This document shows, piece by piece, positions 1 to 36,129 of a DNA stretch of 36,129 nt. This DNA comes from a virus. The notes under the pieces are model-generated. The model worked only from the letters and a program-made list of their open reading frames with translations. It was not told where the DNA came from and ran no database searches. Numbering within the stretch: position 1 is the first letter of the stretch; every line of letters starts with the position of its first letter. The stretch covers positions 1-36,129 of the IMG/VR virus record IMGVR_UViG_3300042301_004503; one strand, written 5' to 3'. Made by a program: the position numbers and the translations under genes.

Positions 1-389
1 TTAGAAGAGTATTAGAAGGTATAGATTTAATTGATTATGATAAAAATTCTTTAATAATTACAAAATCATATAAAGATGTATGTTTGTTTTATAAAGCTGG
101 TTTTAACTCAATAGCTCCTCCTTCAGAGACTTCTATAAATTATATCTTAAAAGATGAAATTATTCATATGTTTAGAGATATTTATATTTATATGGATCCA
201 GATGAAACAGGAGAAAATGCTTCTAATCTTCTTTTAAATAGTATTACTAATTCTAAAAAATTAGATATAACTATAAACACTAAAGATATATCAGATTTTG
301 TAAAATTAAATAATTTTGAAATTTTTAAAAACCAATTAAAGAAATATGCCACTCAAGACTCCATATTTATCAACAATTTTTCTTTATAA
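1..389 (+). CDS. DNA primase, Toprim-containing C-terminal part (5' truncated)
   Basis: The reading frame is open from base 3 at the left edge, so the true start lies outside the window; the TTG at 84 is not a credible start. The visible part of about 128 residues carries a Toprim fold pattern. A strand with I-I-T-K-S-Y-K-D is followed by a G-F-N-S-I-A-P strand, then Y-M-D-P-D-E-T-G, which matches the Toprim DxDxxG metal-binding motif. Toprim domains of DnaG and T7-like primases catalyse RNA primer synthesis, and this T-K-S-x-K-D variant is what I recall from primases of Bacteroidota phages. It overlaps the next ORF and lies upstream of the polymerase and reductase genes, which fits a replication operon. 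Any zinc-binding or helicase domain would be off-window. Confidence 0.75.
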   Translation, partial: RRVLEGIDLIDYDKNSLIITKSYKDVCLFYKAGFNSIAPPSETSINYILKDEIIHMFRDIYIYMDPDETGENASNLLLNSITNSKKLDITINTKDISDFVKLNNFEIFKNQLKKYATQDSIFINNFSL

Positions 390-1008
390 TCACATAATTC
401 AGTTATATAATGATGTTGTAGATAAAGGAAAAGAAAGTAACATCATGATGAGACACTATGGTCGTTTTAACAGAGAATATTTTCAGTTAGATGACGTATC
501 TCATAAATATAATTCTATAAATCAAAATGTCATATCAAGCTTAGACTTTGTAAGACGTTTAATAAAAAGTGTAAAAGTTTCTAATGGACATGTTACAAGA
601 TCTTATCCTACTACTTTAACAAATAAACATCTAATAGCTTATATTCCTATTAATAAACATTTCATAGATGAATATGATGATATAGATTATTTAGGTGTTA
701 AATGTAAAATACTAGATAAAATTCAAGAAAATGATCATTGTTATATGGTAGAAATACCTAAAGCTTTTGTAAAAGATAATAAAAATTTAATGTTTGCTTC
801 TCAAAAAAATTGGTTAATGTTAAAAGTAGATATTTTTACAAAAGAAAATGAAGAATTTATTAAAAACTTTGATTTACCAAGACTTATGTCTAACTTAAAT
901 AATAAAATACAATTAGAAGTTTTAAAATTAAGAAAAGAAACTTTAACTTGTAAAATACTAGAAATGCAAAAACAAGCTGGTCATTTAAACGAAATTTTAA
1001 ATCATTAA
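346..1008 (+). CDS. Hypothetical protein, 220 aa
   Basis: I do not recognise this gene. It is predicted soluble, lysine- and asparagine-rich, with no signal peptide or membrane segment. The last 45 residues or so look like a coiled coil (leucine- and lysine-rich helices ending near H-L-N-E-I-L-N-H). The ATG at 346 gives a 44-base overlap with the primase gene; a double ATG near 445-450 (M-M-R-H-Y-G) is a possible later start. The gene ends 3 bases before the VWA gene, so it is almost certainly in the same operon. Its position between primase and MoxR/VWA suggests a replication accessory role, but nothing in the sequence proves that. Confidence 0.6.
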   Translation: MPLKTPYLSTIFLYNHIIQLYNDVVDKGKESNIMMRHYGRFNREYFQLDDVSHKYNSINQNVISSLDFVRRLIKSVKVSNGHVTRSYPTTLTNKHLIAYIPINKHFIDEYDDIDYLGVKCKILDKIQENDHCYMVEIPKAFVKDNKNLMFASQKNWLMLKVDIFTKENEEFIKNFDLPRLMSNLNNKIQLEVLKLRKETLTCKILEMQKQAGHLNEILNH

Positions 1009-1011
1009 ATT

Positions 1012-2510
1012 ATGGACCAATTACAAATTTTTAAAGATATTAATAAACAAATATCTTATTTATCTTATAGAGATCCTTTTGTATATCATTTTACAAGTTC
1101 TCTAAACATAGTATTACATTCAGAATCTGATAAACCAAGTTTTCCATTAGCTGCTGTAGGAATTAATTCTAAGACATATAATTTTGAATTACATGTTGTA
1201 GTAGATGCATGGGAAAAATTAACTGATAAAATAAAACAAGGAGTTTTAATGCATGAATATCGTGCCGTTATATAGTAATATATAAAAGAAAGTGCTAAAC
1301 TGACGGAAACGTCTTCTAAAAATTAATCTACTAAGTTATGGTAGTGATACACATAATGGCTGAACTAATCACTCAGGTATAGTAAAAAAGATTAATTCAT
1401 GGAGAAAATCCGCAGCCAAGTCTCTTAAGTCTAAGAGAAAGGTTCAGAGCCCATAATGCACTATCCTACTGGGATAAAGGTATGGTCCGATCTTTATGGT
1501 GACATAAAGGAAGTTCATAAGAGAACTGCTGTAATTATTACAGTGACATATTGGAAATTCTCCATTTAGTTTTTTATCATTTAACAGAATTTACCTGGAT
1601 GAGTAAAGAAAATCATAAACTTGCTAACATTTCGACGGATTTAGAAATAAATCAAATGATTGATTCTCAATTACTTCCAGAATGGGGTATATTTTTAGAT
1701 CACTTTAGAAATAAATATCCTGAAATAGAATTTAAACCAAAAGAAGGTTCTGTTTATTATTTTAACCAATTAAAAAAGATCAAAGAGCTTAATTATGAAA
1801 TTCATATTAATGCTCAACATGGAGATAATTTTTCAGGTGAATTTGTTGATGAAAATGGTAATCCTATTACCGTTGATGAAGGAGTAAGAGAAATTATTGA
1901 AAGATCTTTAGAAAGAAAAATTGAAGAATTAATTGATTCTTTAAAACAAGCTGGAAATGCTCCTGCATATTGTGATAAATTGATAAAAGGTTTTGTTAAA
2001 CCTAAACCAGTTTTTAATTACCATAAGTATATTAAAACTTTTATAAACAACTCTACTGAGTATAATGTTAAGAAAAGTTATTACAAAGTAAATGCCAGAT
2101 TTCCAGATAATCCTAGAGTAGTTTTACAACCAAAAAGTAAAATATTAATGCTTTTAGATTTTTCTGGTTCAGTAGGAGCTGAAGATGAAGCTGCTATTTT
2201 AAATGAAGTATATCATACTTTAAAAAGTCAACCTTCTGAATTAAGAAGTTTTGATACAGCAATTTCAGAAAAAATAAATTATAAAAAAGGAGATCAAGTA
2301 TTTCCTAGAACTCAATGTGGTGGAACTTCATTTAATGTCTGCGTTGATTACTATGAAAGTAGAAAAGATATGACTACTTGTATAGTATTTACAGATGGTG
2401 AAGCTTATACACCTAGAGAAACTCGTAAAAACATTTTATGGGTAATCACTAAAGGAGGCTCAATTGAAGCTTTCAAAAATACTAGACACCAATATATCCA
2501 AATGAATTAA
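1012..2510 (+). CDS. Metallopeptidase-like/VWA protein (DUF2201 type), split by group I intron; exons 1012-1254 and 1554-2510
   Basis: Joining 1012-1254 to 1554-2510 gives one 399-residue protein in frame. The N-terminal part has a zinc-peptidase-like helix, H81-E82-I-L-H85, that is complete only after splicing. The C-terminal part is a von Willebrand A domain with a full MIDAS: D-F-S-G-S near residues 283-287, the Thr of G-G-T-S near 339 and T-D-G near 361-363. This layout matches the DUF2201 family, whose members are usually encoded beside a MoxR AAA+ ATPase, as here. Such pairs are thought to act as metal-loading or remodelling chaperones; the phage role is unknown. Unspliced RNA would stop at the TAG at 1273-1275, giving 87 residues without the VWA domain. 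The splice sites are inferred from frame, motif and group I rules. Confidence 0.85.
1255..1553 (+). ncRNA. Group I self-splicing intron 1 (299 nt, no ORF)
   Basis: The insert interrupts the VWA gene with an in-frame stop. Removing 1255-1553 leaves exon 1 ending in T (cat) and the intron ending in G, as group I chemistry requires. Core-like segments appear in the right order: a P/Q-like aaatccgcagccaag near 1407, an R-like aaggttcagagcccat near 1439, and an S-like aaggtatggtcc near 1477. CCAT in R pairs with ATGG in S as P7. A P8-like hairpin TATCC/GGATA lies between them. Downstream there are peripheral hairpins CTTTATG/CATAAAG (near 1492-1509) and CTGTAAT/ATTACAG (near 1528-1542). There is no room for a homing endonuclease ORF. 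The subgroup was not determined, although the R and S elements resemble those of group IA phage introns. Confidence 0.88.
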
Positions 2511-2528
2511 TTAAAAAAATATTTAAAA

Positions 2529-4219
2529 ATGGCAACTACATTTAAAAAATCAGAAATTACATATAGCAACAATCAAGTAAAAACATTTATTAAAAACGTA
2601 ATTGAATCTAATACGTTTAATCAACAAAGAGGTATCACTCCAATTGCTGTGAATTGTGAAGGTGTCCCAGGGATTTCTTGGTAGCAACTAAATATTAACT
2701 TATTTAATAGCTACATATATAAATAGAATAAAATTATTTATGTATGCCGGTTCCTGTAAAACTCCGTGAATCTGGGAACACCTTGAAGAAGGCAACCCTA
2801 ATCCAAGCCTTGTAGAAATACATTGAAGGATCAACGACTACCGTACACTTTCTTACCAAGTGGTGTTGAAGAAAATGAAACGGCACGAGTGCGGAGCAGT
2901 ATCTTATATCTACCAAGATTTAAAGGATATTGAAGAGATAGTCTGAACTGTATGTATAACAAAATAAGATACAGAAGTATAGGATAAAGAGCTTATACGA
3001 TAACATTGTCTGTGGCAAGACATCAATAATGAAACAAATAGCTAAAGAGCTAGATGCACATTTCTTTTTAGATTCTTTTGCTCAAAATACAGATCCAGGA
3101 GAATTAACTGGATTTCCTGTAGCTGAAACAAAAGTTACAAGAGACGGTAAAGAAGAATGGGTTAGTAATAACATTTTAACTCATTATATAACAGCTGGAT
3201 ATTCTGTATGTTCAGGAGATTCTTATAGAACTTCTTATGCGATGCCTAAGAAAATTAAAGAAATGTGGGAAATTAGAAATAATTATGAAGCTGATTTAAT
3301 TAAATTTGAAGCAGGTGAAATTACAGAAAAACCAGTAGAACCTATTATTATGTATATAATAGATGATGCATTTAGAGCTAATCCTCTTATTATGCAAGCT
3401 TCTATGGAAATAATGGAATCTCAAACTTGTGGATCTTGGAGTTTACCTAAGAATACTCATGTTATTTTAACTAATAACCCTGATGATGGTAATTATCAAG
3501 TTTCTTCTGCTGATAAAGCAATGAGTGATCGTTATATTACTATTAAAATGGTATGGTCTCATGAAGATTGGTCAGAACAAGCTGAAAATAAAATAGATGG
3601 TAGATGTATAATCTTTGTATTAAAACATCATGATACATTTTCTACTAAATTAGATGAAAATGGGTTAATTCCAGATAATTATGTTTCTCCGAGAATGTTA
3701 GAAAAATTCTTTAATTTAATTTCTCACATTGATGATTTTACAAATGCTGAGTCTAAAACTAAAATTTCAATGTTAGGAGCTTCTTCAATAGGAAGTAAAT
3801 TAACTGGAGAATTTATTGCATTTATTAATGAATCAGGTCATACTTTACCAAGTCCAGAAGATTTATTAATTAAATACTCAGATGATAAATTTGTTTCTAC
3901 TTTAGAAGAAGTAGTAGGATCAGTTGATGATATTAAAAAGATGAATAAAGCAGCTATTTCTATTATTACTAGAAGAATTAAAAATTATTTAGTTAATAAA
4001 ACAGATAAGATTGATGCTAAAACAGTTGAAAAAATGTCTGATAGAATTATTAAATTAGTTGATTCTAAACAAATTACATCTGATTTAGCTACTTTTTTAC
4101 TTAATGTATTTCAGCAAAATAACTTTAATAAAAATCCAAATTTGAAACAAATTTTCAAAAAAGTAGGAGTTAATCCTTCTTACACTAAGATTATGTTAAA
4201 GAATCAAGTAAATTACTAA
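2529..4219 (+). CDS. MoxR-family AAA+ ATPase, split by group I intron; exons 2529-2674 and 3013-4219
   Basis: Joining 2529-2674 to 3013-4219 gives a 450-residue ATPase in frame. The split codon rebuilds a perfect Walker A, G45-V-P-G-I-G-K-T52. Walker B is I-I-M-Y-I-I-D-D near 160-167, a sensor-1-like L-T-N-N is near 201-204, and a S-D-R-Y arginine-finger-like segment is near 221-223. This is the MoxR layout, and MoxR proteins form hexamers that work with VWA partners such as the gene 18 bases upstream. The likely function is ATP-driven remodelling or metal-cofactor assembly of a target; no target can be read here. Without splicing, translation stops at tag just after the P-loop start, giving 51 residues. 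The start at 2529 follows an A-rich leader and puts the ATPase core at the usual distance from the N-terminus. Confidence 0.88.
2675..3012 (+). ncRNA. Group I self-splicing intron 2 (338 nt, no ORF)
   Basis: The insert separates the two halves of a MoxR Walker A motif. Cutting after T2674 and after G3012 restores att-ggc-aag-aca (I-G-K-T) with the phase kept, and it follows the group I rule of exon-end T and intron-end G. Core-like segments are a P-like aaccctaatccaagcc near 2794, an R-like atcaacgactaccgtac near 2828 and an S-like agagatagtctgaac near 2934. P7 forms from GACTA in R and TAGTC in S. The intron is richer in G+C than its flanks. A 60-codon minus-strand ORF inside it has no features of an endonuclease. 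It differs clearly from intron 1 in core sequence. Confidence 0.85.
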
Positions 4220-4220
4220 T

Positions 4221-5051
4221 ATGGAAGAAGAAAAAGTTGAAATTACAAAAGAGTATTTAGAAAGTACAGGTAATAATCTTTTTCTACAACATATTAATTT
4301 AAAAAATATTGATATTACAAATGTAGAAAACAATAAAAAGATTTATTTTATACCAAATACACCAGTAGATCATCATTCTTTTAACATGTGTAAAGATCTT
4401 TTTAACTGGAAAAGAGTTTTAGATCCTAATAAAGCAGATTACATATGTTATGATCCAAGAATGTATAAATCTAGTTTTATGTATTCTATTAAGTATAAAA
4501 AATATGCTCATGATTTTAGATCTGTATTTACTCCATTTATTCTTGAAAATAAAGAAGCTAGTGTAATTACTGATTTAAATTCTTTATTGCATAAAAATTA
4601 CATGATAGATGATGAAATCATGGAAAACTTTTATACAGAAAGACTTACTGATTCAGATAATGATACTTATTATTACTTGTTTAGAGATACTCTTTTACCT
4701 CATTTAAAGCCTTGTGAAGAAAATGATGTATACTTATGTCAGATATTAGCAGATATTAAATATTTAGAAAGATCTCAGTTAGAAGAAACAATATGTGCAT
4801 ATAACGTAGACAGATTCAAAAGAAATTTAAATGAAAGACGTTTTAATAAAAATATCAATATTGATTCTATAGAACCATCTGATTATGTAAAAGAGTATTT
4901 AAAAACCATTGTAATAAACAACACAGAAGAATTAATAATTAACAGATTAGAAAATTTTAATTTAAACGAAGAGACTTTCAGAGAATTACAATCTATTTTA
5001 ATGGATAATGTCACAAAAATTATTAACAACAAGCTCTGCGAAAGTATATAA
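4221..5051 (+). CDS. Hypothetical protein, 276 aa
   Basis: I do not recognise the family. It starts one base after the MoxR stop, so it is cotranslated with MoxR. An N-terminal half with alternating strands includes N-K-A-D-Y-I-C-Y-D-P near residues 73-82. The C-terminal half is helical and charged, with R-F-K-R-N-L-N-E-R-R-F near 194-204, and could be a coiled coil or an interaction domain. No membrane segment or signal peptide is visible. Because it directly follows the MoxR/VWA pair, it could be a partner or substrate adaptor of that pair, but this is inference from position only. The A-D-[YF]-I-x-Y-x-P stretch also occurs in the gene at 6749-7417. Confidence 0.65.
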   Translation: MEEEKVEITKEYLESTGNNLFLQHINLKNIDITNVENNKKIYFIPNTPVDHHSFNMCKDLFNWKRVLDPNKADYICYDPRMYKSSFMYSIKYKKYAHDFRSVFTPFILENKEASVITDLNSLLHKNYMIDDEIMENFYTERLTDSDNDTYYYLFRDTLLPHLKPCEENDVYLCQILADIKYLERSQLEETICAYNVDRFKRNLNERRFNKNINIDSIEPSDYVKEYLKTIVINNTEELIINRLENFNLNEETFRELQSILMDNVTKIINNKLCESI

Positions 5052-5781
5052 ATCATTAAAGTACGGATACACTAACTATATATTGTATATGGCTCCGCAT
5101 ACATTAAATTCATATGGAAAAAATCTATGCCCTTCTTCTACAGAAGGGTGTAGATCCGTATGTTTATATGGATCAGGAAGAGGTGTATTTAATAATGTTC
5201 AAACTAGCAGAATTAAGAAATCAGACTTATTTATAAGCGATTTAAACACATTTAAAGAAACTTTGTATAAAGAATGTACTTTAGCTAAAAAAAGGCATTT
5301 AAAAGACAAAAAAAAGTACTGTATAAGATTAAATGGTACTACTGATATAATGTGGGAAAATATAAGGTTTAAAGATAAACCTTTAAAAAATAATTTAAAT
5401 CCTAATATATTTGAATTATTTCCAGAAATACAATTTTTAGATTATACTAAAATATTAGGAAGATCTAGAAAAAAGCTACCAAAAAACTATTGTTTGGTTT
5501 ATTCTTTTGATGGGGATAATCTTAAACAAGTTAAAGAACTACTAGATAAAGGTAATGGTGTAGCGGTTGTATTTAAAGAAAGTTTACCTAAGAAACTTGG
5601 TAAATATAAAGTAATAGATGGAGATCTCAGTGATCTCAGATTTTTAGATAAGAAAATGTTTAAAATAAAAAAAGAAGAAGGTTATATAATAGGTTTGACA
5701 TATAAAAAAAATAAATTAGACAACGAGAGTAATAACCTAAAAAATAACTTTATTTATGATAGTCAAAAACATAAATTCTAG
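5008..5781 (+). CDS. GP88-family protein (phage gene product 88 type)
   Basis: The N-terminal region matches the pattern I recall for the phage GP88 family. It has L-L-T-T-S-S-A-K, then Y-M-A-P-H-T-L-N-S-Y-G-K-N-L-C-P, then a Cys cluster C41-x6-C48-x3-C52 followed by G-S-G-R-G. The ATG at 5008 overlaps the previous gene by 44 bases. I chose it because the residues before the later Met (5089) belong to the conserved family start. The family is found in many phages and has no established biochemical function; the clustered cysteines suggest a metal or Fe-S site. The C-terminal half is lysine-rich. It overlaps the downstream nuclease gene by 26 bases. Confidence 0.7.
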   Translation: MSQKLLTTSSAKVYKSLKYGYTNYILYMAPHTLNSYGKNLCPSSTEGCRSVCLYGSGRGVFNNVQTSRIKKSDLFISDLNTFKETLYKECTLAKKRHLKDKKKYCIRLNGTTDIMWENIRFKDKPLKNNLNPNIFELFPEIQFLDYTKILGRSRKKLPKNYCLVYSFDGDNLKQVKELLDKGNGVAVVFKESLPKKLGKYKVIDGDLSDLRFLDKKMFKIKKEEGYIIGLTYKKNKLDNESNNLKNNFIYDSQKHKF

Positions 5782-6127
5782 AAATAAAGGACATCAGTTT
5801 GAAAGGGATTTATGTAAATTATTTAGAAAATATTTTCCTAAAGTAAATACTTCAAGAGCAAGTAGTAAATTACTTGATGATTGTAAAATCGATTTAAATA
5901 ATATAGATTTTAACATTCAAGCTAAGAATGGTTATGATAAAACTAATTTTAACTTTTTTGATTTAAAAAATGAAAGTGAAAAGTTATTAAAAAAGAACTT
6001 TGAAGGTGTTTTTCTTAATCATTATTTAGAAAAACCTTTTTTATTAATTCATAAGAAGAAAGTTGGAACTAGTGTAACTATAGAATTAGATTCTTTTATG
6101 AAATTAATAGAAAAAGCCTATGGATAA
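5756..6127 (+). CDS. PD-(D/E)XK nuclease, Holliday-junction-resolvase-like
   Basis: This protein of 123 residues begins with N-K-G-H-Q-F-E-R-D-L, whose Glu16 fits the first conserved acid of archaeal Hjc-like resolvases. It continues with D46 (K-I-D-L) and Q55-A-K57 on the next strand, which is the D-xn-(E/Q)xK core of the PD-(D/E)XK superfamily. Such nucleases resolve recombination or replication junctions, or trim ends before packaging. The length is typical for a minimal phage resolvase. It overlaps the GP88 gene upstream by 26 bases and the next gene by 8 bases, so it is part of the replication operon. A different PD-(D/E)XK activity (for example a nicking or RecB-like nuclease) cannot be excluded. 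Confidence 0.68.
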   Translation: MIVKNINSRNKGHQFERDLCKLFRKYFPKVNTSRASSKLLDDCKIDLNNIDFNIQAKNGYDKTNFNFFDLKNESEKLLKKNFEGVFLNHYLEKPFLLIHKKKVGTSVTIELDSFMKLIEKAYG

Positions 6128-6752
6128 TATATTTAATATTAACATATCTTATTTAATTCTTCATCAATTTTTAAAAGACATTTTTGCTAAAAATTTTAAC
6201 TATTTAGAGTTTTTCTATAAAAACGGTTTAATGAATATTTATTCAAAAGATCTAATATATGATCCTTTAGATAAATTTTCTAATAATATGTTTTTATTAT
6301 TTGAAAATGAAAAATTTGAACATAGTAATCAATTTAAAAAATATCCTTTAGTAAAAGGAACTAGAGTTTTAAGTTTTAAAGAGTATTTTGAAGAAAATAC
6401 TAATGTAATAGATATCTATGAAGTAGATGAATTTCATTCAATGGTTATTTATTCATTAAAACATATTGATACTATAGAAGAATTATTTAATAATAACTAC
6501 TCTAAATTAGATTACACTGTAAAAGAAAAGTATTTTAAGTATCCTACTAATAACATTACTAAACTAGGCAATATGATAGTAAATAAAGAAGAATCTTTAT
6601 TGAATTATATTAATAAAACATTTGATTTAAACCTAAATAGGTTTGATTTAAACGAGTATTATTCTAAATTTGATGAATCTTCTTATTTTACAGGAGAAGT
6701 GCTTAAAAACGATTATTTATACCTCAATAAACAACTAAATTACCTCAAATGA
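6120..6752 (+). CDS. Hypothetical protein, 210 aa
   Basis: I recognise no family. The protein is acidic and rich in Asn, Phe and Tyr, as expected from the base composition, and appears to be soluble and mainly alpha-helical. No catalytic motif, metal-binding cluster or membrane segment is visible. It starts 8 bases before the end of the nuclease gene and overlaps the next gene by 4 bases (ATGA), so it is translated within the same operon. The context suggests a replication accessory protein. Confidence 0.6.
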   Translation: MDNIFNINISYLILHQFLKDIFAKNFNYLEFFYKNGLMNIYSKDLIYDPLDKFSNNMFLLFENEKFEHSNQFKKYPLVKGTRVLSFKEYFEENTNVIDIYEVDEFHSMVIYSLKHIDTIEELFNNNYSKLDYTVKEKYFKYPTNNITKLGNMIVNKEESLLNYINKTFDLNLNRFDLNEYYSKFDESSYFTGEVLKNDYLYLNKQLNYLK

Positions 6753-7417
6753 TTCACAAATTAAATGGAGAATGCTTTTTAGAAAAAGAGTTTTCATCTA
6801 AAATAACAAAAGATTTTAATACATCTAAATTAGATGTTGATAAATTCTACTATGTATTAAACAAATGCTTATCTGATTTAGAAAAAACTTTGTTAGAAGA
6901 TCATATTAAAATAGTAGAATCTTCTAGAGCTGCAGATTTTATTATTTATTATCCAGATTTTGGAACTGGTTTTATTACTGAAAACGAAGAAGGAATTATA
7001 GTAGAACAAATTAATAAAGATTTTTATAAAAGTCTTTATAATAGTCCAAAATTAATTGATAAATCTTTTATTTCTATTTATGAAATTCTTCCTTTAATTA
7101 AAAGAAATTTTGAAATAGATTTAGAAGAGTTTACAGAGTCTTTAAATAATATAATTGGTACGAATAATGAAATGTTATTTGAACATGCTTTAACAGTATC
7201 TAATATAAACATTCAAAATAAAGAAGCTTTTGTAAGCTTTAGAAATAAAATTAATAATTTTAACGATGAGTTTGTTGAAATATTTTATAATAACAATAAT
7301 ATTAAAAAGATTATTAAGAATATATGGGGTATTGAATATACTGAATATTCTGAACATTTTGTTGAAAATATTATTAAAACCGAAAATTTGAAATCCGCTC
7401 CCACGGAAACAATTTAA
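6749..7417 (+). CDS. Hypothetical protein, 222 aa
   Basis: I recognise no family. It starts with ATGA overlapping the stop of the previous gene, which indicates coupled translation. Residues near 70-76 read A-D-F-I-I-Y-Y-P, similar to A-D-Y-I-C-Y-D-P in the gene at 4221, so the two may be distant paralogues. The remainder is helical, with many Asn-rich loops. The last codons (S-A-P-T-E-T-I) are more G+C-rich than the rest of the gene and run into the 54-base gap before the DNA polymerase, where a hairpin can form. Confidence 0.6.
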   Translation: MIHKLNGECFLEKEFSSKITKDFNTSKLDVDKFYYVLNKCLSDLEKTLLEDHIKIVESSRAADFIIYYPDFGTGFITENEEGIIVEQINKDFYKSLYNSPKLIDKSFISIYEILPLIKRNFEIDLEEFTESLNNIIGTNNEMLFEHALTVSNINIQNKEAFVSFRNKINNFNDEFVEIFYNNNNIKKIIKNIWGIEYTEYSEHFVENIIKTENLKSAPTETI

Positions 7418-7418
7418 T

Positions 7419-7447
7419 CACTTTTCCAATGAACGAGGTAAAAGGTG
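7419..7447 (+). promoter_or_regulatory. Hairpin in the leader of the DNA polymerase gene
   Basis: In the 54-base gap before the polymerase gene, CACTTTT and CC (7419-7427) pair with GG and AAAAGGTG (7437-7447), with a two-base bulge and a 9-base loop. The gap is unusual in an operon where most genes touch. It could be a weak terminator without a U-run, a processing site or a translational control element. No promoter match is claimed. Confidence 0.3.
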
Positions 7448-7471
7448 GTATAACACACTAAAAATAGTAAA

Positions 7472-9679
7472 ATGATATATTTCATAGGACAATCTTTATT
7501 TGAATATAATGATATTCAAAATGCAACCTTAACTGATTGTTTAAATTACTGTAAAAACAAAAAAATATTAGGTTTAGATATAGAAACTACTAGAAAATAT
7601 AAAAAAAATTTATATTCAGAAGAAGTTTTTAAACCTGGTTTAGATCCTTATTTAAGTAACATTATAATGCTTCAAATAGGAGATTTAGAAAATCAATTTA
7701 TCATAGACTGTAGGAATAATGATATTAGTATTTTAAAGCCTGTATTAGAAGATAGTCAAATATTAAAAGTAGGTCATAATTTAAAGTTTGAAACAAAACA
7801 TCTTTTCTTAAAAGGTATATGTTTGAAAAATATTTGGGATACTATGATTTGTGAAAAAGTTTTATATAATGGAGAAAAAAGAAGTTTTTCTTTAGAAGCT
7901 TTGATGAAAAAGTATTTGAATTATCATAGTAAAGAAGAATTAGATTTATTTCAAAATAATGATTCTGTTTTTGAATATGAAGATGATTTTGAAAATGAAA
8001 TAAGCAACTTAGAATTTACTGAAAAATTATATGTAGATAAATCTATAAGAACTCAATTTGTAGAAATAGGTGAAAAACCATTTACTGAATCTCAAATTAA
8101 ATATGGTGCTACTGATATTATAACTCCTTTACAACTTCAAGAAATACAATCTAAAGGGAGAATTATTCAAGGAGAACTATATTTACCTACTAAAGCTTTT
8201 GAAATAGAAAATAGATTTGTAATAGCTCTTGGTAAAATAGAATTAAGAGGAGTAACTATTGATGTAAATGGGTGGTTAGCTATGTATGATAAAAATCTAG
8301 AAATTTATTTTAAAAAAAAGGAAGCTTTGGATAATTGGGTAACTTCTAATTTTCAAAAGTTTTCAAGAACTGATTTGTTTTCTAATAACGAATGTTTAGT
8401 AGATTGGCAATCTCCTAAATCTGTTATTCAATTTGCTAAATTTTTAAATATTTGTCCAAAAGAAAAATCTAAATTTACTGGTAAAATAGAATATACAGTA
8501 GGTGCTAAAGCAATGTTTAGATTGTTATCTAATGAAAACAAAGATTTATTTTTTAAAGGAGTTAGTTTAGATTTTAAAGATAAAGATGATACTCAAGCTT
8601 TTATATTAAACTTCTTATTATTTAAAAAATACCAACAATTAACTACTACTTTTGGTAAAAATTGGTTAAGATTTGTACACCCAGTCACTAAAAAAGTACA
8701 TACAAATTTTGTACAGATTTTACAAACAGGGAGAATGAGTAGTACTTTTCCTAATCTACAGCAAATCCCCAATGGAGAAGAGTGGCGTAAATTATTTATA
8801 CCTAGTAGTAAAAATAAAAAATTAATTGCTACTGATTACAATTCAATGGAAGCAGTATTGGCTGCAGAAGTATCTAATGTTCCTTTATTACAAGATTTTT
8901 TTATAAATGGACACCCTATATTTGGAAGTGATTTTCATTCATTTGTAGCTACTCAAATGTATAGAGTTATTAGAAATGATTCTAATTTAATTATTAATAA
9001 AAAAGAACATGCTAAAGAAAGAAATACAGCTAAAAGTTTAACTTTTAAATTGTTTTTTGGAGCTAGTGATTATACTATAGCAGTAGATTTAGGTATAACA
9101 CCTGAAGAAGGTACATTATTTTATAATAGTTACATGGATGGTTTTCCAGGGTTATTAGATAATTTTAAAAAAACTCAAGAATTGGCTTATAAAAGAGGAT
9201 GGATTGAATTAGATCCATATACTGGAATGAGGTTTTTTTATCCTGATTTTTTAAAAATACAAGAACTTAATAAAGAAGCAATGTCTTATTTTCCTGAAGA
9301 TTATAAAAAATTATCTAAAGAAGAGCAAAAATCTTTTAAAGAAAATTTATATAAAGATAAACCTTTTATTAAAGATTTATGGAAAGATTGGGGTAAATAC
9401 AGAAGTAAATTAGCTAGAGCTGCTCTTAATTACCGTATACAAGGTTTTGGAGCTAGATTAACTAAATTAGCTGTTTTAGAACTTGAAGAAGATAATTATT
9501 CTTTAGATGAAGGTTTATTGTTAATAGTCCATGATGAATTAGTAGAAGAATTTTTAATTGAAAATGCAGAAAATAGAAGTAAAATAACTGAAAAATCAAT
9601 GAATTTGTCAGGTATAATAGCTGGGAATAAAATACCTTTATATGGTACATCTGCAGTAGGAGATTATTGGATACATTAA
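7472..9679 (+). CDS. Family A DNA polymerase with 3'-5' exonuclease domain
   Basis: This 735-residue replicative polymerase copies the phage DNA. The N-terminal DnaQ-like exonuclease has Exo I D36-I-E38, Exo II G-H-N103-L-K-F-E107 and Exo III Y211-G-A-T-D215. The polymerase domain has motif A T-D455-Y-N-S-M-E460, motif B R517-N-T-A-K521 running to F-F-G-A, and motif C V-H687-D-E689. There is no 5'-3' exonuclease domain, as is usual in phage Pol A proteins. Exo II ends in Glu where Pol I has Asp, a conservative change that may alter proofreading. The gene lies 54 bases after the preceding gene and 25 bases before nrdB, so polymerase and dNTP supply are encoded together. The start at 7472 is the first Met and leaves a short N-terminus before Exo I. 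Confidence 0.95.
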   Translation: MIYFIGQSLFEYNDIQNATLTDCLNYCKNKKILGLDIETTRKYKKNLYSEEVFKPGLDPYLSNIIMLQIGDLENQFIIDCRNNDISILKPVLEDSQILKVGHNLKFETKHLFLKGICLKNIWDTMICEKVLYNGEKRSFSLEALMKKYLNYHSKEELDLFQNNDSVFEYEDDFENEISNLEFTEKLYVDKSIRTQFVEIGEKPFTESQIKYGATDIITPLQLQEIQSKGRIIQGELYLPTKAFEIENRFVIALGKIELRGVTIDVNGWLAMYDKNLEIYFKKKEALDNWVTSNFQKFSRTDLFSNNECLVDWQSPKSVIQFAKFLNICPKEKSKFTGKIEYTVGAKAMFRLLSNENKDLFFKGVSLDFKDKDDTQAFILNFLLFKKYQQLTTTFGKNWLRFVHPVTKKVHTNFVQILQTGRMSSTFPNLQQIPNGEEWRKLFIPSSKNKKLIATDYNSMEAVLAAEVSNVPLLQDFFINGHPIFGSDFHSFVATQMYRVIRNDSNLIINKKEHAKERNTAKSLTFKLFFGASDYTIAVDLGITPEEGTLFYNSYMDGFPGLLDNFKKTQELAYKRGWIELDPYTGMRFFYPDFLKIQELNKEAMSYFPEDYKKLSKEEQKSFKENLYKDKPFIKDLWKDWGKYRSKLARAALNYRIQGFGARLTKLAVLELEEDNYSLDEGLLLIVHDELVEEFLIENAENRSKITEKSMNLSGIIAGNKIPLYGTSAVGDYWIH

Positions 9680-9704
9680 AAATTTTAAAAAATAACAAAA
9701 ATAG

Positions 9705-10703
9705 ATGAATGGAAAAGAATTAGTAAGTAGTAATATATTTAATCCTAGAGAAAATATATTACCTTACGAATATCCAGAATTATTAGAATATAAAAAAGCT
9801 ATAAGGCATTCTTACTGGTTAGAATCAGAATTTAATTTTACTTCTGATATAAACGATTTTAAGATAAAAGTTGATAATTCTGAAAGAGAAGCTATAAAAA
9901 GAACAATGTTAGCAATAGCTCAAATAGAAGTAAAAGTAAAAACTTTTTGGGCGGATATGTACAAAAGAATGCCTAAAACTGAAATAGGCGATGTAGGTAT
10001 GACTTTTGCTGAAAGCGAAGTTAGGCACAAAGATGCATACGCTGAATTATTAAATGTCTTAGGTTTACAAAAAGAATTTGAAACTTTAATAGAAGTACCC
10101 GCTATTAAAAATAGAATTAATTATTTAACAAAGTATTTAGACGGTACAAGAAGTAAAGATAATAAAATGTATACAAAAAGTGTATTATTGTTTTCTTTAT
10201 TTATAGAGCATGTATCTTTGTTTAGTCAATTTTTAATAATGATGTCTTTTAATAAAGAAAAAAACTTATTTAAAGGTATATCAAATGTAGTTGAAGCAAC
10301 ATCAAAAGAAGAAGATGTACATGGTAATTTTGGAGTAGAAATCATAAACATAATTAAGAAAGAAAACCCTGAATGGTTTGATGAAGAGTTTGAAGAATTA
10401 GTTTATTCTGCTTGTAAAAAAGCATATACTGCTGAATGTCTTGTATTAGATTGGATTTTTGAAAACGGTGAATTATCTTTTTTACCTAAAGAAATTATTA
10501 AACATTTTATAATGAATAGGTTTAATAATTCTTTATCTAAAATTGGAATGAAGCCTGTATTTAGTCCTGATCTTACTTTACTCGAAAAAACAATGTGGTT
10601 TGAAGTAGAAATAACATCTACCAAAGAAGGTGATTTTTTCTATAAAAAACAAGTAGATTATTCAAAAAAAACTAAATCAATTACAGAAGATGACTTATTT
10701 TAA
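9705..10703 (+). CDS. nrdB: Class I ribonucleotide reductase beta subunit
   Basis: NrdB holds the di-metal site and radical that drive reduction of ribonucleotides to deoxyribonucleotides in NrdA. The 332-residue protein shows the ferritin-like ligand pattern. There is an acidic residue in Q-I-E-V-K (E75), E105-V-R-H108 with the putative radical tyrosine Y112 exactly four residues on, then a Glu in the helix I-E-H-V-S and a second E-x-x-H in K-E-E-D-V-H-G-N. Length and spacing are normal for class Ia/Ib R2. The C-terminal tail ends in D-D-L-F, the flexible part that usually docks on NrdA. The gene overlaps nrdA by 14 bases, giving tight stoichiometric coupling. The order nrdB-nrdA is the reverse of that in many bacteria. 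Confidence 0.93.
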   Translation: MNGKELVSSNIFNPRENILPYEYPELLEYKKAIRHSYWLESEFNFTSDINDFKIKVDNSEREAIKRTMLAIAQIEVKVKTFWADMYKRMPKTEIGDVGMTFAESEVRHKDAYAELLNVLGLQKEFETLIEVPAIKNRINYLTKYLDGTRSKDNKMYTKSVLLFSLFIEHVSLFSQFLIMMSFNKEKNLFKGISNVVEATSKEEDVHGNFGVEIINIIKKENPEWFDEEFEELVYSACKKAYTAECLVLDWIFENGELSFLPKEIIKHFIMNRFNNSLSKIGMKPVFSPDLTLLEKTMWFEVEITSTKEGDFFYKKQVDYSKKTKSITEDDLF

Positions 10704-12315
10704 AAATTACTGGTTAAATGAGGAAAGTAGAACTTTCCTAAGTAGAGGGTATATTACAGAAACCCCTGAAGAAAGAATTAAGCATATTGCTTATACAGCA
10801 GAAAAAATCCTTAAAATTGAAGGATTTGCTGATAAGTTTGAGAATTATATGCAAAAAGGTTTTTATTCTTTGTCCACTCCTGTTTGGAGTAATTTTGGTA
10901 AAACTAAAGGTTTACCTATAAGTTGTTATGGGTCAAACGTAGATGATTCTTTAGATAGTATTTTAAATGCTGCAAGAGAGATAGGATTAATGTCTAAATA
11001 TGGTGGCGGTACTTCTGCTTATTTAGGAAATATTAGAGCTAGAGGTACTAAAATATCAACAGGTGGTTTAGCTGACGGTCCTACTCATTATGCTAAAATA
11101 TATGATACAGTTATTGATACTTGTAAACAAGGAGAATCTCGCAGAGGAGCTTGTGCAATATGGTTACCTATAGAGCATGAAGATATAGAAGAGTTTTTAG
11201 AAATTGGTAGTGATGGTAACCCTATACAAAATTTACAATTTGGTGTTACTATTACAAATGAATGGTTAATTTCAATGAAAGAAGGTGATTCTTCTAAAAG
11301 AAAAATTTGGGCAAAAGTAATTGAAAAAAGAACTGAGTTTGGATTTCCGTATATCATGTTTAAAGATAATACAAATAATAATACTCCGTATAAAGATTTA
11401 GGATTAACTATTAATCATAGTAATTTGTGTAGTGAAATACAATTACCAAATAATGAATTTGAATCTTTTGTATGTTGTATCGGTAGTATAAATTTACTTC
11501 ATTGGGATGAAATTATCAAAACAGACGCTATAGAAATTTACACTTATTTTTTAAATGCTGTTTTAGATGAGTTTATAAAAAAATCAGAAAATTTACCTGG
11601 TATGAAAAGAGCTCATAGATTTGCTAAAAATCATAGAGCTATAGGTGTAGGTGTATTAGGTTATCATTCTTTTTTACAAAGTAAATTATTAAGTTTTGAA
11701 TCTTTAGAAGCTAAACAATTTAATCATATAATATTTAAAACTTTAAAAGAAAGAACTGAAATTGCTTCAAAAGAACTTTGTACAATTGGAAATATTAAAT
11801 CTATAAGAGATGGTTATGCAAATACTACACTAGTAGCTATTGCACCCACTAAATCAAGTTCTTTTATATTAGGACAAGTTAGTATGGGTATTGAACCTAT
11901 TAAATCAAATTATTTTGTAAAAGATTTAGCTAAAATTAAAACAGTTTATAAAAATCCATTTTTAATAAAAGAATTAGAAAAATATAATTTAAATACTGTA
12001 GAAATTTGGGAAGATATTTTAAAAAATAATGGATCTGTTCAACATTTAGATTTTCCAACAAAAGAAGTTTTTAAAACATTTTTAGAAATTTCTCCAAAAG
12101 AAATCATTCTTCAAGCTGCTCAAAGACAAAAATTTATAGATCAATCTCAATCTTTAAATTTAACAATACATCCTAGTGTATCAGCTAAAGATATTAATCA
12201 ACTTTATCTTTATGCGTGGGAAGAAGGTATAAAAACATTATATTATCAGTTTAGTCAAAGTAGTGCTCAAAGTTTTGTTAGAAATATTTTAGAATGTGTT
12301 TCTTGTAGCGGCTAA
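10690..12315 (+). CDS. nrdA: Class I ribonucleotide reductase alpha subunit, short form
   Basis: This is the catalytic subunit that reduces NDPs with NrdB. Key residues are present: Cys79 in I-S-C-Y-G, the active-site N245-L-C247-S-E249 triad, Cys263 before I-G-S-I-N-L, the radical-transfer pair Tyr518-Tyr519, and a C-terminal C536-V-S-C539 redox pair. At 541 residues it is much shorter than E. coli NrdA (761). It lacks the N-terminal ATP-cone, so dATP feedback inhibition through that domain is probably absent, as in other phage enzymes. The start overlaps nrdB by 14 bases. The stop codon lies within a 22-base direct repeat that is also found at the end of the next gene, suggesting a past recombination at the 3' end. 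Confidence 0.94.
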   Translation: MTYFKNYWLNEESRTFLSRGYITETPEERIKHIAYTAEKILKIEGFADKFENYMQKGFYSLSTPVWSNFGKTKGLPISCYGSNVDDSLDSILNAAREIGLMSKYGGGTSAYLGNIRARGTKISTGGLADGPTHYAKIYDTVIDTCKQGESRRGACAIWLPIEHEDIEEFLEIGSDGNPIQNLQFGVTITNEWLISMKEGDSSKRKIWAKVIEKRTEFGFPYIMFKDNTNNNTPYKDLGLTINHSNLCSEIQLPNNEFESFVCCIGSINLLHWDEIIKTDAIEIYTYFLNAVLDEFIKKSENLPGMKRAHRFAKNHRAIGVGVLGYHSFLQSKLLSFESLEAKQFNHIIFKTLKERTEIASKELCTIGNIKSIRDGYANTTLVAIAPTKSSSFILGQVSMGIEPIKSNYFVKDLAKIKTVYKNPFLIKELEKYNLNTVEIWEDILKNNGSVQHLDFPTKEVFKTFLEISPKEIILQAAQRQKFIDQSQSLNLTIHPSVSAKDINQLYLYAWEEGIKTLYYQFSQSSAQSFVRNILECVSCSG

Positions 12316-12333
12316 AAATGAAATTCAAATAAT
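12312..12333 (+). repeat. Direct repeat copy 1, overlapping the nrdA stop codon
   Basis: Twenty-two bases are identical to 12564-12585, starting with the C of the last Gly codon of nrdA and including its TAA. Read in the frame of the following gene, this copy would encode T/A-K-N-E-I-Q-I-I-D and then a stop, almost the same as that gene's C-terminus (T-K-N-E-I-Q-I-I-N). It looks like the vestige of a second copy of the 77-residue gene. Confidence 0.8.
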
Positions 12334-12358
12334 TGATTAATTTTTTAATTAAATAAAT

Positions 12359-12592
12359 ATGAAGACCATAATACATGTTAACGCTCATAACATAAAGGCT
12401 AATCTTAAAGGAAGTGATAAACCTGTAATTACTTGTAAAACTTACAAATCTAATAATTACGCTAATAATGTAAATATATTAGATGAGAATGGTAAAATAG
12501 TTGCAACTATTAAATATTCTCCTAATAATCCTTTATCTTGTGGAGCAAAAGTTTGGATTGAAACTAAAAATGAAATTCAAATAATCAATTAA
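12359..12592 (+). CDS. Conserved phage hypothetical protein, 77 aa
   Basis: This small, probably beta-rich protein has the pattern H-V-N-A-H-N-I-K-A-N-L-K-G near its N-terminus and N-N-P-L-S-C-G-A-K-V-W-I-E-T near its C-terminus. I recall this pattern from many Bacteroidota and environmental phages, without a known function. Two cysteines (C-K-T-Y-K and L-S-C-G) are present. It starts 43 bases after nrdA. Its last codons form copy 2 of a direct repeat, whose copy 1 overlaps the nrdA stop. The gene is followed by a structured non-coding segment with a terminator-like hairpin. Confidence 0.75.
   Translation: MKTIIHVNAHNIKANLKGSDKPVITCKTYKSNNYANNVNILDENGKIVATIKYSPNNPLSCGAKVWIETKNEIQIIN
12564..12585 (+). 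repeat. Direct repeat copy 2, at the end of the 77-residue gene
   Basis: This copy is identical over 22 bases to 12312-12333. Here it is in its coding context, covering codons for K-N-E-I-Q-I-I and ending just before the last Asn. The two copies are 252 bases apart and bracket the 77-residue gene, so recombination between them would delete it cleanly. Confidence 0.8.
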
Positions 12593-12697
12593 CCTCTAAC
12601 ACTTTACAAAAAAGGGTTCGTAGTAGTAAAGTATTATTATAACCTCTCTCAGGAACCCTGAAATACCCATTAAGATCGGCTGTAAGAGAGGTTTTTT
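12591..12697 (+). ncRNA. Putative structured RNA with pseudoknot and alternative helices
   Basis: Four perfect pairings are possible in this 107-base stretch. Helix A is ACTTTAC (12601-12607) with GTAAAGT (12626-12632). Helix B is AGGGTTC (12613-12619) with GAACCCT (12653-12659), which crosses A as an H-type pseudoknot. Helix C is AACCTCTC (12641-12648) with GAGAGGTT (12686-12693). An alternative outer helix pairs AACCTCT (12591-12597) with the same 3' strand as C (12687-12693). A small TCAGG/CCTGA hairpin (12649-12661) competes with B. Mutually exclusive helices ending in a U-run are typical of attenuators or riboswitch-like controls, but I match it to no known class. Confidence 0.45.
12641..12697 (+). 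terminator. Rho-independent terminator with long loop
   Basis: Stem AACCTCTC/GAGAGGTT (8 bp) encloses a 37-base apical region with its own 5-bp hairpin and is followed by six T. It sits after the 77-residue gene and ends 18 bases before the next ORF. The large loop suggests conditional rather than constitutive termination. Confidence 0.5.
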
Positions 12698-12715
12698 AAT
12701 TTTTAAAATAAGAAT

Positions 12716-12961
12716 ATGAATATTAAATTTTTAATAAAATTTACAGATTATATAGCTAAATTTATGTCATTTGTGTTAATAATACATTTTATTAGTAATA
12801 ATGTGTTAATAGATGGTATTAAATTACAATATTACACTCCTTTTGTAACAACGTTTAAAGTTACATTTATATCAACATATTGTATATATTTAGGATTATC
12901 ATTATTTAATTACATTAAAAAATATAAATCTAAAAAATCTTTAAATCAAAATTATGACTAA
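12716..12961 (+). CDS. Small membrane protein, 81 aa
   Basis: Two hydrophobic segments are visible: one from about residue 15 to 31 (F-M-S-F-V-L-I-I-H-F-I-S) and one from about 47 to 65 (F-K-V-T-F-I-S-T-Y-C-I-Y-L-G-L). A lysine-rich tail follows, K-K-Y-K-S-K-K-S, likely cytoplasmic by the positive-inside rule. No family is recognised. A holin-like role is conceivable from size and topology, but the location far from lysis genes gives no support. The start follows an A-rich leader after the terminator, and the end overlaps the next small ORF by 8 bases. Confidence 0.55.
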   Translation: MNIKFLIKFTDYIAKFMSFVLIIHFISNNVLIDGIKLQYYTPFVTTFKVTFISTYCIYLGLSLFNYIKKYKSKKSLNQNYD

Positions 12962-13118
12962 TCAAGAAAAACATTCAGAATTGTTAGAAACAATTACAGT
13001 ATTATCAAAAACTTTAGGCACAGTAGCTCATGTTCCTGGACAACATGAAGCAACAGATGCTATAGTTAAAAAGATACTTACTTTAGTAGATAAAGTTGAA
13101 GAAAATAGTACTTTTTAA
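12954..13118 (+). CDS. Small hypothetical protein, 54 aa
   Basis: This short ORF begins M-T-N-Q-E-K-H-S-E-L and ends E-E-N-S-T-F. It is a likely amphipathic two-helix protein with a helix-breaking G-T-V-A-H-V-P-G-Q-H segment in the middle. It overlaps the end of the membrane-protein gene by 8 bases and stops 11 bases before a clear hairpin terminator, so it is probably the last gene of a short transcript. The function is unknown. Confidence 0.6.
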   Translation: MTNQEKHSELLETITVLSKTLGTVAHVPGQHEATDAIVKKILTLVDKVEENSTF

Positions 13119-13129
13119 ACAATTATTTT

Positions 13130-13159
13130 AAGAGTACCTTTAATTAGGTACTCTTTTTT
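13130..13159 (+). terminator. Rho-independent terminator
   Basis: A perfect 9-bp stem AAGAGTACC/GGTACTCTT with an 8-base loop (TTTAATTA) is followed by a run of T. It lies directly after the 54-residue ORF and 16 bases before the next start codon. Confidence 0.85.
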
Positions 13160-13160
13160 A

Positions 13161-13178
13161 TTTAAAACTTAAAATATG
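13161..13178 (+). promoter_or_regulatory. Repeated start-site leader TTAAAACTTAAA(A)TATG (copy 1 of 3)
   Basis: Almost the same leader ends in an ATG at three places: 13161-13178, 13396-13412 and 13649-13665. The shared core is TTAAAACTTAAA with an optional A, then TATG. Bacteroidota hosts make little use of Shine-Dalgarno pairing, so an A-rich leader could act as the ribosome-loading site. It may also simply reflect gene duplication within the cassette. Confidence 0.45.
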
Positions 13179-13400
13179 AAAAAAACAGCAATGCAAGAAT
13201 TACTAGAAGAAGTAATTTTAGAAAGAGAAAAATCTATTAGTGTAGAATTTAGAGAGGCATTAGACTTTGTAATTACGGCAATTAAAACAGATTATAAAGA
13301 AATGGAAAAGCAACAGATTATTGATGCTTACAAAGCAGATTTGCATCCGTGTTCTGATGAAGATGCAGAACAATACTACAACCAAATTTATAACAATTAA
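13176..13400 (+). CDS. Small acidic hypothetical protein, 74 aa
   Basis: This highly charged, mostly helical protein has an N-terminus of M-K-K-T-A-M-Q-E-L-L-E-E-V-I-L-E-R-E and a C-terminus rich in acids and Tyr (D-E-D-A-E-Q-Y-Y-N-Q-I-Y). No family function is known to me, although small proteins of this kind are common in Bacteroidota phages. It is the first gene after the terminator at 13130-13159 and starts at the repeated leader, so a promoter probably lies in or before the terminator region; I could not identify one. Confidence 0.6.
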   Translation: MKKTAMQELLEEVILEREKSISVEFREALDFVITAIKTDYKEMEKQQIIDAYKADLHPCSDEDAEQYYNQIYNN

Positions 13401-13416
13401 AACTTAAATATGAAAC

Positions 13417-13641
13417 ATGATAAACATAATAGTAGAATTTCTTAGTTACGAATGGGATAATTACCAAGGAGGTAGTGGTATAATTGTTGAAATGGAAAAA
13501 ATAATACAAGTAAATGAACATACCCCTCTAATTGATATTAAAACTATAGCTGTAAAATATCTTAATGATTTAAATTATAAAGATAGTTGGACAAGTAAAA
13601 CTTTTTCAGGATATGGATTACTTAACATACGTATCATTTAA
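13417..13641 (+). CDS. Small hypothetical protein, 74 aa
   Basis: The protein begins with a hydrophobic beta strand (M-I-N-I-I-V-E-F-L-S) followed by Y-E-W-D-N-Y-Q-G-G-S-G. No known family is recognised. The start is uncertain. The repeated leader motif points to the ATG at 13410, but that frame closes after 11 codons, whereas the ATG at 13417 opens this ORF in another frame. Either 13417 is used behind a tiny upstream ORF, or the original start has been shifted by an indel. Confidence 0.5.
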   Translation: MINIIVEFLSYEWDNYQGGSGIIVEMEKIIQVNEHTPLIDIKTIAVKYLNDLNYKDSWTSKTFSGYGLLNIRII

Positions 13642-13662
13642 AACATTATTTAAAACTTAAAT

Positions 13663-13773
13663 ATGAAAAAAGAATTAAAACAATTGTTACTTCTTATTTA
13701 TGAAAAAGGAGTTAGACAAGAACAAGTTGATTTAGATCAATTTGTAGAAAAAATAATTAAATTAAAAGAATAA
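13663..13773 (+). CDS. Very small helical protein, 36 aa
   Basis: The ORF starts at the third copy of the repeated leader and encodes a probable two-helix peptide, beginning M-K-K-E-L-K-Q-L-L-L-L-I-Y-E-K-G and ending K-I-I-K-L-K-E. The stop is 2 bases before the next ATG, consistent with coupled translation. It is too short for a family assignment, but the leader, spacing and codon use support a real gene. Confidence 0.5.
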   Translation: MKKELKQLLLLIYEKGVRQEQVDLDQFVEKIIKLKE

Positions 13774-13775
13774 TT

Positions 13776-14117
13776 ATGACAGCAGAAGAATTTTTAAAAG
13801 AAAAATATACAGTACTTTATAATAAACATCCTAATAATTTTAAAGATAAAATATCTTTAAAAAGTTATTTACAATCACATATTTTTGGGAGAATTAATGG
13901 TGTTGAACAAAATAATGTTGAAATGATGGCTGAATTTGCTGAATATCATGTAAAACAAGCATTGAGACAAGCTAGTGAAAAAAGTAAATTCAAAGTTCAA
14001 TCACATTTTGAAACAATTGAAGAAATTAATAATTCAATAGAAGATTGTACTGGAAGTTTAGTTGTAATAGATAAAGAATCAATTTTAAACGCATATCCTT
14101 TAACTAATATAAAATAA
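13776..14117 (+). CDS. Conserved phage hypothetical protein, 113 aa
   Basis: The pattern M-T-A-E-E-F-L-K-E-K at the start and V-E-M-M-A-E-F-A-E-Y-H-V-K-Q-A-L in the middle is one I recall from small proteins of many Bacteroidota phages, without a known function. It is helical in its first 75 residues, with a short beta-rich end. It is soluble, with no cysteine cluster or catalytic motif. It sits in a run of small genes with gaps of a few bases on each side. Confidence 0.6.
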   Translation: MTAEEFLKEKYTVLYNKHPNNFKDKISLKSYLQSHIFGRINGVEQNNVEMMAEFAEYHVKQALRQASEKSKFKVQSHFETIEEINNSIEDCTGSLVVIDKESILNAYPLTNIK

Positions 14118-14123
14118 AACATT

Positions 14124-14336
14124 ATGGAACCTAGCAAATTTGTATATTTTCAACCTCCAGGAATCAATAAAAAATATTGTGAAAGAGGTATGATTTCAGA
14201 AACAGATCCAGAATACATTTGGTATTTAGATGAACCGTGTAAAATACTAATTAGTGAGGTAAAGATTATACCTGATGAAGAAGTTGTTTATGATAAAAAA
14301 ACTAGAAATTGTTTAATTAAAGATAAAATAAAATGA
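14124..14336 (+). CDS. Small hypothetical protein, 70 aa
   Basis: It starts 6 bases after the previous stop. The N-terminus contains aromatic residues and prolines (F-V-Y-F-Q-P-P-G), and the rest is predicted to be beta-rich (C-K-I-L-I-S-E-V-K-I-I-P). I do not recognise it. The gene ends with TGA just before another short A-rich leader. Confidence 0.5.
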   Translation: MEPSKFVYFQPPGINKKYCERGMISETDPEYIWYLDEPCKILISEVKIIPDEEVVYDKKTRNCLIKDKIK

Positions 14337-14343
14337 AAAAATT

Positions 14344-14562
14344 ATGATAAATAAAGAATTACTATTTCAACTAGATAGTCAAACAAAAGAAATAAGTGAT
14401 ATGATAAATTCAGTACTTGAAAATGTAACAAGATTAGAAGTAATAGATCATCAAACACCTGAAACAGGTAGAGTTTATGTTAAAAAAAATTGTGAAAAAG
14501 TAGAATTATCTATTCAGGATTTTGGTAAAACATTAAAAATTTTTATAAGTAAAAAAGATTGA
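14344..14562 (+). CDS. Small hypothetical protein, 72 aa
   Basis: The N-terminal half is a helix with heptad character (L-F-Q-L-D-S-Q-T-K-E-I-S-D-M-I-N-S-V-L-E-N-V), and the C-terminal half is beta-rich (V-E-L-S-I-Q-D-F-G-K-T-L-K-I-F-I). A small oligomeric regulator or inhibitor would fit, but no family is recognised. The next gene follows after one base. Confidence 0.5.
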   Translation: MINKELLFQLDSQTKEISDMINSVLENVTRLEVIDHQTPETGRVYVKKNCEKVELSIQDFGKTLKIFISKKD

Positions 14563-14563
14563 T

Positions 14564-14755
14564 ATGCTGAATATAATTATAATATATGTTGTAATAGTAA
14601 GTGTAACATTATTTGCTACAGCATTGTTGACAATAGATAATATACAACCAAAAGAAATTAAAAACTTTTATTCTTGGGTATTTTATGCAGTATTATTTCC
14701 ATTAATATGGATTAAAGAACTCATAAAATTTTTAATAAACTTATTTAAAAAATAA
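14564..14755 (+). CDS. Small two-helix membrane protein, 63 aa
   Basis: A hydrophobic N-terminal helix (residues 2-22, I-I-I-I-Y-V-V-I-V-S-V-T-L-F-A) is followed by a short hydrophilic loop with N-I-Q-P-K-E-I-K-N. A second hydrophobic segment lies near residues 37-49 (S-W-V-F-Y-A-V-L-F-P-L-I-W), and the tail is basic (I-K-F-L-I-N-L-F-K-K). It is probably inserted in the host inner membrane. The function is unknown; superinfection exclusion or holin-like roles are possible for such proteins but unsupported here. Confidence 0.55.
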   Translation: MLNIIIIYVVIVSVTLFATALLTIDNIQPKEIKNFYSWVFYAVLFPLIWIKELIKFLINLFKK

Positions 14756-14762
14756 ATAAGAT

Positions 14763-15098
14763 ATGGAAAAAGAATTTATCCCTTATGAAATTGCATTAGC
14801 TTTAAAAGAATTAGGATTTGATGAACATTGTTTTGCGAAGTACTATCAACAAGATGGAAATGATGCATTTATTCAAATAGGTGAAAGAGAAATTAAAGAA
14901 GCTGAAAGTGCTGGTGATGATGTTACTTTTGAATGTGATGCACCACTTTATCAACAAATAATAAATTTTTTGTATATTTATAGTGATAAACAAATAGATA
15001 TAGAATTAAAAGGTAGTGATACTTATGAAGAAAGAATTAGAAAAATTGAACAAGGATGTAAAGATTTGTGGAATCTACAAAATAACAAGTCCAAATAA
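14763..15098 (+). CDS. Conserved phage hypothetical protein, 111 aa, 3' end overlapped by a homing endonuclease gene
   Basis: The start E-F-I-P-Y-E-I-A-L-A-L-K-E-L-G-F-D-E-H-C-F-A is a pattern I recall from many small proteins of Bacteroidota phages, with no known function. The last 25 residues are read from DNA that also encodes the start of the GIY-YIG endonuclease in another frame, including the GIY motif itself. The native C-terminus has therefore probably been replaced since the endonuclease gene arrived. Whether the product is still functional cannot be told from the sequence. Confidence 0.6.
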   Translation: MEKEFIPYEIALALKELGFDEHCFAKYYQQDGNDAFIQIGEREIKEAESAGDDVTFECDAPLYQQIINFLYIYSDKQIDIELKGSDTYEERIRKIEQGCKDLWNLQNNKSK

Positions 15099-15810
15099 TA
15101 AAGTTTATATAGGTCAATCTAATGATATTAGAAGAAGAATATTAACTTATTTTCAACCTAAAGGAGGTTCATCTCAAGTTAGATTAAAAGCTTCATTTAA
15201 TAAGCATGGTATTGACCTACATAATCTTATTATTCTTGAAGAATGTGAAGAAAGTTTATTAAACGAAAAAGAAAGATACTGGCAAGAACATTATAACGTA
15301 CTTAGTAAATCTGGACTTAATTGCAAAATGACAACAACTTTAGATAAATCAGGTACATTAAGCGATGAAACAAAAAAGTTAATTGGTAGTAAAACTAAAG
15401 GTACTACTAAAACTTGTCAATCTACTATGAAAAAAGTTTATCAATATTCAAAAGATGGTACATTCTTAAAAGAATATGTGTCATTAAGAGAAGCAGAAAG
15501 ACAAACAAAAATACATGCATCTTCCATAGGAAATTCTATTAAAGGAAGAAGTTTTTATAAATCTGCTGGAGGATACTTATGGAGTTATGACAAACTAAAA
15601 TCTCATTTTGGTCATGTAGGACCAATAGGTAAACCTATTCAGCAATGTAGTTTAGACAATAAAATAATTCAAGAATTTGATTCAATTTGTACTGCATCAA
15701 AACAACTCAACATAAGTAAATCAGGTATTATTAGATGCTGTAAAGGAAAACTAAAACAATGTAGTGGATTCACTTTTAAATACATAACAAATGAAAATGT
15801 TTCAATATAA
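15025..15810 (+). CDS. Free-standing GIY-YIG homing endonuclease with NUMOD-type repeats
   Basis: The 261-residue protein has the catalytic pair G16-I-Y and Y28-I-G in normal spacing, a conserved Arg cluster after it (D-I-R-R-R-I) and the catalytic-type Glu in N-E-K-E-R-Y-W-Q. Behind the nuclease comes a NUMOD3-like segment (S-D-E-T-K-K-L-I-G-S-K-T-K-G). Two NUMOD1/IENR1-like helix-turn-helix repeats follow, near residues 140-192 and 208-256, which would read the DNA target. Such proteins cut intron-less or endonuclease-less alleles and spread themselves. I prefer the ATG at 15025 to the GTG at 15016. It is not inside an intron; it starts within the previous gene and overlaps the next by 14 bases. 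Confidence 0.92.
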   Translation: MKKELEKLNKDVKICGIYKITSPNNKVYIGQSNDIRRRILTYFQPKGGSSQVRLKASFNKHGIDLHNLIILEECEESLLNEKERYWQEHYNVLSKSGLNCKMTTTLDKSGTLSDETKKLIGSKTKGTTKTCQSTMKKVYQYSKDGTFLKEYVSLREAERQTKIHASSIGNSIKGRSFYKSAGGYLWSYDKLKSHFGHVGPIGKPIQQCSLDNKIIQEFDSICTASKQLNISKSGIIRCCKGKLKQCSGFTFKYITNENVSI

Positions 15811-16462
15811 TATAAAAATACTAGTAGATACTCCTTTTGATAGAAAATATTCTATTTTATCAATTGAAGAGTTTAGAAAAAAATATGAATATCTTATTAA
15901 CAAAGATAATTCAGATGAATTTGTAATTAATTATTTAACCAAAGGGTATAAAAATGATTATCATGATATTGATTTAAGTCAGTTTTTTGAAGTTGTAGAA
16001 AAACCCATAAATAATTTTAAAGTAGGTGATTGGGTTTGGCATGAAGGAGAAAAGAAAGCTTATACTACTGTTGTTTATAAAAATGATTATCAAAAAGAAT
16101 GGAGACCTAATTATGCTTCAATAGAAGCTGTTAATAATAATCCTAATACTTGGAAAAGATTAGCTACTAAAGATGAAATAACTTATTATGATTTACATTC
16201 TTTTTGTGACGGTCAAATACTTATAGGACAATATAAATGTTATTATTTTGTAAACGTCTGGAAAGATTTGATTTGTATTCATAAAAATATTACTAAGTAT
16301 TTAGAATATCAAAAAAAATTTCATGGTGTAAGTGTGTTAAAACAATTTTCTTCTGATATAGAGTCAACTTGGGATTGTAAACCTAATGGACTTAAAGTAG
16401 GTTGTAAAGAAATTAAGCATGACGACATTATACAAATAGCTAAAATTTTAAAACTTGGGTAA
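15797..16462 (+). CDS. Hypothetical protein, about 221 aa
   Basis: I do not recognise the family. The start at 15797 (M-F-Q-Y-N-I-K-I-L-V) is preferred to 15791 because the protein then begins with a clean beta strand; both overlap the GIY-YIG gene. Residues near 75-90 contain N-F-K-V-G-D-W-V-W-H-E-G, which resembles an SH3-like barrel strand pair, and the C-terminal third is rich in Cys and Lys. No catalytic motif is visible. It is followed 2 bases later by the next gene. Confidence 0.55.
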   Translation: MFQYNIKILVDTPFDRKYSILSIEEFRKKYEYLINKDNSDEFVINYLTKGYKNDYHDIDLSQFFEVVEKPINNFKVGDWVWHEGEKKAYTTVVYKNDYQKEWRPNYASIEAVNNNPNTWKRLATKDEITYYDLHSFCDGQILIGQYKCYYFVNVWKDLICIHKNITKYLEYQKKFHGVSVLKQFSSDIESTWDCKPNGLKVGCKEIKHDDIIQIAKILKLG

Positions 16463-16464
16463 TA

Positions 16465-16785
16465 ATGAAAATATTTAAAGAATTAAATAAACTTGGTTAT
16501 ATACATTATTCTGCTACTACAATAGAAGAGTTAGATGATTTACCATTAGACTCTGAAGAAAGAATAATAGAACAAACTTTGGTTTTAAGATGGTTTAGAA
16601 AGAAGAAATATCAAGCCGAAATATTATGGAGAGGTGACTTCGGAGATTTTTGCTGGAAAATAGGTAGGTTTAAATATGGTAGCCATTTCTTTTCTGATGA
16701 TGGATTTAAAACTTATGAACAAGCAGAGTTTGAATGTATTAAAAAATTAATCGAGTTAGCTAATGAAAAGAAAATTCACAGGTAG
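16465..16785 (+). CDS. Conserved phage hypothetical protein, 106 aa
   Basis: A compact alpha/beta protein with the aromatic core A-E-I-L-W-R-G-D-F-G-D-F-C-W-K-I-G-R-F and an end Y-E-Q-A-E-F-E-C-I-K-K-L-I-E-L. Similar small proteins occur in Bacteroidota phages, without known function. The gene ends in TAG, showing that TAG is a true stop here. It overlaps the next small ORF by 23 bases. Confidence 0.6.
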   Translation: MKIFKELNKLGYIHYSATTIEELDDLPLDSEERIIEQTLVLRWFRKKKYQAEILWRGDFGDFCWKIGRFKYGSHFFSDDGFKTYEQAEFECIKKLIELANEKKIHR

Positions 16786-16927
16786 TTGTATCCCAACTGC
16801 ATCAGAGTTAGGAAAAATTCTTTTAAATGCAAAAGAATTTTTCTTTAACTATGATGAATGGAGAAAAACTGGTAAAACAACAATAAAAATTAGTAAAGAA
16901 ACAAAAGATAAAATTGATAAATTATGA
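16763..16927 (+). CDS. Small hypothetical protein, 54 aa
   Basis: An ORF starting M-K-R-K-F-T-G-S-C-I-P-T-A-S-E-L and ending K-D-K-I-D-K-L fills the gap between its neighbours. It begins within the previous gene and its TGA overlaps the next start (ATGA). That stop-start arrangement, which recurs in this region, supports real translation. It is basic and probably soluble; the function is unknown. Confidence 0.55.
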   Translation: MKRKFTGSCIPTASELGKILLNAKEFFFNYDEWRKTGKTTIKISKETKDKIDKL

Positions 16928-17331
16928 AAAACCTTAAAAAATATAATAAGAATTTTCAAAGAGATGTTAAATGGTATTTATCAATGCGTAACATTTTAAA
17001 CTTTGATGGATGCTCTGAATATATAAATAAAAAAGGTAAATCTATTATTATATATGATAAAAATGGAGTTAATGGAATTGAAGCTTTTTTTCAATATGAT
17101 AGTAATGGTATAATCAAACCAACTAAACATGTTAATTTACTTTACACTTTATTAAAAGTAAAAGGAAGTGTTAATTTACATATTAAAATGTATTCAGAAG
17201 ATAGAGCAAAAAATATTTTAAGTTTAAGCGAATTAAAAGAATTAAGTGAAACTTTTAAAGCTCCTGAATGGTTTTATTTATCTGTAGAAAAACAAAAATT
17301 AAAATATAAAATTGATAAATTAAATTTATAA
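16924..17331 (+). CDS. Hypothetical protein, 135 aa
   Basis: This basic protein has an N-terminal helix (M-K-N-L-K-K-Y-N-K-N-F-Q-R-D-V-K-W-Y-L) and a central beta-rich part with S-I-I-I-Y-D-K-N-G-V-N-G-I-E-A. The C-terminal region is helical and ends K-L-K-Y-K-I-D-K-L-N-L. No motif points to a function. The start overlaps the previous stop by 4 bases, and the next gene follows after 2 bases. Confidence 0.55.
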   Translation: MKNLKKYNKNFQRDVKWYLSMRNILNFDGCSEYINKKGKSIIIYDKNGVNGIEAFFQYDSNGIIKPTKHVNLLYTLLKVKGSVNLHIKMYSEDRAKNILSLSELKELSETFKAPEWFYLSVEKQKLKYKIDKLNL

Positions 17332-17333
17332 TA

Positions 17334-17648
17334 ATGGATGGTCAAAAATTTGATAATGATAAATTACCTTATTATACAGTATTATTTAAACAATTTCCTT
17401 TAGCTTTTAAAGAAGTTGTAAAATGTTCTTTAGCAGGTCATAATAAATATCCATTAGATACAGATTGGATGAATTTTAAACGTGTTTCCGATGCTGAAAA
17501 TAGATATTTGAATGCTTCTCTTAGACATATGTCTGAAAGAGGTATAAACGAAGATATGAAAGAATATGGAGAAGTTTTACATGAAGCTCAAGTAATATGG
17601 AATTTATGTGCAGCTTTACAAATTAAATTAGAAAATATTAAAACGTAA
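17334..17648 (+). CDS. DUF5664 protein, MazZ/MazG-like nucleotide pyrophosphohydrolase domain
   Basis: The sequence follows the DUF5664 pattern as I recall it: F-D-N-D-K-L-P near the N-terminus, G-H-N-K-Y-P in the middle, then R-Y-L-N-A-S-L-R-H-M and E-V-L-H-E-A-Q-V-I-W-N-L-C-A-A-L. This all-alpha domain is the N-terminal part of dATP/dGTP diphosphohydrolases such as MazZ, and is related to the MazG fold. The role is probably dNTP pool housekeeping, which fits NrdAB and ThyX in the same window. Activity is not proven, as many phage copies have not been studied. No PurZ homologue is visible here, so a diaminopurine genome is not indicated by this window. Confidence 0.65.
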   Translation: MDGQKFDNDKLPYYTVLFKQFPLAFKEVVKCSLAGHNKYPLDTDWMNFKRVSDAENRYLNASLRHMSERGINEDMKEYGEVLHEAQVIWNLCAALQIKLENIKT

Positions 17649-17653
17649 ATTAT

Positions 17654-17878
17654 ATGAAAAAATTACCTTGTATTAAAAGTAATGATACTTATTATGTATT
17701 ATTAAAAGATTATCAAGATTTTAATGGTTGGGTTATACTCATTATTACTAAAAATGATACTTTTACAAAAGCTGATAAAAGAATTAAAGGAGATAATAAG
17801 CAAGCTGAATTAAAGTTTAAAGAATTGTATTCTTATAATGCTGAATTTAGTTACAAAAGTTTAAAAGAAATTATTTAA
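17654..17878 (+). CDS. Small hypothetical protein, 74 aa
   Basis: A compact beta-rich protein, with strands around T-Y-Y-V-L-L-K and G-W-V-I-L-I-I-T-K-N followed by a lysine-rich loop and a short C-terminal helix. Its strand order could suit a ferredoxin-like or SH3-like fold, but the sequence alone does not settle this. It sits 5 bases after the DUF5664 gene and 2 bases before the next gene. Confidence 0.5.
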   Translation: MKKLPCIKSNDTYYVLLKDYQDFNGWVILIITKNDTFTKADKRIKGDNKQAELKFKELYSYNAEFSYKSLKEII

Positions 17879-17880
17879 TC

Positions 17881-18174
17881 ATGCTAAGTAATAAAAAACT
17901 ACATAAAATAATTCTAGATTGTTATCAAGAATTATATGAAAATTCTACTCCTAAAGGTAACTATAAAGAAATGTTTGATAATGCAGAATTAAATGAAAGA
18001 GGTGAAAAAATAATACCTTTTGATGATTATGAGTTAGATAGAGAAACTTATCAAAATATTGTAAATAAATATATTAATAAGCATAAAATGGATAAGTATT
18101 CTCAAGGAACATTTAACTTTTATATGTATTTAGGAAGTGGTCCAAAATTTAAAAAAATAAAAGAAGATGAATAG
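17881..18174 (+). CDS. Conserved phage hypothetical protein, 97 aa
   Basis: A mainly helical, soluble protein with the segments I-I-L-D-C-Y-Q-E-L-Y and R-G-E-K-I-I-P-F-D-D-Y near its middle and F-N-F-Y-M-Y-L-G-S-G-P near its end. I recall similar proteins in Bacteroidota phages but no function. It ends in TAG within the first codons of the next gene, with 8 bases of overlap, so the two are probably translationally coupled. Confidence 0.55.
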   Translation: MLSNKKLHKIILDCYQELYENSTPKGNYKEMFDNAELNERGEKIIPFDDYELDRETYQNIVNKYINKHKMDKYSQGTFNFYMYLGSGPKFKKIKEDE

Positions 18175-18697
18175 ATTAAAATGGAAATTAAGAGATCTTA
18201 AATATAATATTAAAAGGTCTTTTAAGTTTTTTGAAAACGTTTGGTTATTTAGAAAAGTATTATGGGGTTATGATTGGTATGATAATTCAGGTATGCTTTA
18301 CTTTATGAAAACTTGTTTAAAAGATATGAGTAGTAATATTGCTACAAAAGGAATAGAAGTTGAAGAATATAAATTTAAAAAAGTTTATAAGATGAATAGA
18401 GCAATTGAATTACTTAATAATTATCTTGAAAGTAATTATATTGAAATAGCTGAAAAAGAATTAGGTAAGATACCTGAAAGAAAATTAGAATTTGAACGTT
18501 GTCCAGATAAACTAGAATACTATCAATTAGTTGATAATAGATCAGAACAAGAAAGAGAATTTACTAGAAAAGTCTTTAATCGTTCTAATGAAATTGAAGA
18601 ACAAGAATGGGATGAATTATTTGAAATTCTTAAGGGTAAAAAGTTTAATGCTTATTATGAGCAAGATGGTTCAGGAATTAAAACTTGGTGGGATTAA
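18167..18697 (+). CDS. Conserved phage hypothetical protein, 176 aa
   Basis: The N-terminal helical region is Trp- and Lys-rich (W-L-F-R-K-V-L-W-G-Y-D-W-Y-D). A central K-K-V-Y-K-M-N-R-A-I-E-L-L-N-N-Y helix follows, and the end is W-D-E-L-F-E-I-L-K-G, later D-G-S-G-I-K-T-W-W-D. This layout matches a family I have seen in several Bacteroidota phages that still has no assigned function. It is acidic and probably soluble. The start at 18167 overlaps the previous gene by 8 bases. Confidence 0.6.
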   Translation: MNRLKWKLRDLKYNIKRSFKFFENVWLFRKVLWGYDWYDNSGMLYFMKTCLKDMSSNIATKGIEVEEYKFKKVYKMNRAIELLNNYLESNYIEIAEKELGKIPERKLEFERCPDKLEYYQLVDNRSEQEREFTRKVFNRSNEIEEQEWDELFEILKGKKFNAYYEQDGSGIKTWWD

Positions 18698-18706
18698 TTT
18701 AAAGAA

Positions 18707-19093
18707 ATGAAAAAATATAGAATAGAATTATCAGAAGAACAAATGAAATTAATTTGTTATGGTCTTGAAGATGTATCAAGATTTGCTAGTGGACAATGTG
18801 GATTAAACTTTACAATTGATCAAATGTTACAAGGGTTATCTTTTGAAGAACAGATGATTAGACGTAATAAAACAGATGAACTTTTAAAAGAGTTAAAAAA
18901 AGTTTTATTGCCTGAATTATCTGAAAATGCAAGTAAAGGGTATAACGGTTCTGAGTTTATAGGTAACACTTATCAAATATACAGAACTATGATGCATCAA
19001 TTTGCAATAAATAATAATTGGAATAATGTGTATAGTTCACCTGCTTTAGAATCAGGAAATTTAGGTACTATTAAAATTGAATTAATTAAATAA
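18707..19093 (+). CDS. Conserved phage hypothetical protein, 128 aa
   Basis: A helical protein beginning Y-R-I-E-L-S-E-E-Q-M-K-L-I, with R-F-A-S-G-Q-C in the second helix and Y-Q-I-Y-R-T-M-M-H-Q-F-A near residues 86-97. Similar small proteins occur in Bacteroidota phages without known function. It lies one base before thyX, so the pair is cotranslated. No metal-binding cluster or catalytic signature is visible. Confidence 0.6.
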   Translation: MKKYRIELSEEQMKLICYGLEDVSRFASGQCGLNFTIDQMLQGLSFEEQMIRRNKTDELLKELKKVLLPELSENASKGYNGSEFIGNTYQIYRTMMHQFAINNNWNNVYSSPALESGNLGTIKIELIK

Positions 19094-19094
19094 T

Positions 19095-19772
19095 ATGAGT
19101 AAAGTAGAATTAATGGGTTTTTATGGAGATGACACTATACATGCACAATCTGCTTGGACATCAACATCAAGAGATTTAACTGAAGATAAAATAAATAGAA
19201 TACCTAAATTATTAAATATGTTGGCTTCAGAAGGACATCATACTCCTTTTGAAAAAAGTATGTTACATTTTCTTGTAACAGTAGATCAAGCAACTCATAT
19301 TCATTTACTTAAACACAGAATCGGAGTGAGTATTAACGGTGAATCTGCAAGATATAAAGAGTTGAAGGAGGATAAAGCTTATTTTCCTGAAGATTGGAAA
19401 GGTATTGAAATTTCTAAGGGTGATACTAATGAATTTTTTTATGACAATAATGGGGATATTAATAGTTGGTATGAAGTACTAGAATCTTATACAAATCTTG
19501 GTAATACTCTTTATCATCAATGTTTAGAAGATTTAACACCTATAGTTGGTAGAAAAAGAGCTAAAGAGTCTGCAAGGTTTTTTAAAACATTTAATAGTCA
19601 AATAACTATGGATATATCTTTTAATTGGAGAAGTTTTTATCATTTTCAACAATTAAGAAATAGTGAACATGCTCAATTAGAAGTAAGAGAAATTGCACTA
19701 GAAATGTTAGAATTAGTAAAAAATATAGAAGGTAATCCTTTTGAACATACGATTAAAGCTTTTAATTTATGA
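19095..19772 (+). CDS. thyX: FAD-dependent thymidylate synthase
   Basis: ThyX methylates dUMP to dTMP using methylenetetrahydrofolate, NADPH and FAD. The 225-residue protein has the N-terminal H-H-T-P-F-E motif (residues 48-53). It also has the signature region K73-H-R-I-G-V-S-I-N-G-E-S-A-R-Y87, equivalent to R-H-R-x7-S but with Lys first and one extra residue before the Ser. The length is normal. With NrdAB it provides thymine nucleotides for an AT-rich genome. It overlaps the radical SAM gene downstream by 4 bases (ATGA), so the two proteins are probably made together. Confidence 0.93.
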   Translation: MSKVELMGFYGDDTIHAQSAWTSTSRDLTEDKINRIPKLLNMLASEGHHTPFEKSMLHFLVTVDQATHIHLLKHRIGVSINGESARYKELKEDKAYFPEDWKGIEISKGDTNEFFYDNNGDINSWYEVLESYTNLGNTLYHQCLEDLTPIVGRKRAKESARFFKTFNSQITMDISFNWRSFYHFQQLRNSEHAQLEVREIALEMLELVKNIEGNPFEHTIKAFNL

Positions 19773-20641
19773 ATAAATTTCAAAAAACCAAAACTATACT
19801 TTGTAAAGATAATGGTAGGAGTGCAGATGCTACTTCTGCCAATTTCGTCCTTGGGTGCAGAGACCAAAATAATAACCCTTATTGTCAATATTGTTATGTG
19901 CACAGGTTTAGTAGAAAAAATGTTTACATTAATACTAATACAGATGAGATTTTAAAAGCTTGTGATGATTGGGTTAATACTAAACCTTTGATTAAAGTTC
20001 CTAATCAAGTACATGAGAGTTTATATTTAGTGGAAATCGCTTGTGATGTAGACATTAATAAATATTTTAATAAGTATGATTGGATTAAAGTATTTGATTA
20101 TTTTAAAAATCACCCTAGAATGGGAGCAACTTTTGCAACCAAATGGTATAATCCATTATTGTTAAATTACCAAACTGATAAAAAAATTAGAATAAGGCAC
20201 TCTTTAATGCCTGAAAATGTTAGACAAAAAGTAGAAACATCTACTAGTTTAATTACTACAAGAATTAAAGGTGCTCAAAAACTGTTTGAAGCAGGATGGG
20301 AGACGCATTTTAACCTCAGTCCCATAATTTATTATGATAATTATTTAAAAGATTATAAAGATCTTTTTCATATAATTAACAATGAAGTAAGTGAAGAATT
20401 TAAAAAGCAATGTGGTTTAGAAGTAATATTCTTAACTCATAATGCTAATTTAAATAAGATTAATTTAGAAAGAGGTTTAGATGAATCATTATTATGGAAT
20501 CCTCAAATACAAGAAGAAAAAGTTAGTAAATATGGAGGAAATAATGTAAGATATCAATGGCAATTTAAACAAAAATTAATTAATGAACTTACTGATTTAA
20601 TTAATGAAGATTTAAAAATAAAAATAAGATACATTTTTTAA
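19769..20641 (+). CDS. Spore-photoproduct-lyase-like radical SAM protein
   Basis: The 290-residue protein has F-V-L-G-C30 followed by P-Y-C39-Q-Y-C42-Y-V-H-R-F, an Fe-S ligand set spaced C-x8-C-x2-C. The usual radical SAM spacing is C-x3-C-x2-C. The C-terminal half has the SPL-type pattern I-R-I-R-H-S-L-M-P-E-N-V, then T-T-R-I-K-G-A, G-W-E-T-H-F-N-L-S-P-I-I-Y-Y and Y-K-D-L-F. SPL repairs UV-induced thymine dimers by radical chemistry; phage relatives may repair DNA or act on modified thymine. The 4-base overlap with thyX is suggestive. SPL-type repair activity is inferred, not shown. Confidence 0.72.
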   Translation: MNKFQKTKTILCKDNGRSADATSANFVLGCRDQNNNPYCQYCYVHRFSRKNVYINTNTDEILKACDDWVNTKPLIKVPNQVHESLYLVEIACDVDINKYFNKYDWIKVFDYFKNHPRMGATFATKWYNPLLLNYQTDKKIRIRHSLMPENVRQKVETSTSLITTRIKGAQKLFEAGWETHFNLSPIIYYDNYLKDYKDLFHIINNEVSEEFKKQCGLEVIFLTHNANLNKINLERGLDESLLWNPQIQEEKVSKYGGNNVRYQWQFKQKLINELTDLINEDLKIKIRYIF

Positions 20642-20651
20642 AAATAATAAC

Positions 20652-21200
20652 ATGTTAGAAAAATTAAAATTACTTCTTAATATAGAAGTTTGGAAACCAG
20701 TTAAAGGTTATGAAGGTTTATACGAAATATCTTCAAAAGGTAGGGTTAAAAGTTTAGCTAATAATAAAACTAAAAAAGAAAAAATCCTAAAAAACTGTAT
20801 AGGTGGAAGAAATGCAAGTACTTACTATCAAGTAGTTTTATGGAAAGATAAACAAAATACTGCATTTAGAGTACATCAATTAGTAGCTTCTCACTTTTTA
20901 AAAAAACCTAAAACAGAAGGTTACGTAGTAGATCATAAAGATTATGATAGATTTAATAATAATGCAACTAATTTACAATATATTACTTTTAGAAAAAATC
21001 TTTCTAAAGATAAAAGAGGTAATAGTAAACACACTGGAGTATGTTGGCACAAATCACATAAAAAGTTTATTGCTAATATTACAATAAATGGTAAGTTAAA
21101 ACATCTTGGTTACTTTAAAAAAGAATCAGATGCTAGAGATGCATATAATAAAGCTTTAAAAGAATTAGAAAATGATACAAAAAAACGATTGCTGGATTAG
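20652..21200 (+). CDS. HNH homing endonuclease with NUMOD4 and AP2-like domains
   Basis: The domain order is diagnostic. A NUMOD4 motif lies near residues 12-35 (E-V-W-K-P-V-K-G-Y-E-G-L-Y-E-I-S). The HNH nuclease near 75-117 has V-V-D-H-K-D and N-N-N-A-T-N-L-Q. An AP2-like DNA-binding domain lies near 128-172 (T-G-V-C-W-H, then W-x-A-like I-A-N-I and G-Y-F). Such genes are selfish elements in phages that cut related genomes lacking them. It stands between the SPL-like gene and the DUF5522-like gene and its 3' end overlaps the latter by 29 bases. It is not in an intron. Confidence 0.92.
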   Translation: MLEKLKLLLNIEVWKPVKGYEGLYEISSKGRVKSLANNKTKKEKILKNCIGGRNASTYYQVVLWKDKQNTAFRVHQLVASHFLKKPKTEGYVVDHKDYDRFNNNATNLQYITFRKNLSKDKRGNSKHTGVCWHKSHKKFIANITINGKLKHLGYFKKESDARDAYNKALKELENDTKKRLLD

Positions 21201-21411
21201 CAAATTAGAAGCAGAAAGAATAATTAAAGAAAAATCTAAATTAGAAGAAGGAGATTTTTATTTTAATTCAAATGGACAAATAGTGTTTACAGAACAATAT
21301 CATAAAAAAAGAGGATTTTGTTGTGAAAATAACTGTTTACATTGTGCATACAAAGATTTGTCTGAAGGTGATGAATACAGAGAAAGAAATTTTGATAACT
21401 ATGAAGATTAA
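21172..21411 (+). CDS. DUF5522-like Cys-rich protein, 79 aa
   Basis: The core segment reads F-N-S-N-G-Q-I-V-F-T-E-Q-Y-H-K-K-R-G-F-C-C, followed by N-C-L-H-C-A-Y. This matches the DUF5522 pattern with its C-C-x3-C-x2-C cluster, which probably binds a metal or an Fe-S cluster. The family is common in Bacteroidota and has no established function, and its presence supports the host assignment. The start lies inside the 3' end of the HNH gene, which may mean that the upstream part was replaced when that gene was inserted. Confidence 0.68.
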   Translation: MIQKNDCWISKLEAERIIKEKSKLEEGDFYFNSNGQIVFTEQYHKKRGFCCENNCLHCAYKDLSEGDEYRERNFDNYED

Positions 21412-21457
21412 CAAAAGTGTAGTAATAGATGATATTTTAGACGGTAAAATTAAATAA
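21401..21457 (+). CDS. Possible micro-ORF, 18 aa
   Basis: An ATG inside the end of the DUF5522-like gene opens an 18-codon frame (M-K-I-N-K-S-V-V-I-D-D-I-L-D-G-K-I-K) that stops one base before the next start. Its position fits the stop-start coupling of the neighbours, but it is too short to judge by composition. Confidence 0.25.
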   Translation: MKINKSVVIDDILDGKIK

Positions 21458-21458
21458 C

Positions 21459-22058
21459 ATGATAGATAATAGTGAAAAAATATTAAACTTTTTAGAGTTT
21501 AATAAAGATCATTACTATGAGATTATAGTGATGAAAAGAAAAAAAGATAATCCTGAAGAAGCTAATGCTCAAAGTTCTAGAATAATTAAACAATACCTAA
21601 TAGATTCTAAAGAATATTTTGAAAAGAAGTATGAAGAAATTAAGTCTATTGCAGATGTTACTAACGCAAGAGTTTATATAAAGTTGACACCTTATTCTAA
21701 AAAGAAAATAGCTTTAAAATCAATTCAGTTATTAGTTGATAAATTAGAAAATGAAGATTACTCTTTTAATAATTTAATAGTTAAAGCTGTAGGAAATTGT
21801 ACTCCAGAAAATAAACTTTGGATGGTAGATGTAGATAACGATGTTTGCGATTTTAAACACCTTTTAAGGCTTAAAACCGTAATTAATGATTGTCAACCTT
21901 CTGGTGATAAAATCTTGTTAGAAATACCCACTAAAAACGGTTTACATTTAATAACTAAACCGTTTAATTTAGAAAGTTTTAAAACTTTTCAAGATGTGTG
22001 TTATTTAGTAGAAATTCATAAGAATAATCCTACTTTATTATATGAAAATATTAAATAA
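21459..22058 (+). CDS. Phage protein with primase-polymerase-like (AEP-like) catalytic pattern, 199 aa
   Basis: The N-terminus, M-I-D-N-S-E-K-I-L-N-F-L, belongs to a family I recall from many Bacteroidota phages as hypothetical. In this copy, W-M-V-D124-V-D126-N-D is followed by K-N-G161-L-H163-L-I-T. That resembles the hDhD and sxH motifs of archaeo-eukaryotic primases, and R-V-Y-I-K-L (residues 71-76) provides the preceding strand. A small AEP-like nucleotidyltransferase is plausible, but the usual third motif is not clear. The gene precedes an SF2 helicase by two genes. If real, it would be a second primase-like protein besides the Toprim primase at the left edge. Confidence 0.45.
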   Translation: MIDNSEKILNFLEFNKDHYYEIIVMKRKKDNPEEANAQSSRIIKQYLIDSKEYFEKKYEEIKSIADVTNARVYIKLTPYSKKKIALKSIQLLVDKLENEDYSFNNLIVKAVGNCTPENKLWMVDVDNDVCDFKHLLRLKTVINDCQPSGDKILLEIPTKNGLHLITKPFNLESFKTFQDVCYLVEIHKNNPTLLYENIK

Positions 22059-22059
22059 T

Positions 22060-22236
22060 ATGGTAGATTTAAATGTAAAACTGTTTTCTAAACTAGAAAA
22101 TAAAGCTAAAGAAGGTGAAATTACAGTTGTTCATGCTAGAGGTATAACAATGACTTTTTTAAGCTGTGGGTGTCAAAAGAATGAAGAAGCTTCTGATACA
22201 ATAACTATTCATCTTTGTTCAAAACATTCAAAATAA
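22060..22236 (+). CDS. Small Cys/His protein, 58 aa
   Basis: I chose the ATG at 22060, directly after the previous stop, rather than 22042, which would overlap it. The protein ends with L-S-C-G-C-Q-K-N and H-L-C-S-K-H, a C-x-C...C-x2-H arrangement that could bind one zinc ion. No family is recognised. Its TAA shares a base with the ATG of the helicase, so it is coupled to it and may be a helicase partner. Confidence 0.55.
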   Translation: MVDLNVKLFSKLENKAKEGEITVVHARGITMTFLSCGCQKNEEASDTITIHLCSKHSK

Positions 22237-23348
22237 TGGATAAAAATTTAATACAACAAAAAGCTTTTGAATCTATTAACTTCAAATCAAGAAATGGAAT
22301 TATAATGTCAATGGGTACAGGTAAAACCAGATTAGGTTTAAACTGTTGTACCCATTTTTTAGAAGCTAATAAAACTTCTAAAATATTAATAGTTTATCCT
22401 AAATTAGCTATTAAAGAAGCCTGGTTAAATGAAATGAAACTTATTGATTTTAAGTATGAAAAACGTTTAACTTTCTCAACAATCATATCTGTTTGTAATA
22501 AGAATGATGTTTCTAACTATGATCTTATTATAGTAGATGAATGTCATTCTATTACTGAAAGATCTTATGAGTGTTTAAAAAAAGCTAAGAGTATTATCGG
22601 TTTAACTGGTACTCCTATTAAAAATGAAAAAAGTGATAAATATTTTATTTACAATAAATTATTTCCAACTGTATTTTCTTATGCAGTAAAAGATGCTATT
22701 AAAGATTCTTTACTAAATAATTTTAAATTAATAGTACATAGAATTCCATTAAGTTCTGAAAAGAACATTAAAGTAAACTGGAATGGAAAATCTTTTTATG
22801 TAAGTGAAAGAAGTCAGTATGATAGTATATCTAGAAAAATACAACAAGCTTATTCATTTCAAGATAAGAAGAAATATGGTTTAATTAGGCTTAAAAACAT
22901 CAAAGAATTTAATTCTAAGGTTTTCTTCCTACAACAAAAGATATTGCCTTACGTTGTAAATAAAACGCTTTTATTTACTTCTACTATTGACCAAAGTGAT
23001 TTATTAGCTATAAACAGTTATAACTCTAAAAACTTAGATTCTAAAGATAATTTAACTAAGTTTTGTAATGGAGAAATAAATCTACTAAGTTGTGTAGAAC
23101 AGTTAAGTGAAGGTGTTAATATTCCAGATTTAAAAGAAGGTATTATTATGCATTCATATGGATCAGAAGTTAAACTTTCTCAAAAGATAGGTAGAATATT
23201 AAGATTAAACCCTAAAGACTTAGCTGTATTGCACATAATAGTTTATAGGGATACAGTTGATTGGGAATGGGTTATGAAAGCCTTACAAGGAAAATTTGAT
23301 AATACTATGAATTTAATTGATTACGATTCTAATTTTGACAAACTATGA
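22236..23348 (+). CDS. SF2 DEAD/DEAH-type helicase (DECH box)
   Basis: This ATP-dependent helicase or translocase has 370 residues from the ATG at 22236, which overlaps the previous stop by one base. Motif I is S-M-G-T-G-K-T near residues 25-31, motif II is D-E-C-H at 101-104 and motif III is G-L-T-G-T-P at 122-127. In the second RecA domain there is L-L-F-T-S-T and a motif V/VI region, Q-L-S-E-G-V-N-I-P-D and S-Q-K-I-G-R-I-L-R-L. There is no nuclease or accessory domain, so it is a minimal form like UvsW or other phage SF2 proteins. Likely roles are replication restart, recombination or transcript displacement. It overlaps the next gene by 4 bases. Confidence 0.92.
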   Translation: MDKNLIQQKAFESINFKSRNGIIMSMGTGKTRLGLNCCTHFLEANKTSKILIVYPKLAIKEAWLNEMKLIDFKYEKRLTFSTIISVCNKNDVSNYDLIIVDECHSITERSYECLKKAKSIIGLTGTPIKNEKSDKYFIYNKLFPTVFSYAVKDAIKDSLLNNFKLIVHRIPLSSEKNIKVNWNGKSFYVSERSQYDSISRKIQQAYSFQDKKKYGLIRLKNIKEFNSKVFFLQQKILPYVVNKTLLFTSTIDQSDLLAINSYNSKNLDSKDNLTKFCNGEINLLSCVEQLSEGVNIPDLKEGIIMHSYGSEVKLSQKIGRILRLNPKDLAVLHIIVYRDTVDWEWVMKALQGKFDNTMNLIDYDSNFDKL

Positions 23349-23593
23349 AGTCTATTTCAAAAAAGAAAGCAATTGAGATGATTCTCAATTCAAAAGGACG
23401 CTATTTTAGCGTTGAATTTATCAAAAAAGATTTAACTGCCAGAAAATTAACTGGTCATGTTAAGAAAGAAAAATGTATAACTTCTAATGGTTATATTAGG
23501 TTAAAAACTTGGTTAACTGAAGAAACCCGAATGGTTGACACAAGAACTATTAATAATTTAACAATTAATTCTCAAAAATTTAAAGTAAAGTAA
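23345..23593 (+). CDS. Small SH3-barrel-type phage protein, 82 aa
   Basis: The protein shows G-R-Y-F-S-V-E-F-I-K-K-D, then R-K-L-T-G-H-V-K-K, G-Y-I-R-L and V-D-T-R-T-I-N-N-L-T-I-N. It matches a small family in crAss-like and related phages that is usually described as SH3 beta-barrel fold-containing. The function is unknown; nucleic-acid or protein binding is likely for such a barrel. It is joined to the helicase by a 4-base overlap and to the next gene by a 1-base overlap. Confidence 0.6.
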   Translation: MKSISKKKAIEMILNSKGRYFSVEFIKKDLTARKLTGHVKKEKCITSNGYIRLKTWLTEETRMVDTRTINNLTINSQKFKVK

Positions 23594-23928
23594 TGAAATT
23601 TTTTAAGTACAAAACAGAAAGCAATGGAAGTGAAACAACTCATTTTGTAAATGCAAGTGAAATTATTTCTTTCCATATTTATTCAACAGATTTAGGACAT
23701 GCTTGTCAAGTAATCTTTAAAGAAAAAGTGAAACAAGAAGTTCCTACTTATTCTAATAAAGGTAGAGTTACTGGAAATAAAATGGAAACTATAAATGCTT
23801 CTATTTATTTAAAGAAAGCAGAAGAAATTAAAAGTTTATTGACTGCTTTAAATTTAGAAGTTGATTATGAACTTAAAGATTTTGATGATGCTAAAGTAAA
23901 TGAACTACAAGAAGTTGTAGAAGCATAA
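23593..23928 (+). CDS. Hypothetical protein, 111 aa, last plus-strand gene
   Basis: An alpha/beta protein with an N-terminal beta region (F-F-K-Y-K-T-E-S, then I-I-S-F-H-I-Y-S-T) and a helical acidic C-terminus (D-F-D-D-A-K-V-N-E-L-Q-E-V-V-E-A). No family is recognised. It closes the plus-strand transcript four bases before the bidirectional terminator, and it overlaps the SH3-type gene by one base. Confidence 0.6.
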   Translation: MKFFKYKTESNGSETTHFVNASEIISFHIYSTDLGHACQVIFKEKVKQEVPTYSNKGRVTGNKMETINASIYLKKAEEIKSLLTALNLEVDYELKDFDDAKVNELQEVVEA

Positions 23929-23931
23929 AAC

Positions 23932-23969
23932 AAAAAAGCCTACTAATTAATTTTAGTAGGCTTTTTTTT
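23932..23969. terminator. Bidirectional rho-independent terminator between convergent operons
   Basis: The 15-bp stem AAAAAAGCCTACTAA / TTAGTAGGCTTTTTT has a 6-base loop and is flanked by A and T runs on both sides, so it acts as a terminator on both strands. It lies between the last plus-strand gene (ending 23928) and the last minus-strand gene (ending 23984). Confidence 0.95.
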
Positions 23970-23983
23970 ACCGTCAGTTGATT

Positions 23984-26900
23984 TTAATCATATTTAATTT
24001 CAGTTGATACAAAATTTACATAACCATTTATCTTAGATAAACCAGGGACTACTTTTTTAATTGAATTCCATAATCTTAATTGTTCTCTAGATGTATCATC
24101 ATAAATATAAGCATCTCCTGTAGCAGTCTTAACAACATCTTTTCCTAATTTAACAACGTTTACAACTGTGTTTAAAGCTGGAGCAGTATCTTTAAAAAAT
24201 GAAGAAATAGATATTGCTGAAGTATAAGTAGACATATCTCGATCAGCTCTATTGGCAACATTTAATAATGCTTGTAAACCAGCTCTAGTTAATTTTTGAC
24301 CAGTTCCTAATTCTTCATCGTCATCATCATAAATATCCATAACAGTTAACAATGTTCCAACCAATGTCATCCAAAATAAAATTAATTGAATTTCCATTGT
24401 AGCTCTTTTTAAATTATATTCAGTTAATTCATCTAAATCTAATTCTTCTTTGCTTTTTTCCGATTTTTCTTTAAACATAGAACCTAACCAACTGTAAGCC
24501 ATTACAGATTTAGCTACTCTATCCCAACTAAATTGTTTTATAATTTCTTCTTCGCCTGTAACAGGGTTTATATATTTAGTTTCTTTTGAAAAAGCTCTAA
24601 GAGATCCTCTATAAAATCCTTCTACCCATTCTCCTTTACCTATATGAAATTTTTTAGCACTGAACCTAGTATTAATACCTTCTCCTAACCAAATATCTTT
24701 AAATGTTAACAATAATCTCCAATAACTTTTAGATCCATAAGTAGGGTCCATTGCTCTATTTCTATCTCTATTGGCTTTTATAATTTGATAGACTTTATAT
24801 CTAATATCTTCTAAAAACTTTTCTCTATTTCTTTTTTCTTCAAGTGTAATATTAGGTTGATCAGGATCTAATTCTGCTTGTTTAATATTAACACCATTAG
24901 CAGTAAACTCAAAAATATCATTAAGTTTGTATTCAACTCCTTTATAAGTAGGATTATACTTACCTCCATTTATAATAGATTTTATAAAAGAAGCACTTAA
25001 AAAGAATCCAGAATATTCATATGGTTTAAAAGCAAGTTTTTCAGCCCAATTGCTATCTTGAGTTAAAAAATTATCTCCATAATTAAAATAATCTAACATT
25101 TTAGATATCTTCTTTCTTTCCTGTCCATTAAATAAATGTTTACCAATTTCTTTCATAGTAGCAGAAGCTTGAGCTGCTGTAAAATATCTACCTCCTGCTC
25201 CTTCTATTAATAAGGCTTGTCCTCCTTGTAACATTTCATATATACCACCCGTTAAACTAAATCCTAATCCTAATAGTCTAGTATAATTAATTACTTTATC
25301 TAATGTTTGATTTAAACTTAAATTCTTTTTAAAAGAAGAATTTGAATAAACGTTTACATCTTTAGCATATTGAACTAATTCTTCTAATAAAGTTTGTTTA
25401 GTAACTTCATTAACAGCTCCTAATGATTTTTGTATAAATGTTGAAAAAGATTTCATTTCTACATCTGTAAATTGTTTATCGGTTTTATTGTAATCATTCA
25501 ATAAATTTTCAAAAGCAATATTATTACTTATTATAGACTGTGAAGAATCTAAGTCAGAAAACAACTCGGATTGTCTAGCTATAATCTGAAATAAAGCTTT
25601 ATATAACTTACCTCTTGTTTCATCACTTGGAACAGCTTTAGTAAACTCTTTTATAGTATTTATTGTTAAAAGTGCTAAATTCTTATCAGTTGAAACAGAG
25701 TTTATTCTTTTTGTTAAAATATCCACCATAGATTTAGTAGATTCCTCTAACTTATTAAGAGCTTTTTCTTTTTTATCTGTATTTTCAGTTAATGGAATAA
25801 CTTTATCTTCATTCATATGAGTTACACCATACAAATCATACATAATAGCTAAAGCTGCATTAGAATTAGTTTCATTTTTTAAGATTACATCTTTAACTGT
25901 ATTATCTCCAGCTCTTTTCTTTAAATAGTTTTGATTTTCAATACTTTTATAAAGCAATATAAGGTTTTCTTCAACACGTTTACTTTCTGCAAAATTTATA
26001 ATATTGTAAGAAAATACTGTTTCAATATGTTCAAAATCTAAACTTCTATTTTCAAGTTTAAAATCTATTACAGGATTTCTTAATTTAAAACCAATTCCTA
26101 AAGGTGAATCACTTTTATTTATTTTACGATATTTAAAGAAATCATCATAAGCTATTTTTTTAACAACTCTTTTTGCATAAGATAACATGCTTTCGTTTTC
26201 TTGTCTACCTTCTTTGTTAGGTATATTAGGTATTTGATAAATATCAATATAAACTGATCCATAAACTTTTTTAGATAATTGTCGCATAGTACCCAACCAA
26301 TTGTTATAAAAAGCTAAGACTTCAGGGTTGTTTTTTAAAGCTCTAAATTTAACATTATAATAATTATTTTTTACTACGTTAAAATTATTATCGGCAATAT
26401 CTAATCTATCTAAATAATTATTAAATTTATAATCTCCATATATTATATTTATAATCGTTTTATAATACTCTATAGATTTAGGAAAATCTTCATCTAATAA
26501 CATATCTTGAAAAAAGTTTGAATCAATCACTTTTCCATTATCTACTATTTCTCCATTTTCTATAGTTTTATTTTCTATATACTTATCATAAAATGCGCGT
26601 AAATGATTTTTTACTTTAGTTTTAGATTTTATAGTTGTGTTACCAGCTGAATATGTATTTACAAAATCATCTTTACTAGTTTTATTTTCTATTATATTTA
26701 GTAATACAAAGTTTACAGAATCATTTCTTACAATTTGTTTTACTATATCTTTATTTTCATTAGGATTATCTGATAAAAGAACATTCTTTAAAAATTCAAC
26801 GTAAGCTTTAAAATCTTTTGCTGTTTTCTTTTGAGTGAATTCATCATATAATCTTTTTAATTCTTTTCTAAATTCTTGAGTTGTTTTATTTATAATTTGA

Positions 26901-28714
26901 GTAGGTTTTCCTGTATCATCCTTACTATCTTGATCCATTATAGCTTCATACAATGCTTCTTTTTCAGCTTCTGTTTTACCTTTTAAAAAGTTCTTAGTTG
27001 AATTATCCCTATCATTAAACTCTTCATATTTTTTAGATATTCTATCTCTTAACTGATAGTAACTTTTAGTCATAGCTTGGAGTTTTAAGTCTCCAGCTTC
27101 TGATCCAGAAGTAATTGTTAAAATAGGTGTAGCATTATCAAAGTTAATTAAATTACCGCCTTCATCTACAATAGAAGTTAAATTATTTCCATCTGCATCA
27201 ATGTTGTTTACATTAGATGTCTCTTCATTTATAATAGCTTGTAATAAATCATTTTCAATTCTACTTAATTCTGTACTTATATTTCCTAAATATTCTAAAG
27301 GTTTAACTGTTAAAATAGTACCATCTGCTTTTTGTAAATCTACAGTTGTGTTAGTTGCACTTTTATAAGTATTTAAAGATTCTTTTAAATTCTCAATTAC
27401 GGTTTTTAAGTATAGAAATTCTGTAACATATGCCTTATTAGTATCTTTATTCTTTTTAAAGAATTCATATAAGATATGAGCTTCTTCTAAAAAAGAATTT
27501 TGAGATTTTGTTAACCAATCTGAAAAAGTAGATGCTAAATCATTTTCTTCTATAACAGCTTGTTTTAAAGTTTTAGATTGTAATTGTTTAATAATAGGAC
27601 TAAACTCTCTACCAGCTCTTAATTCTTTTATTAAACCTTGTTTTTTATTAATAAAGGAATTAATAATAGAAGCTGCTCTTTTAGCTTTTGCATTAGCCTC
27701 TGCTTCTTTAGAGGTATCTGCTGAATATAATTCTATACCGTTTAGAATATCAAAGTTTACATTACCATTTTGAATAGTTTCTGCAAACAATTTAATAGTT
27801 AAAGTATTAGAGTTATGCCCTAAATGTTCAAAATAATAACCTCCTAGCATTTTTTTAAAAAATCGAGCTACAAAATCTAATACTTTTTTATAAAAAGCTG
27901 TATTAGTTAAAGCTTGTTTATTTTGTAAAACTTTAACTAATCCTTTAGTTACTATTTCATTATCTTGAACCAACTTAGATTGTTTAGAATAAACAGAACT
28001 ATTTTTAATCTCTTCAACTAATTCTGGATATAATTCTTTTACTTCTTTTAAGAATAAATTAAATTTAACTTTATCATTTACAGATAGATTAAGAATAATT
28101 GGGTGTAAAACTTCTTCTAATTGAATTTCTTCTGAAGCATTTTCAAAAATAAAAATTTTTCCGTCAGCTAAAACAATTGACTTTAATCCTTCTATATTTT
28201 TTTTAGGGTATTTTTTTAAAAACTCTTCTTTACTAATTACAAATACATTATCTTGATTATTAGTCAATTCAATAATCTTATTAGTTAAATTAGATAACTT
28301 ATTTTTATTACCTGTATGATTTACAGAAAACCCTGATAAATCATCTGTTATTTGCAATCCTAGAGCAAAAGAATATTCTTTGAAGTCTTTATACTCTTCA
28401 GCATTTAAATCTCGTTTAATGGAACTTATAGAAGCATCTAAGGATTTTTGAGAAGAAGTACTCAACCCTATTATTTTATCTATAGGGTTTATACTACTAT
28501 CTACAGCTTTTTCTCTATTAGTTTGAATAAATTGTTTAAAGTTTTCTAACCCTGGTTCTATAGTATTAATTTCTGAAGTATTTAAACCAAGATTTTCATA
28601 TATAGCATTTATATCTCCTTGATACTTATTAAATAAAGAATAAGCTTCTAAAGGAAAATCAGATTCTAATTTTATAAAATCAGGGTGGTTTATATTAGGA
28701 CAAAATGTTGACAT
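23984..28714 (-). CDS. Giant virion-type protein, 1576 aa, beside the RNA polymerase
   Basis: The protein is mostly helical and charged. A stretch I-N-Y-T-R-L-L-G-L-G-F-S-L-T-G-G-I-Y-E in its central-to-C-terminal part resembles large crAss-like virion proteins as I recall them. A hydrophobic segment near residues 1444-1463 (L-I-L-F-W-M-T-L-V-G-T-L-L-T-V-M) is followed by an acidic patch (D-D-D-D-E-E), so membrane insertion during DNA ejection is plausible. Residues 200-204 read E-E-V-L-H, like a HExxH zincin helix that has lost its first His. In crAss-like phages such giants accompany the polymerase and are packaged and ejected. The ATG at 28712-28714 follows a short A/T-rich gap. Confidence 0.7.
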   Translation of the reverse strand: MSTFCPNINHPDFIKLESDFPLEAYSLFNKYQGDINAIYENLGLNTSEINTIEPGLENFKQFIQTNREKAVDSSINPIDKIIGLSTSSQKSLDASISSIKRDLNAEEYKDFKEYSFALGLQITDDLSGFSVNHTGNKNKLSNLTNKIIELTNNQDNVFVISKEEFLKKYPKKNIEGLKSIVLADGKIFIFENASEEIQLEEVLHPIILNLSVNDKVKFNLFLKEVKELYPELVEEIKNSSVYSKQSKLVQDNEIVTKGLVKVLQNKQALTNTAFYKKVLDFVARFFKKMLGGYYFEHLGHNSNTLTIKLFAETIQNGNVNFDILNGIELYSADTSKEAEANAKAKRAASIINSFINKKQGLIKELRAGREFSPIIKQLQSKTLKQAVIEENDLASTFSDWLTKSQNSFLEEAHILYEFFKKNKDTNKAYVTEFLYLKTVIENLKESLNTYKSATNTTVDLQKADGTILTVKPLEYLGNISTELSRIENDLLQAIINEETSNVNNIDADGNNLTSIVDEGGNLINFDNATPILTITSGSEAGDLKLQAMTKSYYQLRDRISKKYEEFNDRDNSTKNFLKGKTEAEKEALYEAIMDQDSKDDTGKPTQIINKTTQEFRKELKRLYDEFTQKKTAKDFKAYVEFLKNVLLSDNPNENKDIVKQIVRNDSVNFVLLNIIENKTSKDDFVNTYSAGNTTIKSKTKVKNHLRAFYDKYIENKTIENGEIVDNGKVIDSNFFQDMLLDEDFPKSIEYYKTIINIIYGDYKFNNYLDRLDIADNNFNVVKNNYYNVKFRALKNNPEVLAFYNNWLGTMRQLSKKVYGSVYIDIYQIPNIPNKEGRQENESMLSYAKRVVKKIAYDDFFKYRKINKSDSPLGIGFKLRNPVIDFKLENRSLDFEHIETVFSYNIINFAESKRVEENLILLYKSIENQNYLKKRAGDNTVKDVILKNETNSNAALAIMYDLYGVTHMNEDKVIPLTENTDKKEKALNKLEESTKSMVDILTKRINSVSTDKNLALLTINTIKEFTKAVPSDETRGKLYKALFQIIARQSELFSDLDSSQSIISNNIAFENLLNDYNKTDKQFTDVEMKSFSTFIQKSLGAVNEVTKQTLLEELVQYAKDVNVYSNSSFKKNLSLNQTLDKVINYTRLLGLGFSLTGGIYEMLQGGQALLIEGAGGRYFTAAQASATMKEIGKHLFNGQERKKISKMLDYFNYGDNFLTQDSNWAEKLAFKPYEYSGFFLSASFIKSIINGGKYNPTYKGVEYKLNDIFEFTANGVNIKQAELDPDQPNITLEEKRNREKFLEDIRYKVYQIIKANRDRNRAMDPTYGSKSYWRLLLTFKDIWLGEGINTRFSAKKFHIGKGEWVEGFYRGSLRAFSKETKYINPVTGEEEIIKQFSWDRVAKSVMAYSWLGSMFKEKSEKSKEELDLDELTEYNLKRATMEIQLILFWMTLVGTLLTVMDIYDDDDEELGTGQKLTRAGLQALLNVANRADRDMSTYTSAISISSFFKDTAPALNTVVNVVKLGKDVVKTATGDAYIYDDTSREQLRLWNSIKKVVPGLSKINGYVNFVSTEIKYD

Positions 28715-28756
28715 TTTAATAATTTTTTTTTACTATATAATATACGAAATTTTTAT
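28715..28756 (-). promoter_or_regulatory. Short AT-only spacer between the two giant genes
   Basis: Read on the minus strand, this 42-base gap contains TATATTATATAG followed by a run of A and the start codon. A promoter could lie here, but no confident match to a Bacteroidota -33/-7 pair is visible. It is more likely a leader within one long transcript from the polymerase gene. Confidence 0.25.
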
Positions 28757-31700
28757 TTAACCACAGTTTTTTCTTAATATAAGTTCTTGTAAATAACTGT
28801 CATTATTAAATATAATTTCTTTAAATTTTTCAAGCTCTTCTGGATTAAAAGTAAAATGCGTATAAAGTGTATCTACTTTATCACCCCCTATTTCTTTAGA
28901 ATAAACTTTTTCTAAAAAAGATTTAGTTATAGTCTTAGGTAGAAAATCATCTAATGTTAAGTCTACTTTAACTTTTGATTTTAAAGAATCTTTATTTTCA
29001 ATTTTAGTAAAGGAACCTTTATTTTCTAAATCGATTAATGATTCATATAAAGATTTATTACTTGGATGAATAGGTTGTAAATAATCTTTAACTGTTTTAT
29101 AAAATACAGGTTCTGACATTTTACCATTGTTTTGCTTATATCTTACTGAAAATATTAATTGATTCTTAGAACCTGTTTTTGTAGGATTATTATAAAAACT
29201 AATATTAACATCATTTCCCTTATTTTTTAATACAGATTCTATTAAAGGAAAAGCTTTTAATTGATTTTTAACAATAGCTTCACTTATTACCTTTAAAGGA
29301 TTGTTTACATTTAAATTGATTTCTGAAACTTCTGGATCATTCTCTAAAAAAGAAAATTTTAAATTTGATAAAGAAGGTAAACCATATTGCTTTACAAAAC
29401 CTTGTAGAGTTTTTACACTATCTGAATTAAAACTACTTTCATCTTCTGTTAACTCTAAAGATCTTTCATCGATAGCTTCATTGTTTTTAAATACTGTAAT
29501 AAATATTTCCCCATCTACAGATTTTACAAATTTGAATTTGATATCATTATCTTTAACACTGCTTTCAAATTCTTTATCAAATTCTACAGTAATAAGATCG
29601 TTAGAATTATTAATTAAATAAGTTATATTATTTTTAACTTTTTTATACATAGTCTCATCGTCATCGATAATACTAGATACTGTTTTAAATGTATTCAGGT
29701 TTATTGAAACAGGGTCTATATCACTATATACTTTAAAGAAATTGTTTAGTACTATATTACTCAAATTAACCTCTTCGATTAATTTATTTAAGTCTTTGTT
29801 TTTAACATCATCTAAAGATTTACTTATTCTATATTTTAAATAAAAATTAGGTTCTGTAATTTTAGGTGAAAATACAGTATAATAGTTTTCTTTAACAGTA
29901 GTATATTGACCATTTACTTTATTGTAAAATAAATCAGCTAATAATTTTTCAAAATCTTTATAAAAAGATTCATTCATTTCTTTTAAAGGAATTTTTTCAT
30001 TTCCTTCTGAATCTACATACTTACCTTGTTCTAAATATGCTTTTAAAATATCTCCAAATTCTTTTTTAAAGTTACCTATATTTTGTAAATTGTTATACTT
30101 AAACCCTAGATTATGTAAATCTATTCTTAATTTATCTACATTAAAATCAACTGGTTTGGTACCATATAGTTTATTAATACTATTAAGTGAATAAAGTAAA
30201 GAGGTAAGATCAAAAGGTCTAGTATTATTTTTTGTAAGAGGTGCACTAATTCCACTAGATTGAAATGTTAAATCTGGTAAAGACGGTTCTATTTTTTTAA
30301 CTAGTTTTTCAAACATAGAAAGAATATCTTCTATATTATTTACTATCTGCTTTTTTTCAAACTCTGATATAAAATCTTTAGTAGTTTTATCAATTCTTCC
30401 ATCTGTTTCTAATAATAATCTAATTGTTTTATATTTTTCTAATAATGTTGTTGTTTTATTATAAGAACCTACTTCTACAATATTTAACAAGTTAAAGTTA
30501 GATTTTCTAGTTTTTTCTATTTCATAAAGAGTATACAAAATACTATCTACTATCTTAATAGCTTTTTCAGTAGTACCTGTAATATTAGCTACATTACTCT
30601 TTACAAATTGAGGATTAAAGATTATTTTAGATTCAAAATCAGAATTAATATCTTCTGTGTTATTATAATCATTAGTTAATTCAGTTACTGCTTGATATGT
30701 AAAAGTATCTTCAGTTTCATCTATTTTTCTATAAATAATATAATCAACTTGTTTTTCTTCATTTCTTTTTACATAAAGTTTAAAGTATTCATTTCCTGGA
30801 TTATTTTCTTTATTAAAAGAAATTACTGTATTGATACCTCTAACACTTTGTTCAATTGTAAAAGGGTTATTTTTTTCATAAACTATTTTACCAATAAGAC
30901 TAGGGTTATTTCTTAATATTTGATCTTGATAATATTTAACATAGTTGTTATAATTTCTAAGATCTTCTCCTTCTAATTCAGGATTTATATTTTTAAACTT
31001 ATGAATAGCTTGATTTAAATAAAAAGGAAGTCTTATTTTTTTCTCTATAGATGCAGGCATAAAAGGAAGAATACTTGCATATCCATACATACTAGTATTA
31101 GTAGTTAATGCATAAATTAAGAAATTTGATATAAATCTTTGATACTGATCATTTACTTCTTGATTTTCAAAAGATATTTCATAAGCTGTTTCAAAATCAC
31201 TTACTGTTTGAGTAAAAGTTTCTTTAGAATAAACTAATCCCATTAAAGGATTTTCTCCAGTTGTAAATTCAATTTTATCTAAGAACGGAGGTATAGTTAA
31301 ATTATTTTCTCTAAGAGTTTGTTTTAACTGAATTAATGAATTTTTTAATACATCTGTATTTTCATTAAAGTATTTTTTAATATCATTAATGTTTTCAGTT
31401 ATTTGAAATACATCTTTAAGGATAGAAGATCCACTTATTAAAAAGTTAAACGTACTTTCTCTTAATAAATCTAACTGAGCTTTTGATAATTTAGGATTAT
31501 TAGTAATCTCAGTAATAGTGTTAAAAGTAGACTTCATTAATTCAGAAGATTCAAATGTAAAGGTATTATCTTTATCTGCAAATAAACTATTAAATAATCT
31601 TTTATAATGATAAGATTTACCTGTAAATTCTTCATCTAAACGTTTTAATACGTCAGGGTGTATCTTTTTTGACATCTGAGCGTGTACATTATCTTCAAAA

Positions 31701-34700
31701 GAGTTTTCCATCAAAGTAGCATCTAGACCTTTTCTATAAGCAGATATGTGTTCCATTATAGAAGTTTGATTAGCAGATGAATCATTTAACTCAGCTAAGT
31801 TTGCTATTAATCCTATGTAATTACGTAGTAACATTTCTACATCTTTTCTATCTTCTTCTTTAAGTTTTTGTTTATTAATAAAAGTAGCTACACTTTCATA
31901 GTTATAAAAAGTACTATCTAAAATATCATCTATAAGATTTTTAAATATTCTAATAGCGTTTGGATTTTCTATTGTATTATATTCTGCTACATCATGTATA
32001 TATTTCAAATCAGCTTTGTAATTACCAGTTGTAATATCACTCATTGAAAACTCTTCGTAAGTTTCATAAGTAGGTTTAGGTTCATTATTTAAAAAAGCAT
32101 GAGTATTTACTAAGTTAAAGATTAATTTTTTATAAGTATTAGCAACCGTAGATTTTTTAGTGTCATCAAAAACTCCTCCTTGATTTTCTACTCTAGTTAA
32201 AGAATGATTTATGATTTTATTATTTACATAATCCATTGTCAATTGTAATGGTACGTGGGTAGTTAATTGTAAAACATAACTAGTATTTTCAGTAGTCAAT
32301 CCTATATTACTAGGATCTTGATTATTAGCAGCATCCACTGTTATATTCACAGCTTGTCTACTTAAATCTCTTAAAAAATAAACTTTCTTAGGATCAGCAG
32401 GGTCTTTTACATAAACTTTATCTAACTTATATAAACCTTCAGTGTTAACTAAATTTTCAGGTTCTTCTTCTAAAGTAAAATAATTAAAAGTCTTAGCGTC
32501 TTCTTGAGTTATATCTTCAAAATTTAAAATACTATTTAAGTTAAGATCTCCAAATTCTCTACCTATATCTTCAGTAATAGGTTTATCTCCGTAATAAAAA
32601 TACATAGGTCTAGGATTATATAAACCTATTCTTTGTCCAATTGCATTAATTTGAGACCACATTACAGCTATTCCTAACATCTTTTTAGCACCCATATTAT
32701 TATTAGTGATAAAAGATTGAAATACAGAAGAATTTACAGAATTACTTTGAGCTCTGTTAAACATTTCTAATATTTCATTAGTTTTATTAAAAGCAGGTTT
32801 TTTAATCTTTTCTTCTCTTTCCTTAAGTTTAGCTTTTATGTCTTCAACTTCTTTGTTTTCTTGAGGCGTTAAAACTTTATCATAATAATAAGGGCTTATG
32901 TATATGTTATAGAAAGTATCAATAATATCATTTTCTAAAGATTTTTTAGAAATAGGTAAAGCTTGATTAAAGTTTTCCTCAGTTAAACCTAATTGTTTAA
33001 ATTTTACTTTTTCTTTTAATGGTAATGTTTTTAAATAATCTTCTAAACTATCATATTTTCCTAATTTTTTTAAAGTAGGTAAGCCTTTTTCATTTTTACT
33101 AAGATTATAGTTACTGAATAATAAGTTAATTTTATCAACGTCAAAATCCGATCCCATAGATACAAGGATAATGTTTGGAACAATTGACATGTTACCATGC
33201 TCTGTAAGATCTGTAAAACCCACTATTTTAAATGGATATCCAGAAGAAGGACCTTGATAAGGAATACGATAACCTATTGTTTTTAACAAATCTGGATCTA
33301 TTAAATCAGTATTTAAAGTACCATCTTCATTAGTAAAATCTTTTAAGCTTAAAGGGTTTTTATTATTATCAAAGAAGTTAAAAGGAACTACTATTTCAGC
33401 AGGTAATACAGTATAATTTTCAGATAATTCTTTTAACTCTTCCTCCATTGCTTTATATAAACCCTTTTTTCTCAACTCCTCATCTTTAATATTTTTAAAA
33501 GCAAGTAAAGGATTATTTATCATATCCTTTAACTCTGAATGTCTTTTTAATAAAGCACTATTTTCAGCTTCATTTAATTCTACACCATTAGCATCTCCTA
33601 ATCTAATAGGTTTTAAATTTTCTGCTTTAGATTTAGAAGATATTAAAGCAATTCCTTTTTGAGGTATTACATCTGTTACATTATCTTCATTTAATTCTAG
33701 AGAAGGTTCAAATGTAAATACATCTGGTGCTTGAATAGTAGATAAACCTGGAAATTTTAAGTTTAATACTTTTTTAGTAAATGCAGATGTTAATTTAAAT
33801 TCAAGTCCTCTAATAGAAGATAAAGGCTTTAAAAATCCCTGTCTAACTAAACCATCTTCTCCTGTATAATCAATTATTTCTAAGTTTTCTTCTAAGTCTA
33901 AATCATCTTTTGATACATTTAATAAGAATCTTTTAAATCCTGCAAAGTTTTCATCTGCTTTAAAACTTAATTTTAAATCAGGAGAATTTATTTTTATTTT
34001 ATTTAAATCTTCTTTAGAGTTTATATTATCTAAATCTATAATATTTTCACCATCTAACAAAGAAGCTCCAAATTCTTTTAAGAAATCTTTTAATTTTAAT
34101 AAAGTTAAATTAGATAAGTCATTATATAAAGAATCTGCTACAGTATTCATATTAGAATTTTTACCAGATTTGTCTATAATAGGTACATTTAAAGGAGTTC
34201 CTCCTGGTAAACTTACTACCATTTGTGTAGCTAAGGCTACTTTCTCTTTAAAATCATTTTGAGTATTTAACTGATTAAATCTATAATTATAATTATTTAT
34301 AGTGATGTTTGTTTTTCTAGTATTAAAACTTAATTCTTGGTCTTTTTTATTAAATTTAAAGAAGTCTTTATTGATTGAGTACTTACCATTTACATTTGTG
34401 ATTAAAGGAGTCTTATTATCAGATAAATGCTGTTTAATACCAGATGAAAATATTGTAGTATGTATATTGTTATATAAAGACATTTCTCTCCATTGTCCTA
34501 AGAGATTATTAGTTTTATAATTAGATCCAACTAAAAACTGAGCACTTTTTAAATAGTTTACATAAGTAGAAGTATCTGTAATTTGAATTCTAGACGCCTC
34601 CATAGGTTTTAATGGATTCAATACTAAATCAACTACAGTTAAAGGAATCATTTCTTTTGTTCCATCTGAATTAACTTTTTCAAATTGAGGATTATCTTTT

Positions 34701-36129
34701 TCTACTTCTTTAAAAATTTCTTCACTTTGACTGAAATAACTATTAAAAGGAAGTTCTGCTTTATTTTGAAAAATAATTATATCTCCATCTTCATCTTTTG
34801 TAACTTCAAAATTTAATGTAGTATCTTTACCAAGAATATTTTTAACTATAGTAAAAGCTTTTTTATTACTTTTTAAAGTTTTTACAGCTTCTTTTTGAAC
34901 ACTTTTTCTAAACTCATAGTAATCTCTTTCATTTAAGTGTAACCATTTTAAAACAGACATTCTTTGATTATTACCAGCTATAAAACCATTTGCTAATTGT
35001 GTATTGAAAGCTGATATAGTAGTCATTAATTGAGCTGCATCTGTAGCATCTTTTTCTTTCATAAATTGATCATACATAAGATTTGCTAAATCTTTTTTAT
35101 CTTGTGTATAATTTTCTGAAAAAACTAATTCTCCGTTTTCTACAGTATAATCGGTTCCAGCAATAGATAATATTAACTCTTTAGCTAAAGGTTCTTTTAT
35201 TTTTAAATCTGCAGAAATAGCTGTTAAATAAAATTCCTCTTCATAGTTAAATAAATCTCCACCTCCTGATAATTTAGCATACCTTTTAGTAATCTCTTCT
35301 GCTAATTTCTTTAACTCATCAAAGCTTACAATATCTACATTATTTTGTTCTTCATTTAATTTTAATTTAAATAATTGTTGAAAAAAAGTAGCACCTGTTT
35401 TTTCTTTTATTAAAGTCTTTTGATCTTTAGCGGTATAAGCTGAATCTTCTATAATACCTAATACTTCATACTCTGTATTAACTGCTTTATCAGCTAAAAC
35501 TAAATATTTTGCTACATCAAATATTAATTTTCTAGCAATATTACCATGAGTTTCTGAAGATTCTAATCCTAAAGAATCATTCCAATTTGAATCATAATAA
35601 GTAGTAATTACTGTTTCTTCTATTTTAGGTTGATTTGAACTAAAGTCTTCTGTTTCTTCTGAACTATAAAGATTAAAAATCTTTTTAATTTTTTTAAACG
35701 TAGTTTCATTTACATTAAATAAATCTTGTAAACCTGTTGCGTTTACATTAATAACCCCTAGTTCTTTTAATTGATTTATTTTATCATGGATCTCAGTTAA
35801 AAATGAAACTTGAGGTATAGTTTCATTTTTTATAAAATCAGAATAAGCTTCAAAATTTAATTTTTCTAACTGTAAATTTGCTGTTAAACTATTTACTAAA
35901 CTTTCTAATTTTTTAACAGAAGTTGACTCTTTATTATTGGCTATATTTTGATACCAATTTACAAACTCTTCTGTGTTATTTAATAATGGAAAAGTATTTA
36001 TGAAACAAGCTGTTGGTATTAAAAGAGTCCCATCTTTCATTTTAGGATGATTTGGACTCAAATCTTCAAAGTTGTTTTCTTTAGCTTCTTTCCATAAAGC
36101 TTCTATTCTTTGAAGCTCTTGTTTAACTC
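28757..36129 (-). CDS. crAss-like virion RNA polymerase, giant protein (5' end outside the window)
   Basis: The frame stays open to the right edge, so the product has at least 2456 residues and its start is off-window; the TTG at 36061 is internal. Counted from that TTG, R932-I-P-Y-Q-G-P-S-S and G-S-D972-F-D974-V-D976-K-I-N form the hallmark pair of the crAss-like phage RNA polymerase. The three aspartates are the DxDxD metal-binding loop of a double-psi beta-barrel active site, related to cellular two-barrel RNA polymerases and to eukaryotic RNA-dependent RNA polymerases. In phage phi14:2 the homologue (gp66) is packaged and transcribes early genes. The long N- and C-terminal parts have no recognisable motif. 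The bases beyond 36061 continue the same frame without a stop. Confidence 0.88.
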   Translation of the reverse strand, partial: VKQELQRIEALWKEAKENNFEDLSPNHPKMKDGTLLIPTACFINTFPLLNNTEEFVNWYQNIANNKESTSVKKLESLVNSLTANLQLEKLNFEAYSDFIKNETIPQVSFLTEIHDKINQLKELGVINVNATGLQDLFNVNETTFKKIKKIFNLYSSEETEDFSSNQPKIEETVITTYYDSNWNDSLGLESSETHGNIARKLIFDVAKYLVLADKAVNTEYEVLGIIEDSAYTAKDQKTLIKEKTGATFFQQLFKLKLNEEQNNVDIVSFDELKKLAEEITKRYAKLSGGGDLFNYEEEFYLTAISADLKIKEPLAKELILSIAGTDYTVENGELVFSENYTQDKKDLANLMYDQFMKEKDATDAAQLMTTISAFNTQLANGFIAGNNQRMSVLKWLHLNERDYYEFRKSVQKEAVKTLKSNKKAFTIVKNILGKDTTLNFEVTKDEDGDIIIFQNKAELPFNSYFSQSEEIFKEVEKDNPQFEKVNSDGTKEMIPLTVVDLVLNPLKPMEASRIQITDTSTYVNYLKSAQFLVGSNYKTNNLLGQWREMSLYNNIHTTIFSSGIKQHLSDNKTPLITNVNGKYSINKDFFKFNKKDQELSFNTRKTNITINNYNYRFNQLNTQNDFKEKVALATQMVVSLPGGTPLNVPIIDKSGKNSNMNTVADSLYNDLSNLTLLKLKDFLKEFGASLLDGENIIDLDNINSKEDLNKIKINSPDLKLSFKADENFAGFKRFLLNVSKDDLDLEENLEIIDYTGEDGLVRQGFLKPLSSIRGLEFKLTSAFTKKVLNLKFPGLSTIQAPDVFTFEPSLELNEDNVTDVIPQKGIALISSKSKAENLKPIRLGDANGVELNEAENSALLKRHSELKDMINNPLLAFKNIKDEELRKKGLYKAMEEELKELSENYTVLPAEIVVPFNFFDNNKNPLSLKDFTNEDGTLNTDLIDPDLLKTIGYRIPYQGPSSGYPFKIVGFTDLTEHGNMSIVPNIILVSMGSDFDVDKINLLFSNYNLSKNEKGLPTLKKLGKYDSLEDYLKTLPLKEKVKFKQLGLTEENFNQALPISKKSLENDIIDTFYNIYISPYYYDKVLTPQENKEVEDIKAKLKEREEKIKKPAFNKTNEILEMFNRAQSNSVNSSVFQSFITNNNMGAKKMLGIAVMWSQINAIGQRIGLYNPRPMYFYYGDKPITEDIGREFGDLNLNSILNFEDITQEDAKTFNYFTLEEEPENLVNTEGLYKLDKVYVKDPADPKKVYFLRDLSRQAVNITVDAANNQDPSNIGLTTENTSYVLQLTTHVPLQLTMDYVNNKIINHSLTRVENQGGVFDDTKKSTVANTYKKLIFNLVNTHAFLNNEPKPTYETYEEFSMSDITTGNYKADLKYIHDVAEYNTIENPNAIRIFKNLIDDILDSTFYNYESVATFINKQKLKEEDRKDVEMLLRNYIGLIANLAELNDSSANQTSIMEHISAYRKGLDATLMENSFEDNVHAQMSKKIHPDVLKRLDEEFTGKSYHYKRLFNSLFADKDNTFTFESSELMKSTFNTITEITNNPKLSKAQLDLLRESTFNFLISGSSILKDVFQITENINDIKKYFNENTDVLKNSLIQLKQTLRENNLTIPPFLDKIEFTTGENPLMGLVYSKETFTQTVSDFETAYEISFENQEVNDQYQRFISNFLIYALTTNTSMYGYASILPFMPASIEKKIRLPFYLNQAIHKFKNINPELEGEDLRNYNNYVKYYQDQILRNNPSLIGKIVYEKNNPFTIEQSVRGINTVISFNKENNPGNEYFKLYVKRNEEKQVDYIIYRKIDETEDTFTYQAVTELTNDYNNTEDINSDFESKIIFNPQFVKSNVANITGTTEKAIKIVDSILYTLYEIEKTRKSNFNLLNIVEVGSYNKTTTLLEKYKTIRLLLETDGRIDKTTKDFISEFEKKQIVNNIEDILSMFEKLVKKIEPSLPDLTFQSSGISAPLTKNNTRPFDLTSLLYSLNSINKLYGTKPVDFNVDKLRIDLHNLGFKYNNLQNIGNFKKEFGDILKAYLEQGKYVDSEGNEKIPLKEMNESFYKDFEKLLADLFYNKVNGQYTTVKENYYTVFSPKITEPNFYLKYRISKSLDDVKNKDLNKLIEEVNLSNIVLNNFFKVYSDIDPVSINLNTFKTVSSIIDDDETMYKKVKNNITYLINNSNDLITVEFDKEFESSVKDNDIKFKFVKSVDGEIFITVFKNNEAIDERSLELTEDESSFNSDSVKTLQGFVKQYGLPSLSNLKFSFLENDPEVSEINLNVNNPLKVISEAIVKNQLKAFPLIESVLKNKGNDVNISFYNNPTKTGSKNQLIFSVRYKQNNGKMSEPVFYKTVKDYLQPIHPSNKSLYESLIDLENKGSFTKIENKDSLKSKVKVDLTLDDFLPKTITKSFLEKVYSKEIGGDKVDTLYTHFTFNPEELEKFKEIIFNNDSYLQELILRKNCG

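What the first reader, a model, noticed from the sequence alone, without database searches (positions are those of the whole stretch)
1012..4219. Two group I introns interrupt the catalytic motifs of an adjacent VWA/MoxR pair
Seen directly: both genes of one functional pair carry an in-frame-stop insert. Removing each by T|...G| rules restores a perfect HExxH (1252-1254 joined to 1554-1565) and a perfect Walker A (I49 codon split at 2674/3013). Both proteins are non-functional unless spliced, and unspliced RNAs end as short peptides of 87 and 51 residues. It is established that phage introns favour conserved active-site codons. Finding both members of a chaperone pair interrupted is unusual, and splicing could gate the activity of the whole complex.
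Basis: partly seen in the sequence, partly recalled or inferred. Interest (0 to 1): 0.85.

Follow-up and report, generated by a model that had tools for sequence, protein, structure and literature searches.

The report
Paired phage introns in chaperone genes
A crAss-like phage carries two self-splicing-type group I introns inside the catalytic motifs of neighbouring protease-like and ATPase genes; the introns are ordinary mobile elements, but comparison with related phages shows that this gene pair is a repeated landing spot for them.

Summary
Two group I introns, 1255-1553 (299 nt) and 2675-3012 (338 nt), interrupt a VWA/DUF2201 metallopeptidase-like gene inside HExxH and the adjacent MoxR-type ATPase gene inside Walker A. 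Rfam RF00028 scores are 61.6 and 46.5 bits (E 4e-17 and 1.5e-12; the second is below the 50-bit curated cut-off). Both fold with strong covariation, including the P3/P7 pseudoknot, and both have a P1 helix with U.G at the proposed 5' splice site and a terminal G. The spliced proteins align unbroken to intronless homologues.

The gating idea is not supported. In about 150 clusters of related loci, VWA is interrupted in about 11 of 143 and MoxR in about 10 of 126, at some nine sites beside conserved motifs. Most of these introns carry homing endonucleases: LAGLIDADG in VWA, GIY-YIG in MoxR. Phages 93-97% identical differ by clean presence or absence. Double interruption is rare (window; L160/L171) but about as frequent as independence predicts. 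The window's introns are HEG-less members of mobile families that repeatedly invade one conserved gene pair.

Caveat: intron 1 has one C.U mismatch in P7, unseen in its aligned relatives; splicing was not testable.

The parts
1012..1254 (+). VWA/DUF2201 metallopeptidase-like gene, exon 1 (ends ...LMH81)
   Evidence: Joined ORF; Pfam PF13203/PF09967; continuous with intronless homologues
1255..1553 (+). Group I intron 1 (299 nt, no homing endonuclease), inserted between His81 and Glu82 of HExxH
   Evidence: RF00028 61.6 bits; covariation with 8 related introns; T1254 at the 5' site, G1553 at the 3' end
1251..1265 (+). P1 of intron 1: exon GCAU (1251-1254) with GUGC (1262-1265), U.G at the splice site
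   Evidence: Sequence; U.G kept in 9 of 9 aligned introns, the other three P1 pairs vary on both sides
1449..1487 (+). P7 of intron 1: GCCCAUA (1449-1455) with UAUGGUC (1481-1487); second pair C1450.U1486 where the eight aligned relatives have A-U
   Evidence: pair at columns 258/300: AU 8, other 1
1554..2510 (+). VWA gene, exon 2 (EILH..., DxSxS motif)
2529..2674 (+). MoxR-type AAA ATPase gene, exon 1 (ends GVPG + AT of the Ile49 codon)
2675..3012 (+). Group I intron 2 (338 nt, no homing endonuclease), inserted in the Ile49 codon of Walker A
   Evidence: RF00028 46.5 bits, E 1.5e-12, below gathering; covariation with 4 related introns; same site used in L020, L164, L166, L231
2668..2756 (+). 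P1 of intron 2: exon CAGGGAU (2668-2674) with GUUCCUG (2750-2756), 75-nt loop 2675-2749 (in L020 and L164 the equivalent loop holds a GIY-YIG gene)
   Evidence: Sequence; compensated in L020 (CUGGGAU/GUUCCAG) and L164 (CUGGGAU/GUCCCAG)
3013..4219 (+). MoxR-type ATPase gene, exon 2 (T completes Ile49, then GKT)

Best explanation
Two group I introns of mobile type, both without a homing endonuclease gene, sit in the HExxH motif of a VWA metallopeptidase-like cochaperone gene and the Walker A motif of the adjacent MoxR-type ATPase gene of a crAss-like phage. Each pre-mRNA is expected to self-splice by guanosine attack at U1254|1255 or U2674|2675, then exon ligation after G1553 or G3012, restoring both proteins (inferred). 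The introns reached these sites by homing or intron transfer aimed at the conserved codons of the pair (inferred), which is a recurrent intron target in related phages (shown by comparison). HEG-bearing introns occupy the same or neighbouring sites in relatives (shown); loss of a HEG from the window's copies is inferred. No regulatory role is needed.
For: Rfam matches. P1 U.G and terminal G at the frame-restoring junctions. Covariation over 67 and 42 pairs: 91.2% and 93.2% of cells paired, 30 and 23 pairs with changes on both sides, 0/500 shuffles on every measure. Intronless homologues. Introns at the same Walker A codon carry GIY-YIG genes in the P1 loop (L020, L164). Introns at or within 10 nt of the HExxH site carry LAGLIDADG genes, in the P6 loop. 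Near-identical phages differ by presence or absence. L160 and, more weakly, the window keep codons resembling the HEG C-terminus (PRKRFNDYNKLP; RERFRAHNAL).
Against: No RNA data. Intron 1 has a C.U mismatch in P7, next to the pair expected to bind guanosine; it could weaken splicing, or be a metagenome error. Intron 2 is below Rfam's gathering score, and its P4 has two unpaired positions. No relative with an intron exactly at the window's VWA site was found. The HEG-fossil reading of intron 1 is a short match made by eye.
Confidence: 0.9

Rival explanations
1. The two introns act as a regulatory gate: splicing conditions decide whether the protease-like/ATPase complex is made.
For: Both catalytic motifs are split, and both introns lack a HEG yet keep a group I fold, so something may keep them.
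Against: Introns are optional in near-identical phages; most relatives have neither; double interruption matches independence; endonucleases are known to target conserved codons, which explains the sites without regulation (PMC3984707).
Confidence: 0.05
2. Intron 1 is catalytically damaged (P7 C.U mismatch), so the VWA gene is poorly expressed or needs a protein helper.
For: The other eight introns in the alignment have A-U at that pair; P7 strands picked out by pattern in further relatives are of the GACTA type except L025.
Against: The VWA exons keep the residues invariant among distant homologues; P1 and the terminal G are intact; another P7 pair shows a compensated U-A to C-G change; could be an assembly error.
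Confidence: 0.2
3. The inserts are assembly artefacts or non-intron insertions.
For: Single metagenome record; whole-window cmscan missed them.
Against: Homologous introns at the same Walker A codon, and within 10 nt of the HExxH site, in independent contigs, with covariation.
Confidence: 0.01

Closest known systems
Group I introns of crAss-like phages (Yutin et al. 2021, PMC7886860)
   Same: [quoted passage not shown] an AAA ATPase, ATP_43b, is among the listed targets
   Different: That paper's main text does not mention MoxR, VWA or metallopeptidase; its introns were found mainly through endonuclease domains, so HEG-less ones like these would tend to be missed. Whether ATP_43b is this MoxR gene was not tested
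GIY-YIG and LAGLIDADG introns in relatives (L020, L164, L056, L099)
   Same: Same gene pair, same or neighbouring sites, related cores
   Different: Relatives carry a HEG in the P1 loop (MoxR) or P6 loop (VWA); the window's copies have none
HEG-less VWA intron of L160/L171
   Same: About 300 nt, HExxH motif, related core, no HEG
   Different: Inserted 5 nt further downstream; P7 has GACTA/TAGTC without the C.U mismatch
Introns in phage terminase, NrdD and helicase genes (Bacillus phages Yucatan and fHSPT3, Enterococcus VRE9_1, PhiCrAssBcn14)
   Same: Intron core 73-80% identical in the aligned stretches
   Different: Other host genes
Phage MoxR-vWA-metallopeptidase pair (Iyer et al. 2021, PMC7824862)
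   Same: Same domain pair, VWA fused to an N-terminal metallopeptidase domain; proposed role in virion assembly
   Different: Described in jumbo phages; the passages read do not mention introns in the pair

Membership tests
Group I intron (intron 1) | Match to the group I covariance model above the curated cut-off | tested here: met
   RF00028 61.6 bits, gathering 50
Group I intron (intron 1) | P1 with U.G at the 5' splice site, and terminal G | tested here: met
   GCAU|/GUGC, G1553; U.G in 9/9
Group I intron (intron 1) | P3-P9 core with covariation | tested here: met
   91.2% of cells paired over the whole structure, 0/500 shuffles
Group I intron (intron 1) | Fully paired P7 (guanosine-binding helix) | tested here: inconclusive
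   6 of 7 pairs; one C.U mismatch
Group I intron (intron 2) | Match to the group I covariance model above the curated cut-off | tested here: not met
   46.5 bits against 50; E 1.5e-12. The structural tests of the next row are met, so I still file it as group I
Group I intron (intron 2) | P1 with U.G, terminal G, core with covariation, paired P7 | tested here: met
   CAGGGAU/GUUCCUG with compensated relatives; 93.2% of cells paired, P7 5/5 pairs in all five
Group I intron (both) | GTP-dependent self-splicing | not testable with these tools
   Needs RNA
Mobile (homing) group I intron | Encodes a homing endonuclease | tested here: not met
   No endonuclease-sized ORF inside either window intron; HEG-bearing relatives exist
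MoxR-vWA-metallopeptidase pair | Adjacent MoxR-type AAA ATPase and VWA protein with an HExxH domain | tested here: met
   Pfam AAA_3 and DUF2201_N above cut-off, DUF2201 below it; homologous pairs in AR9 and BpSp
crAss-like phage | RNA polymerase related to that of crAss-like phages | tested here: met
   2434-aa protein matches crAss002 and phi14:2 RNAP, E about 1e-6, over 4-6% of its length only

The most novel reading that the evidence does not exclude
The two HEG-less introns are kept because their splicing jointly regulates assembly of the VWA/MoxR machine, turning a repeated parasite landing site into a control point.
Probability: 0.05. Interest if true: 0.8.

Novelty: new member of a known kind. 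Interest (0 to 1): 0.45.

Why it matters
It shows a phage gene pair that is hit again and again by group I introns at several neighbouring sites in catalytic motifs, with empty and filled alleles in near-identical phages. That makes site choice, HEG loss and the fate of HEG-less introns comparable within one lineage. It also warns that both genes can be misread as fragments unless introns are removed, and that endonuclease-based surveys tend to miss HEG-less introns.

Tried and rejected
Whole-window Rfam scans gave no intron; a shorter stretch and the genome search did. Single-protein scans of IMG/VR found no relatives; alignment queries did. Gaps near residue 95 of MoxR in L020, L028, L035, L047 and L056 looked like introns but are in-frame protein insertions. 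The window's free-standing GIY-YIG gene (15016-15810) is only about 23-30% identical to the MoxR-intron endonucleases, so I do not claim that it mobilises intron 2. Splice positions shifted by up to 3 nt at the GAA repeat flanking intron 1 were rejected because only 1254/1553 keeps the U.G and the terminal G. A core tree put the window's Walker A intron nearer to introns at other sites (L072, L001) than to L020/L164 at the same site, but short, partly HEG-trimmed alignments make this weak.

Full report
Observation. The ORFs stop after 87 and 51 residues. Removing 1255-1553 and 2675-3012 gives 399- and 450-residue proteins with HEILH and GVPGIGKTS. Pfam recognises the metallopeptidase and AAA domains only in the joined proteins. 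Both align without a break across the junctions to intronless phage homologues; H81, E82, H85 and G48, K51 are invariant in those small alignments of six.

RNA evidence. RF00028 matches at 1245-1509 (61.6 bits) and 2695-2962 (46.5 bits, below the curated 50); larger scans missed both. I drew the group I helices by hand on alignments of related introns with HEGs trimmed. VWA type: 9 introns, 67 pairs, 91.2% of cells paired, 30 pairs with changes on both sides. MoxR type: 5 introns, 42 pairs, 93.2%, 23 pairs. No shuffle of 500 reached any measure, and slid versions stay at 29-51% paired. The structures were derived from the window sequence, which by itself favours them on cells paired; the changes on both sides are the stronger evidence.

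Splice sites. Intron 1 has P1 GCAU/GUGC with U1254.G1262. Intron 2 has P1 CAGGGAU/GUUCCUG, with 75 nt between the splice site and the guide; L020 and L164 show CUGGGAU/GUUCCAG and CUGGGAU/GUCCCAG. In L020 and L164 a GIY-YIG gene fills that loop.

Weak point. P7 of intron 1 reads GCCCAUA/UAUGGUC. Relative to the commonest form, one pair shows a compensated change (U-A to C-G) and one is a C.U mismatch, C1450.U1486. This may be a real lesion or an assembly error.

Relatives. Three alignment-based scans gave 237 IMG/VR loci, some from the same contigs. With the reference phages they form 151 clusters at 95% identity. Interrupted: VWA 11/143, MoxR 10/126; both genes readable in 124. The script counts two clusters as 'both', but in one (L025/L056) different members carry the two introns; the other, L160/L171, is a true double. 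One flagged VWA case, L009 (a Listeria phage), was not examined, and L095's MoxR interruption was found only later by hand, so the counts are approximate. Expected doubles under independence: about 0.9.

Sites. VWA: codon 78 (L099-L101); H81|E82 (window); codon 83 (L056, L065, L067, L074, L076, L079, L080, L160, L171, L226, L230); near codon 110 (L230); near codon 330 (L226, L244). MoxR: Walker A codon 49 (window, L020, L164, L166, L231); GDL|VGFP (L139, L145); the Walker B region (L021, L033, L072, L160, L171); just after it (L025, L095). Endonuclease type: LAGLIDADG in the three VWA-intron proteins scanned, GIY-YIG in the four MoxR-intron proteins scanned. The three Walker A endonucleases (L020, L164, L231) are 48-54% identical to each other.

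Mobility. L025 and L056 are about 96% identical, yet each has an intron the other lacks. L018 lacks both introns of L160 at 93-97% identity.

Elsewhere in genomes. In a hand-picked set of 36 records, 20 showed no interruption of the pair (about 2.2 Mb, summed by hand) and only two of these hold an RF00028 match anywhere; one 145-kb relative (L072's record) has 12. This suggests, without a formal test, that the pair is a hotspot outside intron-rich genomes. The same search missed the introns of L099-L101, so it is not fully sensitive.

Context. The pair was proposed as a chaperone-cochaperone for virion assembly in jumbo phages (PMC7824862). Intron density in crAss-like phages is known (PMC7886860). 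Homing endonucleases are known to target conserved codons (PMC3984707). The only held paper with both 'MoxR' and 'group I intron' is, by title and abstract, about gene inactivation in a Clostridium.

How it most likely works. Shown: intron structure, boundaries that restore both proteins, intronless and HEG-bearing relatives, presence/absence among near-identical phages. Inferred: self-splicing in the infected cell, arrival by homing or transfer, HEG loss. Not shown: any effect of splicing on the activity of the pair.

Noticed in passing
L072:5001-6155: The VWA frame of a 145-kb relative has one in-frame TGA where relatives have Trp, which would fit TGA recoding; its record also has 12 RF00028 matches.
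   Followed up: partly
window 15016-15810 and 20652-21200: Free-standing GIY-YIG/NUMOD and HNH-type homing endonuclease genes in the window.
   Followed up: partly
window 28757-36061 (-): 2434-aa protein with a DFDVDK motif; short match to crAss-like RNA polymerases.
   Followed up: partly
L230:700-2975 and L226: VWA genes that appear to carry two introns each, by tblastn gaps and junction sequence; cmscan of these loci gave no match at E 0.01.
   Followed up: partly
L025, L028, L035, L047, L056 (MoxR after residue about 95): MoxR proteins with a long in-frame charged insertion.
   Followed up: no
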